DNA from: an uncultured Synergistales bacterium
Lineage (GTDB): Bacteria > Synergistota > Synergistia > Synergistales > Aminobacteriaceae
Length of the DNA: 64,000 bases
Reading direction: 5' to 3'
Assembly (NCBI GenBank): GCA_905234075.1
Contig: CAJOGI010000002.1
Location: forward strand, 205,035-269,034
Part shown: in pieces, positions 1 through 64,000 of the stretch
How the letters are laid out: each line of letters starts with the position of its first letter
Position numbering within the stretch: the stretch's first letter is position 1
The notes under the pieces: model-generated
The model's input: only the letters and a program-made list of their open reading frames with translations
Databases searched by the model: none
Told to the model about the DNA's origin: nothing
Translations under genes and position numbers: made by a program

Positions 1-411
1 AACGCTGCAAGATATGACGGACTGACATCACTCGCGGGAGCTGCACGAAAGAATAAACTTGATGTCTTGAAATTGCTCCTGTCAGCCGGAGCGAATCCCA
101 ACATAAGAGACAGCAACGGAATGACGGCTCTTTTACATGCGGCGCAGTTCGGTCTTCCCGAAGCCGTTGAGGCTTTAATTGAAGCAGGAGCTGACGATCT
201 TAGAAACAATGCCGGCGATAATGCTCTCATGCTTGCGGTGCGCTGGAACAGTCCCGAAATGGTAGAAACTTTATTAAAAGCCGGAGCCGATATAAACTTA
301 AAAAACAAAGACGGCAAAAATGTTTTAGACTATGCAAAAGAAAATGAAAAATTACAAGGCACTGACGCTTTGAAAAAATTAAGCGAAAAATTTTTGAATA
401 AGGAGGCGTGA
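1..411 (+). CDS. ankyrin-repeat protein, 3' part only
   Basis: The frame is open from the first base of the window, so this is the C-terminal part of a longer gene. The 136 visible codons hold about four ankyrin units, recognisable by recurring patterns such as G-TALLHAA, LLSAGANPN, LIEAGAD and LLKAGADINLKNKDGK. They are followed by a short charged helix ending in LNKEA. Ankyrin arrays are protein-protein interaction scaffolds; no catalytic part is visible. The Shine-Dalgarno of the next gene (aaggagg) overlaps the last codons, so the two genes are probably co-transcribed. The first in-frame TTG (67) is not a credible start because repeat sequence continues upstream of it. Confidence 0.9.
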   Translation, partial: NAARYDGLTSLAGAARKNKLDVLKLLLSAGANPNIRDSNGMTALLHAAQFGLPEAVEALIEAGADDLRNNAGDNALMLAVRWNSPEMVETLLKAGADINLKNKDGKNVLDYAKENEKLQGTDALKKLSEKFLNKEA

Positions 412-417
412 TTAATA

Positions 418-1734
418 ATGCGGCGCAAAGGAGGAATAGTTGCTTGGGTTTTATTTATGGTAGTCGTTACAATTTTTGCGTCAGGAGCGATAGCGGTCTA
501 TACGATTTTTTTGAAGCCCGAAAATAATTCTCAAGTTCCTCAGTTAGTCGGGAAATCTAAATCAGAAGCTGTCGCTGAAGCAGAAAGCGCGGGGCTTGTC
601 GTTCAGCTTGAGCCGGTTGCCTCGACAATGCCGGAGGGAAGAGTTTTAGCTCAGTCTCCGCAGGCCGGGACAGAATTAAGACAAGGCAGGGTCATCGTTT
701 TGCAGGTAAGCCAGAGCGGAGAACTTCACGCGATCCCGGACGTTACGGGCAAGACTTTGGCGAAGGCTCAGGAAGAAATTAAAGAGCAGGGATTTTCGCT
801 CGGCGACGTTATAAAAATCAGCGAACCTAACGCGAAGGCCGGGACAGTCATCGCTCAAAGCCCGGCAGCTCCTGCCAGCGTAAATTCAGGGCGTAAAATT
901 GATCTGCTCGTTCAGGCAGGGACTGCACAGCCGGAAAATATAACTATACCCGACGTGAACAGAATGACAGAGGACGAAGCAAGAAATATTCTTGAGACGG
1001 GCGGAGTAAAAGTTCAAGCTGTCGAGAGAGTCTACAGCCCGTTATTGCCTGAAGGACTTGCAATCGAGACAAAACCGGGCGCAGGGACTTCCGTTAGGCC
1101 GGGGCAGGGAGTTACTCTCAAACTTGCGACACAGCGAAGGCCGTCAGGTTTTTCAGATGCTGACAGCAAAACGACAACGGCTCAAAGAAACGGAACTATT
1201 ACAATTCCGCGAAACACGGCTTCAAAAAATACGGCGCAGGACGATAAAAATAAAACGACTGCAGGCACAACGCAGAATAATAACCGCGGTGTTACTGTAT
1301 CGGTCGGCGGCGAGGACGAAGTTTTTATCGGCGACGACTACGATTTGAACGAATTAACGAAAACGGCACAGAATAACTCAAAACCGGCGGCGGCCACACA
1401 GACTTCAGCACCGTCAAAAACTCCGGCACCGGCGCAAAATTCTACACCGGCTTCAACTCCTACAAACAATGCTCCGGCAAAACAAAGCACGCCAGCTTCA
1501 TCAGGGGGCAGCGGAGCAGGAAATAAGACAGCGCGTATTCGTTATCCCGTTCCGCCGTTGGCAAGGCCTATGGATTTAAGAATAGAAATCACGGATCCAA
1601 ACGGAAAACGCGAAGTTATGAGCCGTCAAGTTAAGGGCGGAGAAAATATCAACACCACCGCAAGCTATTTGCAGGAATGCGTTGTCAGCATTTATCTGGG
1701 CGGTGAATTTGTTTGGCAGGAAAGGCAAAGGTAG
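418..1734 (+). CDS. membrane-anchored PASTA-domain protein without kinase domain
   Basis: 438 aa. A short basic N-terminus (MRRKGG) and one membrane helix (about residues 8-32) are followed by three PASTA domains (about 37-100, 103-168 and 174-238; each starts with VPxLxGK or IPDV and contains the xxxSPxAGxxVxxG pattern). A low-complexity Ala/Pro/Thr/Asn linker (240-365) leads to a small beta-rich C-terminal domain (370-438). PASTA domains bind muropeptides or uncrosslinked peptidoglycan in Ser/Thr kinases and PBPs. Here neither a kinase nor a transpeptidase is attached. The topology puts the PASTA array outside the inner membrane. It starts 6 bp after the ankyrin gene and precedes rpe and a RodZ-like gene, which suggests a cell-wall sensing or scaffolding role (inference). 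Confidence 0.9.
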   Translation: MRRKGGIVAWVLFMVVVTIFASGAIAVYTIFLKPENNSQVPQLVGKSKSEAVAEAESAGLVVQLEPVASTMPEGRVLAQSPQAGTELRQGRVIVLQVSQSGELHAIPDVTGKTLAKAQEEIKEQGFSLGDVIKISEPNAKAGTVIAQSPAAPASVNSGRKIDLLVQAGTAQPENITIPDVNRMTEDEARNILETGGVKVQAVERVYSPLLPEGLAIETKPGAGTSVRPGQGVTLKLATQRRPSGFSDADSKTTTAQRNGTITIPRNTASKNTAQDDKNKTTAGTTQNNNRGVTVSVGGEDEVFIGDDYDLNELTKTAQNNSKPAAATQTSAPSKTPAPAQNSTPASTPTNNAPAKQSTPASSGGSGAGNKTARIRYPVPPLARPMDLRIEITDPNGKREVMSRQVKGGENINTTASYLQECVVSIYLGGEFVWQERQR

Positions 1735-1739
1735 CAACA

Positions 1740-1785
1740 GGTAGGAGTTAGGAGGTAGGAGGGAAAAAATCCCTAACCCCTAATT
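1740..1785. repeat. heptamer array (TTAGGAG family)
   Basis: Three to four head-to-tail TAGGAGT/TAGGAGG units directly after the PASTA-gene stop, followed by inverted partners (CCCTAACCCCTAATT). The array can fold into an imperfect hairpin followed by A-rich sequence. Confidence 0.75.
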
Positions 1786-1806
1786 AAAAAAAGAAAGGGA
1801 AAAATT

Positions 1807-2499
1807 ATGAGAAAAATATTTTTAGCACCATCGCTTTTTGGCGCGGACCCTCTGAACATTGCCGGAGCTGTTGACGCAATGAAAAATCAGTTCGACTGGC
1901 TTCACTTTGATATTATGGACGGGCATTTTGTAAAAAATTTATCGTTCGGCCCGCATTTTGTTGACGCTCTCAGAAAAAAATATCCTGATGCTTTTATTGA
2001 TACGCATTTAATGATTGACAGCCTTGATGTAATTCTGCCTCTGTTTATGAATAAAAATTCTTCATCGATCACGATACACGCCGAGACAGAAGGGCATCTG
2101 CTTCACGCATCATTGAATAAAATAAAAAGCGCGGGACTTAAAGCAGGAATTTCAATTTGTCCGCCGACAAAAATTTCAAGCATTGACGAGAGCGTTCTCG
2201 AAATTGCAGATTTAATTTTAATTATGTCTGTAACGCCGGGTTTCGGAGCGCAAAAATTTATTCCAAGTTCATTAAACAAAGTCCGCGAGCTTGTAAGCCT
2301 GCGCGAGGCAAAAAAATATCATTACCTTATTGAAATTGACGGCGGCATCAACGAAAATAATATAGCTGAAATAGCTCTTGCCGGCTGTGATGTCATTGTT
2401 GCAGGGAGTTCTCTGTTTAACAGCAATGACCCGGAGAAATGGCTCATTAACGCAAGAAAAAATATTGAGGAGGCTATGAGAAATTTTGACCGACCGTAA
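1807..2499 (+). CDS. rpe: ribulose-phosphate 3-epimerase
   Basis: 230 aa, the normal length for Rpe. This TIM-barrel enzyme interconverts D-ribulose 5-phosphate and D-xylulose 5-phosphate in the pentose phosphate pathway. Visible signatures are the N-terminal APSLFGAD (usually APSILSAD), the HFDIMDGHFVKNLSFGP metal/catalytic strand, DTHLMI, the VTPGFGAQKF loop, and EIDGGIN followed by AGSSLFN at the phosphate-binding end. The metal-binding His and Asp residues are all present. ATG is preceded by aaagaaaggg. It overlaps the RodZ-like gene by 14 bp, so translation is probably coupled. In this lineage a PASTA-rpe-RodZ order puts a carbon-metabolism gene in a cell-shape cluster. Confidence 0.95.
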   Translation: MRKIFLAPSLFGADPLNIAGAVDAMKNQFDWLHFDIMDGHFVKNLSFGPHFVDALRKKYPDAFIDTHLMIDSLDVILPLFMNKNSSSITIHAETEGHLLHASLNKIKSAGLKAGISICPPTKISSIDESVLEIADLILIMSVTPGFGAQKFIPSSLNKVRELVSLREAKKYHYLIEIDGGINENNIAEIALAGCDVIVAGSSLFNSNDPEKWLINARKNIEEAMRNFDRP

Positions 2500-3346
2500 T
2501 GAAGCACTCAAAGAGCTTGGGCGCATTGTAACAGAACGCCGCGAGAATGCCGGAATAACACTCGAAACAGTTTTCGACAGGACCAGAATAAGGCCGGAGT
2601 ATCTTCGCGGAATTGAAGAGGGCGACTATACAGACTTCCCGGAGCCTGTTTACGTCAAGGGCTTTATACGGACTTACTTAAAAGTTATAGGCGCGGAGGA
2701 TTTGCTTGACGATTTCAACGCTCTGATTGACCACACAGAACACAGCAAAACAAGCCACAGAAAAGAACATGCAGCTGGCAGTAATGTTTTAGGCAACGGC
2801 TCATCAATGCCTGAAGGCTTCAAGGCAGCTTCACATTTAGGCTTGTTTATTGTCCTGATTGCGGCGTTAATAGGAACAGGAATATATGTCTGGTACGCAT
2901 TAAACAGCGGCGGAATAGATCTCAAAAACTTAAAATTCTTCAGTTTTTCCGGTAACGGTGAAAATACGCCTGCGCAGGAAATTTTATCGAGCGACATTAA
3001 TGTAAATGAAGCTGTCTTTGAAAACGTAGAGCTTTCTGAAGATGTTTTAGTTTCAGAAGAACCGGAGCCGGAGCCGGAAATAACTCCTTCGCTTGAAATT
3101 CACGCGGTGAATGATGTTTGGCTTAGCGTATCATTCGGAGACTCCGCTCCCGTTTACCGCAGGACGTTGAAGCGCGGCGAGGTCATGCGTTGGGATTTGA
3201 AAGAGACTGCGCGTGTCGTATTCGGAAGGCCGACGGCGGCGCAGGTAATTCTCAACGGCGAGGACTTAGGGGTTGTGAACTCAAGAGCTAAAAAAGCTGA
3301 GACTTACACCTACAGCCCGGACGGAAATTACAAAAAGATAAAATAA
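2486..3346 (+). CDS. rodZ: RodZ-like cytoskeletal protein (HTH_25 / DUF4115)
   Basis: 286 aa. The N-terminal Xre-type helix-turn-helix (about 8-75; LKELGRIVTERRENAGITLE, then YLRGIEEGDYTDFPEPVYVKGFIRTYLK) is the RodZ hallmark that binds MreB in the cytoplasm. A single membrane helix follows (about 113-137), then an acidic Pro/Glu linker and a C-terminal DUF4115 beta domain (about 205-275) on the outer face. The start is TTG: it lies 11 bp after GAGGAGG, and no ATG fits. It overlaps the end of rpe. RodZ links MreB to the elongasome and maintains rod shape; no mreB is in the window. A terminator-like hairpin follows at 3352-3390. Confidence 0.88.
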   Translation: MTDRNEALKELGRIVTERRENAGITLETVFDRTRIRPEYLRGIEEGDYTDFPEPVYVKGFIRTYLKVIGAEDLLDDFNALIDHTEHSKTSHRKEHAAGSNVLGNGSSMPEGFKAASHLGLFIVLIAALIGTGIYVWYALNSGGIDLKNLKFFSFSGNGENTPAQEILSSDINVNEAVFENVELSEDVLVSEEPEPEPEITPSLEIHAVNDVWLSVSFGDSAPVYRRTLKRGEVMRWDLKETARVVFGRPTAAQVILNGEDLGVVNSRAKKAETYTYSPDGNYKKIK

Positions 3347-3351
3347 AAAAA

Positions 3352-3390
3352 TAAGAGGGAGGAGCAGAAAATTTTTGCCCCTCTCTTTTT
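3352..3390. terminator. bidirectional terminator between rodZ-like gene and nuclease
   Basis: An imperfect hairpin (gagggagg...cccctctc) flanked by an A-run on the left and a T-run on the right. It lies between two convergent genes and could stop transcription from both sides. Confidence 0.65.
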
Positions 3391-3969
3391 TCATTGCCAC
3401 ATTCCTAATTTTGATTTTTTTGCTTCGTTTTGAATTTCTTTGAAAATTTTTTCGTATTTATTATTAGGCTTTATTATCAAAACTTTTGCATAGCCTCCGG
3501 CTAATAATTTTGCATTGAACATTTCGCGCCGTATCGTTTCATCATTAATCGCCTTCGGTTTCGATAGCCATATATAAGCAAGATGCCTGTTATATCTGTC
3601 CTGCGGCGATTTATCATATTCAAGCCACACGGGCCGGCCGTTCAAATTTTCTTTTGTGAAGTTGCTTGCTTCTTTTCCGTAGGGCTGAACTCCTTTTGTA
3701 GGGTGAACAGTCTCTGGAGTGTCAACGCCTAAAAATCTTACGCGCCTGTCCTCGCCGTTTACTCTTATAACTGCCGTGTCCCCGTCAACAGCACGCACGA
3801 CAATGCCTTGAATTAAGCCGGAATTATCCTGCTCTGCGCCATTGTCATTAAATAAAGATAAATCTCCGCCGGCAAAATAAATTACAGCCGCCGCTATGAT
3901 TAATAAAATAATTTTTTTCGGGCCAAGTGCCGCGAGGTCTTCGAGCGTTATATTTTTTTTACGTGCCAT
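3391..3969 (-). CDS. membrane-anchored thermonuclease (SNase-like)
   Basis: 192 aa from the ATG at 3969, chosen because AAAGGAG sits 9 bp upstream. A longer frame to 4014 has no ribosome site. The N-terminus is basic (MARKKN), followed by a membrane helix (about 20-38) and an SNase OB-fold (about 57-190). Catalytic residues of staphylococcal nuclease are recognisable: the VDGDT calcium site, RFLGVDTPE (first Arg and Glu) and DRYNRHLAY (second Arg). The family cleaves DNA and RNA with calcium. The anchor suggests an extracytoplasmic nuclease for nucleic-acid scavenging or DNA processing (inference). It converges on the RodZ-like gene. Confidence 0.9.
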   Translation of the reverse strand: MARKKNITLEDLAALGPKKIILLIIAAAVIYFAGGDLSLFNDNGAEQDNSGLIQGIVVRAVDGDTAVIRVNGEDRRVRFLGVDTPETVHPTKGVQPYGKEASNFTKENLNGRPVWLEYDKSPQDRYNRHLAYIWLSKPKAINDETIRREMFNAKLLAGGYAKVLIIKPNNKYEKIFKEIQNEAKKSKLGMWQ

Positions 3970-4011
3970 AATAAAAACTCCTTTAATGATAGAATTAGCT
4001 ACTAGGAGAGG

Positions 4012-4079
4012 CATTCTGAATTTTTCAGAATGAGGCTCACACGGGGGACACCGCCTCCGTAGCCTGAAAAAATTTCAGG
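4012..4079 (+). ncRNA. cluster of strong hairpins ahead of a small ORF
   Basis: Three stems are visible. CATTCTGAA/TTCAGAATG is perfect with a 3-nt loop (4012-4032). AGGCT...AGCCT encloses ACGGGGG/CCTCCGT (4033-4065). CCTGAAA/TTTCAGG (4063-4079) competes with the base of the second stem. The density of perfect stems is unlike other intergenic DNA here. They stand immediately before a very strong Shine-Dalgarno, so a structured 5' leader is the likely reading. No known Rfam family was recognised. Confidence 0.5.
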
Positions 4080-4097
4080 ATCAAGGGAGGTGGTAAC

Positions 4098-4214
4098 GTG
4101 AAAGATATGGTCATGCTTTACTTAAAAATAAAGCTCGTAAAAGCCATCACTGACTTGACACGAGCACTAGCGGACTTGATCCGCACCATAAAGACACGTA
4201 ACTTCCAACCTTAG
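4098..4214 (+). CDS. possible 38-aa amphipathic peptide
   Basis: A GTG start lies 8 bp after GGGAGG, and 38 codons end in TAG. The peptide begins MKDMVMLYLKIKL and ends RTIKTRNFQP. It has no Cys, alternates Leu/Ile/Val/Ala with Lys/Arg/Asp, and would form an amphipathic helix. A perfect stem (GCGGA/TCCGC) lies inside the ORF. It is flanked by a hairpin-rich leader and a possible terminator, an arrangement resembling type I toxin or small regulatory peptide loci, but no family was recognised. It could also be chance coding in a structured RNA. Confidence 0.4.
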   Translation: MKDMVMLYLKIKLVKAITDLTRALADLIRTIKTRNFQP

Positions 4215-4227
4215 AATGTAAACTTAT

Positions 4228-4312
4228 CTGAGGTGGGGAGAGCAGCCCCTCTTCAGTGAGTTTTCATTTTATTTTTATTGTGAACGTCCGACCTCTCCCG
4301 GACGGCTTTATT
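4228..4312 (+). terminator. tandem hairpins closing the small-ORF element
   Basis: GAGGTGGGG/CCCCTCTTC (about 4230-4254) is followed by T-rich sequence. CGTCCG/CGGACG (4285-4304) is followed by GCTTTATTAT. Either may terminate plus-strand transcription. The second also lies just past the stop of the minus-strand pilB-like gene. Confidence 0.5.
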
Positions 4313-4317
4313 ATACA

Positions 4318-6006
4318 CTAAATTGTAGTCGTCAAAACTTCCTCAAGCGAAGTAACTCCGTGAAGAGCCGCGTTAATTCCTGCACGCCGTAAAGTTTTCA
4401 TTCCGTGCTTTATAGCCGCTTCTCTTAATTCAATATTATCCGCGCCTTTCAAAATCATTTCCCGCAGGTCGTCATCTACAAACATAATTTCATATATTCC
4501 GCGCCTGCCCCTGTAACCGTTGCGGCAATGCTGACAGCCTACGGGCCTGAAAGCGTGTGAGCCGGTCGGAACTTCGATTTTTTCACAAGTCTTTTCGTCA
4601 AGTTCATATTCTTCTTTGCAATGAGGACATAAACATCTCACGAGCCTTTGTGCAATTACTCCCGAAAGCGAAGCGGAAAGCAAAAACGGCTGTATCCCCA
4701 TGTCAATAATTCTTGTTGCCGCGCTTGGTGCGTCGTTCGTGTGAAGCGTCGATAAAACAAAATGCCCCGTCAGTGCCGAGCGTATTGCTATTTGCGCCGT
4801 GTCGCTGTCTCTGATCTCTCCTATCATGATTTTATCCGGGTCCTGACGCAAAATTGAACGCAGTGCCGAGTCAAAAGTCAGTCCGGCTTTTTCGTTGACG
4901 TTTACCTGATTTATTCCGGGAATATAAAATTCTACCGGGTCTTCGACTGTGATTATGTTAATGTCCGGGTGGCTTATTCTCTTCAGCATTGAGTAAAGCG
5001 TCGTAGATTTTCCTGAACCCGTCGGGCCTGTAGCGAGCAAAATTCCCCATGGCATCTCGCAGAATTTATTTATATATTCCATGTCGTCTTCATCAAAGCC
5101 AAGCTGTTCGAGTTCAACGGCGGCGTGGTCCCTGTCTAAAATTCTCATGACGATTTTTTCTCCGCTCATCGTGGGCAGCGAAGAGACGCGCAAGTCTATA
5201 TGTTTTCCATCAACGACGGTTAATATACGTCCGTCCTGCGGCTTTCTTTTTTCTGAAATATCCATGCCTGACATAATTTTTACACGCGATATTACGGACG
5301 GGTGAAGGCTCGAAGGATATTCAAAATGGACGTATAAATTTCCGTCAACGCGAAATCTGAAGCGGCTCATCTGCTCGTAGGCTTCTATGTGAATGTCGGA
5401 GGCTTCTTCTTTCACTGCCTGCTGTATCATATCGTTGACAAGTTCGATTAAAGGCGCGTCATCGGGCCCGGCAACAACAGTCGTAGCTGAAAGAGTCGTA
5501 TATGCTTCCGTGCCGTCTGTCATATCGCTGGCGGCTAAAATACCCTCCATGTTCGCAGTGAAATCATAAATTCTCTGCAAATTTCTCGATATGTCGTCGC
5601 TCCCGGACACTGCTGCCCTCAAATTATGCCCCGTTAATAATTTTATTTCGTCCTGCGCCGGCAGGTCTAACGGGTCGGCCATAGTTATTAATAAAGTATC
5701 GTCATCGTCAAGCTGAAGAGGAATTAAATTTAATCTCTCGGCGATATTTCGGGGAACTAATTTTATAGCGTCGGGTTTCGCTTGATAGCGGTCAAGCTGT
5801 ATAAACTGAAGCTCAAGCTGTACGGCTAAAGTCTCCGCAACTTGAGTGCGTGTCATGGCGTTTATTGATACAAGAATTTCACCGATCCTCTTATCTGAAG
5901 TTTTTTGAATCTTCAAAGCGTTATCAAGCTGGTCTTGAGTAACTAAATCATATTCGCGCAAAATCTCCCCGAATCTTTTACGCGACTTTAGAAAAAAATC
6001 CTGCAA
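4318..6006 (-). CDS. pilB: GspE/PilB-type secretion or pilus assembly ATPase
   Basis: 562 aa, typical of PilB/GspE. Domains are an N-terminal MshEN/T2SSE_N region (about 5-155), the N2 domain, and the ATPase with Walker A GPTGSGKST (about 325-333), an Asp box, Walker B/His region (GEIRDSDTAQIA, about 394) and ALTGHFVLSTLHTNDA. A C-terminal tetracysteine zinc motif follows (CLCPHC about 458; CQHC about 488). The family powers type IV pilus or type II secretion pseudopilus extension at the inner membrane. No pilC, pilT, pilin or gsp genes are in the window, so its partners lie elsewhere. It diverges from hisS across 82 AT-rich bp. Confidence 0.93.
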   Translation of the reverse strand: MQDFFLKSRKRFGEILREYDLVTQDQLDNALKIQKTSDKRIGEILVSINAMTRTQVAETLAVQLELQFIQLDRYQAKPDAIKLVPRNIAERLNLIPLQLDDDDTLLITMADPLDLPAQDEIKLLTGHNLRAAVSGSDDISRNLQRIYDFTANMEGILAASDMTDGTEAYTTLSATTVVAGPDDAPLIELVNDMIQQAVKEEASDIHIEAYEQMSRFRFRVDGNLYVHFEYPSSLHPSVISRVKIMSGMDISEKRKPQDGRILTVVDGKHIDLRVSSLPTMSGEKIVMRILDRDHAAVELEQLGFDEDDMEYINKFCEMPWGILLATGPTGSGKSTTLYSMLKRISHPDINIITVEDPVEFYIPGINQVNVNEKAGLTFDSALRSILRQDPDKIMIGEIRDSDTAQIAIRSALTGHFVLSTLHTNDAPSAATRIIDMGIQPFLLSASLSGVIAQRLVRCLCPHCKEEYELDEKTCEKIEVPTGSHAFRPVGCQHCRNGYRGRRGIYEIMFVDDDLREMILKGADNIELREAAIKHGMKTLRRAGINAALHGVTSLEEVLTTTI

Positions 6007-6088
6007 AATAAAATCACCTTGTCAAAAAATTTTCTTAACATGAATTATAATATTTTTTTATTTATTTTTTTATGGAGATGATTTATAA

Positions 6089-7345
6089 ATGGCAGCGATA
6101 AGCGCACCGAGAGGGACTCGCGATATTTTACCCGCCGAGTCTTGGAAATGGTCATATATTATTAATACAGCCTCGCAAACTATGAGAGACTTCGGCTTCA
6201 GCGAAATTCACCTGCCTATTTTTGAACACACTGAATTATTTTCGCGCGGCGTGGGAGAAACTACGGACATAGTAGAAAAAGAAATGTATACGTTTGAGGA
6301 CAGAGGAGGCCGGAGCATAACTCTTAGACCGGAAGCTACAGCCGGAGTTATGAGGGCGGCAATAGAAAATAATTTATGCGTTCAAGGCGCAAGCGCAAAG
6401 CTCTGGAACTGGGGGCCTATGTTCAGACACGAGAGACCGCAGAAAGGACGCTACCGTCAGTTTTACCAGATTGACGCGGAGTGCTTGGGAATTGCCGGCG
6501 CAGGAGCGGACGTTGAAATTATTTCGCTCTCGATAGAAATTTTCAGGAGGCTCGGCCTAAAAAATCTGGAGGTCGTCATAAATTCCGTAGGCTGTGAAAA
6601 ATGCCGCCCCGTCTACCGTCAAAAATTAATTGAATATTTCGATAGCCATAAAGATGAATTATGCGAAACTTGCCTGACGCGGCTCGAAAGAAATCCTTTA
6701 AGAATTTTAGACTGCAAAAATCCATCATGCGGACGTGTTGCGGACGGTGCGCCGGACATTTACGACTCACTCTGCGATGAATGTAAAGAACATTTTTCAG
6801 AAGTCAGAGCAGGGCTTGAGCGTTTAGGCTTCACCTACACGCTTAATAAAAGGCTCGTGCGCGGACTTGATTATTACACAAAGACGGCATATGAAATTTT
6901 ATCGGGTGCTTTGGGAGCTCAGAACGCTGTGGCAGGCGGAGGGCGTTACGATAATTTATCAAGCGCGGTGGGCGGTGCAAAAATTCCAGGAGTGGGATTT
7001 GCCTGCGGTCTTGACAGAGTTATGTTAGTAATGGAAGAGCAGGGCTGTGATTTTGGAGAAATGCCGAAAACTGACGTCTATGTTGCCGCGCTTGACGATG
7101 ACGCGAGAGGAGCGGCGCAGATTCTTACATATGAACTCAGAAAAAATAAAATTGCTTCGGCCTGCGACACAGCCGGAAAAAGTTTCAAGGCCCAGATGAA
7201 AATTGCGGGAGCTTGTAAATTTGCGTGCATAATCGGAGCTGACGAGATTGCAAATAACACGGTCTCAATAAAAGACATGCGCGACGGCTCGCAGGTTAAT
7301 ATTTCCATGAGCGACGCTGTTGAATATATTTTAGGGCGCGATTAA
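6089..7345 (+). CDS. hisS: histidine--tRNA ligase
   Basis: 418 aa, normal length for bacterial HisRS. Class II motifs are visible: the N-terminal PRGTRDILP, LRPEATAGVMRA, motif 2 around FRHERPQKGRYRQF (about 111-124), the HisA signature LVRGLDYYTKTAYEI, and motif 3 GGGRYDNL followed by GVGFACGLDR. The C-terminal part (about 325-418) is the anticodon-binding domain. A tetracysteine-like insertion (CEKC, CETC, CKNPSCG, CDEC; about 170-235) is seen in many bacterial HisRS proteins. ATG follows tatggagatg. Its end abuts the convergent nikR with a 3-bp gap and no separate terminator. Confidence 0.97.
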   Translation: MAAISAPRGTRDILPAESWKWSYIINTASQTMRDFGFSEIHLPIFEHTELFSRGVGETTDIVEKEMYTFEDRGGRSITLRPEATAGVMRAAIENNLCVQGASAKLWNWGPMFRHERPQKGRYRQFYQIDAECLGIAGAGADVEIISLSIEIFRRLGLKNLEVVINSVGCEKCRPVYRQKLIEYFDSHKDELCETCLTRLERNPLRILDCKNPSCGRVADGAPDIYDSLCDECKEHFSEVRAGLERLGFTYTLNKRLVRGLDYYTKTAYEILSGALGAQNAVAGGGRYDNLSSAVGGAKIPGVGFACGLDRVMLVMEEQGCDFGEMPKTDVYVAALDDDARGAAQILTYELRKNKIASACDTAGKSFKAQMKIAGACKFACIIGADEIANNTVSIKDMRDGSQVNISMSDAVEYILGRD

Positions 7346-7348
7346 TTT

Positions 7349-7774
7349 CTAAATCTCCGCCGAAACATTTACATTAACGCTCTTAACTCCTCGAATATTT
7401 TTTAGGGCTTCAATGAATTTTTTAATTTCATCGGAGAGCCCTTTTGTTATTACGCACTCAAGGCAGGTCGTGTGATTAATATGGACGTGTGTCGAACAGA
7501 TTATTATGTCGCCGCAGTTATGTTGAGCTGCCGTAATTTTTCCTGTAAGTTCCGGGAGATGGTGATCGTAAGTTATCGTTATGGTCGCAAAAATTTCACG
7601 GTTGCCAAGTTTCCACCGTTCACGCGAAATATATTCGCGCATTAAATTTCTAACGGCTTCGGAGCGGTTGTCCCGGCTGTCTAAATAATAACTGCTCTCA
7701 AATTCAGCGAGCAGATTTTCCGGAACTGTTATGCTAAATCTCACGAGCCTTCCCGTGTCATTCGTCGTCTGCAT
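7349..7774 (-). CDS. nikR: NikR-type nickel-responsive regulator
   Basis: 141 aa. An N-terminal ribbon-helix-helix DNA-binding domain (about 8-50; RFSITVPENLL, RSEAVRNLMREY) is followed by an ACT-like metal-binding domain. The four square-planar nickel ligands are in register: His85, His96, His98 and Cys104 match the spacing (11, 2, 6) of E. coli NikR His76, His87, His89 and Cys95. NikR normally represses nickel uptake or urease/hydrogenase genes. None is nearby, so targets are elsewhere or the adjacent membrane protein is one. It overlaps the upstream two-TM gene by 17 bp, suggesting translational coupling; its own ribosome site is weak. Confidence 0.92.
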   Translation of the reverse strand: MQTTNDTGRLVRFSITVPENLLAEFESSYYLDSRDNRSEAVRNLMREYISRERWKLGNREIFATITITYDHHLPELTGKITAAQHNCGDIIICSTHVHINHTTCLECVITKGLSDEIKKFIEALKNIRGVKSVNVNVSAEI

Positions 7775-8177
7775 TTATTTTTCTGCGTGTTCTTTTTGTT
7801 TTTTCGGCCTGTGCCGTCTCACCTGCAACAACTTCAACGTCAATAAACTCCGGTGCGCTTTTCTCCGGCATTTCTTTATGAGTCAAGTGCGCGTAAAAAT
7901 ATTTTCCGCCTGCTCCAAACAATGCCGTTAATAATATCCAGCCTATGAAAGTAAATAAATACGAAGGGAGAACGAACAGAACAAAATACATTATGCTTAA
8001 AATAAATCCTGCGAAACAAAAGAACATCGGAGCAAACACCAAGACTAAAATCCCCTTGTCTTTTATGTCAGCTTCTCTCCAGATATTCAAAAAATAATCA
8101 AAGCCCCCAAGATACAAAGACGGCTTAATAAATTTCATGATATAGTCGCGGATTTTGCTAAAATTGAATGAAAACAA
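7758..8177 (-). CDS. two-TM membrane protein of unknown function
   Basis: 139 aa from a TTG start, chosen because AAGGTG lies 7 bp upstream; the ATG at 8138 has no ribosome site. Two long hydrophobic segments (about 42-68 and 71-95, FAPMFFCFAGFILSIMYFVLF and the following stretch) are followed by a basic and acidic cytoplasmic tail ending in KRTRRKINADDE. No family was recognised. It overlaps nikR (17 bp) and lies downstream of tRNA-Pro on the same strand. It could be a helper of metal transport because of the NikR linkage, but nothing in the sequence shows metal ligands. Confidence 0.7.
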   Translation of the reverse strand: MFSFNFSKIRDYIMKFIKPSLYLGGFDYFLNIWREADIKDKGILVLVFAPMFFCFAGFILSIMYFVLFVLPSYLFTFIGWILLTALFGAGGKYFYAHLTHKEMPEKSAPEFIDVEVVAGETAQAEKTKRTRRKINADDE

Positions 8178-8230
8178 ACAAATTCACCTTCCAAATGAGG
8201 AATGTATTGAACTCTTACAAGCACAAACTA

Positions 8231-8245
8231 CCGTAGGTACTACGG
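8231..8245. other. perfect inverted repeat
   Basis: CCGTAG-gta-CTACGG lies between tRNA-Pro and the two-TM protein gene. It could be an RNA processing or regulatory hairpin. No T-run follows on the minus strand, so a terminator is unlikely. Confidence 0.45.
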
Positions 8246-8269
8246 CTGCTAATTAAAAATTCTTTTTTC

Positions 8270-8348
<79 letters not shown>

Positions 8349-8365
8349 TAAATCAAACAGTGGGG

Positions 8366-8394
8366 ATTTTATCACAGCGATTAAATTACGTCAA
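8366..8394 (-). promoter_or_regulatory. promoter of tRNA-Pro
   Basis: On the minus strand TTGACG (8394-8389), a 17-bp spacer and TAAAAT (8371-8366), placing transcription start just ahead of the tRNA 5' end. Confidence 0.8.
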
Positions 8395-8404
8395 ATTTTT
8401 TTGT

Positions 8405-8410
8405 TATAAT
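8405..8410 (+). promoter_or_regulatory. -10 box for SYLF gene
   Basis: A consensus TATAAT lies 41 bp ahead of the start codon. No good -35 element is visible; it overlaps back-to-back with the tRNA-Pro promoter region. Confidence 0.5.
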
Positions 8411-8451
8411 CTTGCGGAAAATTTTTATGAAAGGAATTTTTTTATATATCA

Positions 8452-9126
8452 ATGAAAAAAATCTTTGCTTTATCAATTTTAATTGCGCTTATATTTTGCG
8501 GAACTTCATCAGCCGCTCAAACGGCGGACAGCATTATCAGCGATGCTATCTCGATGATTAATGAAATTTCAGAGCAGGACGATGCTGAGGACATGGCAGA
8601 TACGTTAAAAACTTCTCACGCTGTCGCGCTTGTTCCGACGATGCTGAAGGCAGGGTTCATTATCGGCGGCGAGTATGGCGAGGGGCTTATCTTGAAGCGC
8701 GAGAACGGAAAATGGTACGGGCCGAGTTTTTATAACATCGGCGGCGGCTCATTCGGCTTTCAGATCGGAGCGCAGAAAATTTCTCTGCTGCTTGCTGTCA
8801 TTAATGAAAGAGGAGTGAACGCTTTTTTAAGCAGCAGAACGAAACTCGGCGGAGACATCGGAATTGCTGCAGGGCCCTCCGGACGCAGGGCAGAAGCCGC
8901 AACGGACGCTCAGGCAAAGGCATCGATCTACAGCTACTCAATCTCTAAGGGACTTTTCGCAGGAGTTTCTCTTGAGGGTTCAGTCATCAGCAAGAGCGTC
9001 AAGCGCAACAAAGAATACTGGGGCGACAACATCACAGCTGACGAAGCCCTGAAAAAACCTGCCAACGATAAAAGAATTTTGCCGCTTATTGAAGTTCTTG
9101 AAAAGTTACTCAAAAAATCAAAGTGA
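8452..9126 (+). CDS. secreted SYLF/Ysc84 lipid-binding protein
   Basis: 224 aa with a signal peptide (about 1-21, cut near SSA-AQ). The rest is one SYLF (Ysc84) domain: SHAVALVPTMLKAGFIIGG, the GEGLILKRENGKWYGPSFYNIGGGSFGFQIGAQ core, a later LGGDIGIAAGPSGR stretch and the SYSISKGLFAGVSLEGSVI strand. SYLF domains bind phosphoinositides in eukaryotes. Bacterial members are periplasmic or outer-membrane-associated proteins of unknown role. It is a single-gene unit: its own -10 box upstream and a heptamer inverted repeat with a T-rich tail downstream. Confidence 0.92.
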   Translation: MKKIFALSILIALIFCGTSSAAQTADSIISDAISMINEISEQDDAEDMADTLKTSHAVALVPTMLKAGFIIGGEYGEGLILKRENGKWYGPSFYNIGGGSFGFQIGAQKISLLLAVINERGVNAFLSSRTKLGGDIGIAAGPSGRRAEAATDAQAKASIYSYSISKGLFAGVSLEGSVISKSVKRNKEYWGDNITADEALKKPANDKRILPLIEVLEKLLKKSK

Positions 9127-9156
9127 GGAATTAGAATCGCTCCTAACTCCTCACTC
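9123..9156. repeat. heptamer array folded as terminator-like hairpin
   Basis: GTGAGGAATTAG at the SYLF stop codon pairs with CCTAACTCCTCAC and is followed by a T-rich run. The heptamer units themselves form the stem. Confidence 0.7.
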
Positions 9157-9174
9157 ATAATTTTATTTTTTTAA

Positions 9175-9870
9175 TCACTCTACCGGAAAATCAAAATAAG
9201 TGTCAGGGTACGGCTCATTGTTGAGCGTGAAGTGCCACCATTCCGTACTAAGCGGCCTGAAGCCGTGAGCAGTCATTGCGTTGCGCAAAATCATTCTGTT
9301 GTTATATTGCTTTTTCGTAATTTTTTTATAGTCCGGGTGAGACTTAACTCCGAAATAATCAAACGTTCCGCCCATGTCAACTTCCTTTTCCGTTTTCATG
9401 TCGAACAAAGTTAAATCTAGCGTGCTTCCGCGACTGTGTCCAGACTTGTAATTAATATACCCCTGATCGAATAAAACGGACTTGTCAAGCTCGGGATAAA
9501 AATATTTTTTCATGCGCGTGTCTTTAATATCTTTGGCCCAGCGTGCAAAATGACTGACTGCCCTCTGAGGTCTGTATGCGTCATAAATTTTCAGCCTGTA
9601 GCCTTTTTTTATAACCTCATCGCTGACTTCTTTAAGAGCCGCCGCCGCTTCCTTTGTTAAATACGCAACGGGAGTTTCGTAGCCTTCTATGCGGTCTCCG
9701 ACAAAATTATAAGTCGAGTAGTAACGTATTTCGAGTATTACGTCAGGTACAGCTTCGGCAAGTTTCACAAAGCCCGACGAGTCCATCGGGTCAACCTCCG
9801 CGTAAGACTGACCGCAGAACAGAAAAACGCAAAATAAAATCAATGCCGCTAAAATTTTTTTACTTCTCAT
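9175..9870 (-). CDS. ddpX: exported D-Ala-D-Ala dipeptidase (VanX/DdpX family)
   Basis: 231 aa with a signal peptide (about 1-24). Peptidase M15D residues match VanX spacing exactly: Arg100 (YDAYRP), His145 and Asp152 in SGHSRGSTLD, and Glu210 and His213 in EWWHF. His145, Asp152 and His213 are the zinc ligands; Arg100 and Glu210 are catalytic. The enzyme hydrolyses D-Ala-D-Ala to free D-alanine. VanX-type enzymes act in the cytoplasm in glycopeptide resistance; DdpX-type enzymes recycle cell-wall dipeptides. The signal peptide and absence of vanH/vanA argue for periplasmic scavenging, not resistance (inference). Confidence 0.93.
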   Translation of the reverse strand: MRSKKILAALILFCVFLFCGQSYAEVDPMDSSGFVKLAEAVPDVILEIRYYSTYNFVGDRIEGYETPVAYLTKEAAAALKEVSDEVIKKGYRLKIYDAYRPQRAVSHFARWAKDIKDTRMKKYFYPELDKSVLFDQGYINYKSGHSRGSTLDLTLFDMKTEKEVDMGGTFDYFGVKSHPDYKKITKKQYNNRMILRNAMTAHGFRPLSTEWWHFTLNNEPYPDTYFDFPVE

Positions 9871-9882
9871 GAAAAAATCCCC

Positions 9883-9912
9883 TTCCTACTTCCTACCTAC
9901 TAATTCCTAGCT
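9883..9912. repeat. heptamer array at pepA stop
   Basis: On the minus strand, TAGGAATTAGTAGGTAGGAA-type units begin at the pepA TAG stop codon itself, so the stop is part of the first unit. Confidence 0.7.
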
Positions 9913-11373
9913 GTTAATAAGGTAGTCTAAGCATGTACGCACGCCGAAGGCCGACGCTCCCTTTGAATAAACTCCGTACTCTTTGTCTTTCGTGTCAGGG
10001 CCGGCGATGTCCAAGTGAGCCCACGCGATATTTTTATCGACAAATTCTTTCAGGAACATTGCCGCAAAAATTGCTCCGCCGTATCTGTTGCCGCAGTTAA
10101 TTAAATCGGCGTAAGGAGATTTCAGCGTCTCGGCAATATTTTCATCGTCGATGGGCAAACGCCATAATAACTCGCCGCGACGGTTTGAAGCCTCTGAAAT
10201 TTTTTCGCAGAGTTCTTCATCATTAACGAAAAGTCCTGCACGCCACTTCCCTAAAGCTACCATGCACGCACCCGTTAAAGTCGCCATGTCGATGATTGCG
10301 TCGGGTTTAATTTCGCTGGCAATGCACAAAGCGTCAGCAAGAACTAAACGTCCCTCTGCGTCAGTGTTATTAATTTCAATAGTCTTTCCGTTCCGTGCCG
10401 TGATAATATCGTCAGGCTTGTACGCGCTCCCCGAAGGCATGTTCTCAGCTACGGACATGAAGCCGTGAACTTCGACATTAAGGCCAAGTTCCGCAACGCC
10501 TTTCATAATCCCAAGAACGTTGCACGCGCCGGTCTTGTCGCCCTTCATAGTGGTCATGAAATTTTCCGGCTTAATGTCAAGTCCGCCGCTGTCAAAAGTA
10601 ATTCCTTTACCCACGAATGCGATCTTCTTTACGGGATTTTCGGGCTTGTATGTCAAATGAATGAAACGCGGTGGATTTTTTGAACCGCTGCCTACTGCTA
10701 ACACTCCGCCCATTCGTTCGGCTTTTAATTTATTCTCGTCCCAGACTTCGCAGCCGAGATTATATTTTTTCGCAAGCTCTTCAGCTTTTTCTGCTAAGAC
10801 TTCAGGCCATACAACACAGCCCGGCTCGTTGATAATCTCGCGTGCAAAAATCTGAGCTTCTGCTAATTTCAAGCCCGTTTCGATTTCTTTTTTATTTTCT
10901 TCGCCATCGAAAAGACCCGAATAAATTTCTTCGAGAGCGAACGGTTCATAATGCTCGTCTTTAGTTTTATATTTGTCGAAGACGTAAGAGCAAAGCCCGG
11001 CGGCTTCCCCTAAAGTTAAAGCAAGCTCTTTATAGCTGCTCAAATTTTTGAGAATAACGCTAGCGGTTTTGTTGCGCTCGCGTCCGATTTTTCTAAATCC
11101 CCACGCTAAAGAATCCCGGATTAAATTAATGTCGCACTTCTCTTTTTTTCCGAGACCGATTAAGTAAAGATTTTTATATTGACAATCGAACAGCGGCAAT
11201 TTTAAGAGACTGCCTTTCTTGCCGGTGAAGTCCTTACGCGAAATTAAAGCCATAACAAAATCTCTGAGCTTATCATCAATAAGCCCAGAGAAACTTGATA
11301 AACTCGTGTCTTCTTCGCGCAAAAGTATCAAGAGAGCATCGGCCGCCTGATTACTTAAACGCTTAATCTGCAT
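9907..11373 (-). CDS. pepA: leucyl aminopeptidase (M17)
   Basis: 488 aa, normal for PepA. An N-terminal macrodomain-like region (about 1-165) is followed by the di-zinc catalytic domain. Signatures are VGKGITFDSGGLDIKP (catalytic Lys and metal Asp, about 257-270), MKGDKTGACNV and NNTDAEGRLVLADAL (metal Asp/Glu and catalytic Arg, about 340-354). It removes N-terminal residues from peptides in the cytoplasm, in line with a peptide-fermenting lifestyle. It overlaps rpmB by 11 bp, so the pair forms one transcript. Confidence 0.96.
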   Translation of the reverse strand: MQIKRLSNQAADALLILLREEDTSLSSFSGLIDDKLRDFVMALISRKDFTGKKGSLLKLPLFDCQYKNLYLIGLGKKEKCDINLIRDSLAWGFRKIGRERNKTASVILKNLSSYKELALTLGEAAGLCSYVFDKYKTKDEHYEPFALEEIYSGLFDGEENKKEIETGLKLAEAQIFAREIINEPGCVVWPEVLAEKAEELAKKYNLGCEVWDENKLKAERMGGVLAVGSGSKNPPRFIHLTYKPENPVKKIAFVGKGITFDSGGLDIKPENFMTTMKGDKTGACNVLGIMKGVAELGLNVEVHGFMSVAENMPSGSAYKPDDIITARNGKTIEINNTDAEGRLVLADALCIASEIKPDAIIDMATLTGACMVALGKWRAGLFVNDEELCEKISEASNRRGELLWRLPIDDENIAETLKSPYADLINCGNRYGGAIFAAMFLKEFVDKNIAWAHLDIAGPDTKDKEYGVYSKGASAFGVRTCLDYLINS

Positions 11374-11569
11374 GTGTTGTTGCCCTCTTTACGAAACCGC
11401 TTCTAAGACATTTCGTGCAAATTCTTGCTTTGAATACTTCGCCGTCTCCGGCATCTACTCTGACTGTCTGAAGGTTAATATTCCAGCGTCTTCTTGTATG
11501 TCTGTTTGAATGGCTTACGGCGTTTCCGGCCACAGGGCCGCGTCCGCAGAAATCACAAAACTTAGCCAT
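11363..11569 (-). CDS. rpmB: 50S ribosomal protein L28
   Basis: 68 aa, the usual L28 length. The family pattern CDFCGRGPVAGNAVSHSNRHTRRRW is at the N-terminus. It is a zinc-ribbon (C+) form with two CxxC pairs, Cys5/Cys8 and Cys51/Cys54. Organisms often carry C+ and C- paralogues regulated by zinc; only this one is visible. It is the first gene of the rpmB-pepA unit. TTCCTCCTAG on the plus strand is its ribosome site on the minus strand. Confidence 0.96.
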   Translation of the reverse strand: MAKFCDFCGRGPVAGNAVSHSNRHTRRRWNINLQTVRVDAGDGEVFKARICTKCLRSGFVKRATTHAD

Positions 11570-11637
11570 AATAAAAAATTCCTCCTAGTGAAATTCAAAA
11601 TCAAATAAACTCTCACAAATTATAACATTTATTCAGT

Positions 11638-11671
11638 CAGGAGGTAGAAGTTAGGAAACAGGAGGCAGGAA
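11638..11671. repeat. heptamer array
   Basis: Degenerate units (AGGAGGTAGAAG, TTAGGAAACAGG, AGGCAGGA) lie just upstream of an extended -10 box. Confidence 0.6.
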
Positions 11672-11685
11672 TTTTTTTTCGAGTG

Positions 11686-11830
11686 TGATAAAATTTTAAC
11701 GTAGTCTCTAAAAATTTCGGAGACTATTTTTTTTACCACTACATTTACACCTACAAAAATCTTAAAATTTTTTAGCGTCCATAAAAATTTTCAGAGCTGT
11801 TTCAAAAAATAGAATCGCAAAAAATTTTTA
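11686..11830 (+). repeat. dispersed hairpin/core unit, copy 1
   Basis: Extended -10 TGATAAAAT (11686-11694). Hairpin TAGTCTC/GGAGACTA (11702-11726) with T8. Core CCACTACATTTACACCTAC, then an AT-rich tail with cttaaaattttttagcg and aaaaaatagaatcgcaaa. The same order recurs near 21000, 40250 and, on the minus strand, 59860. Confidence 0.75.
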
Positions 11831-11902
11831 GCTTTTATTTTTTTTCGATTAAGCAATATAATTTTCATAACGATCCAAAAATTTTATAAGAGGTGATTTT
11901 TT

Positions 11903-12847
11903 ATGAAGAGATTTATTTTCTTGGCACTCGTTGCTGCGTTAGTCATGGCTGCGTGTTCAGCATATGCTTGGGCACCGAAGAAGAACGTTACCGTAATCGT
12001 TGCCTATAAGGCCGGCTCAGGGACGGACAACACCGCAAGAGTTCTCTCAAAGTTTGCGACCGACAAAATCGGAAAAACTTTAGTCATTCAAAATCTTGAG
12101 GGCGGCTCAGGGTCAATCGGCTGGACAGCTCTTGCAAACGCAAGGCCGGACGGACATACGATAGGATTTATTAACCTTCCGACGCTTTGCTCGAACATTG
12201 TCGAAGGGCTCGGCGATTATAAAGTTGATGACTTCGTGCCGATCTGCAACCACGTCAACGAAACTTCGTTAGTCATGGTCGGAAAAGACAGCCCGTTCAA
12301 CTCTGTTGAGGAGCTTGTGAAATTCGCAAAAGAAAATCCCGGCAAACTCAAAGCCTCAACGAACGGAATGAAAGCATCTAATCACATCGGCGCGGAACTT
12401 TTTGCAAAATCAGCCGGCTTCACGTATATGGCGATACCTTACGGCGGAACTGCGGATCAGCTGCTTGCTTTACGTCAGGGCGAAGTCGATTTCTCCGTCG
12501 CTAAGGAGGCCGACATTGCCGCAATGATGAGCGAAGTTAAAATTCTGGGCGTGTTCGCTGAAAAGCGCATGGCCTCATTCCCTGACGTTCCGACGCTTGG
12601 TGAACTTGGCCTTTATAACAAGTGGTACGGAAGCGCGAGAGCTATCGTAGCCCCTAAAGGAACTTCACCCGAAGCCGTGAAATTTTATGAAGAGGCTTTC
12701 AAAGCTGCAATGGAAGATCCGGAATATATCGCGGCTGCTGAGAAGGCAGGAGTTACGACTCTGTTTATGAACGCCGAAGACACAGCGAAATTAATTAATC
12801 AGCAGTATCAATTCTGCACGGACGAGGTTGCAAAACTCTGGGACTAA
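11903..12847 (+). CDS. tctC: tripartite tricarboxylate transporter substrate-binding protein
   Basis: 314 aa. An N-terminal export signal (about 1-23; a VMAAC stretch could be a lipobox, otherwise type I cleavage after AYA) is followed by a TctC/Bug fold. Family signatures are AYKAGSGTDNTARVL near the N-terminus, GSGSIGWTALANARPDGHTIG, the MKASNHIGAEL helix and YGGTADQLLALRQGEVDFSV. The protein captures a carboxylate in the periplasm and delivers it to TctAB. It is the first gene of a tctC-tctB-tctA unit with a promoter region in the preceding 200 bp. Confidence 0.95.
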   Translation: MKRFIFLALVAALVMAACSAYAWAPKKNVTVIVAYKAGSGTDNTARVLSKFATDKIGKTLVIQNLEGGSGSIGWTALANARPDGHTIGFINLPTLCSNIVEGLGDYKVDDFVPICNHVNETSLVMVGKDSPFNSVEELVKFAKENPGKLKASTNGMKASNHIGAELFAKSAGFTYMAIPYGGTADQLLALRQGEVDFSVAKEADIAAMMSEVKILGVFAEKRMASFPDVPTLGELGLYNKWYGSARAIVAPKGTSPEAVKFYEEAFKAAMEDPEYIAAAEKAGVTTLFMNAEDTAKLINQQYQFCTDEVAKLWD

Positions 12848-12859
12848 TTTTTAGTAAGG

Positions 12860-12903
12860 GATTAGGAGTGAGGAGTTAGGAGTTAAAATTCCTAATTCCT
12901 CAT
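12860..12903. repeat. heptamer array with inverted partner
   Basis: TTAGGAGTGAGGAGTTAGGAG then ttaaaatt then CCTAATTCCTC and a T-rich tail. It could form a hairpin after tctC, damping expression into tctB and tctA. Confidence 0.7.
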
Positions 12904-12942
12904 TTTATTAATAGGGATTTAAGAAAGGAGAAAAATTTTCAC

Positions 12943-13392
12943 ATGAAAATGAAAAAGACTGACATCGGAGTATGTCTTGCTATGTATGCCGTGTGCGCGT
13001 TCTTTTTATATATGACGCTTCAGCTTCCGAAGGCCGCGCAGATTTATCCGTTGTGCGTAATTGCTTTGCTTGCCGGCCTGACGACTCTGCACGTCTTTAA
13101 CATGATAAGAGCCGCAATTAGTTACGGAGTTGAAAGCGGACTTGATGACTTCAAAAATTTTGTTCCGTCTCAATTTTTTGTTCTCTTCGCGATGATTTTA
13201 ATCTATCTTGCCGTTATGCCTTACGCGGGATTTTATATCGCGAGCATTTTATTTATGGGAGCAAGTTTAATTTTCCTTCGCGTCAAACTTTGGCAGATAG
13301 TCTTATCAGAAATTGTAATAATCGCTCTGGTTTACTGCGCGTTTACGTTATTCCTTGAGGTCAGACTGCCTGCAGGAATATTTTTTGAATAA
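12943..13392 (+). CDS. tctB: tripartite tricarboxylate transporter small membrane subunit
   Basis: 149 aa with four hydrophobic segments (about 9-26, 35-53, 73-98 and 104-145), the TctB pattern. TctB is the poorly conserved small integral subunit that pairs with TctA. The start ATG follows aagaaaggag. It lies 95 bp after tctC, with a heptamer array in the gap, and 18 bp before tctA. Confidence 0.9.
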   Translation: MKMKKTDIGVCLAMYAVCAFFLYMTLQLPKAAQIYPLCVIALLAGLTTLHVFNMIRAAISYGVESGLDDFKNFVPSQFFVLFAMILIYLAVMPYAGFYIASILFMGASLIFLRVKLWQIVLSEIVIIALVYCAFTLFLEVRLPAGIFFE

Positions 13393-13410
13393 GGACGGTG
13401 AAATTTTGAA

Positions 13411-14919
13411 ATGTTAGAAACTTTATCATTAATGGGTAACGGCTTCGTCAGTGCTCTTTACCCCGTGAACATTTTAGCAATGATCGCCGGCGTTACGATC
13501 GGAATAGTGATCGGCTGTCTGCCCGGACTTTCTGCAGCGATGGGCGTTGCTCTTTTATTGCCGATGACGTTCTCAATGGAAGCATCAACGGGAATGATTA
13601 TGCTCGGAGCAATTTACTGCGGAGCTATTTTCGGCGGTTCAATCTCTGCAATTTTAATTCACACTCCCGGAACTCCCGCGAGTGCCGCGACAGCGATTGA
13701 AGGCTATCAGATGACATTGAAGGGTCAAGCCGGAAAAGCACTCGGCACGGCGTGCATAGCCTCATTCTTCGGCGGTCTGCTCTCCTGCATATCGTTATAT
13801 TTCTTTGCGCCTGTACTCGGAAAACTTGCAATGAAGTTCGGCTCGCCTGAATATTTTTGGCTCTCGATTTTCGGACTGACAATAATCGCCGGGGTTTCTT
13901 CAAAGTCAATGGTAAAAGGATTAATGAGCGGTGCTCTCGGTCTTTTATTATCGACAATCGGAATGGATCCCATGCAGGGCGTAAAAAGATTCATGTTCGG
14001 CCAGAGTTCTTTATACGAAGGAATAAATGTAACCTGCGCTTTAATCGGTCTATTCTCGATGAGCCAAGCGTTAATCTTAGCCGAAGCAAAAATAAAACAA
14101 CGCGCAAGAGCCACGCAGTTTAATGACAGAATGTTATTGACGAAGGACGAATTAAAAAACATTGCGCCTACGATCGGACGTTCATGGATAATCGGAAATC
14201 TTATCGGAATTTTGCCCGGAGCAGGAGCTTCGATAGCTTGCTTCATGGGTTACAACACGGCGCGGCAATTCTCAAAGCATAAAGAATTATTCGGTCATGG
14301 AAGTTATGAAGGTGTAGCAGGCAGCGAGGCCGCTAACAACGCAGTAACGGGAGGCTCATTAATTCCCATGCTGACACTTGGAATACCAGGCGAGAGCGTT
14401 ACGGCGGTATTAATGGGCGGCTTAATCATTCAAGGCTTGACACCGGGCCCGAATTTATTTGTCGGCGAGACTGCGAAAATGACGTATACATTTTTTGCCG
14501 GCTTCGTCTTAATTCAGTTCTTTATGCTCGGCATAGGCTTATTAGGCTGTCGGGGCTTTGCGAATATTGCTAGGCTTTCTGACGCAATTTTAATTCCTTC
14601 CGTAACAATTTTGTGCGTCGTAGGCTCGTTCGCAATTCATCAAAATTTTGTTGACGTTGTAATCATGTTAATCTTCGGCGTAATCGGCTGGCTTGCTCGA
14701 AAATTCGGGCTTAACAACGCCGCAATAGTTCTTGCGTTGATACTTGGACCTATAGGCGAAAAAGGCTTGAGGCGTTCGTTATTATTATCCGGCGGAGATC
14801 CTAGAATTTTATTCTCAACGCCCGTATGCTGGGTATTAATTGCGTTATGCGTGCTTGGAATTTTATCGCCTGTCTTAATGGACAAAATGGCCGGTAAAAA
14901 AATTGAAGAGGACGAATAA
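13411..14919 (+). CDS. tctA: tripartite tricarboxylate transporter large permease
   Basis: 502 aa, normal TctA length, about twelve membrane segments. TctA signatures are IGCLPGLSAAMGVALLLP near the N-terminus, GAIYCGAIFGGSISAILIHTPGTPASAATA, and the second copy of the motif around ILPGAGASIACFMGY and LGIPGESVTAVLMGGL. This is the sodium- or proton-coupled translocation subunit for citrate-like carboxylates. Substrate cannot be told from sequence. Confidence 0.96.
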   Translation: MLETLSLMGNGFVSALYPVNILAMIAGVTIGIVIGCLPGLSAAMGVALLLPMTFSMEASTGMIMLGAIYCGAIFGGSISAILIHTPGTPASAATAIEGYQMTLKGQAGKALGTACIASFFGGLLSCISLYFFAPVLGKLAMKFGSPEYFWLSIFGLTIIAGVSSKSMVKGLMSGALGLLLSTIGMDPMQGVKRFMFGQSSLYEGINVTCALIGLFSMSQALILAEAKIKQRARATQFNDRMLLTKDELKNIAPTIGRSWIIGNLIGILPGAGASIACFMGYNTARQFSKHKELFGHGSYEGVAGSEAANNAVTGGSLIPMLTLGIPGESVTAVLMGGLIIQGLTPGPNLFVGETAKMTYTFFAGFVLIQFFMLGIGLLGCRGFANIARLSDAILIPSVTILCVVGSFAIHQNFVDVVIMLIFGVIGWLARKFGLNNAAIVLALILGPIGEKGLRRSLLLSGGDPRILFSTPVCWVLIALCVLGILSPVLMDKMAGKKIEEDE

Positions 14920-14925
14920 AAAAAA

Positions 14926-14943
14926 CTCCTAACTCCTACCTAA
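14926..14943. repeat. heptamer array after tctA
   Basis: ACTCCTAACTCCTACCTA, pyrimidine-rich on the coding strand of the upstream gene, unlike most other arrays. Confidence 0.6.
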
Positions 14944-14996
14944 TTTTTTCTTTCCTTCACTCGTTATAAAACATGACAATCTTAAAAACTTTAATT
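14942..14996 (+). repeat. 55-bp perfect direct repeat, copy 1
   Basis: Identical over 55 bp to 15945-15999. It contains ctttccttcactcgttataa, acatgacaat and cttaaaaact. It ends directly at the atggagg ribosome site of the 48-aa ORF and includes a TATAAA that could be a -10 box. Confidence 0.9.
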
Positions 14997-15011
14997 ATGG
15001 AGGTTTTAACC

Positions 15012-15158
15012 ATGAGTGAAAATGACGGAAAGAAAGGAACCTTACAGGTAGTTCCCGGTCTGGGCTATCTCCTCGCTTCTGTCGATATGCATAAAATATT
15101 TTTTTCCAAAGCGTCTGAACTGCATCTTAACTTTCCTTTCATGATTGTAGTTTCATAA
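15012..15158 (+). CDS. 48-aa protein of unknown function
   Basis: ATG is preceded by GGAGG with 8-bp spacing. The protein starts MSENDGKKGT, has a Gly/Leu-rich middle (VVPGLGYLLASVD) and ends in FPFMIVVS. No Cys, no signal peptide, no known family. It stands between two copies of a 55-bp direct repeat, upstream of a methyltransferase. It may be a remnant of a longer gene or a genuine small protein. A RiPP precursor reading is possible in principle, but no leader motif or modifying enzyme other than the methyltransferase supports it. Confidence 0.45.
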   Translation: MSENDGKKGTLQVVPGLGYLLASVDMHKIFFSKASELHLNFPFMIVVS

Positions 15159-15259
15159 TTCTACAACGCAACTTATTTTGAAAATTGCTATTTAATTTTC
15201 TTTGTGCTAATATTTTTATAAATTTGAGGCATAAAACTTTTATAGAGGAGTTTGTTATC

Positions 15260-15889
15260 ATGGGACTTGTAAGAAAATTCTTCAATCAAACGAGAAAACC
15301 CGAAGGATTTTTAGGCAGGCTGATGTTGAGCGGCATGAGTTTCGGTCATGCTAGCGTTGCAGATTGGGCGATGTCTCTGCTAAATATTCCCGAGCCTTTA
15401 GAGATCGTTGAGCTGGGCTGCGGAAACGGAAGGGACGCGGGCGAGCTTCTGAAAAAATATCCGGGCTCGAAAGTTACCGCTGTCGATTATTCCCCGCTGT
15501 CAGTCGAGAGGACAAAGAGGACGAATAAAAAAATGCTTGAGGCCGGGAGAATTAAAGTTCTCGATGACGACGTATCAAACTTAAAACTTGAACATGAAAA
15601 ATTTGACTTAGCTACGGCTTTCGAGACTATATACTTCTGGCCGGGCCTTGAGAGATGTTTTGAAAACGTCAAAAAAATTTTGAAACCGGGCGGGCGTTTC
15701 ATGGTTGTCATGGAATCGAACGGGCAGGATAAAATAATTCAATGGTTCAAGAAGAGAATTGACGGTATGAACACATATTCCGAAGAAGAAATCGAGAAAG
15801 CATTACGTGCGGCGGGCTTTTCAAAAATCGAAGCTAATCATAAAAAATCTATCGGGGCTACGTGGCTTATGCTGTTGGCTGAAAAATGA
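15260..15889 (+). CDS. class I SAM-dependent methyltransferase
   Basis: 209 aa. The start ATG (15260) follows AGAGGAG by 9 bp; an upstream in-frame TTG is not supported. A Rossmann-fold methyltransferase: motif I VELGCGNGRDAGELLKKYP, motif II KVTAVDYSPLSVE, the acidic loop KVLDDDVSNL, motif IV FDLATAFETIYFW and post-motif LKPGGRFMVVMES. The fold resembles Methyltransf_11/25 enzymes acting on small molecules or lipids; the substrate is not readable. An N-terminal helical cap (about 1-45) precedes the core. It lies in the segment bounded by the 55-bp direct repeats. Confidence 0.88.
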   Translation: MGLVRKFFNQTRKPEGFLGRLMLSGMSFGHASVADWAMSLLNIPEPLEIVELGCGNGRDAGELLKKYPGSKVTAVDYSPLSVERTKRTNKKMLEAGRIKVLDDDVSNLKLEHEKFDLATAFETIYFWPGLERCFENVKKILKPGGRFMVVMESNGQDKIIQWFKKRIDGMNTYSEEEIEKALRAAGFSKIEANHKKSIGATWLMLLAEK

Positions 15890-15944
15890 CAAATTTTAAT
15901 GCCCGCAAAATTTCACAAGGCCGATTAAAAAAATAGAATCACGA

Positions 15945-15999
15945 AATTTTTTCTTTCCTTCACTCGTTATAAAACATGACAATCTTAAAAACTTTAATT
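15945..15999 (+). repeat. 55-bp perfect direct repeat, copy 2
   Basis: Identical to 14942-14996. It sits downstream of the methyltransferase and is fused on its left to aaaaaatagaatcacgaa, which resembles the tail of the dispersed hairpin/core unit. Confidence 0.9.
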
Positions 16000-16016
16000 G
16001 CAGTATTCTAAAAAAA

Positions 16017-16051
16017 ATTAGGAGCAAAGATTCTGACTCCTCGCTCCTAAT
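16017..16051. repeat. heptamer inverted repeat
   Basis: ATTAGGAGC...GCTCCTAAT, a perfect 9-bp stem made of heptamer units, between the methyltransferase region and the convergent PQQ-like gene. Confidence 0.7.
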
Positions 16052-16069
16052 GCTTATCTCTCTAATTAA

Positions 16070-17095
16070 TTATTCGCTTAACGCACAGACTTTTCCGTCG
16101 CTTGAGAAATAAATAACTCCGTCAGAATACGCCGGACTTGAAATTATTCCGCCGGTCTCGAATTTGTTGCGCAAGCGTCCCGACTTTGCGTCAAGCTCGT
16201 AAATATTTCCGCCCTCAGGGAATGCAAAAACTTTTCCGTTTGCTATGATCGGCGTTGCGCTGACGCTTCCGTTCTCGCAGTTAAACTGCCACAAGATTGA
16301 GCCGTCCTTCTCGCTTAAAGCCGTAACATAGCCGCGCCCGGTGCCTACCGCGATAATTCCGTCAGAAACAACAGGAGCAGTCGTTACAGGATCTTTAATG
16401 TTCACGTTCCATAAAGGAATGACAGCTTTAATCTTCACGGCCTGAACAGATCCGTCCCACGATGAAAAATAAACGTTGCCGTTGTTTACAGCAGGAGTGT
16501 TGACAGCTCCGCCGGCACCGCCGCCGTTTTCTCTCTTGCCCGTCTTAGCGTTGATGATGTCAAAAATTCCGTTATATTCGCCCAAAAATACTAAGCCGTC
16601 AGAATATGCCGGAGCAGCTCTCAAGCCCTGCTCGTTAGCCTGAAAAGTCCAAACAGTATTTCCCGTATTAACATCGAGCGCGTAAAGTTTCGTGTCGGCC
16701 TTTGAAATAAATGCCAAGCCTGCGCCTGCCGTAACACCGTCAGCAATCCCGTCGTTATAATTTTGTGAGGGCGAATACTCCCATACCAATGAGCCGTCAT
16801 TGAGATTTAAGCATGTAATGCCGCCGTCTGCCGCCACAAAAATAACTTTACCGTCAATCACGGCTGGAGTTCCCATTATAGAGCCGCCGTTGTCCTGATA
16901 AGTCCAAACAACAGAGCCTGTATTTTTGTTGACAGCGTAGAATTTTCCCATAACGTCGCCGAAAAGCAAATTATTTTGATTAATAATTATGCTGCCTGCT
17001 GCACTGACATTTAATTCCCAGCGAACGCCGTGAAAAGCAAATGCCTGCGATGCAAATAAAAACACGAACAAAAATATTAAAGAAATTTTTTTCAT
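16070..17095 (-). CDS. secreted PQQ-like beta-propeller repeat protein
   Basis: 341 aa from the ATG at 17095. GAGGTG lies 9 bp upstream; the frame also extends to a GTG that is part of this ribosome site. A signal peptide (about 1-20, ending QAFA) is followed by about seven blades with the PQQ_2/BamB-like pattern (VNKNTGSVVWTYQ, LNDGSLVWEY, VNTGNTVWTFQ, LSEKDGSILWQF, DAKSGRLRNKF). Such propellers bind PQQ in dehydrogenases or serve as scaffolds like BamB. No dehydrogenase Trp-docking or c-type heme features are seen, so a scaffold or periplasmic binding role is more likely. No lipobox is visible. Confidence 0.88.
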   Translation of the reverse strand: MKKISLIFLFVFLFASQAFAFHGVRWELNVSAAGSIIINQNNLLFGDVMGKFYAVNKNTGSVVWTYQDNGGSIMGTPAVIDGKVIFVAADGGITCLNLNDGSLVWEYSPSQNYNDGIADGVTAGAGLAFISKADTKLYALDVNTGNTVWTFQANEQGLRAAPAYSDGLVFLGEYNGIFDIINAKTGKRENGGGAGGAVNTPAVNNGNVYFSSWDGSVQAVKIKAVIPLWNVNIKDPVTTAPVVSDGIIAVGTGRGYVTALSEKDGSILWQFNCENGSVSATPIIANGKVFAFPEGGNIYELDAKSGRLRNKFETGGIISSPAYSDGVIYFSSDGKVCALSE

Positions 17096-17131
17096 AAAAA
17101 TTTTCACCTCTTTAAGATTATTATAAAAAAA

Positions 17132-17190
17132 TTAGGAAGGAAGAAATTTTTTACCTCCTACCTCCTAACTCCTAACTCCTACCTACTCTA
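17132..17190. repeat. heptamer array at ilvD stop
   Basis: Five or more units on the minus strand (TAGGTAGGAGTTAGGAGTTA type) begin at the ilvD TAG stop, with an inverted partner (TTAGGAAGG on the plus strand). One of the longest arrays in the window. Confidence 0.75.
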
Positions 17191-18850
17191 GGATTGCTCC
17201 TTTGTCGGCAGAGCTTACAAGCTTCGCATAACGCGCAAGATAGCCCGTTTTGATTTTAGGCTCGTTAGGCGTCCAGCCCTCGCGGCGTTTTGCTAACTCC
17301 TCATCAGAGACTTTCAGCTCGATTTTATAATTATTAATATCTATGCTGATAATATCTCCCTCATGAACAAGGCCGATATTGCCTCCAGAGGCGGCCTCCG
17401 GCGAAACATGCCCGATACTTGCGCCCCTCGTGGCTCCTGAAAATCTGCCGTCAGTGATTAAAGCTACGCTCGTGTCAAGTCCCATTCCACAGATCGCGCT
17501 AGTGGGGTTCAACATTTCGCGCATACCGGGTCCGCCCTTAGGGCCTTCGTAACGAATAATAACGACATCGCCCGGGTTAATTTTTCCAGCGTAAATTGTT
17601 TTAATCGCGTCGTCCTCAGAGTCAAAAACTCTTGCCGGGCCTTCGTGCTTCATCATCTCTTTAGCAACTGCCGAGCGCTTTACGACACAGCCGTCGGGAG
17701 CCAAGTTGCCTTTTAATACCGCTATGCCGCCGTTGGGCGAATACGGGTTATCAATCGGGCGAATGACATCATGATTGAGATTTTCAACGCCTGAAATATT
17801 TTCCGCTACAGTTTTGCCAGTCGCAGTTATTAATGAAGTGTCGATTAAATTTTTCTTCGCTAGCTCTTTCATGACGGCATAAACTCCGCCGGCGCGGTCT
17901 AAGTCTTCCATGAAAGTATCTCCGGCCGGTGCTAAGTGGCATAAATTCGGAGTGCGTTCGCTGATCGCGTTAGCGTGGCTGAAATCAATCGTAATTCCTG
18001 CCTCGTGGGCTATCGCAGGCAAGTGAAGCATAGTATTTGTCGAACACCCTAAGGCCATATCTACAGCTTCAGCATTATCGAACGCCTTAGCCGTCATAAT
18101 ATCTCTCGGTCTGATATTTTTCTCGACAAGCTCCATGATTTTCATGCCCGTTAATTTTGCGAGCCTTATTCTTGCGGAATACGGAGCAGGTATCGTCCCG
18201 TTGCCGCGCAATGACATTCCTATAGCTTCCGTCAGACAGTTCATTGAGTTAGCCGTGTACATTCCTGAGCATGAACCGCACGAAGGGCAGGCGTTTTCCG
18301 TATAGTCATCTACTCCGGCCTCGTCAATTTTTCCTGCGTGGTATGCTCCGACAGCCTCGAACATGTGGCTTAAACAAGTCCTCCGCCCGTCCTTAAGATG
18401 TCCTGCGAGCATAGGCCCTCCGGCGCAAAATATCGTAGGAACGTTGACGCGAGCCGCAGCCATTAAAAGTCCCGGAACGTTTTTGTCGCAGTTGGGTATC
18501 ATGACAAGGCCGTCGAACTGATGAGCGATTGCCATTGCCTCCGTAGAGTCCGCAACTAAATCACGGGAGACGAGAGAATACTTCATTCCTACATGTCCCA
18601 TAGCAATGCCGTCGCAGACTGCTATAGCCGGGAACATTAAGGGCGTTCCTCCTGCCGCGTAAATTCCTTCTTTGACGGCCTGAGCAATTTTATCCAAGTG
18701 CATATGACCCGGAACGACTTCGCTGAAAGAACTAACAACGCCGATAATCGGACGCTTGATTTCTTCTTTCGTTAAGCCAAGAGCATATAACAGACTTACG
18801 TTAGGTGTTCTGTCAACTCCGGCTTTGATGTTATCACTTCGACACGTCAT
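17183..18850 (-). CDS. ilvD: dihydroxy-acid dehydratase
   Basis: 555 aa, normal for IlvD. It dehydrates 2,3-dihydroxy-isovalerate and -methylvalerate to the 2-keto acids of valine and isoleucine synthesis, using an iron-sulfur cluster. Cluster and magnesium motifs are visible: [38 protein letters not shown] and the C-terminal [22 protein letters not shown] overlaps the end of ilvC by 17 bp, so the two are translationally coupled. No attenuator or T-box is seen upstream. Confidence 0.97.
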
Positions 18851-19853
18851 CGAGGCCGCCGCCGTCCTTCCATAACATTTGCTCGCGGAGCTGTTTGCCG
18901 ATTACTTCCATTTGATGTTTTGCTAACTGATCGCGCTTTGAGTTAAAGAAGGTGCGTCCGTTTTTATTTTCAGCGATCCATTTTCCTGCGAAAGTTCCGT
19001 CCTGAATGTCAGCAAGAACTTTTCTCATGTTGGCCTTAATTTCTTCGTGAGGCAGCACGCGAGGCCCTGAAACATATTCGCCGAACTCCGCCGTATCGGA
19101 GATTGAATAGTTCATCGCGGCAACTCCGCCCCTGTTCACGAGGTCGATTATTAATTTCATCTCGTGAATGCACTCGAAATATGCGTTGACGGGGTCGTAA
19201 CCTGCTTCACATAAAACTTCAAAACCGCACTGCATTAAATCTACAACGCCTCCGCAAAGAACTGTCTGCTCTCCGAACAAATCCGTCTCTGTTTCCTGCT
19301 GCATTGTCGTTTCAAGAACGCCTGCTCTGGCTCCGCCGATACCTGCAATGTAAGCAAGAGCAATGTCAAGGCATTTCCCTGAAGCGTCCTGCTCGACAGC
19401 TACGAGGCACGGAACGCCCTTGCCTGCGACGTACTGACTTCTCACTGTGTGGCCGGGACCTTTGGGAGCAGCCATGAAAACATCAACGCCCTTAGGAGCA
19501 ACGATCTGCTTATAACGGATATTGAAGCCGTGAGCGAACGCGATCGCTTTTCCTTCAGTCAGGTACGGCGCAATTTCATTCCGATATAAATCGGCCTGCT
19601 TCTCATCGTTGATTAATATCATGATTATGTCGGCTTCCTTCGTGCATTCACTGACCGTCATTACTTTGAAACCGTCAGCCTCAGCAACAGGCCAAGACTT
19701 TCCGCCCTTGTAAAGTCCGACAATGACATCACAGCCGGAGTCCCTCAAGTTAAGAGCGTGGGCGTGTCCCTGTGAGCCGTAACCGATGACAGCAATTTTC
19801 TTGCCGGTGAGTTTTCCTAAGTCGCAATCTTTTTCATAATATACACGTGCCAT
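18834..19853 (-). CDS. ilvC: ketol-acid reductoisomerase
   Basis: 339 aa, a class I (short) KARI. An N-terminal Rossmann domain carries [19 protein letters not shown], and the specificity loop GLYKGGKSW lacks the usual Arg of NADPH enzymes; the substitution is noted but not interpreted further. The knotted C-terminal domain holds the metal ligands ([23 protein letters not shown]). It converts acetolactate and acetohydroxybutyrate to dihydroxy acids. It lies 58 bp after the acylphosphatase gene, possibly sharing a transcript with it. Confidence 0.97.
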
Positions 19854-19911
19854 GAAAAAATTTTCTCCTTTTTGAAAAAATTAAGTTAATTTATTTTAGC
19901 AGAGTGTTTAA

Positions 19912-20211
19912 TTAATAATATATCGAATTAAAATAAGTTTCGTTCTCGTTTACCCGTTCATTATAAAAAATTACCTGACGCACTAGAGCCATTGAGGGCC
20001 CGCGCTTTAATTTTTTTTTCATTTCCTCGACAAGTTCCGGCTTTCCCTGAAAAAAAACTTCGACTCTTCCGTCAGATAAATTTTCAACTGTTCCCGTCAA
20101 TCCTAAACGCTCCGCCTGTTCGCAGGCCCAGTATCTGAAGCCCACGTGCTGAACTCTTCCGGCGATAAGAGCCCGGACGCGGACGAAATCGCTTTTATCT
20201 TCGTAGCTCAT
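19912..20211 (-). CDS. acyP: acylphosphatase
   Basis: 99 aa. The family motif ALIAGRVQHVGFRYWACEQA contains the phosphate-binding Arg26. GTVENLSDGRVEVFFQG contains catalytic Asn44, at the conserved 18-residue distance. It hydrolyses acyl phosphates such as carbamoyl phosphate or 1,3-bisphosphoglycerate in the cytoplasm; the physiological role in bacteria is unsettled. It follows the SMUG1-type gene by 7 bp, so the two are co-transcribed. Confidence 0.92.
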   Translation of the reverse strand: MSYEDKSDFVRVRALIAGRVQHVGFRYWACEQAERLGLTGTVENLSDGRVEVFFQGKPELVEEMKKKLKRGPSMALVRQVIFYNERVNENETYFNSIYY

Positions 20212-20218
20212 TTATTTT

Positions 20219-20953
20219 TCACTCCCATATTCCTGAAATTTTTAACTGTTCCGTAACTTTTTCGCCCCAGTTTTTATTGCTTTGCGGAGATGCCGGGCTT
20301 GGGTGAAGAATTTTTGTGATTGTTATATTTGTTCCGGCTAGGGCTTCTTTTGCGCGGTCCGCCGCGAAATTTCCGATCCCTGCTACAAATTCCGGCCTTA
20401 ATACTTCAATAATTTTTTTGAGAGAAAAATTACAGGCTGCAAATAATTTTTCGCGCTCGGATTTTTTTAATTTGTCGGGCGTTAAATTTCTAGCTCTGTT
20501 TTCGCCGCTCCTCTCTAAAAATAACAAGGGGCAGTAGTTCAAGACAAAGTTTTCACGAAAAAAATTCTCCGCCGTTCCGAAACGTTCTTTGAATAATCCC
20601 CAGAGCCTTTTACCGCTGACTTCAGAGCGCGGACAATCAAGCCCCGAAATTTTGAACGGACTGTCTTTTATTTCGGGCAGTGTAATTTTTATTTCGTTGA
20701 TGCCTAAAAAATTTTTTACAGCTCCGACTTCTCCGAACGGCACGCCCGTTTGAGCCATTCCGTAGGGGCCGGGATTCATTCCGAGAAAGATAACGCGCTT
20801 CCCGCCTTCAGCATAGTTCAAGTATTTTTCAACGCCGTCCGACGCATAAATTAAAGGGTTATAGACTTCCGCGACGGGCTTGGAAAATTTCATTGTCGCA
20901 AGCTCTTCGCAGAGTTCAGAGTAAATATTTTGTACGATTAAATTATTTTTCAT
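20219..20953 (-). CDS. SMUG1-type uracil-DNA glycosylase
   Basis: 244 aa. The UDG-superfamily active site is of the SMUG1 form: motif A GMNPGPYGMAQTGVPFGEV (about 58-76, with Asn60 in place of the Asp of family 1 enzymes) and motif B ILHPSPASPQSN with His217. SMUG1 enzymes remove uracil, 5-hydroxymethyluracil and related bases from DNA. They are common in animals but scattered in bacteria. Motif A is nearly identical to the animal form. It heads a unit with acylphosphatase and perhaps ilvCD. The ATG precedes NNLIVQ, with a weak upstream ribosome site. Confidence 0.9.
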   Translation of the reverse strand: MKNNLIVQNIYSELCEELATMKFSKPVAEVYNPLIYASDGVEKYLNYAEGGKRVIFLGMNPGPYGMAQTGVPFGEVGAVKNFLGINEIKITLPEIKDSPFKISGLDCPRSEVSGKRLWGLFKERFGTAENFFRENFVLNYCPLLFLERSGENRARNLTPDKLKKSEREKLFAACNFSLKKIIEVLRPEFVAGIGNFAADRAKEALAGTNITITKILHPSPASPQSNKNWGEKVTEQLKISGIWE

Positions 20954-20977
20954 GAGTAATATTTTATAATTTTTTTG

Positions 20978-21140
20978 TGCTAAAATGACTCTAACTTTTC
21001 AAAAAAATTCCCGTGAAAAAATTTAGAGAGAAAAATATTTTTGGGGACTACAATGGGGACTACGGAGATCTTAAAATTTTTTAGCGTTCATAAAAATTTA
21101 CAGAGCCGCTTCAAAAAATAGAATCGCAAATTTTTTTCAG
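20978..21140 (+). repeat. dispersed hairpin/core unit, copy 2
   Basis: Extended -10 TGCTAAAAT (20978-20986). Long imperfect hairpin CTCTAA...TTAGAG (20989-21028) with a weak T-run. Core GGACTACAATGGGGACTAC, then cttaaaattttttagcg, cataaaaatttacagagc and aaaaaatagaatcgcaaa. It ends about 50 bp before the polysaccharide deacetylase gene. Confidence 0.72.
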
Positions 21141-21191
21141 CGTATAATTATTTTTAATTCATCAAAAATTTTTCGAGGGGAGCAAAAATTT

Positions 21192-22166
21192 ATGAGAGCA
21201 AAAAAATTTTTCGCGGCATTAATTTTTATTTTCATGCTCACGGAAATTTTGTACGCTGACGAATGGCAGGCCGATAAACTTGACGCACGCAGGGCAATTC
21301 CCAACAACCCGACACCGCCCGACAGATTAGAGCCCGTCTGCAAATTAGAGCCGCTTAAAAATGACGAGGGAGTTATACGCCGCGTGAATGTCCGAGACGG
21401 CGAGAGAGTTGTCGCTTTGACGTTCGACGCTTGCGAGCTTGCGACAGTAACGACCGGCTGCGACATGAACGTTATAAATTTTTTGCGATTGAGCAATATT
21501 CCGGCTACTTTTTTTATGGGCGGAAAGTGGATGAGAACCCACGCCCGGCGCGTCAAGCAGATTATGAACGAGAGCGATTTATTTGAAATAGGAAATCATA
21601 ACTGGTCGCACGGAAACTGCGCTCTGCTCTCCGACACCGCTTTAATAAATCAAATTTTATGGACGCAGGCCCAGTATGAAATTTTAAGAGAAGAAGTTTT
21701 GACTGAAATATACAACGAAAAAGGCATTGACGCGGTGAACAAAAAGCAGGAAAAAATTTCACCCGTTCCGACTTTGTTCAGGCTGCCTTACGGCCGGAAT
21801 AACGAGAGGGCATTAAAAATAATTGCATTGCTTGGCCTCAGGGTCATTCAATGGGACGTGGCCGCCGAAGCTGGAGACAACACGAACATAAAACGCGCTA
21901 AACGTTCAGCGAAAAAAGTTGCGGCAATGACGAAGCCGGGATCTATTTTATTATTTCATGCTAATTTAGTTCCAAAAGGCACGGTGAATTTATTGCGCTT
22001 TATCATTGAAGAGCTGCGGAGTCAGGGCTACAGTTTCGTGAAGGTCAGCGAACTTTTGAAGACGGGCGAAACTGAGACAGTGCGGAGCGGATATTTCACG
22101 ACACCGGGCGACAATCTTGAACTCGATAAACAATTCGGCATTGACGGAACAGGAAGGAAAAAATAA
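21192..22166 (+). CDS. exported polysaccharide deacetylase (NodB homology)
   Basis: 324 aa with a signal peptide (about 1-22). The NodB domain starts at VVALTFDACELA (about 73), where the usual TFDDG is TFDAC: the first (catalytic-base) Asp is present but the second, metal-binding Asp is replaced by Ala. The metal-His motif is intact (GNHNWSHGNC). Later motifs RLPYGRNN, VIQWDVAAEAGD and GSILLFHAN (catalytic His) follow. Substrates are N-acetylated cell-wall or capsule sugars. The TFDAC variant occurs in some subfamilies, so activity is still possible. It is followed 4 bp later by a CcdA-like gene, unusual company suggesting co-regulation. Confidence 0.88.
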   Translation: MRAKKFFAALIFIFMLTEILYADEWQADKLDARRAIPNNPTPPDRLEPVCKLEPLKNDEGVIRRVNVRDGERVVALTFDACELATVTTGCDMNVINFLRLSNIPATFFMGGKWMRTHARRVKQIMNESDLFEIGNHNWSHGNCALLSDTALINQILWTQAQYEILREEVLTEIYNEKGIDAVNKKQEKISPVPTLFRLPYGRNNERALKIIALLGLRVIQWDVAAEAGDNTNIKRAKRSAKKVAAMTKPGSILLFHANLVPKGTVNLLRFIIEELRSQGYSFVKVSELLKTGETETVRSGYFTTPGDNLELDKQFGIDGTGRKK

Positions 22167-22170
22167 AAAA

Positions 22171-22860
22171 ATGTTAGACAAAATTTTTGAAGTCATGTTT
22201 TCTTCCGGCGGCTGGCAGTTCGTCGGAGCGTTTATGTGGGGAATGGCGAGCGTATTATTAAGTCCGTGCGGAATTTCTCTTGTCCCTCTTGTCGTGAGTT
22301 ACATCGAGAACACCGACACGCCTACACGTTCAAGAGCTTTTTTAGTTTCGTGTTTCTTTTCGCTTGGAATAATTTTTAATTTGAGCCTCGTTGCCTTAAT
22401 CACTTCCGGGCTTGGCCTCTTGCTTGGCGGCTATGAAAAATTTTTAACGTTATTCGTTGCCTGCGTATTTATAATAATGGGACTTCATTTAATCGGCTTG
22501 ATCCATGTAAAAATTTTTTCGCTCGGCTCAGGGGCAAAGGGAACGGAGTCGCAAAATCTCAAAGGCGCGTTAATTCTCGGCATAGTCTCCGGGCTTGCGG
22601 TCGGGCCGTGCAGCATAGCATATGTCAGTCCAGTTTTGTCGCTTGCAATGTCGCAGGCTTCTTTCATGCTCGTGATAGCTTATGCGCTTGGCTACAGCGC
22701 GGTGCTTATCGCGGCAGGAACATTCGCGCAGATTTTTTCAGCGTTCCTTCAAAGTGAAAGGGGCGATAAAATTTTGCGTGCCGTCAATATTCTTTGCGGA
22801 CTTGCTTTAATCGCGGGAGGAATTTATTTTATTTATGAGACTGTTTTTTTAGCGTTGTAA
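22171..22860 (+). CDS. ccdA: CcdA/DsbD-type membrane thiol-redox transporter
   Basis: 229 aa from the ATG at 22171; the frame reaches back into the deacetylase gene but aaggaagg upstream supports this start. Six membrane segments in two inverted halves, each with a conserved Cys in a Pro-Cys context (LLSPCGISLVPL about 21; VGPCSIAYVSP about 148). This is the CcdA core of DsbD-like proteins, which carries electrons from cytoplasmic thioredoxin to periplasmic thiol proteins or cytochrome c maturation. No thioredoxin partner is adjacent. Confidence 0.9.
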   Translation: MLDKIFEVMFSSGGWQFVGAFMWGMASVLLSPCGISLVPLVVSYIENTDTPTRSRAFLVSCFFSLGIIFNLSLVALITSGLGLLLGGYEKFLTLFVACVFIIMGLHLIGLIHVKIFSLGSGAKGTESQNLKGALILGIVSGLAVGPCSIAYVSPVLSLAMSQASFMLVIAYALGYSAVLIAAGTFAQIFSAFLQSERGDKILRAVNILCGLALIAGGIYFIYETVFLAL

Positions 22861-22910
22861 TATAATTTAATCATCAATTTCAAAAAATTTCATAAAGGAG
22901 AAAATTTCAC

Positions 22911-23282
22911 ATGAAAGTAATTTCAACAGAAAAAGCACCAGGAGCGATCGGGCCCTATTCACAGGCTTATGAAGTCAACGGATTTATTTTTACGTCAGGA
23001 CAAATTCCAGTCAATCCTGAGACCGGCGCAACGCCTGAAGGGATAGCCGCACAGGCCGAGCAGAGCTGCAAGAACGTCGGTGCAATTCTTGAGGCCGCAG
23101 GAAGCAGTTTCGCAAAAGTTTTCAAAACAACGTGTTTCCTTGCGGACATGGGCGACTTCGCGGCGTTTAACGAAGTCTACGCAAAATTTTTCACATCGAA
23201 GCCGGCGCGTTCATGCGTTGCAGTGAAGACTCTTCCGAAGGGCGTTTTATGTGAGGTCGAAGCAATAGCCGTTAAAGATTAA
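22911..23282 (+). CDS. ridA: RidA family enamine/imine deaminase
   Basis: 123 aa. YjgF/RidA signatures: APGAIGPYSQAYEVNGFIFTSGQIP near the N-terminus, the NVGAILEAAGSSFAKVFKTTCFL helix and PARSCVAVKTLPKGVLCEVEAIA, with the catalytic Arg in ARSC. It hydrolyses reactive 2-aminoacrylate formed by PLP enzymes, which fits an amino-acid fermenter and the nearby branched-chain pathway. It has its own AAAGGAG ribosome site and ends at a heptamer array. Confidence 0.96.
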   Translation: MKVISTEKAPGAIGPYSQAYEVNGFIFTSGQIPVNPETGATPEGIAAQAEQSCKNVGAILEAAGSSFAKVFKTTCFLADMGDFAAFNEVYAKFFTSKPARSCVAVKTLPKGVLCEVEAIAVKD

Positions 23283-23285
23283 AAA

Positions 23286-23322
23286 AGTAGGAGGGAGTAG
23301 GAGGTTTATCACTCCTTCCTCT
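23286..23322. repeat. heptamer array after ridA
   Basis: GTAGGAGGGAGTAGGAGG then an inverted partner (ACTCCTTCCTC) and T-rich sequence. Confidence 0.65.
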
Positions 23323-23404
23323 ATTTGTAAATATTTTCGCTTTTTCCTCCGCCGTTGCGCTTCGATCTGCTTCTTAATTTTATATATTGCTTTTTTCAAA
23401 AATT

Positions 23405-23432
23405 TTGATAATATCCTCATAATTTTTATAAT
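23405..23432 (+). promoter_or_regulatory. promoter of secreted Synergist-CTERM gene
   Basis: TTGATA, 16-bp spacer, TATAAT. The start codon is 14 bp after the -10 box, with GGGT-gtttt-ACCC just before the ATG, so the leader is extremely short. Confidence 0.65.
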
Positions 23433-23446
23433 AGGGTGTTTTACCC

Positions 23447-24021
23447 ATGAAGAAATACGTATTATTGTTTATTTTATGTTTGTGGGGTGGGGTAATCCCT
23501 GCATCGGCTTCGTCAATTCTTTACACATTTTCTTCAGGCGATATTCTTGCAAAAAATGCAAATGACATTGCAACTTACGGACTCGGACGAATCGATTTCG
23601 TAAACAATCTGCCCGTTCCTAAAGTCGTTCTCTCAGGAGACAGGAAATCACACGCGCTCGGAGAGTTCACAAGAAACGGAAAAAGATATATTTACGATCA
23701 AAAGGTTCAAAAGCCCAACGAAGATACAGCCTATTTCGATGTCTATGACGCTTCCAGAGGCATTGACAGCCCACTCGCAAAAGATTTAACGCTCACCGTT
23801 ACTCCTAATGCCATTGCTTCGGCGGATCTCAAACTTGCTCCCGACTCAACAGGTTATGTTTACGCAATAATCAACGGGACAACTTTGATACGATATTCTT
23901 CTCTGAGAGTTACGTCAGTTTAGGCGATTTAGGCGGCGGCTGTAACACTGGAGCGGAAATGTTCGGATTAATCGGACTCGGTTTAACGGCTCTGATTACG
24001 TACAGAAGAAAAACTCACTAA
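23447..24021 (+). pseudogene. secreted Synergist-CTERM protein, frameshifted near its end
   Basis: The intact frame gives 158 aa (23447-23923): a signal peptide (about 1-23, ending ASAS) and a beta-rich domain of unknown family (GLGRIDFVNNLPVPK, YDASRGID, DSTGYVYAIINGTT). Downstream, in another frame, the DNA reads SYVSLGDLGGGCNTGAEM, a membrane segment and TYRRKTH, which is a Synergist-CTERM sorting tail ending at 24021. One extra T in the TTT run near 23888 would join the two. So the gene carries a one-base deletion, or uses slippage, or the assembly has an error. It resembles in logic the large surface protein encoded next to it. Confidence 0.7.
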
Positions 24022-24046
24022 ACCGTAATACGAGGACGCAAAGACA

Positions 24047-24082
24047 TCTCCCCTTAAAAATTAAAAAGGGGGAGACTTTTTT
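24047..24082 (+). terminator. intrinsic terminator
   Basis: TCTCCCC/GGGGAGA stem with an A/T-rich loop, then T6. It ends plus-strand transcription of the frameshifted gene. Confidence 0.8.
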
Positions 24083-24092
24083 ATGTGTTTTG

Positions 24093-24121
24093 AAAACCCC
24101 CTGCTATACAGGGGGTTTCGA
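24093..24121 (-). terminator. terminator of the large surface protein gene
   Basis: AAACCCCC-n9-GGGGGTTT, a perfect 8-bp stem flanked by T/A runs, directly after the minus-strand stop. It may work in both directions. Confidence 0.75.
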
Positions 24122-24124
24122 TTT

Positions 24125-27100
24125 TTAATGCCTTTTCTTTAGTAGTACAAGCACTAAAGCAGATATTATTCCGAAGCCTGAACCGCATCCGCCGCCAGAG
24201 CCTCCAAGACTTGGGTAAGTCTCTTCTTCTAACGGCGTTGATGTAATTTCAACGCCCATGTCGCTGCTGTCAGCCGTGTCAGCCGTTGTAAAGCCTCCAG
24301 TACCTGCCGTTGTCGGGAACGGGTTGTAATAGTATTTGAATGACTTTGTACCAGCCGGAAGCGTTGCAGTCCCATTACTGTCAATCTCAGCCGTTCCAGT
24401 CGTGTCGTCAGAAAGAGTGTAGCTCACGGTCGTTGCTATTTGTGAAGTTTTGAACGGCGCAATATCCGGGCTGCTTGTTTCTTCATTATACGTTCCAGGA
24501 TAGTCGGTTTTGCCTTCCAATGAGGCCGCCCATAAATTCCATAAAAATTCAAAGAAATTCAATTTTCTCTTGAAGTTCGGTGCGCTTCTCTTCTGATTTC
24601 TTCCGCTGAAACCGCCGTTAGCTCCGCGTGTCATCTTCGTATCGCTCAGGTCGAGCCATAATAGCTGATTTTTAGAAATTGTTAATTTTGTAAGGTTTGA
24701 GCAGCCTTTGACGCTTAGATTTTTAAGCTCGCCTTGCGTATTTGAAGAGCTGTTGTCAACTTCAAGCGTTGTCAATGCTGTGCAGTTTTCAGCGTCGAGC
24801 TCTGTTACTGCAGTATTTCCGATATCAAGCGTAGTAATATTTGTGTTTCCCTTAATGTCTACTTCCTCTAGGGCTGTAGCACCATTTGCATCAACATTTT
24901 TGACATTTGCCGCTGAAGTTCCTGAACCAAGCGTGAGACTTGTAACAGCACTCTTTGTTAGCGTAACTGTCGTAATCGTAGCACCGACAAGGCTGACTGT
25001 TTTTACTGACGTATTCGACTCAAGGTTGATTGCTTCTAAATTTACGCCGGTAAGGCCGCTAATACTTGCCAACGTTGTTGTGGTTGACGTGATATTGAGC
25101 GTCTTAATGCCGAGATTTGTCGCAAGAGTTGCAAGGTCGCTCAAATTGCCTACGCCGTTAGGAAGTTTGAACTCTCCGCCGCTTGCCGCGATTGCTTTCT
25201 TTATTGCCGCTGTATCAGAGCCGAGAATGTCAGAGAGCGTTATTTCAGACTGTGCTTTTGTTTTCAAAAGTTCGTTGACTTTTTCACTGACTGCGGTCTG
25301 ATCGAGTTCTGCGCCGCTGTCTCCGATTGTAATGCCTTCAGTTACGTCAGCACTTTCAGTAGGAGTTGTGCCGGCATTAATTGTTACAGAGACAACATTA
25401 CTTGTAGCTGTTAAATCATTACTGCCGACTGTAGCCTTAGCGATGACGTAGTAATAAAGAGTTCCGGCTGTCGTTGTAGGGGCTAAATATGTTGCGCTTG
25501 TTGCTCCGTTGATAAGACTTCCGCCCGTTGTTGAGTTAGCAGAATTTGAATACCATTGGTATGTCGGCGTAATTGTCGCGTCAGGCGAAATTGCTGTCTT
25601 AGCCGTCAAAGTATTTCCGCTTGTTGCTCCTTTGCTTAATGATAAAGTTGTCGGAGTAACGTCAACAGAGAGCGTATATGTTACTTTCTCGTCTTCCTTT
25701 GCGGGGACAATTTCAGCATTTTTATCAAGGCCGAGATACATATTTGCTTTTTCACCTTGAGAATTTAAGTAACTTACCATTAACAATTCTTTGCTGTTAA
25801 TCGTATCAAGTTTTGAACCGTCAAGATTAACAAGTTTTCCCGTCTTTGATGTCGAATCAGCAAATGCAGGAGTTATAAACCAATTAAAGAAATTGTTATT
25901 GTGCTTCGATATTGTTGCCTGTTCCTGTAATTCTGAATCAGTAATTGAATAAACTGTCAGATTATCTGCCGAAGCACCCTGAATGTTATCATAAAGTTCA
26001 TCGGGCAATATAACTTTTGTTACATACCAGCCAGGTTCACTTGCATAAAGCTGCTTGAAACGTCCGACCATTTCGCTGTTATCGTTTTCAAGATAATTTA
26101 TTGCTGCCTCTTTTGTAGCGGAATCGTCAAAAATATTTCCGCGTTCAGTAAAATGAAATTCTTCTCCGCTTACACCGAGTGCTTCAGCAAGTAAATCTTC
26201 TGAAACGTTAGTTATGTCCTCGTCTGTCATTCGATGAGTTTCAGACATCGGAGGCTCATCAGTAAAACTCCAGACATAACTAGTATAATTCTCAGGATTA
26301 TTGGCTTCTCCATTTGTAAAATAGCTGTCATAGGTTGTCTCATCGAAACTTACTTTGTGAACTGTAAGATTAACATGAATAGCTGTATATACTCCCAGCT
26401 TTATAGGGTTTGGCAATGTTAATGTGCCGCTTGGCTTGAATTGTTCTTGCCAATTTTGCTGATAATTATCGTCAATAACAAAGTTTGATAATTCTCCCCA
26501 GCTGCCTCCGTTTTCTGTATTCACGCTTATGCGAATCTCGCACGCCACGCCGGGATTGTAAGGTGTGTTTAAGTCGCCGGACTGCACGAGTCTATATTTA
26601 ACCGCCGTCAGCTCTCCTGCATCGTTTGAAACAATTTCAACATACGGGAAAAAACCGCCTGTTGCCTTATCGAATTGCTGTGCAAGGTTTTTAGATCCGT
26701 ATATTTTCCCGCTGCCGCTAAGGTCGCTTGCTTCACCGGTAAAATTCCAGCTTACATTTTTGCCGTTTAGAGAGCCCGTTTCATCAACAAACTTTGTTCC
26801 CCTTGTGGAATAACTGTCATTGACATAAGTCCAATGTTCCTTGTGGTATCCTTCAGTCATATAAGAAAATTCAATATATGAAGACCCTAAAGCCGTTCTG
26901 GTGTGCAACGGTAAAGTTATATCGACATCGGGCGAGTTAAATTCTCTGACCAGTTCGCCGTCCACGTCAATAATTTTGAACGTTCCGCCCCCGTGAATAG
27001 TCAGCGTTCCTTCATCAGTTAAATATTTAGCATCAACAAAAGGAGGCCACATTGCTATATTGCTGACATCAGTTGCTTCATACCGTGCGTACGTATAATC

Positions 27101-28120
27101 AGATTTCCCGTCAGTTAATCCGGCAGCTACGCTGTAAGTTCCGCCGTTATAAGCTGAATTTAGTTTAGCGTTGACCTGTGAAGAATTTAAGCTAATAAAA
27201 CGCCACTGATACAGAGTATTTTTGTCTTCACCTATGTAATATCTTACAATAGTACAATACGGAACGCCTCTAAATTCGGTTGTAATTGTAACGTCTCCTG
27301 AAGCTGTATCTCCTGACTTAATTGTAGCTTCAATTTTGTCATTGTAACTGGACATGCCGCTATTTACACCGAAAATACTGACTATTTCAAAGTGAATATC
27401 ATCTGAGAGAGTTATTGCTGTCCTAATATCAGATGACTTAACAAGTTTCCAGTTTATACCGACAAGTTTTATATCTCCGGCCCCGATAGTTCCCTGCATT
27501 TTATATTCAATACTCGGAACAAAATCAGCAAGCTGTTGAGCTGTCGTCTTTAATTCTGGAATGCTTGCACTGCCTGTTTCACTTGGATAATATTCAGGGT
27601 ATCGCCAAGTTACGTTGACTCCGGACAGTCCTGTTTCAGCATCATTCACAAAATGAATCCAATCACCCTCGCTATTTGTCGGGACATAAGCTGATTTATT
27701 AATTCCCCACCTAAGCGAATCATTTTCATCGTAAACAACGCTTCGAGCCTGCGCGATATTAAACGTTCTTGCAGTATCATTGACACTTTCAATTTTATAA
27801 CTGTTCCAGAACGAATAGCTGCCTCCGCTGAGGTCAAAAGAAATGCTGGGAGGGTTAAAACTTTCGATAGGCGGCATGCCGTCATCATCAGAGACAACCT
27901 CATCAGAGACGACCTCAAGAGTTACGCAAAAGAACTTAGCAGTATCATAACTAACTCCTACTGGAACATAATCTGTGCCGGCAGTATTCACGTAATCTTT
28001 GCTTTGATCGTAAATATTATAAACGAAAGATTCATGAATAGTAACAAGATGAGGTTCAGCAAGAGCCGATGAACAAAACGCGAGCAAAAATATGGAAAAT
28101 ATGAGGAATTTTTTGACCAT
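24125..28120 (-). CDS. large Synergist-CTERM surface protein with Ig-like and leucine-rich regions
   Basis: 1331 aa from the ATG at 28120, 9 bp after GGAG; an ATG three codons earlier is too close to it. A signal peptide (about 1-22) is followed by a long beta-rich region (25-810) with three internally similar blocks (GIYSVAAG-like and SISFDLSGGSYSFW-like strands, each near aromatic VNDS motifs). An Ig-like domain (about 815-905; YQWYSNSAN, SATYLAPTT) and a leucine-rich repeat stretch (about 1005-1160; LEAINLES, LEEVDIKGN, ITTLDIGN, LTTLEVDN) come next. The C-terminus is GGGCGSGFG, a membrane helix and LLKKRH, the Synergist-CTERM tail. Likely a processed cell-surface adhesin or binding protein. 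Its promoter carries a G9 tract. Confidence 0.85.
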   Translation of the reverse strand: MVKKFLIFSIFLLAFCSSALAEPHLVTIHESFVYNIYDQSKDYVNTAGTDYVPVGVSYDTAKFFCVTLEVVSDEVVSDDDGMPPIESFNPPSISFDLSGGSYSFWNSYKIESVNDTARTFNIAQARSVVYDENDSLRWGINKSAYVPTNSEGDWIHFVNDAETGLSGVNVTWRYPEYYPSETGSASIPELKTTAQQLADFVPSIEYKMQGTIGAGDIKLVGINWKLVKSSDIRTAITLSDDIHFEIVSIFGVNSGMSSYNDKIEATIKSGDTASGDVTITTEFRGVPYCTIVRYYIGEDKNTLYQWRFISLNSSQVNAKLNSAYNGGTYSVAAGLTDGKSDYTYARYEATDVSNIAMWPPFVDAKYLTDEGTLTIHGGGTFKIIDVDGELVREFNSPDVDITLPLHTRTALGSSYIEFSYMTEGYHKEHWTYVNDSYSTRGTKFVDETGSLNGKNVSWNFTGEASDLSGSGKIYGSKNLAQQFDKATGGFFPYVEIVSNDAGELTAVKYRLVQSGDLNTPYNPGVACEIRISVNTENGGSWGELSNFVIDDNYQQNWQEQFKPSGTLTLPNPIKLGVYTAIHVNLTVHKVSFDETTYDSYFTNGEANNPENYTSYVWSFTDEPPMSETHRMTDEDITNVSEDLLAEALGVSGEEFHFTERGNIFDDSATKEAAINYLENDNSEMVGRFKQLYASEPGWYVTKVILPDELYDNIQGASADNLTVYSITDSELQEQATISKHNNNFFNWFITPAFADSTSKTGKLVNLDGSKLDTINSKELLMVSYLNSQGEKANMYLGLDKNAEIVPAKEDEKVTYTLSVDVTPTTLSLSKGATSGNTLTAKTAISPDATITPTYQWYSNSANSTTGGSLINGATSATYLAPTTTAGTLYYYVIAKATVGSNDLTATSNVVSVTINAGTTPTESADVTEGITIGDSGAELDQTAVSEKVNELLKTKAQSEITLSDILGSDTAAIKKAIAASGGEFKLPNGVGNLSDLATLATNLGIKTLNITSTTTTLASISGLTGVNLEAINLESNTSVKTVSLVGATITTVTLTKSAVTSLTLGSGTSAANVKNVDANGATALEEVDIKGNTNITTLDIGNTAVTELDAENCTALTTLEVDNSSSNTQGELKNLSVKGCSNLTKLTISKNQLLWLDLSDTKMTRGANGGFSGRNQKRSAPNFKRKLNFFEFLWNLWAASLEGKTDYPGTYNEETSSPDIAPFKTSQIATTVSYTLSDDTTGTAEIDSNGTATLPAGTKSFKYYYNPFPTTAGTGGFTTADTADSSDMGVEITSTPLEEETYPSLGGSGGGCGSGFGIISALVLVLLKKRH

Positions 28121-28154
28121 ACAAAACATCTCCTTACTAAAAATTTATACGGTC

Positions 28155-28182
28155 ATATTACCCCCCCCCTTGAATCCGTCAA
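28155..28182 (-). promoter_or_regulatory. promoter with G9 homopolymer in the spacer
   Basis: On the minus strand, TTGACG (28182-28177), then GATTCAA, then nine G (28169-28161), then TAATAT (28160-28155). The spacer is 16 bp; one extra G would make the optimal 17. This is the layout of phase-variable promoters. Confidence 0.75.
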
Positions 28183-28224
28183 GATAGTATTTTGTATTTT
28201 TGTAATTTAGATAAAAATAAAAAA

Positions 28225-28240
28225 GTTAGGAGTTAGGAAA
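28225..28240. repeat. heptamer pair
   Basis: GTTAGGAGTTAGG just past the aspS stop, purine-rich on the strand opposite to aspS. Confidence 0.55.
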
Positions 28241-28248
28241 TTTTATAA

Positions 28249-30057
28249 CTATTCCGCAACGACTTTTATAGCAAGTTCGTCAAGCCTTTCCTGTTCGACT
28301 GCGTCAGGCGCGTTCGACATCAGGCACTGGGCCTTTTGTGTCTTCGGGAATGCCATAACATCGCGGATTGAATTTCCGCCGCAAAGCAGCATAACGAGCC
28401 TGTCAACTCCTAAAGCTAAACCGCCGTGCGGAGGTGTCCCGTATGAAAGAGCATCAAGGAAAAATCCGAAGCGTCTCTTTGCCTCCTCAGGAGTAATTCC
28501 GAGTGCCTTGAACAATCTCGCTTGAACTTCGGGGTCGTGTATTCTGATTGAGCCTCCGCCGACCTCGTTGCCGTTCAATACGCAGTCATAAGCGCGTGCT
28601 AAAGCGTGCTCCGGGTCCTCGTCAAATGGCGTGTCGTTGTCAAGTGCCGGCGAAGTGAACGGGTGGTGCATGGCCGTCCAGCGTTTTTCTTCCGCGCTCC
28701 ACTCAAATAACGGAAATTCAGTAACCCATAAAAATTTCCAGTTATCGGGCGAATCGTCGAATAAATCCTCGCGTTTTTTGCCAAGCTCAAGCCGTAACGT
28801 TCCTAAAATTTCGCAGGCTTTTCCGCGTGAAGCGTGAGCAACAATGAATAAAGCGTCATCGGGCTGCATTCCTCCGAGTTCGCGCACCTTATCAACTTCT
28901 TCGGGCGTTAAAAATTTCACGAGCGGGCCTTTTAATCCGCCGTCTTTATATAAAAAGTTCGCAAGCCCTGAAGTTCCGAGTTTAATCGCTCTGTTTTCAA
29001 GGTCTAAAATTTCCTTGCGCGATAACGAAGCTCCTCCGGGAAGCCTCAAGCCTCTGACGACTCCGCCGTTCTCAAGAATTTTTTTGAACGGTTCAAAGCC
29101 GGAATTTCTGAAAGCGTCGGCTAAGTCGCAAAGCTCTAATTTGACTCTCAAATCCGGCTTGTCGCTTCCGTACTTGTCCATAGCTTCCCAATAAGGCATT
29201 CTGATAAACGGCGTGGGAATATCAACGCCGCGAATTAATTTGAAAAGGCCCTTCATATAGCCTTCAATTAAATTCATGATGTCGTCTTCAACGATGTAGC
29301 TCATCTCAATGTCAACCTGAGTAAATTCCGGCTGACGGTCGGCGCGTAAATCCTCATCTCTGAAGCAGCGTGCAATCTGATAATATCTGTCAAAGCCGCT
29401 GATCATTAAAATCTGCTTGAATAACTGCGGCGACTGCGGCAAAGCATAGAAGCACCCTTGATTGACACGGCTGGGAACAAGATAATCCCTCGCGCCCTCC
29501 GGCGTAGCTTTTGTGAGCATGGGAGTTTCAAGCTCAACAAAATTTCTTTCGCTCAAATAATTTCTCGTGAACTCGTTGATTTTTGCGCGGGTACGCATGT
29601 TCTTTTGCATTTTCTCGCGTCTCATATCGAGATAACGGTATTTAAGCCTTATATTTTCGTCTACATTGTCAGTTGCATCGCCGATCTCAAACGGCAGCGG
29701 CTTGGCCTTCGACATTACAAGAAAATCGTGCGCAACGATTTCAATATTTCCTGTTTTTAATTCGGGGTTCTCCGTGCCTTCGGGGCGTATTCTCATTCTG
29801 CCTTTAACGGCGACGCAATACTCATTTCGCAAAGTTGCGGCAAGCTCATGAATTTCTTCGGGAGTTTCGGGAAGCGACGGGTCAAAAACAACTTGAATAG
29901 GCCCTGTCCAGTCCCATACTTCAATAAAAATTATTCCGCCCAAGTCGCGTCTCGCTCTTACCCAGCCGTTAGCACGGACTTCTTTGTCCGCGTCGGCTTC
30001 GGTAAAAAGACCGCATAATGACGTTCTCTGCCAAGTCTTGTCAAAAATTTTAGCCAT
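28249..30057 (-). CDS. aspS: aspartate--tRNA ligase (bacterial type)
   Basis: 602 aa, full bacterial AspRS with the OB anticodon domain (about 1-110; [19 protein letters not shown]), the catalytic core split by a GAD insertion domain (about 290-410) and class II motifs: [48 protein letters not shown] and [15 protein letters not shown]. Whether it is discriminating or also charges tRNA-Asn is not certain from sequence alone. ATG follows AAAGGAAA. It diverges from the KduD-like gene. Confidence 0.97.
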
Positions 30058-30129
30058 TAAAAATTTATTTTCCTTTCATTAATTAATTTTGCTTTTTAAC
30101 TTGCATATTATAGCGTTACTCGCAAGAAG

Positions 30130-30157
30130 CCCCCTCATACCCCTTAACTCCTAACTG
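30130..30157. repeat. heptamer array upstream of the -10 box
   Basis: CCTTAACTCCTAACT lies directly ahead of TATAAT (30171-30176), covering where the -35 element of the downstream gene should be. Confidence 0.55.
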
Positions 30158-30170
30158 TATATTTTTAGTG

Positions 30171-30176
30171 TATAAT
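30171..30176 (+). promoter_or_regulatory. -10 box of the SDR/Liv operon
   Basis: Consensus TATAAT 44 bp before the start codon; no consensus -35, and a heptamer array occupies that position. Confidence 0.5.
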
Positions 30177-30219
30177 GAAATCTCAGTTATTCCAAAAATA
30201 AAATTAAAAGGAGCTAATC

Positions 30220-30975
30220 ATGACAGACATTTTTAATCTTTCTGGCAAGGTTGCTATAGTAACGGGAGCGAGAACCGGCATCGGTCAGGGTATCGCTGAG
30301 GGGCTTGCAGAAGCAGGCTGTGATGTTGTCGGCGCAGGCCACGCTGCTATGCCGGAAACGGAAGCGTATATTAAAAATCTCGGACGGAAATTTTCATTCT
30401 ATGACATTGATTTAGTCAATCAGGATAAAATTCAGGCTCTCGTCGATGAAACGATAAAGACATTCGGCCGTCTCGATATTCTTGTCAACAACGCCGGAAT
30501 AATTCGCCGCGAGGACGTTCTCGACTTCAGCGAAAAAAATTGGGACGACGTTATCAACATGAATTTGAAATCGTTGTTTTTCCTCTCTCAGGCTGCTGCG
30601 CGTTACATGAAGGACAACGGCGGCGGAAAAATTATCAACATTGCCTCAATGCTTTCTTTTCAGGGCGGTATCAGAGTCGTAAGCTACACCGCAAGCAAGA
30701 GCGGAGTTGCAGGAATTACGAAATTAATGGCCAATGAGCTTGCAAAATATAACATTCAAGTCAACGCCATCGCTCCGGGCTACATCGCAACAAACAATAC
30801 TGAAGCGTTAATTAAAGATCCGAAGAGGAGTGCTGAAATTTTAGGACGCATTCCTGCGGACAGGTGGGGCAAACCCGAAGACTTGAAGGGCGCGGCTGTG
30901 TTCTTAGCTTCAAAAGCATCTGACTACGTGAGCGGACATATTTTAGCTGTAGACGGCGGATGGCTTGCAAGATAG
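30220..30975 (+). CDS. kduD: KduD-like short-chain dehydrogenase
   Basis: 251 aa, classical SDR: nucleotide motif TGARTGIG (15-22), NNAG (90-93), catalytic Ser143, Tyr156 and Lys160 (SYTASKSG), and the PG motif after NAIAPGYIATNNT. The closest family by pattern is 2-deoxy-D-gluconate 3-dehydrogenase/KduD (KVAIVTGARTGIGQGIAEGL; EILGRIPADRWGKPEDLKG; VDGGWLAR), which reduces 5-keto-4-deoxyuronate-type sugars. No other uronate genes flank it. It lies 19 bp upstream of livH, so it appears to lead the Liv operon, which is odd for KduD. Another SDR activity cannot be excluded. Confidence 0.85.
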   Translation: MTDIFNLSGKVAIVTGARTGIGQGIAEGLAEAGCDVVGAGHAAMPETEAYIKNLGRKFSFYDIDLVNQDKIQALVDETIKTFGRLDILVNNAGIIRREDVLDFSEKNWDDVINMNLKSLFFLSQAAARYMKDNGGGKIINIASMLSFQGGIRVVSYTASKSGVAGITKLMANELAKYNIQVNAIAPGYIATNNTEALIKDPKRSAEILGRIPADRWGKPEDLKGAAVFLASKASDYVSGHILAVDGGWLAR

Positions 30976-30986
30976 TTAGGAATTAG
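30973..30986. repeat. minimal heptamer pair at kduD stop
   Basis: TAGTTAGGAATTAG: the kduD stop TAG merges into two degenerate heptamers, which also supply the weak AGGA ahead of livH. Confidence 0.5.
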
Positions 30987-30994
30987 AAATCACT

Positions 30995-31858
30995 ATGGAT
31001 ACTTTTTTACAAGCCTGCATTAACGGTCTGATGATCGGCGGCTTCTATTCCCTAATGGGAATGGGACAGAACGTAATTTTCGGAGTTATGAAAATTATTA
31101 ACTTCTGTCACGGCGAAATGTTAATGGTGGGCATGTACTTGGCTTACGTCTTTTATACTTATCTTGGAATTGATCCTTATGTCGCATTGCCTCTGGTCGC
31201 GCTTGTTATGTTCATAGCAGGCGCGATTTTTCAGCACACGCTGATAACTCCCTCGCTCGGCACAAAAAGCTTCACGAATTTATTATTTTTAACTGTCGGC
31301 ATGGGAATTTTATTGACGAACGGAGCGCAGGTTCTTTTCTCGTCAGATTACAGGACAATCACGACAAGCTATTCATCAATAATTTTATCGTTAGGTCCGA
31401 TTACGGTCGCGCTGCCGAGAGTTGTAAGTTTCTGCGTCTTAATAGCCGTGTCGATAGCTCTTGCATTTTTCTTGAAATATACTAGGACGGGCAAGAAAAT
31501 ACGTGCAGTCTCTCAAAATCCCATCGGCGCACAGGTTGTAGGCATTGATACGAAAAAAATTTACATGATCACTTACGGGCTTGGCGCGGCTCTTGCAGGC
31601 GTATCGGGAGCGTTATTGACTTTATTCTATGTCATAAATCCTACGGCAGGCTCAAATTTCGGCTTTAGGGCTCTAATCGTTGTTGTTGTCGGAGGCTTGG
31701 GAAGCATAAGCGGAGCATTTTTTGCAGGAATATTTTTAGGCCTGCTTGAAACTCTCGTGTCGCTCTTCATAGGGCCTAGCTTGCGAACTCTTGTAGTCTT
31801 TGCCACGTTCATAGTAATTCTTGTAATCCGTCAGAATATTATTTTGCGCAGGGCTTAA
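30995..31858 (+). CDS. livH: branched-chain amino acid ABC permease LivH type
   Basis: 287 aa, eight hydrophobic segments. LivH signatures: INGLMIGGFYSLMGMGQNVIFGVMKIINFCHGE at the N-terminus, the GKKIRAVSQNPIGAQVVGID cytoplasmic EAA-like loop and FRALIVVVVGGLGSISGAFFAGIFLG. It forms the inner-membrane channel with LivM. The start ATG has only a weak ribosome site, close behind the kduD-like gene, implying coupling. Confidence 0.94.
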   Translation: MDTFLQACINGLMIGGFYSLMGMGQNVIFGVMKIINFCHGEMLMVGMYLAYVFYTYLGIDPYVALPLVALVMFIAGAIFQHTLITPSLGTKSFTNLLFLTVGMGILLTNGAQVLFSSDYRTITTSYSSIILSLGPITVALPRVVSFCVLIAVSIALAFFLKYTRTGKKIRAVSQNPIGAQVVGIDTKKIYMITYGLGAALAGVSGALLTLFYVINPTAGSNFGFRALIVVVVGGLGSISGAFFAGIFLGLLETLVSLFIGPSLRTLVVFATFIVILVIRQNIILRRA

Positions 31859-31864
31859 ATTAAC

Positions 31865-33046
31865 ATGAAAATAAAAGAATTTCTTTTCATGGCCTTGACA
31901 GCGTTAATATTTCTCTCATCAGGCTGCGGAGGCGGAGGCTCTAACATTGCAATACAGTCGGAGAGCTTAAAAATTCTCAGCTCGATGACGCTTAAAGAAA
32001 AAGTCGGTCAGTTAATAGTTATTCAGCCCGACCAATTAACTCTGCAAGTAGAGGAATATACTGTTCAAAATTCTGCTGCTAGGGGAAAAACTGAGCTGGA
32101 TTCTGAAATGCTCGAAGCTCTCAAAAATTATCCTGTCGGAGGTTTTATATTTCAATCTGACAACATAGACACTGCCGAGCAGGTAAAAGCCTTTACAAAA
32201 GCATTAAAAGACGCTTGCAAAATTTTTCCTTTTATTGCTATTGACGAAGAGGGCGGAGTAGTCAGTCGGCTTGGCAGAGGTCCGTTCAGTGCTGACATTC
32301 CTAAAGTCGGCACCGTAAAAGAAATCGGCGACACCGGCGACACTCAAAATGCTTTCAATGCAGCGAACACAATCGGAAGTTATATAAAAGAATATGGCTT
32401 CAATTTTGATTTTGCTCCTGTTGCTGACGTAATTTCAGATGATATTCCTAATAATCCGATTAACAGATTAAATCGTTCATTCGGAACAGACCCGGAATTA
32501 GTTTCTCAAATGGCAGGCGCGTTTCTTGAGGGTCTTCACTCTCAAGACGTTGCAGGAAGCCTAAAACATTTTCCCGGACACGGCGCAACAAGCGGAGATA
32601 CTCATGAAGGCTATGTAGCGTTAAATAAGACGTGGGACGAGCTTTTAGAATGTGATTTAATCCCGTTCATTAAGAATTTTGAAAAAACCGACTGCATAAT
32701 GACGGCTCACATAACTTTATTAAACGTAACGAGCGACGGTCTCCCTGCAACGCTTTCAAAAGAAATTCTTACGGATAAATTAAGAAATGAACTTGGCTAT
32801 GACGGAATTTTAATAACTGACGCTATGAACATGGGCGCAATTCGTGAGCATTATTCTTCAGGCGAAGCGGCGCTGCTTGCACTTGAGGCAGGAAATGATA
32901 TTTTACTTATGCCTTATAACTATAAAGCAGCTTTTAATGCCGTGTTAGATGCCGTGAACAGCGGCAGAATTTCTGAAGAAAGATTAAATGAAAGTGTGCT
33001 TAGAATTTTAGCGTTAAAGTTAAAGCTGAAGGAGCAACAAAACTAA
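31865..33046 (+). CDS. nagZ: GH3 beta-N-acetylhexosaminidase lipoprotein (NagZ-like)
   Basis: 393 aa. Lipoprotein signal with Cys21 (LSSGC) and a short GGGG spacer. A GH3 N-terminal TIM barrel only: LKEKVGQLI, FPFIAIDEEGGVVSRLG, FNFDFAPVADV, LKHFPGHGATSGDTHEG (His/Asp acid-base dyad, about 233-249) and ILITDAMNMGAI (nucleophile Asp, about 317). NagZ releases GlcNAc from muropeptides; cytoplasmic in enterobacteria, but lipid-anchored forms occur. It is inserted 6 bp after livH and abuts livM with no gap, i.e. inside the Liv operon, hinting that peptidoglycan-derived products and amino acid uptake are co-regulated (inference). Confidence 0.92.
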   Translation: MKIKEFLFMALTALIFLSSGCGGGGSNIAIQSESLKILSSMTLKEKVGQLIVIQPDQLTLQVEEYTVQNSAARGKTELDSEMLEALKNYPVGGFIFQSDNIDTAEQVKAFTKALKDACKIFPFIAIDEEGGVVSRLGRGPFSADIPKVGTVKEIGDTGDTQNAFNAANTIGSYIKEYGFNFDFAPVADVISDDIPNNPINRLNRSFGTDPELVSQMAGAFLEGLHSQDVAGSLKHFPGHGATSGDTHEGYVALNKTWDELLECDLIPFIKNFEKTDCIMTAHITLLNVTSDGLPATLSKEILTDKLRNELGYDGILITDAMNMGAIREHYSSGEAALLALEAGNDILLMPYNYKAAFNAVLDAVNSGRISEERLNESVLRILALKLKLKEQQN

Positions 33047-34000
33047 ATGAAGAAGAAAATTTTATATATTTTAATCATTGCCCTTGCTGTATTCATGTTA
33101 ATTTTGCCTGAGTATATTGCTTCAATGCCTTATATATTGAACGTTTTTATTTTAGCGTTTTACATGACGACGATGTCAATGGCATGGAATTTATTAGGCG
33201 GAATGACTGGGCAAAATTCGATAGGCCACGCCTGTTTTATGGGCATAGGGGCATACACGGCGACGCTCTGCATAGTTAAATTCGGGCTTAATCCTTGGGT
33301 CTCGCTGCCGATTGCAATTTTTGTAACGGCTTTCATAACTGCAGTAGTTTTTTCGCAGTGCTTTATTTTGCGCGGGCCTTACTTCACGCTCGTTACTATA
33401 GCGTTTGCCGAAGCAGTCAGGCAGATAATATTAAACTGGGATTTCGCCGGAAAAGCTATCGGGCTTGGCCTTCCTTACGTGCGCGGAAATAACTGGCTGT
33501 TATTCAGCTTCAAGGACAGGGCGATTTATTATTACATTGCCTTTGCCATGATGATAGCCGTTTACGCCGTAATGAAATATATCGATAATTCTAAATTAGG
33601 CTTTGCATTAAAGACTATCCGCGAAGATGAAGACGTAGCCGCCGCAATCGGGATTAAGCCTTTGAAATATAAAGTCATTGCCGTTGTTATAAGCGCGTCT
33701 GTCTCAGCTGTCGCAGGATTTTTCTACGCATGTTACTACAGATACATTGATCCTAATATCATGCTTCAAAGCTCGTCAGTTGAGATAGTACTGCCTGCTA
33801 TTATCGGCGGAAGCGCGTTTGTCGAAGGGCCTTTAGTCGGAGGAATTTTAATGGTCTCGCTGTCTGAATATCTCCGCAACACTTTCGGAGGAATTTTGCC
33901 GGGGATTAATTTAATTCTTTACGCTATAGTTTTAATTGTTGTAATCCGCTTCAGGCCGACGGGGATTTTAGGATTTTTTGACCGCAGGGGGCGTGCTTAA
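33047..34000 (+). CDS. livM: branched-chain amino acid ABC permease LivM type
   Basis: 317 aa, eight to nine membrane segments. LivM signatures: AWNLLGGMTGQNSIGHACFMGIGAY, the LRGPYFTLVTIAFAEAVRQI stretch, the coupling loop LGFALKTIREDEDVAAAIGI and IIGGSAFVEGPLVGGILM. Its ATG directly follows the stop codon of the GH3 gene, so translation is coupled. Confidence 0.95.
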   Translation: MKKKILYILIIALAVFMLILPEYIASMPYILNVFILAFYMTTMSMAWNLLGGMTGQNSIGHACFMGIGAYTATLCIVKFGLNPWVSLPIAIFVTAFITAVVFSQCFILRGPYFTLVTIAFAEAVRQIILNWDFAGKAIGLGLPYVRGNNWLLFSFKDRAIYYYIAFAMMIAVYAVMKYIDNSKLGFALKTIREDEDVAAAIGIKPLKYKVIAVVISASVSAVAGFFYACYYRYIDPNIMLQSSSVEIVLPAIIGGSAFVEGPLVGGILMVSLSEYLRNTFGGILPGINLILYAIVLIVVIRFRPTGILGFFDRRGRA

Positions 34001-34003
34001 ATC

Positions 34004-34738
34004 ATGAATAAAATTATCGAAGTCGAAAATATTTGCAAGAGCTTCAAAGGATTGAAGGCCGTCTCTAACGTTTCTTTTTATGCCGAAGAAGGACAGATAA
34101 CCGGCATGATCGGCCCGAACGGTGCAGGAAAATCAACAACGTTCAATATGATATGCGGCTTTTATCCTCCTACGAGCGGCGTTATTAAGTACAAAGGCAC
34201 TGACATAACGGGCAAACGAGCTTATGAATTTGCCGACATGGGAATAGCAAGAACGTTTCAAATTATGAAGCCCTTAGGAAATTTGAGTGTCCTCGATAAC
34301 GTAGCGTCAAGTGCATTTTTCGGAAGACATAAGGCAAAAAATATTCATCAGGCCAGAGAAATCGCCGAAGAAATTTTGAACTTCACGGGATTAATTTCAA
34401 AGCGCGATGTTTTAGCGCGTTCAATGGGAACTCCCGATCAGAAAAGATTAGAAATGGCTCGTGCGCTTGCTACTAAGCCCGATATGCTTTTTCTTGACGA
34501 GGTCATGGCCGGATTAAATCCTGCTGAGACTGAAGAGGCAATAGACTTAATCAGGCGCATAAATTCCGGCGGCATTACTGTTTTTTTGATTGAACACATA
34601 ATGCGTGCTGTTGTCTCGCTGTGCAAAAAAGTTATCGTGCTTCATCACGGTGAAAAAATTGCAGAAGGAACTCCCGAAGAAGTCATGAATGACGCTTATG
34701 TCATGGAAGTATATTTAGGCAAAGGAGGCGCGGATTAA
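34004..34738 (+). CDS. livG: branched-chain amino acid ABC ATPase LivG type
   Basis: 244 aa. Walker A GPNGAGKST, Q-loop/RTF signature (GIARTFQIMKPLGNLSVLDNV), Walker B MLFLDEVMAGLNPAET and the switch His in FLIEHIM. The ABC signature is degenerate: SMGTPDQKRLEMARAL in place of LSYGQQRRLEIARAL. LivG-type C-terminal extension present (HHGEKIAEGTPEEVM). One of two cytoplasmic ATPases of the transporter. Confidence 0.95.
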   Translation: MNKIIEVENICKSFKGLKAVSNVSFYAEEGQITGMIGPNGAGKSTTFNMICGFYPPTSGVIKYKGTDITGKRAYEFADMGIARTFQIMKPLGNLSVLDNVASSAFFGRHKAKNIHQAREIAEEILNFTGLISKRDVLARSMGTPDQKRLEMARALATKPDMLFLDEVMAGLNPAETEEAIDLIRRINSGGITVFLIEHIMRAVVSLCKKVIVLHHGEKIAEGTPEEVMNDAYVMEVYLGKGGAD

Positions 34739-34740
34739 TT

Positions 34741-35448
34741 ATGCTCGAAGTTAAAAATCTTAACGCAGGCTATGGACATTTACAGATTATCAGAGACGTT
34801 AATTTCAGCGTCAATGACGGCGAAGTCATAGCGATTTTAGGCTCAAACGGCGCAGGAAAGACAACGACAGTCCGCGCAATAACGGGAATGTTAAAGCCCA
34901 TGAGCGGAAGCGTAAATTTCAACGGCCAAGAACTTTGCGGAAAATCCAGCCGTGCAATTCTTGACGCAGGAATTATTCAAGTACCCGAAGGCCGGCAGTT
35001 ATTCACGGAAATGACGGTCTATGAAAATCTTGAGCTTGGAGCATTTTCCGACGCTGCACGGGAAAAATTAGACGAGTCGTTAAAATTCTGTTATAAATAT
35101 TTCCCTAAGCTCGAAGAAAGAACTTCGCAGAGTGCCGGAACTTTGTCGGGCGGTGAACAGCAGATGGTCGCCGTAGCAAGAGCTTTAATCGGCCTTCCGA
35201 AATTATTGATACTCGATGAGCCTTCGCTCGGACTTGCGCCGAATATCGTTGACGAAATTTTAACTGTCGCTCACGACATGGCAAAGAACAACGGAATAAG
35301 CGTTATTTTAGTCGAGCAGGACGTTAATAAAGCGTTAAAGACTGCTGACATGGGTTACGTAATCGAGAACGGGCACGTCGTATTGTCAGGAACTTCCGCA
35401 GAACTTCAAAACAACGAACACGTAAAGCGTGCCTATTTAGGAATTTAA
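34741..35448 (+). CDS. livF: branched-chain amino acid ABC ATPase LivF type
   Basis: 235 aa. Walker A GSNGAGKTT, LivF-specific VPEGRQLFTEMTVYENLELGA, signature LSGGEQQMVAVARALIG, Walker B LLILDEPSLGLAP and the switch region ILVEQDVNKAL. It starts 2 bp after livG, and a heptamer array starts just after its stop, before livK. Confidence 0.96.
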   Translation: MLEVKNLNAGYGHLQIIRDVNFSVNDGEVIAILGSNGAGKTTTVRAITGMLKPMSGSVNFNGQELCGKSSRAILDAGIIQVPEGRQLFTEMTVYENLELGAFSDAAREKLDESLKFCYKYFPKLEERTSQSAGTLSGGEQQMVAVARALIGLPKLLILDEPSLGLAPNIVDEILTVAHDMAKNNGISVILVEQDVNKALKTADMGYVIENGHVVLSGTSAELQNNEHVKRAYLGI

Positions 35449-35452
35449 TTTA

Positions 35453-35505
35453 AGTTAGGAGTTAGGAGTGAGGAGTTAGAAATAAAAAAAAACTCCAAGC
35501 TCTTA
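35453..35505. repeat. heptamer array between livF and livK
   Basis: AGTTAGGAGTTAGGAGTGAGG on the coding strand, then an A-run and a shorter inverted partner (ACTCCAAGCTC). Confidence 0.7.
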
Positions 35506-35541
35506 ATAATAAAAATTTAATTTTTTAAGGAGGAACTTTTA

Positions 35542-36771
35542 ATGAAAAAAGTATTTGCTCTGGTAGTTTTAGCGTCAATGATTTTTGCAAGTGCTTCTTT
35601 TGCCGCTGAAGATCCGATTAAAATCGGCGCAATGTATGCTCTCACGGGTGCCAACGCCGCAATCGGCACGAACATTTTGCGCGGGATTGATTTCGCCGTC
35701 AAGATGATTAACGAAAAAGGCGGAGTGAACGGCCGTATGCTTGAGGTCGTTCGCGGAGACACGGAAGGCGACGCTGCGAAGGCTCGTTCAGTCGCTGAAA
35801 AGCTCGTTACTCAAGACCACGTTGACGCGCTTTTAGGCTGCCATCAGTCAACGCTCACGAACATTGCAGCACAAGTCTGCGATGCCAACGAAATTCCTAT
35901 GGTAACGGCAATTTCGACAGTCGATAACCTTTCAGAGAACGGCTATGAATATTTCTTCAGAATGTGCCCGATGAACTCGCTCTATGTTCGCGGAATGTTC
36001 GACTACCTCAAAGACATTTCAAAAGTAACCGGCAAAGAAGTCAAAACAATCGCGATCTTTGCCGACAACTCGAACATCGGACAGGAAATTATACGCTGCT
36101 CGGAAATTTTCGCTCCCGAATACGGAATGGAAATCGTAGCAAAAGTTGAGTATCAGGGAGGACAGCCCGATATGAGCTCGGAAGTTCTCGCCCTTAGAAA
36201 CGCAAACGCCGATGCAGTTATCGCGGAGAGCTACATCAACGACGCGACGCTGTTAATGCGCACGCTTCAGGAGCAGAATTATCAGCCGCCCATTCTCGTT
36301 GCAAAGGCCAACGGCTACACCGACCCGACATTCCTTCAGAACAATCAGGGAATTTCTAACGGAGTCGCTTCTGTTGTCGAATGGAACCCGGATTTGAAGA
36401 AAGGCCGCGAAATTAATGCCGAGTTCAAAAAAGAATACGGAATTGACATGAACGGACATTCAGCCGAGAGCTTCACTGCAACATGGATCTTAAAGACAGC
36501 GTTCGAGATGGCAGGCTCTTCAAAGGGAAGCGAAGTTAAGGACGCTCTGAAAAAACTTGACATCAAAGAAAAATTCCCGAACGGCCCGGAAATTATTTTG
36601 CCCTACAGCAGAATCAAATTTGAAGACCATACGTTCGCGGGCAAACAGCACTACAATAACAACGTATTTGCTTCAATCGCTATTGCCCAAGTTCAGGGCG
36701 GCGAATATAAAACAGTGTGGCCGCTTGAATACGCCGGAGCTGAAATAATTTACCCGGCGCAGTATAAATAA
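35542..36771 (+). CDS. livK: branched-chain amino acid ABC substrate-binding protein
   Basis: 409 aa with a signal peptide (about 1-21, ASFA-AE). Periplasmic-binding fold type I (Peripla_BP_6): IKIGAMYALTGANAAIGTNILRGIDFAVKMINEKGGVNGRMLEVV, LLGCHQSTLTNIAAQVCDANEIPMV, and the hinge region YFFRMCPMN. The ligand is likely a hydrophobic or small amino acid; exact specificity is not readable. It is last in the operon behind a heptamer spacer, with its own strong ribosome site (aaggagg), in line with high expression of the binding protein. Confidence 0.95.
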   Translation: MKKVFALVVLASMIFASASFAAEDPIKIGAMYALTGANAAIGTNILRGIDFAVKMINEKGGVNGRMLEVVRGDTEGDAAKARSVAEKLVTQDHVDALLGCHQSTLTNIAAQVCDANEIPMVTAISTVDNLSENGYEYFFRMCPMNSLYVRGMFDYLKDISKVTGKEVKTIAIFADNSNIGQEIIRCSEIFAPEYGMEIVAKVEYQGGQPDMSSEVLALRNANADAVIAESYINDATLLMRTLQEQNYQPPILVAKANGYTDPTFLQNNQGISNGVASVVEWNPDLKKGREINAEFKKEYGIDMNGHSAESFTATWILKTAFEMAGSSKGSEVKDALKKLDIKEKFPNGPEIILPYSRIKFEDHTFAGKQHYNNNVFASIAIAQVQGGEYKTVWPLEYAGAEIIYPAQYK

Positions 36772-36788
36772 TTCGCACTGTTTTTTCA

Positions 36789-36822
36789 CTTCCTAACCCT
36801 TAACTCCTAACTCCTCCCTCTT
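36789..36822. repeat. heptamer array at APC permease stop
   Basis: On the minus strand GGGAGGAGTTAGGAGTTAAG type units; the permease TAG stop codon is inside the first unit. Confidence 0.7.
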
Positions 36823-38225
36823 AAATAAAACGCTAACCCAAGTCCCGTCCAGATAATTAAAAGAATATAAGACTCCCTGCCTAATGACACGCTAAGGCCC
36901 GGTATCGGTATCAAGAGCAGAATAGCCATGATCCAAGAAAGTATCGAGCCAAGCACGCCGAAAATTAAAATATCCCAGCGTTTTTCGGTCCACGCATATT
37001 TACATGACGACATCGAAGTATAAGCAAAGCCTATTGAGCCTCCGATCGATGCCATATCGAACACCCAGCCCAGAACGGCGCGGCCTAATAACGAAGTTGC
37101 TCCGGCAATCACGACACAGAATAATCCGGCGTGAGTGGGGACTCCGTTTTTATTCAGATAAGCGAACCATGAAGGGATCATGCCGTCCCTCGACATTGAA
37201 TATAAAAGCCTGTTCGTGGCGGTGTAAAATCCAACGATGCCCGTCAGCATTGCCGCAACGACTGACGCGACAATAATAAACAGTCCCGTTTTTCCCATGA
37301 TTATGTATGCGGCGTTCAGCGTTGCAATTCCGTTAATGCCGGATAAATTCGGAAGGTCGTTGATGTATTCAACCCAGTCCGAATAATTTTCCGGGACTAC
37401 TGAACACGCGAACAAAGTAAGAGCGATATATACAAAACTTCCGCATAAAATGCTCGTGTCCATGACGACTTTAACTCTGTCGGGAGAAAACTTTGCTTCT
37501 TCGATTACCTGCGGAACTGTATCAAAACCCACGAACGATTGAGGCCCGGTTACAAACACCGCTATTATCTGCGCCAAAATTCCTTTCGTGAAATTTCCGC
37601 TCACGGGGCGGAACATCGGGTGAAGATTTATTGATTTTGAAGCAGGGCTTAAAATCGCGCCGGCGATTAAAAATAAAATTCCGCCCAATAAAATCATTAC
37701 CATGAAGGTCTGAATTTTTCCGGTTATTAAAACTCCTCTTGAGGTTATCAGGAAAAAAATTCCCAGCGCGGACAAAGCTAAAAGCATTTCGCCGAAGTAA
37801 ACGTCATAGCCTGCGACAGTGTAATGAAATCCGAACTTGAAAGACTCCCCGAACACAGCACGCATGATTAAATTCAATGCCGTAGCGTTCAAAGGAATTA
37901 CAGATAAATATGAAAGGCTCAAAAACCAAGCGCATAAAAAACCGTGATGCTCTCCGAAGGCCATTTTAGCGTAAATAAATTCTCCGCCCGTTCTCGGAAA
38001 TTTTTTTATCATGTAGCTGTAATTGTACGAGATAATTAACATGACGAACGTCGCAGCTTCCATAGCTATTAAAGTTCCAAGCGGCCCGGCATTTTTTAAG
38101 AAGACTGCACCCGGCATCACGTAGGCACTCCAGCCGATTACGCAGCCAAAGGCCAGCGACCATACATTTAACGGAGTAAGTTCTCTGTTCAGGTGTCTTT
38201 CATTGTCAAATGTGAAGAAAAGCAA
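36807..38225 (-). CDS. APC-family amino acid permease
   Basis: 472 aa, about twelve membrane segments. APC superfamily hallmarks: LNVWSLAFGCVIGWSAYVMPGAVFLKNAGPLGT (TM1 substrate loop), the PRTGGEFIYAKMAFGEHHGFLCAW stretch and FVGFDTVPQVIEEAKFS in TM6. Substrate is unknown. The start is TTG: AAAGGAG lies 11 bp upstream and no ATG fits. The gene is a single unit, divergent from the histidine kinase, with no enzyme neighbour to suggest the substrate. Confidence 0.9.
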   Translation of the reverse strand: MLFFTFDNERHLNRELTPLNVWSLAFGCVIGWSAYVMPGAVFLKNAGPLGTLIAMEAATFVMLIISYNYSYMIKKFPRTGGEFIYAKMAFGEHHGFLCAWFLSLSYLSVIPLNATALNLIMRAVFGESFKFGFHYTVAGYDVYFGEMLLALSALGIFFLITSRGVLITGKIQTFMVMILLGGILFLIAGAILSPASKSINLHPMFRPVSGNFTKGILAQIIAVFVTGPQSFVGFDTVPQVIEEAKFSPDRVKVVMDTSILCGSFVYIALTLFACSVVPENYSDWVEYINDLPNLSGINGIATLNAAYIIMGKTGLFIIVASVVAAMLTGIVGFYTATNRLLYSMSRDGMIPSWFAYLNKNGVPTHAGLFCVVIAGATSLLGRAVLGWVFDMASIGGSIGFAYTSMSSCKYAWTEKRWDILIFGVLGSILSWIMAILLLIPIPGLSVSLGRESYILLIIWTGLGLAFYLRGRS

Positions 38226-38282
38226 TTTTTTTCCAACTCCTTTTATTTTGAGTGCCTTGTTATTTTTTTTGATTATATCATT

Positions 38283-38320
38283 CTCCTACTTCCTACCTCC
38301 TAACTCCTACCTCCTGCCTG
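38283..38320. repeat. heptamer array upstream of kinase promoter
   Basis: Five pyrimidine-strand units (CTACTTCCTACCTCCTAACT and onward) end 15 bp before an extended -10 (TGTTATACT). Confidence 0.65.
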
Positions 38321-38326
38321 TTAAAG

Positions 38327-38335
38327 TGTTATACT
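38327..38335 (+). promoter_or_regulatory. extended -10 box of hybrid kinase gene
   Basis: TG-t-TATACT, 36 bp ahead of the start codon, with a heptamer array where a -35 element would be. Confidence 0.5.
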
Positions 38336-38370
38336 AGCCGTAAAAATTAAAGGAGCCTTCTATTTTATAA

Positions 38371-40218
38371 ATGACATTCCTAAATAACTTAAACGAAATT
38401 TTTATAGAGCTTGCGATGCTGCCGTACCTGCTTGTTTTTTCAATTTTTCTCGGCGGAAGAATGGCAACGCAGTCCGAAATCAATAAGAGATTTTTAATGC
38501 TCGTCATCTCTACTTTTATAGCCGCGTCATTCGAGGCCGTCATAGAATTATTCACGGACATGGAAACTTCAGAGCTTTACATGAAAGTTTTTTACGCTCT
38601 CGTAAATATTAATGCTTATTCTTTAATGACTTACGTGGCAGCTTACACGCAGCGCATGTCTCAAAGATTTATCGAGCTGAATTTTTTCGCGCTTGTCGTA
38701 AGTTTGATAATGCTCTTTGTTTTTGGAACGCAGGAAAAAACTTACATGATTTTTTCGCCTGGCTTCGCTGTAATTTTTGTGCTTGAGGGTTTTATTCTTC
38801 AATTACTCTTTCAACAGAATTACGGCAACGGGCAGTTTATAGTCATGAACGTTTTATTTATTTTTTTAATTGACTCGTTCATCATGCAATATTTATTCGC
38901 TCAAAATATTCCGCTCGTTTACACAGTCGCGACTATAATGCTTGTGTTCACGTTCTTTTACATGGAAGCCCCGACTTACCGGCAATTATTGACGGCTCAT
39001 GTTGAAACAGAAAAGGCTCGGCACGATGCGGAACTCTCAATGCAGCACGCTACAGCCGCGAATAAAACGAAGAGCAATTTTTTAGCAAGTACTTCTCACG
39101 AAATCAGAACGCCCATGAACGCGATTTTAGGCATTAACGACATGATTATTAATGAGCTTGCGATGACTAAGGACGAAGAATCAAAGAAAGCCGCGCAAAA
39201 TATACGACGCTCAGGAAATTATCTGCTCACTCTCGTGAATAATATTCTCGACATTTCTAAAATCGACGCAGGAAAAATGGATTTATACGAGAGCGATTAT
39301 CATTTATGGGACGTTTTATGGGAGTGTGAAGGCTACACGACGCATAAATTAAACGGGAAGAACGTAAAATTTTCTCTCGACGTTGACGAAAACATGTCGG
39401 AGTATCTGCACGGCGACGTGTTGAGACTGAAGCAGGCTCTTATAAATCTTCTCGACAATGCCGCAAAATATACGAAGGCCGGCAGCGTAACTCTTAAAGC
39501 GTCAGGAGTCCGCGAGGGCGATGAAATAAATTTATCTTTTATTGTTCAGGACACGGGGCTCGGAATGAAGGAAGAGGACATGACGAAAATTTTTGAGCCT
39601 TTTGAACGCGCTAATATAGTCGAGACGAGAAGTATTTTAGGCGCGGGGCTTGGCCTGACTCTCGTGAAGAACATCACGGATATAATGCACGGCGAAATTA
39701 AAATAGAAAGCTCTTACGGCGAAGGGACAAAGGTAACTCTGACACTGCCTCAAAAAATTGCACGCGACGAAGAATTTACGATAAAAGAATATAAAGATTT
39801 TATTTCGTCAAATTTAGCGCAGCAGCTTCAAGAAGCATTGAACACAAAAACAGAATGGCCCGATGCAAAAATTTTAATCGTTGACGACACGCCCGTTAAT
39901 TTAGTCGTAGCTAAAGGAATGTTAAAAGATTCTAAAGCAAAAATTGAAACGGCTGAAAGCGGTGAAGAAGCTCTCGAAAAAATAAAATCCGAACACTTCG
40001 ATTTAATTTTCCTTGATCATAAAATGCCCGGCATGGACGGAATAGAGACTCTGAAGCAGGCAAAAAAATATGCTCAAGGCACGCCGTTTATAGCTCTCAC
40101 TGCAAACGCCGGACCGAATGCACGCAATGAATACATTGCCGAAGGCTTTGATGATTATCTGCCTAAGCCTTTCAAAAGTTTAGAGATGTTAAAAATTTTG
40201 AAGACGTTTTTAATTTAA
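38371..40218 (+). CDS. membrane hybrid histidine kinase with receiver domain
   Basis: 615 aa. Six to seven N-terminal membrane helices (about 8-205) without a periplasmic loop, like 7TM-type sensors. A short coil is followed by HisKA (phospho-His about 242 in STSHEIRTPMNAIL), HATPase (N box LINLLDNAAKYT, G boxes DTGLGMKEED and GAGLGLTLV; about 300-460) and a C-terminal receiver (about 503-613; LIVDDTPVNLVV, acceptor Asp near 548 in FLDHKMPGMDG, ALTAN, LPKPF). There is no DNA-binding output domain and no cognate regulator nearby, so it signals to an Hpt or regulator elsewhere. AAAGGAG lies 15 bp upstream, rather far. Confidence 0.92.
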   Translation: MTFLNNLNEIFIELAMLPYLLVFSIFLGGRMATQSEINKRFLMLVISTFIAASFEAVIELFTDMETSELYMKVFYALVNINAYSLMTYVAAYTQRMSQRFIELNFFALVVSLIMLFVFGTQEKTYMIFSPGFAVIFVLEGFILQLLFQQNYGNGQFIVMNVLFIFLIDSFIMQYLFAQNIPLVYTVATIMLVFTFFYMEAPTYRQLLTAHVETEKARHDAELSMQHATAANKTKSNFLASTSHEIRTPMNAILGINDMIINELAMTKDEESKKAAQNIRRSGNYLLTLVNNILDISKIDAGKMDLYESDYHLWDVLWECEGYTTHKLNGKNVKFSLDVDENMSEYLHGDVLRLKQALINLLDNAAKYTKAGSVTLKASGVREGDEINLSFIVQDTGLGMKEEDMTKIFEPFERANIVETRSILGAGLGLTLVKNITDIMHGEIKIESSYGEGTKVTLTLPQKIARDEEFTIKEYKDFISSNLAQQLQEALNTKTEWPDAKILIVDDTPVNLVVAKGMLKDSKAKIETAESGEEALEKIKSEHFDLIFLDHKMPGMDGIETLKQAKKYAQGTPFIALTANAGPNARNEYIAEGFDDYLPKPFKSLEMLKILKTFLI

Positions 40219-40221
40219 TCT

Positions 40222-40384
40222 GATATAATTAACATGCTATAATATCCTTTAGGGAGTTCGGAAAAAATTTTCCGAGCTCCTTTTAATTTTGGGGGCTACA
40301 ATGGGGACTACAAAAGTCTTAAAATTTTTTCGTGCTCATAAAAATTTACGGAGCTGAAAAAAAATTAAGAATCAAAATTTTTTC
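40222..40384 (+). repeat. dispersed hairpin/core unit, copy 3
   Basis: Two extended -10 boxes (TGATATAAT 40221-40229; TGCTATAAT 40235-40243). Perfect-ended hairpin GGAGTTCGG/CCGAGCTCC (40253-40280) with a T-run. Core GGGCTACAATGGGGACTAC, then cttaaaatttttt and cataaaaatttacggagc. The hairpin can also terminate the kinase gene 35 bp upstream. Confidence 0.75.
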
Positions 40385-40385
40385 C

Positions 40386-41564
40386 TCACTTGTAAAATTT
40401 TTTGAGCCTCTCGAGAGCCTCTTGAATGTACCGCGTGGGGCAGGCAATGTTCCAACGCTCAAAACCTTCGCCGGCCTTCCCGAATATATAACCCTCGTCA
40501 AAAAATAATTTTGCTTCGCCGTGATTAATTTTTTCAAGCTCCTTATAATTCAGGCCAAGTCCGTTGAAGTCCAGCCATAATAAATAAGTTCCTTCGAGGT
40601 CGTAAACTTTTATGGCCGGCAGCTCACGCGCAAGATAACTGCAAATTAACTTCCTGTTCGTGTCGATAACGCTTAATGCTTCGTCAAGCCAAGCAGCACA
40701 ATTTTTATAGGCGGCCTCGCTTGCACGGTAGCCGAGAATATTACACTTAGGGCTAGGATTTGAAAGCCTCAGAGAGTTCAAAAATTTTTCGCGAAGTTCC
40801 GGGTTAGGGATAAAAATATTTGAGGTCTGAAGTCCGGCGATGTTAAAAGTTTTGCTGGGTGCTGTGCAGACGACGCAGTTATTTGCAAACTCTTCGCTTA
40901 TCGAAGCAAAGACCGTATGCTTGTGTCCGGGCATAACTAAATCAAAATGAATTTCATCAGAAATTACGAGGACATTATTTTTCAGGCATATATCGCCGAT
41001 TTTTGAAAGCTCTTCTCGAGTCCAGACACGTCCGCAAGGATTATGGGGGCTGCATAAAATTAATAGCTTCGTGTTAGGGTCGGCGGCCTTGCGTTCTAAA
41101 TCGTCAAAATCAATTTCGTAGCGCGTTCCGTTTTTTATTAACGGGTTTTCAATTAATTTCCGCCCCTGCATTTTTATCGCGCTGTACATCGGATAATAAA
41201 CGGGAGTGTTTAAGATAACGCCCTCGCCCTCGTTTGAAAAAGTCCGAACGGCCGTGAAAAATGCGTCAACAATTCCATGCGACGGCAAAATCCATTCCGG
41301 CTTAGCGTTCCAGTTATGATGAATTTTCATCCATTCGCAGACCGTTTCAAGGTAATTTTCTGTCGGGACAGCATAGCCCATTATAGAAGCGTCTAATTCT
41401 TTTTTCAGAGCCTCGACAATTTCAGGAGCCGTAACAAATTCCATGTCCGCGACTGAAAACGGAATGATGTCTTCAGATTCTTTCACGCCGTATTTTTTCA
41501 TCTCGTCCCATTTGAACGAGCCGGTGCTGTAACGTTTTTTTACTGTCTCAAAATCGTATTTCAA
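40386..41564 (-). CDS. patB: PatB/MalY-type cystathionine beta-lyase aminotransferase
   Basis: 392 aa, fold-type I PLP enzyme. Family marks: FSVADMEFVTAPEIVEAL (PatB/MalY have the VADMDF motif), GYAVP, ILPSHGIVDAFF, NTPVYYPMY, CSPHNPCGRVW, SDEIHFDLVM and the PLP-lysine in APSKTFNIAGLQ (about 236). The C-terminal Arg binding the substrate carboxylate is in WNIACPTRY. It cleaves C-S bonds of cystathionine or cysteine, yielding ammonia, pyruvate and a thiol. It is monocistronic and convergent with the kinase gene. Confidence 0.93.
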   Translation of the reverse strand: MKYDFETVKKRYSTGSFKWDEMKKYGVKESEDIIPFSVADMEFVTAPEIVEALKKELDASIMGYAVPTENYLETVCEWMKIHHNWNAKPEWILPSHGIVDAFFTAVRTFSNEGEGVILNTPVYYPMYSAIKMQGRKLIENPLIKNGTRYEIDFDDLERKAADPNTKLLILCSPHNPCGRVWTREELSKIGDICLKNNVLVISDEIHFDLVMPGHKHTVFASISEEFANNCVVCTAPSKTFNIAGLQTSNIFIPNPELREKFLNSLRLSNPSPKCNILGYRASEAAYKNCAAWLDEALSVIDTNRKLICSYLARELPAIKVYDLEGTYLLWLDFNGLGLNYKELEKINHGEAKLFFDEGYIFGKAGEGFERWNIACPTRYIQEALERLKKFYK

Positions 41565-41612
41565 TTAAAAAATTCTCTCCTCCGTGAAAAATTTATTTTC
41601 ATTATACAAGTT

Positions 41613-41658
41613 CATTCCTAACTCCTCACTGTCTTTTCACCTTCTAATTCCTAACTCT
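41613..41658. repeat. heptamer array upstream of tRNA-Gln
   Basis: ATTCCTAACTCCTCACTG and TCTAATTCCTAACTCT sit immediately upstream of TGATATAAT of the tRNA-Gln promoter, where the -35 would lie. Confidence 0.65.
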
Positions 41659-41667
41659 AAAAAGCTG

Positions 41668-41676
41668 TGATATAAT
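41668..41676 (+). promoter_or_regulatory. extended -10 promoter of tRNA-Gln
   Basis: TG-a-TATAAT ends 16 bp before the tRNA 5' end. No clear -35; heptamer units occupy that region. Confidence 0.7.
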
Positions 41677-41692
41677 TTCCACGTTTTAATTT

Positions 41693-41766
41693 TAGGGTGT
41701 CGTCCAATGGCAGGACGCGGGACTTTGGATCCTGTAATGATGGTTCGAATCCATCCACCCTAGCCA
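41693..41766 (+). tRNA. tRNA-Gln (TTG anticodon)
   Basis: 74 nt with encoded CCA. Acceptor TAGGGTG/CACCCTA, D-stem GTCC/GGAC, anticodon stem CGGGA/TCCTG with loop CTTTGGA (anticodon TTG), T-stem GATGG/CCATC with loop TTCGAAT. The mature 3' end lies only 26 bp before glmU, with no terminator between. Confidence 0.95.
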
Positions 41767-41792
41767 CATGACTTTTGGAGGCGATGACTTTT

Positions 41793-43181
41793 ATGAAGAA
41801 CCTTTGCGTTCTCGTTATGGCTGCCGGAAAGGGCACAAGAATGAAGAGCGCGACCCCTAAAGTTTTACACAATATTCTTGACCGTCCTATTATTGACTAC
41901 GTTTTAGGCTGTGTTGTTGATGCCGGAGTAAGTCCCGAAGATGTTGCGGTACTCGTCGGATCGGGCGGTGAGCTTGTAGAAAAACACTTACGCGAAAATT
42001 TCCCTAAAGAATTAAATATTTTATGGCAGCGCGAGCAGTTAGGCACGGGCCACGCGGTTAAATCGGCGCGTGAATGGTGGCGCAACTATAAAAATTTAAT
42101 CGTCCTTAACGGAGATGTGCCGTTAATAAAACCAGAGAGCTTAGAAAATTTTATTAATGAATTTAATAATGACTGCACTGTCATTTCTTTTAATGCTCAA
42201 GACCCGAAGCAATACGGAAGAATAATACGCAAAGAAAATTCCGTCAGCATTGTTGAATATAAAGACGCTTCGGACGAACAGAGAAAAATTCACGAGGTCA
42301 ACGCGGGCTGCTACGCTTTTAAGGTTGAAGCTCTTGCAAGCGTCATTGACTTAATAACGAACGACAACGCACAGAAAGAATATTATCTCCCTGATGCTCT
42401 TGCTTTGATGAACGAAAAAGGAATGAGCACGGGAGCTTTTATTTTTTCTGAGGAGGAAATGCAGGGAATTAATAATCATTCTGAACTTGCTGAAGCGACG
42501 AGAGTTATTAATCGCAGAATTAATGAAAAATGGCTTATCGAGGGAGTAAGAATGATTGACCCGGACAGCGTTTATATAAGTCCTGACGCAAAATTATCGC
42601 GAGGCGTTGTCGTCATGCCCAACGTTCAGATATGGGGAAGGACTGAAGTCGGCGAAAATTCTTACATAGGATCAGGCTCAATCTTAACAAACGCGAAAAT
42701 CGGAGAGAACGTCCAAATAATTGCCTATGCCGTAATCGAGAACAGCGAATTAAAAAATAATTCAAAGGCCGGGCCGTTCTGTTATATCCGCGAAAATTCG
42801 TGCCTCGAAGAAAAAGCCTTCGCCGGAAAATTCGTGGAGCTTAAAAAATCTCACATAGGCGAAAATTCAAAAGTGCCTCATCTCTCATACATGGGCGACG
42901 CGACTTTAGGACACGACGTTAATATAGGCGCAGGCAGCATAACCTGCAACTACGACGGTCAAAATAAAAATAAAACTTTTATCGGCAATAATTGTTTTGT
43001 CGGTTCTGACACAATGTTTGTCGCACCTGTTGAACTTGCTGACGGTGCGGCTACGGCGGCTGGCTCTGTTATAACGCAGTCTGTCCCGGAAGATTCTTTA
43101 GGGGTCGGACGGGCACGTCAGACGAATATAAAAGGCTGGTCATTACTTCATAATCATCTTAAAAAAACCGAAAGGGGATAA
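41793..43181 (+). CDS. glmU: bifunctional UDP-GlcNAc pyrophosphorylase / GlcN-1-P acetyltransferase
   Basis: 462 aa from the ATG at 41793, 11 bp after GGAGG; in-frame TTG and ATG a few codons earlier are too close to that site. The N-terminal nucleotidyltransferase has VLVMAAGKGTRMKSATPKVLH, WQREQLGTGHAV and VLNGDVPLI. The C-terminal left-handed beta-helix acetyltransferase (about 250-455) has hexapeptide repeats and the KKSHIGENSKVPHLSYMGDA and NYDGQNKNKTFIG segments. It makes UDP-GlcNAc for peptidoglycan and lipid A. It is co-directional with tRNA-Gln just upstream and probably transcribed by read-through from it, then with prs and glmM. Confidence 0.96.
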   Translation: MKNLCVLVMAAGKGTRMKSATPKVLHNILDRPIIDYVLGCVVDAGVSPEDVAVLVGSGGELVEKHLRENFPKELNILWQREQLGTGHAVKSAREWWRNYKNLIVLNGDVPLIKPESLENFINEFNNDCTVISFNAQDPKQYGRIIRKENSVSIVEYKDASDEQRKIHEVNAGCYAFKVEALASVIDLITNDNAQKEYYLPDALALMNEKGMSTGAFIFSEEEMQGINNHSELAEATRVINRRINEKWLIEGVRMIDPDSVYISPDAKLSRGVVVMPNVQIWGRTEVGENSYIGSGSILTNAKIGENVQIIAYAVIENSELKNNSKAGPFCYIRENSCLEEKAFAGKFVELKKSHIGENSKVPHLSYMGDATLGHDVNIGAGSITCNYDGQNKNKTFIGNNCFVGSDTMFVAPVELADGAATAAGSVITQSVPEDSLGVGRARQTNIKGWSLLHNHLKKTERG

Positions 43182-43187
43182 ATAATC

Positions 43188-44153
43188 TTGTCTAGGGGAA
43201 ACGGCTTAAAAATCTTTTCGGGCACAGCGCACCCGGAATTTTCACAGCGCATAAGCAAAGAAATTTGCGTTCCGTTATCTGACCTCAAGCACTACAGATT
43301 TTCTGACAACGAGATCGGCGTGTCTCTGAATGAAAGCGTCAGGGGTGCTGACGTTTATCTAATTCAGCCGACATGTTCGCCGGCAAATGAAAATCTGATG
43401 CAGCTTTTAATTATGGCTGATGCCGCGAAAAGAGACTCCGCGCATTACGTCAACGCCGTAATCCCGTATTTCGGCTACGCAAGACAGGACCGCAAGGCCA
43501 AGCCCAGAGAGCCAATCACGGCAAAACTTGTCGCGAACATATTGACTCACGGCGGAATTGACAGAATTATCACGGCTGATTTACACGCCGGGCAGCTTCA
43601 GGGATTTTTTGACATTCCTGTAGATCATTTAACGGGAATGAAATTATTAGCTGAATACTTCAAAAAAAATTTAGCTGAAGAATTAAACGCCGGGAAAGTC
43701 GTTGTAGTTTCACCCGATGCCGGAGGAGTTGCGAGGGCGCGGAGGTTTGCGGTCATGCTTGACGTTGACATAGCCATTGTAGACAAGCGACGCTCTTATG
43801 ATGTTGCGAACGTCTCCGAAGTCATGGACATTGTAGGAAATATTAAAGACCGCACGGCGATTCTTGTTGATGATATTATCGACACGGCCGGAACTATCTG
43901 CCACGCGGCACACGGACTTATTGAAAGAGGCTGCGAAAAAGTTTATGCCTGCGCGACACATGCTGTGCTTTCAGGCCCGGCAATGGAGAGAATTAACAAG
44001 TCGAAGATTGAAAAACTTGTCTTCACTGACACGATCCCAATACCTGAAGAAAAAAAATCCGCGAAAATTTTACAGCTCTCTATAGCTCCGTTATTCGCCG
44101 AAGCTATTAAGAGAGTTCACTTGGAAGAACCCATCAGCGATATGTTTGACTAA
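43188..44153 (+). CDS. prs: ribose-phosphate pyrophosphokinase
   Basis: 321 aa, class I PRPP synthase. Signatures: GLKIFSGTAHPEFSQRIS, FSDNEIGVSLNESVRGADVYLIQPTC, YFGYARQDRKAKPREPITAK (ATP-binding flexible loop), ITADLHAGQLQGFF (metal-binding) and the PRPP-binding ILVDDIIDTAGTI. It supplies PRPP for nucleotide, His and Trp synthesis. The start is TTG, with AAGGGG upstream. It lies 6 bp after glmU, an arrangement (glmU-prs) shared with many Gram-positives and Synergistota. Confidence 0.96.
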   Translation: MSRGNGLKIFSGTAHPEFSQRISKEICVPLSDLKHYRFSDNEIGVSLNESVRGADVYLIQPTCSPANENLMQLLIMADAAKRDSAHYVNAVIPYFGYARQDRKAKPREPITAKLVANILTHGGIDRIITADLHAGQLQGFFDIPVDHLTGMKLLAEYFKKNLAEELNAGKVVVVSPDAGGVARARRFAVMLDVDIAIVDKRRSYDVANVSEVMDIVGNIKDRTAILVDDIIDTAGTICHAAHGLIERGCEKVYACATHAVLSGPAMERINKSKIEKLVFTDTIPIPEEKKSAKILQLSIAPLFAEAIKRVHLEEPISDMFD

Positions 44154-44187
44154 ATGAAGAAAGAAGTGTGAGGTGTGTTAATTAATC

Positions 44188-45528
44188 TTGGAAAATGATA
44201 AGCGTCAGAGAAAATATTTTGGAACTGACGGAGTAAGGGACTTAGCCAACGCCGGCAACATGACTCCAGAGTTTGCTTTGAAGCTCGGCAGGGCGTTCAT
44301 AAAATTTAATCACGGTAAAAAAATCGTGGTCGGCATGGACACGCGATTGAGCGGCAGAATGCTTGAGGGGGCTTTGAGTGCGGGAATGACATCGGAGGGC
44401 GCGGAAGTTTTTTCAGCAGGAATTATTCCGACTCCCGGCGTCAGCTTTGCTGTGAAAGAATTACACGCCGACGGCGGAGCAGTGATAAGCGCATCGCACA
44501 ACCCTGCGGAATATAACGGAATAAAATTTTTAGGCGCGGACGGCTGCAAACTTTCAGACGATGAGGAACTAGCAATCGAAGATTTATTATCTTCGGACGG
44601 GCCCTGCACTTCTGCAAGCGTCGGAAAAATTCATGACCGCCCCGACCTCGTTGAGCTTTACGCGAAACACATTGCCTCATATTTGAATGATGACGCAGTT
44701 GTTAATAACGTCGTGTTCGACTGCGCGTCAGGGGCATCTGCGAAGAGCGTCCCCGTGCTGGTAAAAAATTCCGGCTTTGCAAAACTCAACACCGCGATAA
44801 TTTCTCATGAGCATGACGGGCTGAATATAAATAAAAATTGCGGCGTCATGCACATGGAAAATTTAACGGACTATGTGAAGAAAAATAAAATGTCTCTCGG
44901 CTTTGCTTTTGACGGCGACGCTGACAGAGTTTTAATTTCAGATAGTCACGGAAGAATTATTGACGGCGATATTATTTTATGGGTGCTTGGCCGCTGGCTT
45001 CACAAGAGAAAAGCGCAGGGCAGCGATAAAGTCGCCGTTACAGTCATGAGCAACATGGCTCTTGAGGCTCATTTAGAGAACGAGGGAATAAAAACTCTGC
45101 GCTGTCCTGTCGGCGATAGGTACGTTCTTGAGACGATGAGGGAGAGCGGAGCAGGGCTCGGAGGCGAGCAGTCCGGGCACATAATAGCTAGCGAGTTCAC
45201 GGGTACGGGCGACGGCCTTTGCACGGCGGTTTTATTTATGAACGCGGTTAAAGAATTAAACGAGGACGTTTCGACCTTAATTGACCGCTTCGGACGTTAC
45301 CCACAGAAGCTGACGAATTTAACGCTGAAAAAGCCGCGTGAGCTTGTCGATATGGACGCAGTAAATGAAATCGTGAAAGAGTATCAATCAAAATTATCTA
45401 AGGGCAGAATTTTTATAAGAACTTCCGGGACTGAACCGTTGCTTAGAATTTTAGTTGAGGCTCCCGAAAAAAATTTAGTTGATGAAGTTTCGGACGTTCT
45501 TGCTGATAAACTGAAAAAATTTTGCTAA
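44188..45528 (+). CDS. glmM: phosphoglucosamine mutase
   Basis: 446 aa. GlmM marks: YFGTDGVRDLANAGNMTPEFALKLGRA, active-site Ser loop VISASHNPAEYNGIKF, metal loop FDGDADRVLISD, sugar loop GGEQSGHII and phosphate loop RTSGTEPLLRILVE. It isomerises GlcN-6-P to GlcN-1-P, the substrate of GlmU, so the two steps flank prs in one operon. The start is TTG, 13 bp after GAGGTG. A clear terminator follows. Confidence 0.96.
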   Translation: MENDKRQRKYFGTDGVRDLANAGNMTPEFALKLGRAFIKFNHGKKIVVGMDTRLSGRMLEGALSAGMTSEGAEVFSAGIIPTPGVSFAVKELHADGGAVISASHNPAEYNGIKFLGADGCKLSDDEELAIEDLLSSDGPCTSASVGKIHDRPDLVELYAKHIASYLNDDAVVNNVVFDCASGASAKSVPVLVKNSGFAKLNTAIISHEHDGLNINKNCGVMHMENLTDYVKKNKMSLGFAFDGDADRVLISDSHGRIIDGDIILWVLGRWLHKRKAQGSDKVAVTVMSNMALEAHLENEGIKTLRCPVGDRYVLETMRESGAGLGGEQSGHIIASEFTGTGDGLCTAVLFMNAVKELNEDVSTLIDRFGRYPQKLTNLTLKKPRELVDMDAVNEIVKEYQSKLSKGRIFIRTSGTEPLLRILVEAPEKNLVDEVSDVLADKLKKFC

Positions 45529-45542
45529 AAGAAAAGAAAATA

Positions 45543-45586
45543 AAAAATCGGCCGGCCTAAAAAATTAAGCTGACCGATTTTTTTTA
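45543..45586. terminator. bidirectional terminator glmM / DAACS
   Basis: AAAATCGG...CCGATTTT with inner pairing (GGC/GCT), flanked by A-run and T8, between two convergent genes. Confidence 0.85.
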
Positions 45587-45590
45587 TAAA

Positions 45591-46832
45591 CTAATTTTTG
45601 AGTTCGTCGCCCTCAGTTGAAGCAACAACGGCACACACCGCAGTGTCTCCTATGACATTCAGACAAGTTCTGGCCGCGTCAAGAATTACATCAATTCCTG
45701 CAACTAACGCGATGCCTTCGATGGGAAGCCCGACGCTGGTTAAAACTAACGTGAGCATAATCAAGCCTGCTCCGGGAACGCCTGCCGTACCGACTGAAGC
45801 AAGCGTAGCAGTCGCCACTATCCCTAACTGCATACTTAACGTTAAAGGAACTCCGAACGCCTGCGCCACAAACAGAGCACAGACACCCTGATATAACGCC
45901 GTGCCGTCCATGTTGATCGTTGCGCCCAGCGGAAGGACAAACGCGCTGACACCTTCAGAGACTCCGAGATTTTCGCGGACATTTGAAAGAGTAACGGGCA
46001 GCGTGCCGGAGCTTGAGCGCGTTACGAACGCCGTTATAGCCGCCTCGCGCACGCCTCTGAAGTACCAGAAGGGTGAGCGTTTGCAGAACGCCGTAATCAT
46101 GAAAGAATAGACTAGGACCGCGTGAATTATACAGCCGACATATACGGCGGCAATGACTTTTGCGAACGGCGCAAGAATTGCTATTCCGTATTTCGCGGCA
46201 GTTCCGGCAATCAAAGCGAAAACACCGTAAGGAGCGAATGACATCACGATATGAACAACTTGATACATGACTTCGGCAACGCTCTCAAAAAAGTCCGCGA
46301 TCTTTCTGCCGCGCTCGCCCGCAAGAATACAGGCAACCCCGAAGAACAACGCGAACACGATAATTTGAAGCATATTAGCATTCACCATTGAGGCTATAGG
46401 GTTGCTTGGGAAGATATCAAGAATAACATCAGTGATGGCTTTGCCTTCACGCGCTGAAGCTGAAAGCTCGCCGGGAATGTTCATTCCGACACCGGGCTGG
46501 AAAAGATTTCCGCAGGCAAGTCCGAGAACAATCGCCACCGCCGTAGTTACGAAATAAAAAACGAGGGTCTTTATGCCTATGCGCCCCAGCTTGTGAACAT
46601 CGCCGACTGAGGCTGCTCCGGCAACGAGCGACGAGAAAACTAACGGGACTATCAACATCATCAGCAGCCGCAGGAAAATTTTTCCTACTAAGTCGATAAA
46701 GGGCATAACGTAAGTACTCAGCATCGGCGAAGAAGGAATGACGGGACCGATTGCAAATCCGAAAATTATTCCGATTATGAAGCCTATCGAAATTTTCAGC
46801 AGGAGTGAAACGCGCTTAGTATTTTCTGCCAT
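45591..46832 (-). CDS. DAACS-family dicarboxylate/amino acid:cation symporter
   Basis: 413 aa, with the eight-helix, two-hairpin DAACS fold. Marks: LRLLMMLIVPLVFSSLVAGAA (TM3), the serine-rich re-entrant loop TRSSSGTLPVTLSNV, NMDGTALYQGVCALF (sodium/substrate site, normally GATINMDGTA) and ASVGTAGVPGAGLIMLTLVL. Substrates in the family are C4-dicarboxylates, glutamate/aspartate or Ser/Thr; not resolvable here. Its Shine-Dalgarno (AAGGAG) lies about 10 bp upstream. It is a single gene downstream of pgi, separated from it by pgi's terminator. Confidence 0.93.
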   Translation of the reverse strand: MAENTKRVSLLLKISIGFIIGIIFGFAIGPVIPSSPMLSTYVMPFIDLVGKIFLRLLMMLIVPLVFSSLVAGAASVGDVHKLGRIGIKTLVFYFVTTAVAIVLGLACGNLFQPGVGMNIPGELSASAREGKAITDVILDIFPSNPIASMVNANMLQIIVFALFFGVACILAGERGRKIADFFESVAEVMYQVVHIVMSFAPYGVFALIAGTAAKYGIAILAPFAKVIAAVYVGCIIHAVLVYSFMITAFCKRSPFWYFRGVREAAITAFVTRSSSGTLPVTLSNVRENLGVSEGVSAFVLPLGATINMDGTALYQGVCALFVAQAFGVPLTLSMQLGIVATATLASVGTAGVPGAGLIMLTLVLTSVGLPIEGIALVAGIDVILDAARTCLNVIGDTAVCAVVASTEGDELKN

Positions 46833-46885
46833 AAAAATCAGCTCCTTAATTAAAAAATTTTTATAATTTTATAACAATTTCGGCG

Positions 46886-46924
46886 TAAAAAAAAATGGGG
46901 GACAAAAATCCCCCGCCTATTTTT
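46886..46924 (-). terminator. terminator of the pgi operon
   Basis: GGGGG-acaaaaat-CCCCC stem flanked by a run of nine A on the plus strand (T9 on the minus strand), right after the pgi stop. Confidence 0.85.
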
Positions 46925-48237
46925 TATTTACCGGGCTTGCCAAGCAGCTTGAACATGTTGCTCTTGTAGAACTCAACGCCGGGCTGATCGAACGGGTTAA
47001 TGCCGTTGATATATCCGCTGACACCGACCGCGAACTCGAAGAAATAGAAAAGCTGGCCGAGATAAAATTCGTTCTGTTCGGGAATGTTGACAATGAAGTT
47101 CGGCACTCCGCCCTCAACGTGGGCAGCCATTGTCCCGCGCATAGCGCAGTCATTGACGTAGTTCATGGTCTTTCCGGCTAAATAGTTCAGGCCGTCAAGA
47201 TTATTTTCCTGCGACTTGAGCGTAAAGTCTCCGCGAGGCTCTTCAAGGCGTAAAACGGTCTCGTATTTAATTCTGCTTCCGTCCTGAATGAACTGCCCCA
47301 TCGAGTGCAAGTCAGTAGTTAAATCAACAGACGCAGGCATGATGCCTTTCTGGTCTTTGCCCTCGCTCTCGCCGTAAAGCTGCTTCCACCACTCTGAAAT
47401 ATAGTGCATGGACGGCTCGTAATTCACGAGAATTTCAACGTTCTTGCCCTTGCGATAAAGAATATTTCTCAACGCAGCATAAAGCATTGACGGATTTTCT
47501 TCAAACGGTTTGTTGAGAGCTATCTCACGGAACGCCGCCGCGCCCTCCATTAATTTATCGAGGTCAGCACCGCTCACAGCGATTGGAAGAAGTCCAACGG
47601 GGGTCAGAACGGAGAAACGTCCGCCGACATCATCGGGAATGACGAAGCACTCATAGCCTTCAGCGTCTGAAAGCGTCTTTAATGCTCCGCGTGCCTTGTC
47701 TGTCGTCGAGTAAACCCTCTTAGCGGCTTCAGCTTTGCCGTATTTCTTGACTAAAAGCTCCTGAAAAACTCTGAAAGCGATTGCCGACTCGGTTGTCGTT
47801 CCGGATTTTGAGATTACGTTGATTGAAAAATCTTTGTCGCCGAGCAGGTCAATAATATCGTTCAGATAAGTTCCGCTCATGCTGTTGCCAACGTAGTAAA
47901 TTAACGGGGTCTTGCGTGCTTCCTTCGTCATCTCGTTGTAGAAGCCGTGACGTAAAAATTCAATAGCTGCACGTGCGCCGAGATAAGAGCCTCCAATACC
48001 GATTACAAGAAGGACATCGGAGTCGCTCTGGATTTTTTTCGCGGCGGCCTTAATTCTTGCGAACTCTTCCTTGTCATAAGCTACAGGAAGATCGATCCAG
48101 CCTAAAAAGTCATTGCCTTCGCCCTTGCGCGACTTTAATTTCTCTGCGGCATTAACCGTCGTGAACTTCATGCTCTCGACTTCATGAGCGGCGACAAAAG
48201 CAGAAGCGTGTGAATAATCAAACGTTACATTCTTCAA
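46924..48237 (-). CDS. pgi: glucose-6-phosphate isomerase
   Basis: 437 aa from a TTG at 48237, 8 bp after AAGGAGG; the frame runs on to 48348 inside dctM but without a ribosome site. PGI family marks: [34 protein letters not shown], and the catalytic Glu region [14 protein letters not shown]. Length matches short bacterial PGIs. Fructose-6-P/glucose-6-P interconversion. It is last in a minus-strand block with a TRAP transporter, kinase and aldolase, 23 bp after dctM, which suggests that the block feeds hexose phosphate pools. Confidence 0.95.
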
Positions 48238-48260
48238 CTTAAAAGCCTCCTTAAAAATTT

Positions 48261-49538
48261 TTAATCGAATACGAGCGAAACGGGGTATTCGATGATTGAT
48301 GGGAATAATATAAATATTACCAGAGAAATGGCAATTAATAAAATCCAAGCGATTGACGCTCTTATAATTTTTTCGAGCGGAAGCCCTGTAACATTTTCAG
48401 CCGCGTACAGACACACTCCTACGGGCGGCGTGATTAACCCAAATGAAAGCGTTATGACTAAGAATACGACAAAGAATAACGGGCTGACTCCGACCGCCTG
48501 AACAGCAGGAAGCAAGATCGGGACGAGAATAAATATAGCCGCCGTTGCGTCCATGAACATTCCTACAACAATTAAGAAAGCATAAAGCACTAACAAAATT
48601 ACTATTCTGTTGTCAGAAATTCCCGCTATCATTTCAGCAACTCTTGTAGGAAGTCCGTCAATCTCGAACAGTACCGAAGCAGGCTTTGCGGCGATAGCGA
48701 CAAACAAAATTGTCCCTGTCGAGCGTGCATTTTTCACGACTATTCTGGGAATGTCGCGCCACTTCAAATTCTTAAATACATAAATCGAAACGATGCACGT
48801 ATAAACGACCGCGATTGCCGCGCCTTCAGTGGGCGTATAAATTCCGGTGTAGACACCGCCCAATAAAATTACGGGAGTTAAAAGCGCGGGGATAGCTCTC
48901 TTGAAAGCTCTGCCGAGTTTCGGACGTTCAAAAGGAGTTCTGTCGCCGATGTTATGACGTTTGCAGTATAGATAATTGTAGAGCATGAAGATTAAGCCGA
49001 TTATAATTCCGGGAATTAAGCCGGCCAACAATGCTTGACCTATTGAGACGTTGCCCGTAGCCGCCGCGTTAATCATTAAGATACTCGGAGGAATGACGGA
49101 TGCAAGCATTGAACCCGATAAATTTATGGCCGTTGCGTAGTCTTTTGGATAGCCTTTTTTCTCAAGAGCGTTGATGCTCATTTTTCCGATTGAAGCTATA
49201 GCCGCAACCGATGAACCGCTCATACCTGCGAAGAGCATATTAACAACTACAGAGACATGCCCAAGACCGCCGTAAATCCAGCCGACTAGGGCCTCAGATA
49301 AATCATAAATCCTGTCAGCAATTCCGCCCTCGTCCATGAGGGAGCCGCATAAAATAAACAAAGGCACAGCGACCATTATAAACGAGTTCATAGCCGTAAA
49401 CATTGACTGCGCGGCCATGCTCAAGGGCAGATCCGTCATTGTTACCATTGCGATTACCGAAGCTGAACCTAAAGAGACAGCGATAGGCACGCCCAAAAAC
49501 ATTAAGATAAGAAAAATTGCAATTAATACCCAACTCAT
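48261..49538 (-). CDS. dctM: TRAP transporter large permease
   Basis: 425 aa, about twelve membrane segments. DctM marks: [17 protein letters not shown], the [31 protein letters not shown] segment, [13 protein letters not shown] and the C-terminal [17 protein letters not shown]. This is the sodium-coupled transport subunit. It lies 6 bp after dctQ and 23 bp before pgi on the same strand. Confidence 0.96.
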
Positions 49539-49544
49539 GATTGA

Positions 49545-50084
49545 TTACCCCTCATTCGCTAATGCCTTTTGCTTTTCTTTTTCTTTGTCGCCGATTGCAA
49601 CTCTGTCGTGAAATTCAAGGAAGTTTTGAAGAGTTCCGATTATTCCAAGCACTGCGCCTATAGGCTGACAGATACCAATAATCCACATCGGAATTAAAAG
49701 AGCCGTGCCCATTTCCTCCCAGTCAATTTGCTGCTGAACGACCTCCCAGCCGTAAACAAGCATGATTAGAAAGAAAGCTATGACTATCACGGCGTATAAA
49801 ATCTCGCTAAATTTTTTCAGCCACGCTGGACCCATTTGTAAAAACAGAGTAACTCTTGAAGACTCGCATTTGCTGAAACCTGCCGCCAGTGCTACAAACA
49901 TCATCCATAAAAATAAATAGCGCGATGACTCTTCCGTCCAAGGGAACGGGTGCCCTACAATACGCCCTATAATTTGTATCATGATGACTGCGACCATTCC
50001 AATAACAAGAATGGCTAGGACAATATCCTCAAGCATGTTTACAACGTCGAAAAAACCAGATAGTTTTGATTTTTTGCGTTCCAT
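49545..50084 (-). CDS. dctQ: TRAP transporter small permease
   Basis: 179 aa with four membrane segments (about 17-36, 52-70, 94-115 and 135-155). DctQ marks: the FPWTEESSRYLFLWMMFVALAAG region after TM1, and a downstream amphipathic helix. It forms the membrane complex with DctM. It lies 110 bp after dctP with a heptamer array in the gap. Confidence 0.93.
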   Translation of the reverse strand: MERKKSKLSGFFDVVNMLEDIVLAILVIGMVAVIMIQIIGRIVGHPFPWTEESSRYLFLWMMFVALAAGFSKCESSRVTLFLQMGPAWLKKFSEILYAVIVIAFFLIMLVYGWEVVQQQIDWEEMGTALLIPMWIIGICQPIGAVLGIIGTLQNFLEFHDRVAIGDKEKEKQKALANEG

Positions 50085-50129
50085 ATTTTTACACTCTTTC
50101 TTTAATTTTATTAAGTGAAAATAAAAAAA

Positions 50130-50190
50130 TTAGGCAGGAGAAAGAAGCAATGAAGCAAACTTCCTAACTCCTACCTCCTACCTCGTAACT
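50130..50190. repeat. heptamer array between dctP and dctQ
   Basis: On the minus strand TTACGAGGTAGGAGGTAGGA units follow the dctP stop; an inverted partner (TTAGGCAGGAG on the plus strand) allows a hairpin with a 30-nt loop region. It may set the higher binding-protein to permease ratio. Confidence 0.7.
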
Positions 50191-50194
50191 GTTC

Positions 50195-51199
50195 TTACTC
50201 TGCTGCTCTTCCGGTGAAGACTGCCGTTGCGTCAAATAATTTGTTGTCCTTGATGAGCTCTCTGAATTTGTCGTAGCATGATTTGGATACTGCGATAAAT
50301 TTCTGCTGGGCTTCAGGTGATACAGGGTTTGATGTCATGCCGTTATCGGTCAAAGTCTTCAAAGCAACCTGATCCTGCTCGGCCATCATGTCAACGTTCC
50401 ACTGCTGGACTTCCGCGCCGGCTTTCTCGATAGCGGCTTTCTGTTTGTCGTCAAGTCCCTTGAAAACTCTTGAGTTAATACCGACTACCCAAGCGTCCGC
50501 CATGTGATTGGTGAATGAAATATATTTCTGGACTTCATAGAATTTATTTGAGAAAGGAACATCAACGGGGTTTTCCTGTCCGTCAAGCGTATTAAGCTGA
50601 AGAGCGTTGTAAACTTCCGAGAAGTTCATCGGTGTTGTTACGGCTCCGCAGGCTGTGAAGAACTCAACATAGAGCGAGTTATTAGGAACTCTCAAAACAA
50701 TGCCTTTTAAGTCGTCAGGCTCAGTAATCGGGCGTTTTGAATTTGTAACTTCTCTGAATGAACGTGTCCACTTGCCGACGACTGTAATGCCCATGCGGTT
50801 TACTCTGTTGAAAAGCTCTGTTGCAATGTCGCTGTTGAGATACTTTAACAACTGCGCCTGATCATCGAACATATAAGGCACTGAAATTACGTTGAAGCCC
50901 GGAACGAAGCTGGCATAAACGCTTGAGGCAAGAATGAGCATCTGAAGAGAGCCTGCGCCAAGCTGTTTAATTCCTGCGGCTGTATCTCCGCCGTAAAGAG
51001 AGCCGTTAGCCGAAATGTTGAACTCAAGCGTACCTTCTGAATATTCCGTTGCGCGTTTTGCAAACTCTTCAGCAGCCGCGTAAATGTATGAAGTTGTCGG
51101 GTCGGGAACGGAGATTGTAATCTTCTTCGCCGCGAACGCAGAAGCGGAAAGCGATAAAACCATTACAGCAACAAGCAATAAAGCCAAAAACTTTTTCAT
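50195..51199 (-). CDS. dctP: TRAP transporter substrate-binding protein
   Basis: 334 aa with a signal peptide (about 1-23, ASAFA-AK). DctP fold: AAAEEFAKRATEYSEGTLEFNI, VPYMFDDQAQLLKYL, and the ligand-binding segment GIVLRVPNNSLYVEFFTACGAVTTPMNFSEVYNALQ, whose Arg typically salt-bridges a carboxylate. Hence the ligand is probably an acid (sugar acid or keto acid), an inference from the family. It lies 8 bp after the FGGY kinase gene, in the same operon. Confidence 0.94.
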   Translation of the reverse strand: MKKFLALLLVAVMVLSLSASAFAAKKITISVPDPTTSYIYAAAEEFAKRATEYSEGTLEFNISANGSLYGGDTAAGIKQLGAGSLQMLILASSVYASFVPGFNVISVPYMFDDQAQLLKYLNSDIATELFNRVNRMGITVVGKWTRSFREVTNSKRPITEPDDLKGIVLRVPNNSLYVEFFTACGAVTTPMNFSEVYNALQLNTLDGQENPVDVPFSNKFYEVQKYISFTNHMADAWVVGINSRVFKGLDDKQKAAIEKAGAEVQQWNVDMMAEQDQVALKTLTDNGMTSNPVSPEAQQKFIAVSKSCYDKFRELIKDNKLFDATAVFTGRAAE

Positions 51200-51206
51200 G
51201 ATAAAA

Positions 51207-52763
51207 TTATTCCTCCTTTAGATTATCTATAATGCCTAAATTGTATCTGAATATATCCTTCAATGCCGGATATAAATGCAGATACGTAATATAACGCCTT
51301 GTGTAAATTTCCGCGTCTTCCTTGTTAGGGATAAATTCGCGGTAAACTTTTTTCTCAACCTTTTGTGAAGCCTCGTAAACGTCTTTGAATATTCCAACGC
51401 CCACGCCGGCCAGCAGAGCCGCACCGATCGGAGCCATGTCGTGAATATCGAGAACTCTGACTACACGCCCGGTTATGTCGGCTTTAATTTGCGCCCAGAC
51501 ATCGCTCTTTGCTCCTCCTCCGATTGATGAGAAACATTCGATAGCGTTGCCCGTAATCTGCTGGGCTATTTCGCACATTTGACGCAGTCCGTAACCGCAG
51601 CCCTCAAGCACTGCCCTGTTCATATCCCTGCGCGTGGTCTGTGTCGATATACCAAAGAAAACTCCCCGTGCATAAGGATCCCAAATAGGGCTTCTTTCAC
51701 CGAGCATATACGGCAGGAAGACAACTCCTCCGCTTCCGGGCTTGGCCTTTGTAGCGTCGTGGTTCATAATCCTGTAGGCGACAGCGACATCTTCAAGCCC
51801 GCGCAGCTCTCCGTAAAATTGTTTCAAGAACCATTCATTAGCAGCTCCTGTGAAGGACATTGCGCCCTGATAAATCCATGTATCCGGCACAACATGACAG
51901 CGGTTAATGAAGCCTTTGTCAAAAACGGGCTTGTCTATGCAGACTGTTAAAACGTCGGTCGTCCCTACGGACTCGCAGACATCTCCGGCCTTAGTTACTC
52001 CTGCAACGAGTGTAGCGCAAGGTGTATCAGCTCCGCCGATAGCTACGGGTGTCCCCTTTGGTATTCCAAGACTTAATAAATCAGTGTCGCATAACGTCCC
52101 GATTATGTCTGTAGAATTATGAAGGGGCGGTAATTTTTCAAAGTCAATTCCGATTTTTTCACACAAAAATTCTGACCACGTACGCTCTTTTTGAGTTTTG
52201 CCCGTCGTTACAAATAAATTTGAATACGAAGCGTTTGAATAATCAATCCCGACCTCTCCGGTCATTCTAGCGGCTAATAACGTATTGAGATGACCAAAAT
52301 ATTTCGTGTTTGAATATTCGTCAGGCAGATTGCGCTTTATCCATAACATTGACGAGCCTGAGAATGCGCCGGCCATCGACCCGTTAGCAGTGAGCTCGAA
52401 TAATTTTTCCGCACCTACAGATTTTAAGATAATCTCAGCTTCTTCAGTGCTTCTTCTGTCAGAGTAGATTATAGGGTTGACCAATATTTTATTGTCTTTA
52501 TCCAAAGCAACAAGGCCGGGACAAAGTGAAGAAATGCTGATACCAGCAACCCGTGATAAGTCTAAATCATCGTCCCTGAAAGTCCGTAAGCACTCCAAAA
52601 AAGCGTCCCACATGCTGCGTGCGTCAATCTGCACCGAGCTTTGAGACTCCGTGATTAATCTGTACTTGCTGCTGGTCAGGCCGACCAGTTTCGCATCCTC
52701 ATCTATTAATGCAGTTTTGAGACTGGTAGTCCCTACGTCAACTCCCAGTAAGTACCTGCTCAT
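51207..52763 (-). CDS. FGGY-family carbohydrate kinase
   Basis: 518 aa. The N-terminal ribonuclease-H-like ATPase half has GVDVGTTSLKTALID (phosphate 1), ISISSLCPGLVALD and the substrate loop SDRRSTEEAE; the C-terminal half has GGADTPCATLVAG, SVGTTDVLTVC and GGGAKSDVWAQIKADITGR (adenosine site). FGGY kinases phosphorylate sugars such as xylulose, ribulose, glycerol or gluconate. The pattern is nearest xylulokinase/gluconokinase-like members, with substrate undetermined. It is encoded between the aldolase and the TRAP binding protein, implying phosphorylation before aldol cleavage. Confidence 0.92.
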   Translation of the reverse strand: MSRYLLGVDVGTTSLKTALIDEDAKLVGLTSSKYRLITESQSSVQIDARSMWDAFLECLRTFRDDDLDLSRVAGISISSLCPGLVALDKDNKILVNPIIYSDRRSTEEAEIILKSVGAEKLFELTANGSMAGAFSGSSMLWIKRNLPDEYSNTKYFGHLNTLLAARMTGEVGIDYSNASYSNLFVTTGKTQKERTWSEFLCEKIGIDFEKLPPLHNSTDIIGTLCDTDLLSLGIPKGTPVAIGGADTPCATLVAGVTKAGDVCESVGTTDVLTVCIDKPVFDKGFINRCHVVPDTWIYQGAMSFTGAANEWFLKQFYGELRGLEDVAVAYRIMNHDATKAKPGSGGVVFLPYMLGERSPIWDPYARGVFFGISTQTTRRDMNRAVLEGCGYGLRQMCEIAQQITGNAIECFSSIGGGAKSDVWAQIKADITGRVVRVLDIHDMAPIGAALLAGVGVGIFKDVYEASQKVEKKVYREFIPNKEDAEIYTRRYITYLHLYPALKDIFRYNLGIIDNLKEE

Positions 52764-52782
52764 CTCGTCTTTTGTCCTTATC

Positions 52783-53670
52783 TTATTTCAGAACGTCGTA
52801 GGCTGAATAGTTCTTCTCTGCTTTGACTGTTTTGTAAAGCTCCATGCACTCTTTAGGGCTGTAATTCTTGTGAATTAAGCGTCTCAATGCGATAACAAGT
52901 GCCGTAACGTCATCATTGTCCCAGACCCAGCGGCCCATAGTTACACCGCCGCAGCCAGCGTCAAGAGCATCTCTGGTCATCTTCATGTAGTAATCAAGAA
53001 GAGCGTCGCCGGTTAAGCCTTTAGGTGTATCTCCGCCCTGAATAACGACTCTGAATGATGAAGGAACGCAGGAAATAACTTTTGCCATGCTGTCAGGGTC
53101 GCCCGTGTATGTCGTCTTTACAATGTCCATGCCAAGCTCGCAGGCACTTCTGACGCAGTAAGCAATATTTTCCCAAGCCGTTCTCTTCTCTACAGGAACG
53201 CTCTCGCCCTTCGGGTAAACGTGGCCGATTAAAGGCATACCAATTTTGTCGCAGTATTCGCTGACTTCGCCGATACGTGCGAACTGTTCATTCTGGAAAT
53301 CGCCGAGCGTCATCGCGCCCATTGATACAGCGTCAGCACCCATGCGGACAGCCGCGTCAACTGAACCAAAAACGACATCATTTGTCGGTGATGTAGGAGC
53401 ATAGTTGGAAATTTTGTGCAGTACGCTGATCCCTGAGCCGACGTGAGGCCCCCAGCAGCGTTTCTGAATACCGCCCGTCATTGTCATTGCATCGGGACGG
53501 CCTGCAACGATTTTATCAATCGCGCCCTGAATATCCTGAATACCTGTCATCGGGGCAATGCCTCTTGAAGTTGCGTGGTCAACTGTGATTGCCATCATCT
53601 TTCCGCTCTCGGGGTTTACCATTCTTGAGAGCCTTACCGCTTTACCCATCGCATACATAGGTTCTACCAT
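52783..53670 (-). CDS. DhnA/LsrF-type class I aldolase
   Basis: 295 aa from the ATG at 53670 (12 bp after AGGAG); an ATG four codons earlier abuts the ribosome site. DeoC/FbaB/LacD/LsrF superfamily TIM barrel: MAITVDHATSRGIAPMTGIQD (phosphate/metal loop near the N-terminus), DAVSMGAMTLGD, the Schiff-base Lys in DIVKTTYTGD (about 187), FRVVIQGGDTPKG and GCGGVTMGRWVWDND. It cleaves a phosphorylated keto-sugar or acts as an LsrF-like thiolase. Together with the FGGY kinase, MDR dehydrogenase and TRAP it makes a linear catabolic path whose substrate is not identified. Confidence 0.88.
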   Translation of the reverse strand: MVEPMYAMGKAVRLSRMVNPESGKMMAITVDHATSRGIAPMTGIQDIQGAIDKIVAGRPDAMTMTGGIQKRCWGPHVGSGISVLHKISNYAPTSPTNDVVFGSVDAAVRMGADAVSMGAMTLGDFQNEQFARIGEVSEYCDKIGMPLIGHVYPKGESVPVEKRTAWENIAYCVRSACELGMDIVKTTYTGDPDSMAKVISCVPSSFRVVIQGGDTPKGLTGDALLDYYMKMTRDALDAGCGGVTMGRWVWDNDDVTALVIALRRLIHKNYSPKECMELYKTVKAEKNYSAYDVLK

Positions 53671-53733
53671 TTTTTGATACATCTCCTGACTTAAAATTTT
53701 TTTATAACTGCAAGCTAAAACAGCTTTGCTTAC

Positions 53734-54792
53734 TTAATTTTCAATGACAACCTTCAGCGCAGTCCCAGCCATGTGAAGATCAAGTGCGCTTCTGAAATCG
53801 TCAATCGGGAATTTTTGCGACACTATAGCGTCAAGATCTATTTTGCCCGATTTAACCATGTCGGCAGCCTGCAAATAATCAATGCGTTTGTATGCTGTGC
53901 TTCCCGTGATATTTAATTCGTTGTAGTGAATTACGCTCGGGTCAAATTCGCTCATCTTGCCCTTAGGGAAACCTGCAAACAAGCACACAGTTCCGCCTTT
54001 TTTGGCAAGTTTGAACGTCGAGTCAACGAGAGCATTAACGCCGATAGCCATGACTATACGGTCAACGCCTTCGCCGTTCGTTTCGTCCATGATAATTTGA
54101 TGTAAATCTTCGTTCTTGGAGTCAACGACACGAGCCGCGCCAAGCTTCAATGCAAGTTCGCGCTTGTCTGCGTCAAGTTCGCTGACGATGACTTTTCTTG
54201 CTCCTGCAATTAAAGAAAGTTCCAAGTGCATTAAACCGATAGGGCCCGCGCCGATAATTAATACTGTATCGTTAAAGCCCGTGCCGGTGTTGCGAAGTCC
54301 GCGAATACAGCAGGCTAACGGCTCAATCAATGCTCCGGCGGCATAGCTGACAGTGTCGGGAAGTTTCACAACGTTTCCGCTCTCTATACAAATGTCCGGG
54401 ATTAATATATATTCTTCAAAGCCGCCGTTGAACTCGTAGCCTATTGCTTTTCTGTTTAAGCAGGCGTTCTCGCGTCCTGATAAACACGCCGAGCAATGAC
54501 CGCAGGGAATTACGTTCGCAACCGCTACACGATCGCCGACTGAATAGCCTTTGACGTTCGCTCCGACTTCTTCAATGATGCCGCAAATTTCATGACCCAC
54601 TACAGAATCAGGACGAACTCCCTTTGTTTTTCCGCCCGTAAAAATTCTCTTGTCCGTTCCACAAAGCGCAGCGGCTTTCATTTTCAAGAGAATTTCATTT
54701 TCTCCGCATGTCGGCTTCTCAATCTCCATGACCTCATAATTGTTTGGATAATTATCGGGACCATGCAAAACAACAGCCTTCATCTTTGCCAT
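53734..54792 (-). CDS. zinc-dependent MDR dehydrogenase (sorbitol/threonine dehydrogenase-like)
   Basis: 352 aa. Catalytic zinc ligands Cys44 and His67/Glu68 (VVGHEICG); structural zinc Cys97, Cys100, Cys103 and Cys111 (CGHCSACLSGRENAC). NAD-binding motif IIGAGPIGLMHLELSLIAGA near 177, followed by VSELDADKRELALKLGA with an acidic residue at the end of beta2, favouring NAD over NADP. Likely oxidises a sugar acid or polyol hydroxyl, giving the keto sugar for the kinase. It is the first structural gene of the operon, with a near-consensus promoter upstream. Confidence 0.93.
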   Translation of the reverse strand: MAKMKAVVLHGPDNYPNNYEVMEIEKPTCGENEILLKMKAAALCGTDKRIFTGGKTKGVRPDSVVGHEICGIIEEVGANVKGYSVGDRVAVANVIPCGHCSACLSGRENACLNRKAIGYEFNGGFEEYILIPDICIESGNVVKLPDTVSYAAGALIEPLACCIRGLRNTGTGFNDTVLIIGAGPIGLMHLELSLIAGARKVIVSELDADKRELALKLGAARVVDSKNEDLHQIIMDETNGEGVDRIVMAIGVNALVDSTFKLAKKGGTVCLFAGFPKGKMSEFDPSVIHYNELNITGSTAYKRIDYLQAADMVKSGKIDLDAIVSQKFPIDDFRSALDLHMAGTALKVVIEN

Positions 54793-54868
54793 AAAGTACT
54801 TCCCCCTCTATGAGTTTTATAATAAAAATAAAAAATTTGGAATTAATGAATTATATTCAGCGAATAAG

Positions 54869-54897
54869 AGTATAACGACATGAAAATTAATTGTCAA
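54869..54897 (-). promoter_or_regulatory. sigma-70 promoter of the catabolic operon
   Basis: On the minus strand TTGACA (54897-54892), 17-bp spacer, TATACT (54874-54869). One of the best promoters in the window; the leader to the dehydrogenase ATG is about 70 nt and contains GAAT-n3-ATTC half-palindromes. Confidence 0.85.
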
Positions 54898-54904
54898 TAA
54901 ATTT

Positions 54905-55510
54905 TTACCGTATTAAATACGGATTTAACGACGGCTCGACAAGATATTTAATAAAATCTCCGGCGATTTTTTCTCTTGAAACTCTTCCGGGCGCAACGCA
55001 TAAATAAACGCTGCTCCCCCAAAGTCCGCAGACTAGCAGACGGGCAATATCTTCAATCGGAATTTTTTTGTCGAGCTCTCCGGTATCAACAGCTTCCTGT
55101 AATAATTCTCTTACGTGAGCGTGTTCAAGCTCGCCTCCCGGTAATTCGTTTGCCTCGTTGTCTTTAGCACAGCTTAAATTCAGGCAGTGCCACTCACGAA
55201 TGAAGCCGGGCTCATACTCACCGCCGAGTTTATACCATTCTGAAAAATATTCATAAATTTTCTGGACGCACGAAAGATTTTTCATCGCTTTGATTTTTTT
55301 AATAAGCCCTTTATGTTCCGTACGGTCGAGACATTTTATAACGTTCTCTTTAGAATTGAAGTATAAATAAAAAGTTCCGACAGCAACTCCGGCACTGGCG
55401 GCTATGTCTTTAATAGAAGTGCCGTTTACGCCTTTTTCTGCTATTAAAGAAATTGCAGACGCTAAAATTTTCTTTCGTGTCTCGTTTTTCTGTTCTTCTC
55501 TTGTTGCCAT
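54905..55510 (-). CDS. TetR-family transcriptional regulator
   Basis: 201 aa. The N-terminal HTH (about 12-58; TRKKILASAISLIAEKGVNGTSIKDIAASAGVAVGTFYLYFNSKENVI) is canonical TetR. The C-terminal ligand domain (about 60-195) has TetR_C-like helices with LSCAKDNEA and ARLLVCGLWGSS. It probably represses the dehydrogenase operon just downstream, or the divergent malic enzyme, or both. A perfect palindrome sits in the 74-bp divergent gap. The ribosome site is GGAGG directly ahead of ATG. Confidence 0.92.
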   Translation of the reverse strand: MATREEQKNETRKKILASAISLIAEKGVNGTSIKDIAASAGVAVGTFYLYFNSKENVIKCLDRTEHKGLIKKIKAMKNLSCVQKIYEYFSEWYKLGGEYEPGFIREWHCLNLSCAKDNEANELPGGELEHAHVRELLQEAVDTGELDKKIPIEDIARLLVCGLWGSSVYLCVAPGRVSREKIAGDFIKYLVEPSLNPYLIR

Positions 55511-55529
55511 GATGACACCTCCTTTTTTT

Positions 55530-55554
55530 ATATTATATAATTTTGAGTACTCAA
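55530..55554. promoter_or_regulatory. divergent promoter region with palindromic operator candidate
   Basis: TTGAGTACTCAA (55543-55554) is a perfect 12-bp palindrome, next to TATAAT (minus strand, 55535-55530). It sits where a TetR-type repressor would block the promoter of its own gene or of malic enzyme. Confidence 0.55.
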
Positions 55555-55584
55555 TAAAAATTTTTTTTCAGGAGCTTTTTTTTC

Positions 55585-56760
55585 ATGGACTACGCAAAAG
55601 AATCACTGAGGCTTCACGAGCAATGGAAAGGCAAAATTGAAGTCATCGCAACAGTACCAGTAGCAACAAAAGAAGATTTATCGCTCGCTTACACGCCTGG
55701 AGTGGCTGAGCCCTGTCTTGCAATTCAAAAAGACATCAGCAAGAGCTATGAATTAACGCGCCGACATAACCTCTGCCTCGTCGTTACGGACGGAAGCGCG
55801 GTGCTTGGACTTGGAGACATCGGCCCTGAAGCAGGTATGCCGGTCATGGAAGGCAAGTGCGTTTTGTTCAAAGCCTTCGGAGGCGTTGACGCTTTCCCTC
55901 TCTGCGTGAAAACTAAAGACGTTGATGAATTTGTCGAGACAGTTTATAACATTTCGGGCTCGTTCGGCGGGATTAACCTTGAGGACATCGCCGCACCCCG
56001 CTGCTTTGAAATTGAAAGGAAGCTCAAAGAACGCTGCGACATTCCGATTTTCCATGACGATCAGCACGGAACGGCAGTAATCACTCTCGCAGGATTGTTA
56101 AACGCTCTCAAAGTCGTCAACAAAAAAATCGGCGAAATCAAAATTGCCGTCAACGGTGCAGGAGCAGCGGCAATAGCTATCACAAAATTATTGCTCTCGG
56201 CAGGCGTTAAAAACGTAACTCTCTGCGACAGAACGGGAATAATTTATAAAGGCCGCGAAAAAGGAATGAACTGGATCAAAAACGAAATGGCCGAAGTAAC
56301 TAATCCGGAAGGCTTGAAAGGCTCTTTAGCAGACGCAATGAAAGGTGCAGATGTTTTTATAGGCGTGTCGGCTCCGAAGTCAGTCAATGCGGAAATGGTT
56401 AAGTCAATGGCAAGAGACCCGATTATCTTCGCGTGCGCAAACCCGACTCCCGAAATTTTCCCCGATGAAGCAAAGGCCGCAGGGGCAAAAGTAATTTCGA
56501 CAGGGCGCAGTGATTTTCCTAACCAGATTAACAACGTTCTGGCGTTTCCGGGAATTTTCAGGGGAACTTTTGACGTAAGAGCAAGCGACATTAACGAAGA
56601 AATGAAAGTTGCCGCGTCTCACGCTTTAGCTTCACTCGTTGAGCCCGAAAAATTAGGGCCTGATTATATTATTCCGGCGGCGTTTGATCCCAGAGTAGGC
56701 CCGGCGGTCTCAAAGGCTGTCGCTGAAGCCGCAAGAAAATCCGGCGTTGCGCGTTTGTAA
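55585..56760 (+). CDS. NAD-dependent malic enzyme (oxaloacetate-decarboxylating)
   Basis: 391 aa, short bacterial type. [17 protein letters not shown] (catalytic Tyr/Lys region), [53 protein letters not shown] (metal Asp), Rossmann motif [16 protein letters not shown] and [13 protein letters not shown]. It decarboxylates malate to pyruvate with NAD(P). No C-terminal phosphotransacetylase is fused. It lies 52 bp upstream of a 2HCT carrier, so malate uptake and use are linked; divergent from tetR. Confidence 0.95.
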
Positions 56761-56812
56761 TTCAGTTTGCTTGCTGCGAAATAAAATTCAGAAAGGAGAA
56801 ATTTATTTAATA

Positions 56813-58192
56813 ATGTCTGACAATTATTCAGCGTTCAAAATTTTTAATCTTCCGCCGAAATATTTTGCCATGTTCGCTGTTGTTGTATTGCTTGCTGCTA
56901 TGCTTGGAGTACTTCCTGCGGGAATGGCCGGGTGTTTTGCGTTCATGATCGTCTGCGGAGCAATTTTGCAGGAAATCGGCGACCATCTTCCCATCGTAAA
57001 TACTTTCTTGGGCGGCGGCCCTGTCGTTATAATTTTCGGAATGGGCTTCCTGCGTTACAAAAACTTTTTCGGAATTTTTGATTTCTTTTCAGGATTAATA
57101 GGCAACCCTGATTTCACGGCAATATTAATGAAAAATATTGAAACGTTCTTCAAACCTGACGGAGAATTTTTAGATTTTTACATTGCCGCGTTAATAACTG
57201 GCTCAATCTTGGGAATGAATAGAAAATTATTGATTAAGGCGGCGGCGCGTTACTTCCCTGCAATTTTTGGAGCAATAGCAGTATCTTTCGCTCTTACGGC
57301 ATTGGCCGGACACTTCATGGGCTTTGGAGTTATTAAATCAATTTTATTAATAGCTCTTCCGATTATGGGCGGAGGAATGGGAGCAGGCGCAGTGCCGTTA
57401 AGTAAAATTTTTGAAAGTTCCGGCGCAATGACCGCCGAAGAAGCAATCTCAATAATGAATCCTGCCGTTGCTATCGGGAACGCGATTTCAATCGTACTCG
57501 CAGGAATTTTAGCAAAAATTCTTGTCGGCAAATTTTTGAACGGCAGAGGCTCTCTAATGAGAGCAGGAGCAAATGACGATCCCGCAGAATTTGAAATTTC
57601 TCCCGAAATGCAGGCCAAGCGCGATAAAATTACGGTCGCTAATTTAGGCATCGGACTTTTATCCGCTACTACTTTCTTTTCGTGGGGATTCATAGCCGCA
57701 GGAATTTGGGATAAATTAGTTCCGGCCGTTGACATTCACGCCTACGCATGGATGATTATTTCAGTAGCTCTCTGCAAAGTTTTTAATATATTGCCTGAAT
57801 TTATTGAAGTAAGCTGTTATCAGTGGTCCCAGTTCGTGATAAGAAATTTAACTTCAATGTTAATGGTCGGTATCGGACTCTGCTATTTAAGCCTTGATGT
57901 TGTAATTAACAGCCTCTCGTTGACATACCTGCTCCTTTGCTTCTTGAGCTGTATCGGCGCATTTATAGGCGCGGCTCTTGTCGGCGCGTTTGTAGGATTT
58001 TATCCGCTTGAGGCAGGAATTACGGCCGGGCTTTGCATGTCGAACATGGGCGGAACGGGAGACGTTGCAGTTTTATCTGCGGCTCACAGAATGGAATTAA
58101 TGCCTTTCGCTCAAATTTCTTCACGCTTGGGCGGTGCGATAATCCTAATGATCGGAAGCCTCTTGCTTTCAACTTTGGGAAGTCTGCTGTGA
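56813..58192 (+). CDS. 2-hydroxycarboxylate transporter (CitS/MleP family)
   Basis: 459 aa from the ATG at 56813; AAAGGAG lies 14 bp upstream. Eleven to twelve membrane segments in two homologous halves, each with the re-entrant loop GGxG motif: IMGGGMGAGAVPLSKIF and MSNMGGTGDVAVLSAA. The family carries malate, citrate or lactate with sodium or as exchanger. Immediately follows malic enzyme, so malate (perhaps in exchange for lactate) is the probable substrate, an inference from context. Confidence 0.94.
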   Translation: MSDNYSAFKIFNLPPKYFAMFAVVVLLAAMLGVLPAGMAGCFAFMIVCGAILQEIGDHLPIVNTFLGGGPVVIIFGMGFLRYKNFFGIFDFFSGLIGNPDFTAILMKNIETFFKPDGEFLDFYIAALITGSILGMNRKLLIKAAARYFPAIFGAIAVSFALTALAGHFMGFGVIKSILLIALPIMGGGMGAGAVPLSKIFESSGAMTAEEAISIMNPAVAIGNAISIVLAGILAKILVGKFLNGRGSLMRAGANDDPAEFEISPEMQAKRDKITVANLGIGLLSATTFFSWGFIAAGIWDKLVPAVDIHAYAWMIISVALCKVFNILPEFIEVSCYQWSQFVIRNLTSMLMVGIGLCYLSLDVVINSLSLTYLLLCFLSCIGAFIGAALVGAFVGFYPLEAGITAGLCMSNMGGTGDVAVLSAAHRMELMPFAQISSRLGGAIILMIGSLLLSTLGSLL

Positions 58193-58213
58193 AAAAATAA
58201 ATTTTTAATTTAA

Positions 58214-58256
58214 TGCGGCCTGTGCTGAAAATCAAACGCAGGCCGTATTTTTTATT
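58214..58256 (+). terminator. intrinsic terminator of the malate unit
   Basis: CGGCCTG/CAGGCCG stem (58216-58222 and 58239-58245) extended by TA pairs, followed by a T-run. Confidence 0.88.
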
Positions 58257-58295
58257 ATAATTATCAAAAAAATTTTATTGTAGGAGGAATTTTAT

Positions 58296-59237
58296 TTGAG
58301 TGAAAGTTTTTTAGCGGCGTTGCGTGTTGTAGTGCCAATGATATTATTAATGACCTTAGGCTGGTATTCACGCACCAGCGGAATGATTACGCGCCCGGCA
58401 ATGAAAGAATTTGACAAAATGCTTTTCAAAATTTTCATGCCGACCCTGTTATTCAAAAATATTTATGAAATGGATTTTGCGCAGGGCTTCGCGATAAAGG
58501 AAATGATTTTCGCTTTTGTATGCTTGAGCCTGATTTTTATATTCAGCATATATTTCCCGCGCCGTCTGACTAAAGACGGGAAAAAATCTTCTGCACTGGG
58601 ACAAGCTGTTGTAAGATGCAATTATATTTTATTCGGAGTGGCGGTCAGCGAAGCTCTTTACGGCGAAGGCAACGTAGGTGCTGTAATTATGCTGGGTGTC
58701 CTTGTAGTTCCGGCTATAAATATTTTTTCCGCGATAATTCTCGAAATAGGCCGCTCCGGAAGCGCGAAACTAAGCAAATTATTACTGGCGGTATTCAAAA
58801 ATCCCATGATAATCGGCGCAATTTTAGCATTTATATTCAAATTTTTTGCTCTCTCAATTCCTGCTCCTGTATGGTCAGTCGTCCGCAGCGTGGCAAATTC
58901 TACGACAACAGTCAGCTTTGTATCTTTAGGAGTCGGGCTTGATATGGCCGAAGGAATTTCAGAGAAAAGATTATTAGCGTGGGGAATTTTTTTGAGAATG
59001 TTAATAGTTCCGATAATTTTTATGCCGATTTCTATTCTAATGGGCTTCAGGGATCAAGGCTTATGTGCAATGATGATAGTCTTCGCCTCTCCGACAGCCG
59101 TTGCGTCTTATCCTATGGCTGTGGCAATGGGTGCGGACGGTCAATTAGCCGGGCAGTTAGTCTGCATTACGACAATTCTTTCAGTCTTGACTATTTTTTT
59201 ATGGACGATGTTATTAAAAACTCTCGGCCTTATGTAA
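58296..59237 (+). CDS. AEC-family transporter (auxin/malonate efflux-like)
   Basis: 313 aa, TTG start 9 bp after GGAGG. Ten membrane segments in two repeats of five. AEC marks: RVVVPMILLMTLGWYSRTSGMITRPAMKEFDKMLFKIFMPTLLFKNIYEMD at the N-terminus, the N-x-G-pattern region and the C-terminal VFASPTAVASYPMAVAMG. Members carry malonate, malate or other organic acids. Its position after the 2HCT carrier (separated by a terminator) suggests a related organic acid. Confidence 0.92.
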   Translation: MSESFLAALRVVVPMILLMTLGWYSRTSGMITRPAMKEFDKMLFKIFMPTLLFKNIYEMDFAQGFAIKEMIFAFVCLSLIFIFSIYFPRRLTKDGKKSSALGQAVVRCNYILFGVAVSEALYGEGNVGAVIMLGVLVVPAINIFSAIILEIGRSGSAKLSKLLLAVFKNPMIIGAILAFIFKFFALSIPAPVWSVVRSVANSTTTVSFVSLGVGLDMAEGISEKRLLAWGIFLRMLIVPIIFMPISILMGFRDQGLCAMMIVFASPTAVASYPMAVAMGADGQLAGQLVCITTILSVLTIFLWTMLLKTLGLM

Positions 59238-59242
59238 TAAAA

Positions 59243-59281
59243 AAGAGAGCCTGTAAAAAATCACAAGCTCTCTGAATTTTT
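59243..59281 (+). terminator. intrinsic terminator of AEC gene
   Basis: AGAGAGC-c-TGT paired with ACA-a-GCTCTCT, then a T-rich tail. Confidence 0.85.
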
Positions 59282-59340
59282 AGAGTTATAAAAATCTGCT
59301 GCTGTCGGTTCTAGTTACGCGGTGGCAGGAGACTTGCAAA

Positions 59341-59541
59341 CTACATCTTGGCCACGTTAGCAGCCTGCGGACCTTTGTCGCCGTTGACGATGTCGAAGGA
59401 AACCTTCTGACCCTCATTGAGAGTCTTGAAGCCCTCGCCCTGAATCGCGCTGTAGTGGACAAAAACGTCCTTGCCGTCATCAACGGTAATAAAACCGTAG
59501 CCCTTGCTCTCGTTAAACCACTTTACAGTACCCTGTGCCAT
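59341..59541 (-). CDS. cspA: cold-shock protein (CspA family)
   Basis: 66 aa. RNP1 KGYGFI (13-18) and RNP2 VFVHYSAI (26-33) on the OB-fold; [18 protein letters not shown] is the standard Csp opening. It binds single-stranded RNA/DNA as an RNA chaperone. AGGAGG ribosome site 9 bp upstream. A long leader (about 73 nt from the predicted start) and a promoter inside an inverted repeat precede it; the leader could be thermosensing as in other csp genes. Confidence 0.97.
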
Positions 59542-59610
59542 TAAAAAAAAGCCTCCTGAAATAATAAATAAATTAAAAATGTTAAAAACAAAATGCTACA
59601 TAAATAGTAA

Positions 59611-59650
59611 CTTGACATATAGATTACATGCTAGTTTGATTTATGTCAAG
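59611..59650. promoter_or_regulatory. csp promoter inside a perfect inverted repeat
   Basis: On the minus strand TTGACA (59649-59644), a 17-bp spacer and TAATCT (59626-59621). CTTGACATA (59611-59619) and TATGTCAAG (59642-59650) form a perfect 9-bp inverted repeat flanking the promoter, which also places a TTGACA on the plus strand. Confidence 0.75.
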
Positions 59651-59769
59651 CGCAAAAAAATTCTAAAAAGTTAATTTTATTGACCTCTCAAAAAAAATCG
59701 CGCTTTGAAAAATTTACACGGCGCACTCAAAAAAAATAATTCAAAAAATTTCAACGGGCCGAAAAAAAA

Positions 59770-59906
59770 TTTGAATCCTATTTTTTTAATTTGCTTCTTA
59801 AAAAATTATGAGCGCAAAAAAATTTTAAGATTTTTGTAGGTGTAAATGTAGTGGTAAAAAAACAGCCCTCCATGAGTCAGAGGACTGCGTAGTGTTTATT
59901 ATATCA
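59770..59906 (-). repeat. dispersed hairpin/core unit, copy 4
   Basis: Reading the minus strand: extended -10 TGATATAAT (59906-59898), hairpin CAGTCCTC/GAGGGCTG (59887-59863), T7, core CCACTACATTTACACCTAC identical to copy 1, then cttaaaattttttt, gcgctcataa and an AT-rich tail. The hairpin is also a good terminator for the flavodoxin-like gene. Confidence 0.75.
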
Positions 59907-59913
59907 GAAGTGC

Positions 59914-60495
59914 TTAAAATCCTAAAGCGTTCAGCCAGATGGAAATTTCTTTTTCCGCGTCAATTCTTCTATTTTGTGCGGTTGAGCCGTACATTGAGAG
60001 AGGCTTTGTTACGCTCGCTCCCTTCATCAGTCTTTTGAGGGTGCTTTCAGTTCTTCCTGCGCCGCTCCCTTCGTGAGTGCAGAACGGAATTATTTTTTTG
60101 CCGTTCCAGTCGTGGCCCTCGACAAACGTATACATGCACATAGGAATATCGCCCCACCATATCGGATAGCCGAAGAAAATCGTATCGTATTCGGAAACAT
60201 CTTTGTCTTCGAGAATTTCAGGGCGTGCCTTTTGATTTTGTTCGCGCTTCGCCAAGTCAATGCACTCGTCATATTTTTCCGGATATTTTTTTGCGGGTTT
60301 GACCTCAAAAAGCTCCGCGCCCGTCTTGTTTGCAATCATTTCGGCTAAAATCATAGTGTTTCCCTTTTTGATAAAGCCGACCGAATAATTTTCATCAGCG
60401 CGTGAGAAAACTACGACAAGCGTTTTTGCTTCGGCAGCACAGGCACAGCTCATCAACGAGAGCACGACAAGTAAACTCAAGAAAAATTTATTCAT
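59914..60495 (-). CDS. exported flavodoxin-like protein
   Basis: 193 aa from the ATG at 60495, 7 bp after AAAGGG; a longer frame upstream lacks a ribosome site. A hydrophobic export signal (about 1-20) ends LMSC-ACAAEA: Cys17 could be a lipidation site. The rest is a flavodoxin_4 domain: LVVVFSRADENYSVGFIKKGNT (FMN phosphate-loop region is modified), PKKYPEKYDECIDLAKREQ, DTIFFGYPIWWGDIPM and FCTHEGSGAGRTE. Such secreted flavodoxins occur in anaerobes, but their electron partner is unknown. It has its own terminator/dispersed unit downstream. Confidence 0.88.
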   Translation of the reverse strand: MNKFFLSLLVVLSLMSCACAAEAKTLVVVFSRADENYSVGFIKKGNTMILAEMIANKTGAELFEVKPAKKYPEKYDECIDLAKREQNQKARPEILEDKDVSEYDTIFFGYPIWWGDIPMCMYTFVEGHDWNGKKIIPFCTHEGSGAGRTESTLKRLMKGASVTKPLSMYGSTAQNRRIDAEKEISIWLNALGF

Positions 60496-60667
60496 GAAAA
60501 ATCCCTTTCCCAAAATTTTTTTAGCCAGATCCTGCTGGCGGTTTTTAATTCTAAAACTTTTCCGCCGTAAATGACAAGTTCTTTTTAACCGCAATTTCAC
60601 GAATTGACGCTAATTTAAGACTCTCATAAAATTCATAAAAATTAAGTTTATTTGAAAGGGCTGAAAG

Positions 60668-61888
60668 ATTATTTTCAGAGCAGCTGATTTATTGTTGCCT
60701 AACGTTGAAGAAAATTCAAAATGGGCAGTCATTGCCTGCGATCAATTTACGTCGCAGCCGGAATACTGGGAGAAGGTCGAGAATTTTGTCGGCTATGCCC
60801 CGTCAGCATATAATTTAATTCTTCCGGAAGCAATGTTAAGAGATGACAACACACAGAAAATTTTTCAGATTAATTCCGCGATGAATGACTATCTCGAAAA
60901 AAATTTTTTCACTGAATATAAAAATTCTTATGTTTACGTCGAGAGAACTTTGCTTGACGGCTCAATAAGAAAAGGTTTAGTAGGCGTTATCGATTTAGAA
61001 GAATATGATTATAATCCCGGCTCAACGTCAAAAATCCGGGCTACTGAAGAAACCGTCAGGGAGCGTATACCGCCGCGAAAGTTAATCAGAGAGAACGCCG
61101 CGATTGAACTTTCTCATGTTATTCTGCTTTGCGATGATGAACGGAGAGATTTAATAGAGCCCCTGATGCTTTCAAGACATAGCATGAAAAAACTTTATGA
61201 CTTCGATTTAATGCTGGGGGGCGGAAAAATTCAGGGCTGGCTCGTTCGCGGCGAACAGTCGAGAGCTTTGAGCATGAGAATAAACAGCTACATAAGAAGA
61301 AAATCTAAAGAGCTTTCAGTTTTATTTGCGGTCGGCGACGGAAATCACTCGCTTGCTGCGGCTAAAGCATGTTATGAGGCCGGAGCGACTTCGCGTTACG
61401 CAATGGTCGAGCTTGAAAATATTTATGATGACGCGGTGAAATTTGAGCCTATTCACAGGCTTGTAAAAAATATTTCAGTTGAAGAAGTCATAACCGACAT
61501 TCAAAATAATATCTGCGTCAAGGGCTGGGCGAGCGCAAAAAATTCTTGGCCGATTAAATTTTATTCGCATAATAAAAACGGCGTTATTAATATCGATAAA
61601 TCTAAAGGGGCTTCGGCTTTGATAGTCCTGCAAAAATATCTTGACGAAAATAAATATAAAAATGAGAGTGAAAAATTTGAGATTGATTATATTCACGACA
61701 TTGAAGCATTAAAAGAACTTTCGGGCCAAGAAAATTCGCTAGGGTTTGAGATGCCGCCGTTTGATGAAAATGCTAAAAAAGATTTTTTCAAGATAATTTC
61801 AAAATCCGGGACGATGCCGCGAAAAACTTTTTCAATGGGACACGCTCAAGAGAAGAGATATTATCTTGAGGCAAGGAGAATTAAATAA
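60668..61888 (+). CDS. DUF1015-family protein, probable ATT start
   Basis: 406 aa if it starts at ATT 60668. A TTG start at 60692 would lack the conserved N-terminus and has no ribosome site, while AAAGGG lies 7 bp before the ATT. From ATT the protein opens IIFRAADLLLPNVEENSK, matching the xPADILLP opening typical of the family. Other marks: WAVIACDQFTSQPEYW, ERTLLDGSIRKGLVG, PPRKLIREN, FAVGDGNHSLAAAKACYE and FEMPPFDENAKKDFFK. DUF1015 has no defined biochemical role; a stray nucleotide change of the start codon is the alternative. It overlaps the EamA gene by one base. Confidence 0.8.
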   Translation: MIFRAADLLLPNVEENSKWAVIACDQFTSQPEYWEKVENFVGYAPSAYNLILPEAMLRDDNTQKIFQINSAMNDYLEKNFFTEYKNSYVYVERTLLDGSIRKGLVGVIDLEEYDYNPGSTSKIRATEETVRERIPPRKLIRENAAIELSHVILLCDDERRDLIEPLMLSRHSMKKLYDFDLMLGGGKIQGWLVRGEQSRALSMRINSYIRRKSKELSVLFAVGDGNHSLAAAKACYEAGATSRYAMVELENIYDDAVKFEPIHRLVKNISVEEVITDIQNNICVKGWASAKNSWPIKFYSHNKNGVINIDKSKGASALIVLQKYLDENKYKNESEKFEIDYIHDIEALKELSGQENSLGFEMPPFDENAKKDFFKIISKSGTMPRKTFSMGHAQEKRYYLEARRIK

Positions 61889-62748
61889 TGCTTGCGGATC
61901 TCGGCCTCTTATACTGCGCATTTTTCTGGGGCATAAGTTTTGTAAGCATGAAAATTTTACTGGACGTTTATCCTGCGTGCTGGATTTTATTTTTAAGATT
62001 TACGACCGCCGGAATTTTCATCTATTTATTTTTCCGTAAGCGCATAAATAAATCTTTGTCTCATGATTTCAAGAGCGGCACAGTGCTTGGTTTTTTGCTT
62101 TTTCTTGCGCTTGTAACGCAGACGGTCGGATTAAATTACATCGGCGGAGGGCGTTCGGCTTTTATTTCGGCGGTTTATGTTCTGCTTGTGCCTTTGATAG
62201 TGTGGGCAATGAAAAAAATTTTTCCCGGCTGGGTAACTTTGGGCGCGGCGTGTCTGTGCGTTTTCGGAATGTATTTATTGACCGGTGACGAAATGTCCGG
62301 GACTTTTAATTTCGGAGATTTTTTGACTGTCGTATGCGCGTTTCTCTTTGCGTTTCAAGTTATTTTAATCGATAAATACGATCGCGGCTGCGACCCGATA
62401 ACTTTGAGCTTTGTCGAATTTATAACGCTTGGATTTTTTTCGCTTGCTGCTTCGTTATTATTCGAGCCTAAAAAAGAATTAATAAACGTTGAAAGTTTGC
62501 CGGATTTAATTTTTACGATAATCTTTTGCACTTTCGGCTGCTACATGATACAGATTTGCGCTCAAAAATTTGTGAAGCCTGCGCGTGCCACGATAATAAT
62601 GAGCCTTGAGTCGGTCTTCGGACTTTTGGGCAGCGTAATTTTACTCGGCGAGCCCGTATCATTCAAGAGCGGTCTTGGCTGTGCATTAATTTTTATTGCA
62701 GTTCTTGCGGCGGAGCTTGAGCCTTTCATAAAATTAAAACATGCTTAA
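61888..62748 (+). CDS. EamA/DMT-family transporter
   Basis: 286 aa, ten membrane segments in two EamA repeats (about 3-130 and 145-280). Marks: GLLYCAFFWGISFVSMKILLDVYPACWILFLRF and SLESVFGLLGSVILLGEPVSFKSGLGCALIF. DMT exporters carry metabolites such as amino acids; substrate unknown. ATG overlaps the stop of the DUF1015 gene (TAATG), and its end overlaps the DUF3084 gene by 8 bp, so the three are translationally coupled. Confidence 0.92.
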   Translation: MLADLGLLYCAFFWGISFVSMKILLDVYPACWILFLRFTTAGIFIYLFFRKRINKSLSHDFKSGTVLGFLLFLALVTQTVGLNYIGGGRSAFISAVYVLLVPLIVWAMKKIFPGWVTLGAACLCVFGMYLLTGDEMSGTFNFGDFLTVVCAFLFAFQVILIDKYDRGCDPITLSFVEFITLGFFSLAASLLFEPKKELINVESLPDLIFTIIFCTFGCYMIQICAQKFVKPARATIIMSLESVFGLLGSVILLGEPVSFKSGLGCALIFIAVLAAELEPFIKLKHA

Positions 62749-63847
62749 TTTTTTCACGGGTACTAATTGGCTTTTAATATTCGCGCTGATTTTTGGAAGT
62801 GCTGCTCTCTCTGTGCTGGGAGACTCGTTAGGCTCGCTTTACGGCAAAAAAAGAATAACTCTTTTCGGCCTGCGTCCCAAGCGCACGAGCCAATTAATAA
62901 CGGCAATGACGGGAGCTTTTATTGCTGTCGGAATACTTGCGGTGATGTCAATTTTTTCTCAAGATGTCCGCACAGCTTTGTTCGGAATGAAAATGCTGCG
63001 CCAAGAAATGTACGACTTGCAATTTCAATTAAACAGGAGCGAAGAAAATACCGCCGAGATGAGAGCGAGCCTTGCCGAAGCGTCAGCTAATCTTGAACTT
63101 ACGGGTTTTGAACTTGACTCAATGAAGAACGATAAATTAATTCTCGAACAGGAGAAAAAAGAATTAGAAGCCTCGTTAAAAATCATGCGTGAAGAGTCCG
63201 AGCAGTTAAAGCACGACTTGAAAGCAATGAAAAGCGACGTGATAGCTTTGAGCGCGAATGTTTTATTAGGACAGGCCGCCTTTGAGCCTGACATGACGCA
63301 CGTAGAAATTATTTCAGGTCTCAACGCATTGAAGCAGCAGGTAAGATTAAACGTCCTCACAAAAATTTCGGATCAATCTTTCACACGCCTTCGCGATGTT
63401 CCGATAACTTTTGACGAAGAAAAAGAAGCGGCTTTAATTAAAGAGCTTGCAAGCTCAGATATTAGGCAGTACGTTCGGGCGTTGTCGGGAGAAAATTACA
63501 CGCTCGGAGAAAATTTGAAGATTGATGTAATTCTTCAAAGCGGGCCGAGCATTATAACTTACCGCAAGGGCGAACCTGTATATCGAAAATTTTTCACGAA
63601 TGATAAAAAAAATTCACCCGAAGAAATTTTGCATGTATTTTTGCGCGAGCTTAGAAATAAAGTTATAAGCGACGGAATTTTGCCGGACCCCTCAACAAAT
63701 AACGTAGGAACTTTGGAAGGCGAAGCGTTCTTTTCCGCTGTCGAGGAGCTTGGAGCAATCACCGAGCCTGTTATAATCAGCGCAGTTGCAAAAGAAGATA
63801 TTTACACCGAAGGGCCGGTCATGATTGAAATAATTTTTGAGGAGTGA
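62741..63847 (+). CDS. DUF3084-family membrane protein
   Basis: 368 aa. Two N-terminal membrane helices (about 10-30 and 50-70) around the loop LGSLYGKKRITLFGLRPKRTSQL. A long coiled coil (about 80-170; LNRSEENTAEMR, LEQEKKELEASL) leads to a C-terminal alpha/beta domain (190-368). Two-helix plus coiled-coil layout and sequence match DUF3084 of cyanobacteria and Synergistota; function unknown. It is the third of a tight cluster with EamA and a following partial gene. Confidence 0.88.
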   Translation: MLNFFTGTNWLLIFALIFGSAALSVLGDSLGSLYGKKRITLFGLRPKRTSQLITAMTGAFIAVGILAVMSIFSQDVRTALFGMKMLRQEMYDLQFQLNRSEENTAEMRASLAEASANLELTGFELDSMKNDKLILEQEKKELEASLKIMREESEQLKHDLKAMKSDVIALSANVLLGQAAFEPDMTHVEIISGLNALKQQVRLNVLTKISDQSFTRLRDVPITFDEEKEAALIKELASSDIRQYVRALSGENYTLGENLKIDVILQSGPSIITYRKGEPVYRKFFTNDKKNSPEEILHVFLRELRNKVISDGILPDPSTNNVGTLEGEAFFSAVEELGAITEPVIISAVAKEDIYTEGPVMIEIIFEE

Positions 63848-63855
63848 AAAATTTT

Positions 63856-64000
63856 TATGAGAGAACCTGAATTTGTAACGCAGGACGTATTCAAGATAAG
63901 CAATGAGAGTTTAAGACAGCGTATTGAGACGGAGCAGGAATTAAATGACTCAAGAATGGAGCAAATAAAATTAGTTGTCGGAGAGGCATTGTCTGAAATG
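63856..64000 (+). CDS. 5' part of an unidentified gene
   Basis: ATG after GAGGAG (overlapping the DUF3084 stop), then 48 open codons to the window edge. The visible part is charged and helical (REPEFVTQDVFKISNES, RMEQIKLVVGEALSEM) with no signal peptide or known motif. The gene is cut by the window, so no function is called; position suggests it belongs to the same operon. Confidence 0.7.

Follow-up and report, generated by a model that had tools for sequence, protein, structure and literature searches.

As of 2025, type I toxin–antitoxin systems were known only in Proteobacteria, Firmicutes and Tenericutes, apart from one cyanobacterial case, as far as the accessible part of the source goes (PMC12390103). 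In the open-access literature, we found no report of such a system in Synergistota, Synergistetes or Synergistaceae. The AapA/IsoA system of Helicobacter pylori comprises a toxin of ∼30 aa, co-transcriptional hairpins that mask the Shine–Dalgarno (SD) sequence, and a cis antisense RNA; the full-length AapA3 mRNA is held inert by an interaction between its 5' and 3' ends and by SD sequestration, an arrangement compared there with hok (excerpts of PMC6733600). The same excerpts describe hok mRNA as stably folded, with processing of the 3' end required for translational activation. In txpA/RatA, bsrG/SR4, bsrE/SR5 and yonT/SR6 of Bacillus, and in the RCd systems of C. difficile, toxin and antitoxin genes are convergent and overlap; for SR6/yonT the 3' ends overlap and both promoters have an extended -10, and BsrG has 38 aa (partial texts of PMC5848175 and PMC6563280). 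TisB of Escherichia coli (29 aa) forms an amphiphilic helix, one face of which bears alternating charges along its length; it has a trans-acting antitoxin and is subject to LexA control (partial text of PMC8309996).

Here we describe a locus on the plus strand of a 64,000-nucleotide stretch, the window, which corresponds to positions 205035–269034 of contig 2 in the 1.84 Mb genome (18 contigs) of an uncultured Synergistales bacterium. The locus lies between a staphylococcal-nuclease-like gene (3391–3969) and a pilB-like gene for a pilus ATPase (4318–6006), both on the minus strand and both assigned by Pfam. An earlier note, made from the sequence alone, had placed at 4012–4312 a structured element with three stems, a strong SD, a 38-codon ORF and two closing hairpins. 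Every one of these parts is present, and the element is real. Its limits were drawn too tightly, as the sense promoter (3987–3995), a 5' seed (4005–4011) and a reverse-strand -10 (4310–4315) also belong to the unit; the compact cassette spans 3987–4320 (∼330 bp). The RNA is predicted to fold much more stably than shuffled sequences, at -109.9 kcal/mol (z = -6.35 versus dinucleotide shuffles, none of 100 being as good).

We put the probability at about 0.8 that the cassette represents a new family of type I toxin–antitoxin-like cassettes, with transcription, toxicity, inhibition and trimming all inferred. Its layout would join a Bacillus-like convergent antisense gene to a hok/AapA-like closure of the mRNA. 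Comparative tests support a coding ORF, two pairings within the mRNA, a strand polarity in the structures, the two promoter motifs and an antisense terminator, and the note's suggestion of a type I toxin-like locus with a translation-blocking leader is upheld by selection on the frame, the amphipathic helix, SD sequestration and the antisense signatures, the last of which had gone unnoticed; toxicity itself is an inference.

The sense promoter carries an extended -10, TGATAGAAT (3987–3995). The pattern TGNTANAAT occurs upstream in 80 of 111 copies, with consensus TGATARAAT. A conserved -35 is absent at both the sense and the antisense promoters, and a generic sigma-70 scan found none. One caveat is that the sense-promoter and ATTATA patterns were picked after inspection of copies that were later included in the counts. 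Three leader hairpins follow. The first (4012–4032) has nine perfect pairs and shows compensatory changes across 36 leaders; the second (∼4041–4060) has a 3' arm, CCGCCTCC, that doubles as a candidate anti-SD; and the third (4063–4079), directly 5' of the SD, is found in only part of the family. The SD itself, AGGGAGGTGG (4084–4093), has the consensus AAAGGAGGTGATAGCGTG in the 36 leaders. It precedes the class-1 ORF of 38 aa (4098–4214, GTG start, TAG stop). Beyond the stop codon lie a long 3' UTR hairpin with a T-rich stretch after it (4215–4268, inner part 4228–4258) and a 3' terminal hairpin (4285–4304), which are two candidate sense terminators.

Selection on the class-1 peptide is evident from the sequences. 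Among 89 distinct ORF cores (pairs of ≥60% identity), pN/pS was 0.45 in frame, the two alternative frames giving 0.94 and 2.32, and codon-position entropies were 0.97, 0.48 and 1.40. Outside the hairpin embedded in the ORF, the values were 0.40 in frame and 0.995 and 3.64 off frame. By this sequence measure, which the earlier note had proposed as a check, the ORF is coding and the peptide is under purifying selection. The 80 class-1 peptides are 25–38 aa long, with a mean net charge of +3.3 and a maximum hydrophobic moment of 0.73 (0.40 when shuffled). The window peptide is predicted to form a single helix over residues 2–35 (mean pLDDT 90). These models suggest that the product is a small amphipathic helix, with membrane activity inferred. 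That it matches no known family, as first supposed, still holds: searches of Pfam, NCBIfam, PHROGs and PADLOC gave no convincing family. Hok, Ldr/Fst, TisB and other such peptide families are represented by Pfam or NCBIfam models, and none of these was among the matches when 28 class-1 members were compared with both databases at E ≤ 0.1. The best resemblance, below threshold, was to phenol-soluble modulins (E = 0.0012 in NCBIfam and 0.0081 in Pfam, in each case for three of the 28 members), which the window peptide itself did not match in either database. The cassette was also without a credible Rfam match at gathering and permissive thresholds.

The G-rich 5' end of the mRNA and the loop of the last hairpin are complementary in sequence. 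In the window, the 5' seed GGAGAGG (4005–4011, near the mRNA 5' end) faces CCTCTCC at 4292–4298. Other copies begin with GGGAAGC, GGGGAT, GGCGAGG, GGCAGGG and further variants, likewise complementary to their loops. In 31 aligned units, Watson–Crick pairs occupy 196 of 217 positions (208 with G–U), compared to a mean of 152.6 (sd 5.5, maximum 173) for permuted controls and no more than 94 when the strands were slid. Pairs 2, 3, 4, 6 and 7 have changed on both sides. Behind this analysis are alignments A2 and A3, selected from subfamilies with G-rich 5' ends and covering 36 of 60 leaders and 34 of 56 tails (window included). An unselected test took in 67 of the 111 copies, failures included, leaving out 31 without the promoter pattern, seven without ATTATA and six without the hairpin. 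The best complementary run in 78 units averaged 6.53, versus 5.80 (sd 0.12) after permutation, a value that none of 2000 permutations reached; for 43 distinct loops, those of the unselected test, the figures were 5.35 and 3.91 (sd 0.16; 0 of 5000). Support from thermodynamics is weaker, with folding ensembles favoring 5'–3' pairing in only 36 of 59 units, against 31% in swapped controls. In subfamilies with other 5' ends, the complementary stretch is elsewhere or absent. Judged by covariation, the full-length mRNA meets the hok/AapA-type criterion of a 5'–3' end interaction; hok mRNA likewise has 5'–3' elements. On the MAFFT alignment A3, RNAalifold did not recover a consensus structure for the long hairpin of the 3' UTR; its support comes from the strand-polarity test, in which the sense strand was the more stable for 53 of 59 3' UTR hairpins, as it was for 57 of 59 leaders.

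A second helix would hold the ribosome-binding site. Its 5' arm (4083–4100), containing the SD and start codon, pairs with a 3' arm (∼4195–4213) made of the ORF end and stop codon. We tested this pairing, along with the ensembles, in 59 units (58 of the 111 copies plus the window copy). The energy of a unit's own arms was -13.04 kcal/mol, versus -11.25 (sd 0.28) for permuted arms, and none of 3000 permutations did as well. Such a signal was absent when a mid-ORF control segment was paired with the SD. Pairing between SD and leader was weaker than start–stop pairing and still above permutation (10 of 3000 reached it), in line with the transient SD-masking hairpins of AapA3, so far as the excerpts describe them. 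Mean SD accessibility was 0.15 in the 59 units, and swapping whole 3' UTRs barely shifted it (0.15 versus 0.16). The second hok/AapA-type criterion, SD sequestration in the full-length mRNA, is also met.

Signatures of an antisense RNA occupy the opposite strand. Past the last hairpin, a reverse TATAAT (4310–4315, minus strand; read as ATTATA in the sense strand, 60–180 nt past the stop) occurs in 92 of 106 copies, compared to 5–17 of 106 for five control hexamers. Within the toxin ORF, the antisense strand folds into a hairpin (4133–4165) followed by a U-rich tail (4124–4132; UUUAUUUUU in the window). For hits at E ≤ 1e-9, the only ones used, this fold averaged -17.6 kcal/mol, versus -8.0 for synonymous codons, and 69 of 70 cores did better than their controls; the antisense strand was more stable than the sense strand in 68 of 70 class-1 cores. 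Copies from other genera behaved similarly, with 19 of 19 beating synonymous controls and 15 of 19 more stable in antisense than in sense. The two Ile codons lying over the antisense U tract are ATA in 99 of 102 cases, and it is because both are ATA that UUUAUUAUU follows the antisense hairpin in most copies. A plain scan for antisense terminators with loops of ≤8 nt gave only a weak signal (23 of 71, versus 5 of 71 shuffled), missing the longer hairpin. Comparative sequence tests thus identify the first half of the ORF as an antisense-strand terminator facing the reverse promoter. Given both elements, an antisense RNA of ∼180 nt is predicted on the minus strand (4124–4303, running from ∼4303 to 4125); there are no transcript data, and the RNA is inferred from the promoter and terminator signatures at its ends. 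The antisense layout of hok/Sok differs from this one.

A covariance model of the leader found matches in 28 of the 43 genomes of the window's genus and was part of the route to a second class of ORF, whose peptide (consensus MKxFLDxIIKLLQYISxxATVLEIILRVIRxxxTH) is unrelated to class 1. Class 2 occurs in 17 of 180 genomes of the order, all from the window's genus, and 16 members gave zero matches in Pfam and NCBIfam. In a tandem array on contig 1 of one genome, neighbors of different class have leaders that are 96–97% identical and ORFs that are 52% identical. This second class is maintained under peptide constraints of its own, and it shows the same RNA features. Its antisense fold is -20.3, versus -10.0 for synonymous controls (18 of 18 better), and 17 of 18 cores are more stable as antisense than as sense strand. 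Start–stop pairing averages -13.3, against -11.8 when permuted (3 of 2000 reached), and for the C-terminal Thr, whose codon is the one paired with the SD, ACC is used in 13 of 14 cases, compared to 1 of 26 elsewhere. We lean towards the idea of a reusable toxin chassis, without regarding it as settled: a 330-bp scaffold (promoter, 5' seed, leader, 3' UTR, 3' loop and reverse promoter) into which small ORFs are swapped, each having to encode a membrane helix and the antisense terminator and, at its 3' end, to supply a pairing partner for its own SD and start codon.

A DNA search of 100 relatives returned matches in 27, all from the same genus; the cassette is therefore not a chance sequence, a possibility that the earlier note had tied to its absence elsewhere. 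A peptide profile built on 28 peptides was positive at E ≤ 1e-4 in 38 of 185 Synergistota genomes, all in one family: 28 of the 43 genomes of the window's genus and 10 genomes from nine other genera. Weak profile matches (E ∼0.003) inside ORFs of ∼450 aa were judged false and were removed by this cut. An exact 18-base stretch of the 3' box is carried by goat-stomach Synergistaceae MAGs, an uncultured Fretibacterium sp. and a red-deer Synergistales MAG, and the host is inferred to be a member of the Synergistaceae living in the ruminant gut. Similar 18-base matches in Haloarcula, Nocardioides, Oscillospiraceae and others were judged to be chance, the peptide profile having no match in those loci, and so was a single match in a GC-rich, phage-like viral contig. 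A tblastn search with one class-1 peptide found no carriage by phages or plasmids.

In 80 fetched stretches we counted 111 copies, 52 of which have a same-strand neighbor copy <600 nt away (median spacing of tandem copies, 326.5 nt). Thirty of the 111 lack a recognizable SD and start, and 31 lack the promoter pattern. Many copies sit no more than a few hundred bases from the end of a contig; near-identical repeats thus probably break assemblies, which would make the copy numbers underestimates. At the nuclease/pilB site, we fetched 30 of the 42 nuclease-bearing genomes; of those fetched, 23 showed no pilB next to the nuclease. Among the genomes examined, only the window genome and one other have the cassette at this site, and in five close relatives the nuclease adjoins pilB with the cassette absent. 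The window genome has one further copy, decayed, on contig 11 (∼1740–2040), which has GGAGGTA-like repeats in place of the leader but keeps the core of the ORF, the antisense hairpin and the 3' box. Presence and absence, tandem expansion and decay are all compatible with an element that is partly selfish and addictive.

Some loci in the survey depart from the standard unit. On a red-deer Synergistales contig (minus strand), one copy has the leader and 3' box and lacks the ORF. Five loci hold class-1 relatives that have diverged (GVRVVKDLVEILKAVAL... and MRDFIKLLEAVAKLINAIAHLINSIKK); the 3' box is similar and the 5' end different (CAGTCCGTGA...), and in some of these the stretch complementary to the loop sits farther down the leader. 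Weak matches to the leader model also led to two tandem units of another small-ORF element (locus L251, minus strand, 400–1500 of its contig), with a possible relative in locus L248. Its peptide has a basic N-terminus and then a hydrophobic stretch (VATKKGKGRKRT...), its leader ends in CCCTGTGGAAAGGGGGTGTTAGC and its promoter reads TGCTATAAT; it may be a separate toxin-like family.

How might such a cassette work? In the model we propose, a sense RNA of ∼300 nt would encode the amphipathic helix of 25–38 aa and would be born closed, its 5' end paired with the 3' loop and its SD and start codon with the ORF end. Translation would require refolding or, more probably, trimming of the 3' end, which would remove the seed loop. 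The antisense RNA (∼180 nt) would start at the downstream reverse promoter, cross the 3' UTR, stop region and rear part of the ORF, and terminate at the hairpin and U tract that the ORF contains. We infer that this RNA binds the mRNA and blocks or degrades it, with the 3' loop as the likely first contact. Because the loop at the 5' end of the antisense RNA repeats the letters of the mRNA 5' end, we predict that these two 5' segments compete for the 3' loop. Should the antisense RNA fail, the TisB-like helix would be free to act, and we infer that it would enter and depolarize the membrane of its own cell.

Other explanations must be weighed. The leaderless, amphipathic and cationic character of the helix, together with the sub-threshold matches to phenol-soluble modulin alpha (E = 0.0012 in NCBIfam and 0.008 in Pfam, three of 28 each), would suit a secreted membrane-active peptide, modulin-like or akin to a leaderless bacteriocin, whose RNA structures only tune expression with no antisense antitoxin. 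Such a peptide would not need an antisense promoter and an ORF-embedded terminator, yet these are conserved in two unrelated peptide classes; moreover, the genes flanking the window copy encode a nuclease and a pilus ATPase. We consider this explanation improbable, although a secreted role is not excluded. Still less credible is a selfish repeat or non-coding RNA element in which the ORF is incidental. The cassette does behave like a repeat, being multicopy and tandem (52 of 111 copies <600 nt apart), missing from the nuclease/pilB site in five relatives, and present in decayed copies, one with its ORF gone. Stems preserved without the reading frame would have marked a non-coding RNA, as the earlier note pointed out, but the frame is selected even though some copies are decayed: in-frame pN/pS is 0.45 against 0.94 and 2.32 (0.40 outside the hairpin), a strong SD and start are retained, and a second ORF class is kept with peptide constraints of its own.

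A further alternative bears only on the end-to-end pairing and leaves the remainder of the toxin–antitoxin model intact. Here the 5'/3' complementarity is not an mRNA fold; the antisense 5' loop mimics the mRNA 5' sequence, and both bind a third partner. An inverted repeat accommodates the two readings simultaneously, and this repeat does lie at the 5' end of the antisense RNA, given where the reverse promoter stands. On the other hand, the cells that are not Watson–Crick hold 12 G–U and four A–C, as expected of a helix in the sense RNA (these cells are not independent), and one subfamily has a T run after the 3' hairpin, so the sense RNA should contain that hairpin. Mimicry is unlikely on this evidence, if worth keeping in mind. 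Finally, the leader hairpins, short ORF and terminator-like hairpins are also what a leader-peptide attenuator or riboswitch controlling a downstream gene would display. We find this idea barely tenable, as both neighbors in the window are on the opposite strand, the unit is closed by terminator-like hairpins of its own, copies are tandem, and Rfam offers no credible match.

Read as a type I-like system, the cassette shares with AapA/IsoA, to the extent that the excerpted source describes it, a small toxin-like peptide, 5'–3' closure of the mRNA, SD sequestration and a predicted cis antisense RNA. It differs in that its peptides match no family, its antisense promoter lies beyond the 3' end of the toxin with the antisense RNA predicted to end inside the ORF, its closing element is a 7-nt hairpin loop while the SD and start pair with the ORF end, and its scaffold is common to two peptide classes. 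A folded toxin mRNA, with activation by 3' processing inferred for the cassette, recalls the partial description of hok/Sok, whereas the cassette peptide has no Hok match in Pfam or NCBIfam. Like the Bacillus and C. difficile systems, as partially documented above, the cassette has a predicted convergent overlapping layout, and the 38 aa of BsrG equal the length of the window peptide; unlike them, it places the antisense terminator in the first half of the ORF. There is no sequence match to those systems, and the available portions of their accounts report no 5'–3' seed. As in TisB, charges fall on one face of the helix (K, K, E, R, D, R and K in the class-1 consensus, the face being assigned by inspection), but the cassette peptide is more charged and is without a Pfam match. 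What appears to be new is the combination of parts and the shared chassis; the parts themselves resemble those of known systems.

A multicopy family in the Synergistaceae would extend type I systems to another phylum. It would also suggest a homology-free way to search for them, by looking for short ORFs with an antisense-strand terminator and complementary mRNA ends. The overlap of three codes (peptide, antisense terminator and start–stop lock) in two unrelated peptides is a clean example of RNA structure constraining protein sequence. If the chassis reading is true, RNA rules partly dictate the residues of the toxins, namely the II-K motif, the palindromic KLVKA..IRA and the C-terminal T-H/R.

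Follow-up and report, generated by a model that had tools for sequence, protein, structure and literature searches.

A G9 tract inside the −35/−10 spacer of a probable phase-variable surface-protein promoter in an uncultured Synergistales bacterium

The locus and its promoter-like segment

The window, that is, the whole analysed stretch of 64,000 nucleotides from an uncultured Synergistales bacterium, carries on its minus strand a gene for a large secreted protein of 1331 aa. Ahead of this gene two promoter-like hexamers are separated by a spacer containing an uninterrupted run of nine G. The features of the locus are listed below in the numbering of the window.

24094–24118, no strand assigned: GC-rich perfect hairpin AAACCCCCTGCTATACAGGGGGTTT directly after the gene of the 1331-aa protein (from sequence), a probable terminator
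24125–28120, minus strand: gene of the 1331-aa secreted protein, with a signal peptide, a long N-terminal region common within the genus, an LRR-like region and a Gly-rich hydrophobic Synergist-CTERM-like end (LRR and CTERM matches lie below curated cut-offs)
28130–28135, minus strand: Shine-Dalgarno sequence AAGGAG, 9 nt upstream of the ATG at 28120 (direct read), in the same arrangement in homologues
28155–28160, minus strand: −10-like hexamer TAATAT, directly abutting G9 (direct read)
28161–28169, minus strand: G9 homopolymer, proposed slippage tract within the spacer (direct read), also G9 in both close homologues and invariant in the alignment
28170–28176, minus strand: GATTCAA, the constant 7-nt part of the spacer (direct read), 7 ± 1 nt in most of the genus-wide set
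28177–28182, minus strand: −35-like hexamer TTGACG (direct read), TTGACG also in the G009 homologue, TTGCTA in G007 and TTGACA in most members of the genus-wide set
28249–30057, minus strand: upstream gene for a class II (D/K/N) tRNA synthetase with a GAD domain (domain and sequence reading), probably aspartyl-tRNA synthetase

The gene most likely starts at the ATG at 28120 rather than at the in-frame ATG at 28129, because AAGGAG precedes the former by 9 nt but abuts the latter; the 1331-aa reading made in the first-pass annotation was thus right. Comparison of the protein with Pfam and NCBIfam gave weak LRR-like matches only, and its C-terminus (GGSGGGCGSGFGIISALVLVLLKKRH) scored 7.1 bits against TIGR04564 (Synergist-CTERM), for which the cut-off is 22.5. 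The same annotation had named the product a Synergist-CTERM protein; the resemblance stands, while membership in the family does not, and we call this end only Synergist-CTERM-like. No named relatives of the gene were found in GTDB genomes. No terminator-like site was found on the minus strand in the 28130–28248 region, and read-through from the tRNA synthetase gene into the gene of the 1331-aa protein is possible.

From 28182 to 28155 the minus strand reads TTGACG, GATTCAA, nine G (GGGGGGGGG) and TAATAT, exactly as had been noticed on first inspection, with a spacer of 7 + 9 = 16 bp, 9 bp of which are G, so that G10 would bring it to 17 bp. The segment lies approximately 35 nt upstream of the start codon. 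The full promoter pattern has one match in the window and none in 100 dinucleotide shuffles, and scanning of both strands bore out that the 64 kb contain no G/C run of 7 or more besides this tract. The whole 1.84-Mb genome contains two tracts of G8 or more, both of them G9. The two hexamers agree with the consensus at 9 of 12 positions, a level common by chance. What is found at 28155–28182 corresponds to a promoter of the porA type: a homopolymer of at least 8 between −35 and −10, a spacer (16 bp with G9) close to the 16–18 bp optimum, where one unit matters, and, within range, a ribosome site and start codon (AAGGAG, ATG 28120) of a surface product with a signal peptide recognized by inspection. 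An alternative −10 element further downstream (TATAAA/TATAAT, 5–15 nt later) was considered and rejected, its distance to −35 being different in the three species compared below. The TA of TAATAT is not an independent proof of the −10 element, since in this genus TA follows many tracts of G8 or more, including those within genes. What speaks independently for the promoter is the TTGAC box, together with the spacing and the start of the gene.

Conservation of the tract and recurrence of the design

The closest homologues of the 1331-aa protein belong to two other species of the same genus, G007 (64% identity, residues 2–595) and G009 (52% identity, residues 3–810). Upstream of the G009 gene we found TTGACG, AACAAAT, G9 and TAAACT, and upstream of the G007 gene TTGCTA, AAACTCT, G9 and TAAAAT, each with a spacer of 16 bp. 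In the three-species alignment the block GGGGGGGGGTAA (G9TAA) is invariant, while the adjoining non-coding DNA has largely diverged. Genes on the 5′ side of the tract are different: the probable aspartyl-tRNA synthetase in the window, an NADH-dehydrogenase-like membrane subunit in G007 and a glucarate-dehydratase-like gene in G009, the last two identified by reading the sequence. Since G9 is kept beside different upstream genes, the tract travels with the gene rather than with the place, and its conserved position between diverged flanks in three species is not a matter of chance. Its length is G9 in all three homologues, the species of the window being represented by one assembly. No G tract precedes the more distant homologues within the upstream DNA that was examined.

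The genus, which has at least 43 species, was sampled with 43 genomes. The pattern TTGAC, 5–10 nt, G8 or more and TAnnnT was matched 22 times, at 21 sites, while the reversed pattern had no match; without the −10 requirement, TTGACA stands shortly before the tract in 25 cases versus 0 in the control. The remaining 145 genomes of the phylum yielded 4 matches to the same pattern and 2 to its control, so that the design is largely a feature of this genus. Within the genus-wide set the gap from −35 to the tract is mostly 6–8 nt, while the tract varies from G8 to G13 and the spacer from 13 to 21 bp (mostly 15–21), as would be expected if the tract length alone moves. On the 3′ side most open reading frames have a Shine-Dalgarno site and begin 25–76 nt past the tract; many of them possess a signal or lipoprotein N-terminus, and the sites mostly precede secreted or surface genes. 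Homologous tracts of different length were also registered: G11 and G8 in promoters of G041 and G056 (83% identity over 284 bp), and G8 in G058 and G11 in G009 (90% over 308 bp). Among promoters of the same design other than that of the window, the variation comprises G8/G11 and G11/G12.

A C-tract promoter set also exists in the genus (11 matches versus 0 in the control), most members sharing TTGACnnATA-C9-12-nTAACGTATAAT. The promoter-like motif TTGACnnATA-C9-12-nTAACGTATAATTGC...GTCAAG is conserved before secreted and other genes. Almost every copy has 19–22 bp between −35 and TATAAT, and the two ends of the motif make up a TTGAC/GTCAA inverted repeat. In two species flagellin-like genes (MRIANNVPAL...) have G9TAAC approximately 52–55 nt upstream of the start, which suggests that flagellin may be phase-variable.

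Elsewhere, the GTDB-wide pattern scan, which had no control and provides examples only, revealed the same spacer design, among the matches listed, in unrelated gut and animal bacteria. G tracts of several such genomes, chosen for having one promoter of this kind, were then sampled in small numbers with no promoter requirement. In Streptobacillus notomytis all 6 of 6 sampled tracts belong to TTGACA-n-G10-11-TATAAT promoters; in a termite Alphaproteobacteria MAG and a Clostridia MAG most of them are in TTGACA-G9+-TAnnnT-like promoters, and in the Helicobacter and Treponema samples few are promoter-like. No paper on phase variation in S. notomytis was found in the literature searched.

The TA flank and tracts within genes

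In the 43 genomes TA directly follows 431 of 998 G8+ tracts (43%), while the mirror control, AT before the tract, gave 110; in the sister genera of the family the respective numbers are 97 of 1617 (6%) and 93 (TA and mirror counts were moved by hand into the calculating script). Both long tracts of the window's genome have TA, and in G058 it follows 58 of 60 tracts (97%), including 38 of 39 intragenic ones. In the latter genome the frequency of TA is 3–9% after runs of 1–5 G and exceeds 90% after 8 or more. A stop-codon or codon cause was rejected, as it is TA, and not TAA alone, that is kept, and it falls in all three codon positions. Neither did a repeated element account for it: no common flank extends beyond approximately 5 nt on each side, save for a slight enrichment in T at +7 to +9. 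This bias in both promoters and genes is new to us and we have no explanation for it. One can suppose that a long G tract in this genus is an element of definite form (G8-13 and then TA) that stands either in a promoter or, in any frame, inside a gene. This would imply a lineage-specific process instead of independent tract origins, namely a slippage-promoting, tract-making or tract-keeping activity reading TA; at present we consider this rather doubtful.

A census of five genomes of the genus gave 118 distinct tracts, many of them intragenic. In most of these the coding strand carries the G; some are in frame, and across others the frame is broken. Among the products of the genes bearing them are glycosyltransferases (GT2, GT11, group 1), an acyltransferase, FkbM methyltransferases, a CDP-glycerol glycerophosphotransferase, and beta-helix and LRR surface proteins, a repertoire usual for phase variation. 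The length of homologous tracts with 83–95% identical flanks is not constant, for instance G8 vs G11 and G11 vs G8. Several FkbM-type methyltransferase paralogues contain intragenic G8–G10 at homologous positions and of different lengths. The other G9 of the window's genome (C2:100332-100340) lies where a gene for a hybrid sensor kinase/response regulator ends (3′ side), approximately 10 nt before the next ATG, and G009 has G8TA at the equivalent place with diverged flanks. The genus has MutS1, as do 182 of 188 genomes of Synergistota, so slippage is not boosted by loss of this gene; loss of mismatch repair as the source of many tracts is thus ruled out for MutS1, the mismatch-repair gene which this comparison covered.

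Interpretation and comparison with known systems

Most probably the segment 28155–28182 is a sigma-70-type promoter of a large surface or secreted protein, in which the spacing between −35 and −10 is set by a slippage-prone G tract, as in porA, opc and fetA. Replication slips would add or remove one G and thereby move the spacer from 16 bp to 15, 17 or 18 bp, around the sigma-70 optimum; binding of RNA polymerase and transcription would then change reversibly, and a clonal population would come to contain cells with different amounts of the 1331-aa protein. Random switching of this protein up and down is probable, because G9 is kept between the promoter halves in related species despite the changed surrounding DNA. 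The first-pass annotation had already proposed a phase-variable promoter as probable. This structural inference is supported by what was directly observed, that is, by the anatomy of the site, the position of its tract in three species, the genus-wide recurrence with variable tract length and zero controls, the length differences between homologous tracts, and the gene repertoire with the surface character of many of its members. As judged from sequence, the promoter is presumably used and its tract would switch in this species with some slippage rate. By analogy with porA the G9 state (16 bp) may be a low or intermediate one, and since all three homologues are at G9 and 16 bp, this may as well be a working length here.

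The uniform length in 3 of 3 homologues, the same G9 and 16-bp spacer in each, would also be seen if the promoter were real and its tract fixed, forming a stiff or melting-resistant spacer held by selection at one length without switching. The presence of MutS1 and just two G8+ tracts in the window's genome fit such a reading. It is unlikely, however, as the same design elsewhere in the genus has tracts from G8 to G13 with many spacer lengths, homologous tracts do vary, and uninterrupted runs of 8 or more G are intrinsically unstable. A chance G run in an intergenic gap, with the gene transcribed from an upstream or some other promoter, is scarcely credible: the upstream gene does lie on the same strand with no clear terminator between, and the hexamers are imperfect, but the arrangement is conserved across species having different upstream genes and recurs through the genus against zero controls.

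The TA flank gives rise to one more possibility, that the functional unit is the G8-13TA element itself, made or kept by a sequence-specific process, the promoter spacer being one of several of its uses. The excess over sister genera, the occurrence after nearly all intragenic tracts of G058 in every codon position, and the abrupt step with run length in that genome are what this idea would predict, but it does not account for the 25 tracts, against none in the control, that TTGACA precedes at a constant short distance. As the primary explanation we find it very unlikely; it can be true together with the promoter-spacer reading.

The proposed promoter at 28155–28182 has a known, porA-type design and belongs to a group, Synergistota, for which the open-licence papers searched gave no account of simple-repeat phase variation. 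Taken with its genus-wide relatives, the locus suggests that uncultured bacteria have a phasome, made up of promoters and of genes for surface glycans and surface proteins, which metagenome reads can reveal. Absent in sister genera and new to us, the TA rule is a testable puzzle on the origin and persistence of contingency tracts.

The known cases of opc and fetA have poly-C on the sense strand, whereas the tract here is poly-G, the genus having a C-tract promoter set as well. In porA, opc and fetA the homopolymer lies between −10 and −35 and is thought to alter sigma-factor binding (PMC2791445). For porA of Neisseria meningitidis it is poly-G, and 11G, 10G and 9G correspond to high, intermediate and low levels of the surface protein (PMC3639595). 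The likeness to the present locus consists in a homopolymeric G tract within the −35/−10 spacer of a surface-protein promoter, with 9–11 G in porA (PMC3639595). The differences are another phylum, a switch that is here only predicted, a genus-wide set of such promoters, and a tract directly abutting the TA of −10. Of the Neisseria examples originally invoked, porA and nadA, only the former holds, since nadA has TAAA repeats upstream of the core promoter that affect repressor/IHF spacing (PMC2791445). It shares with our locus transcriptional phase variation by repeat number; the tract described here is, however, not a TAAA tetranucleotide but poly-G inside the spacer. Contingency genes of Campylobacter and Helicobacter fall into surface-glycan, methyltransferase and surface-protein classes. 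Homopolymers in coding sequences form contingency loci in these bacteria, and a report on H. canadensis describes many tracts in one genome (PMC2823697). Compared with such coding-tract loci, the genus described here is distinguished by the TA-flank bias and by retention of MutS1.
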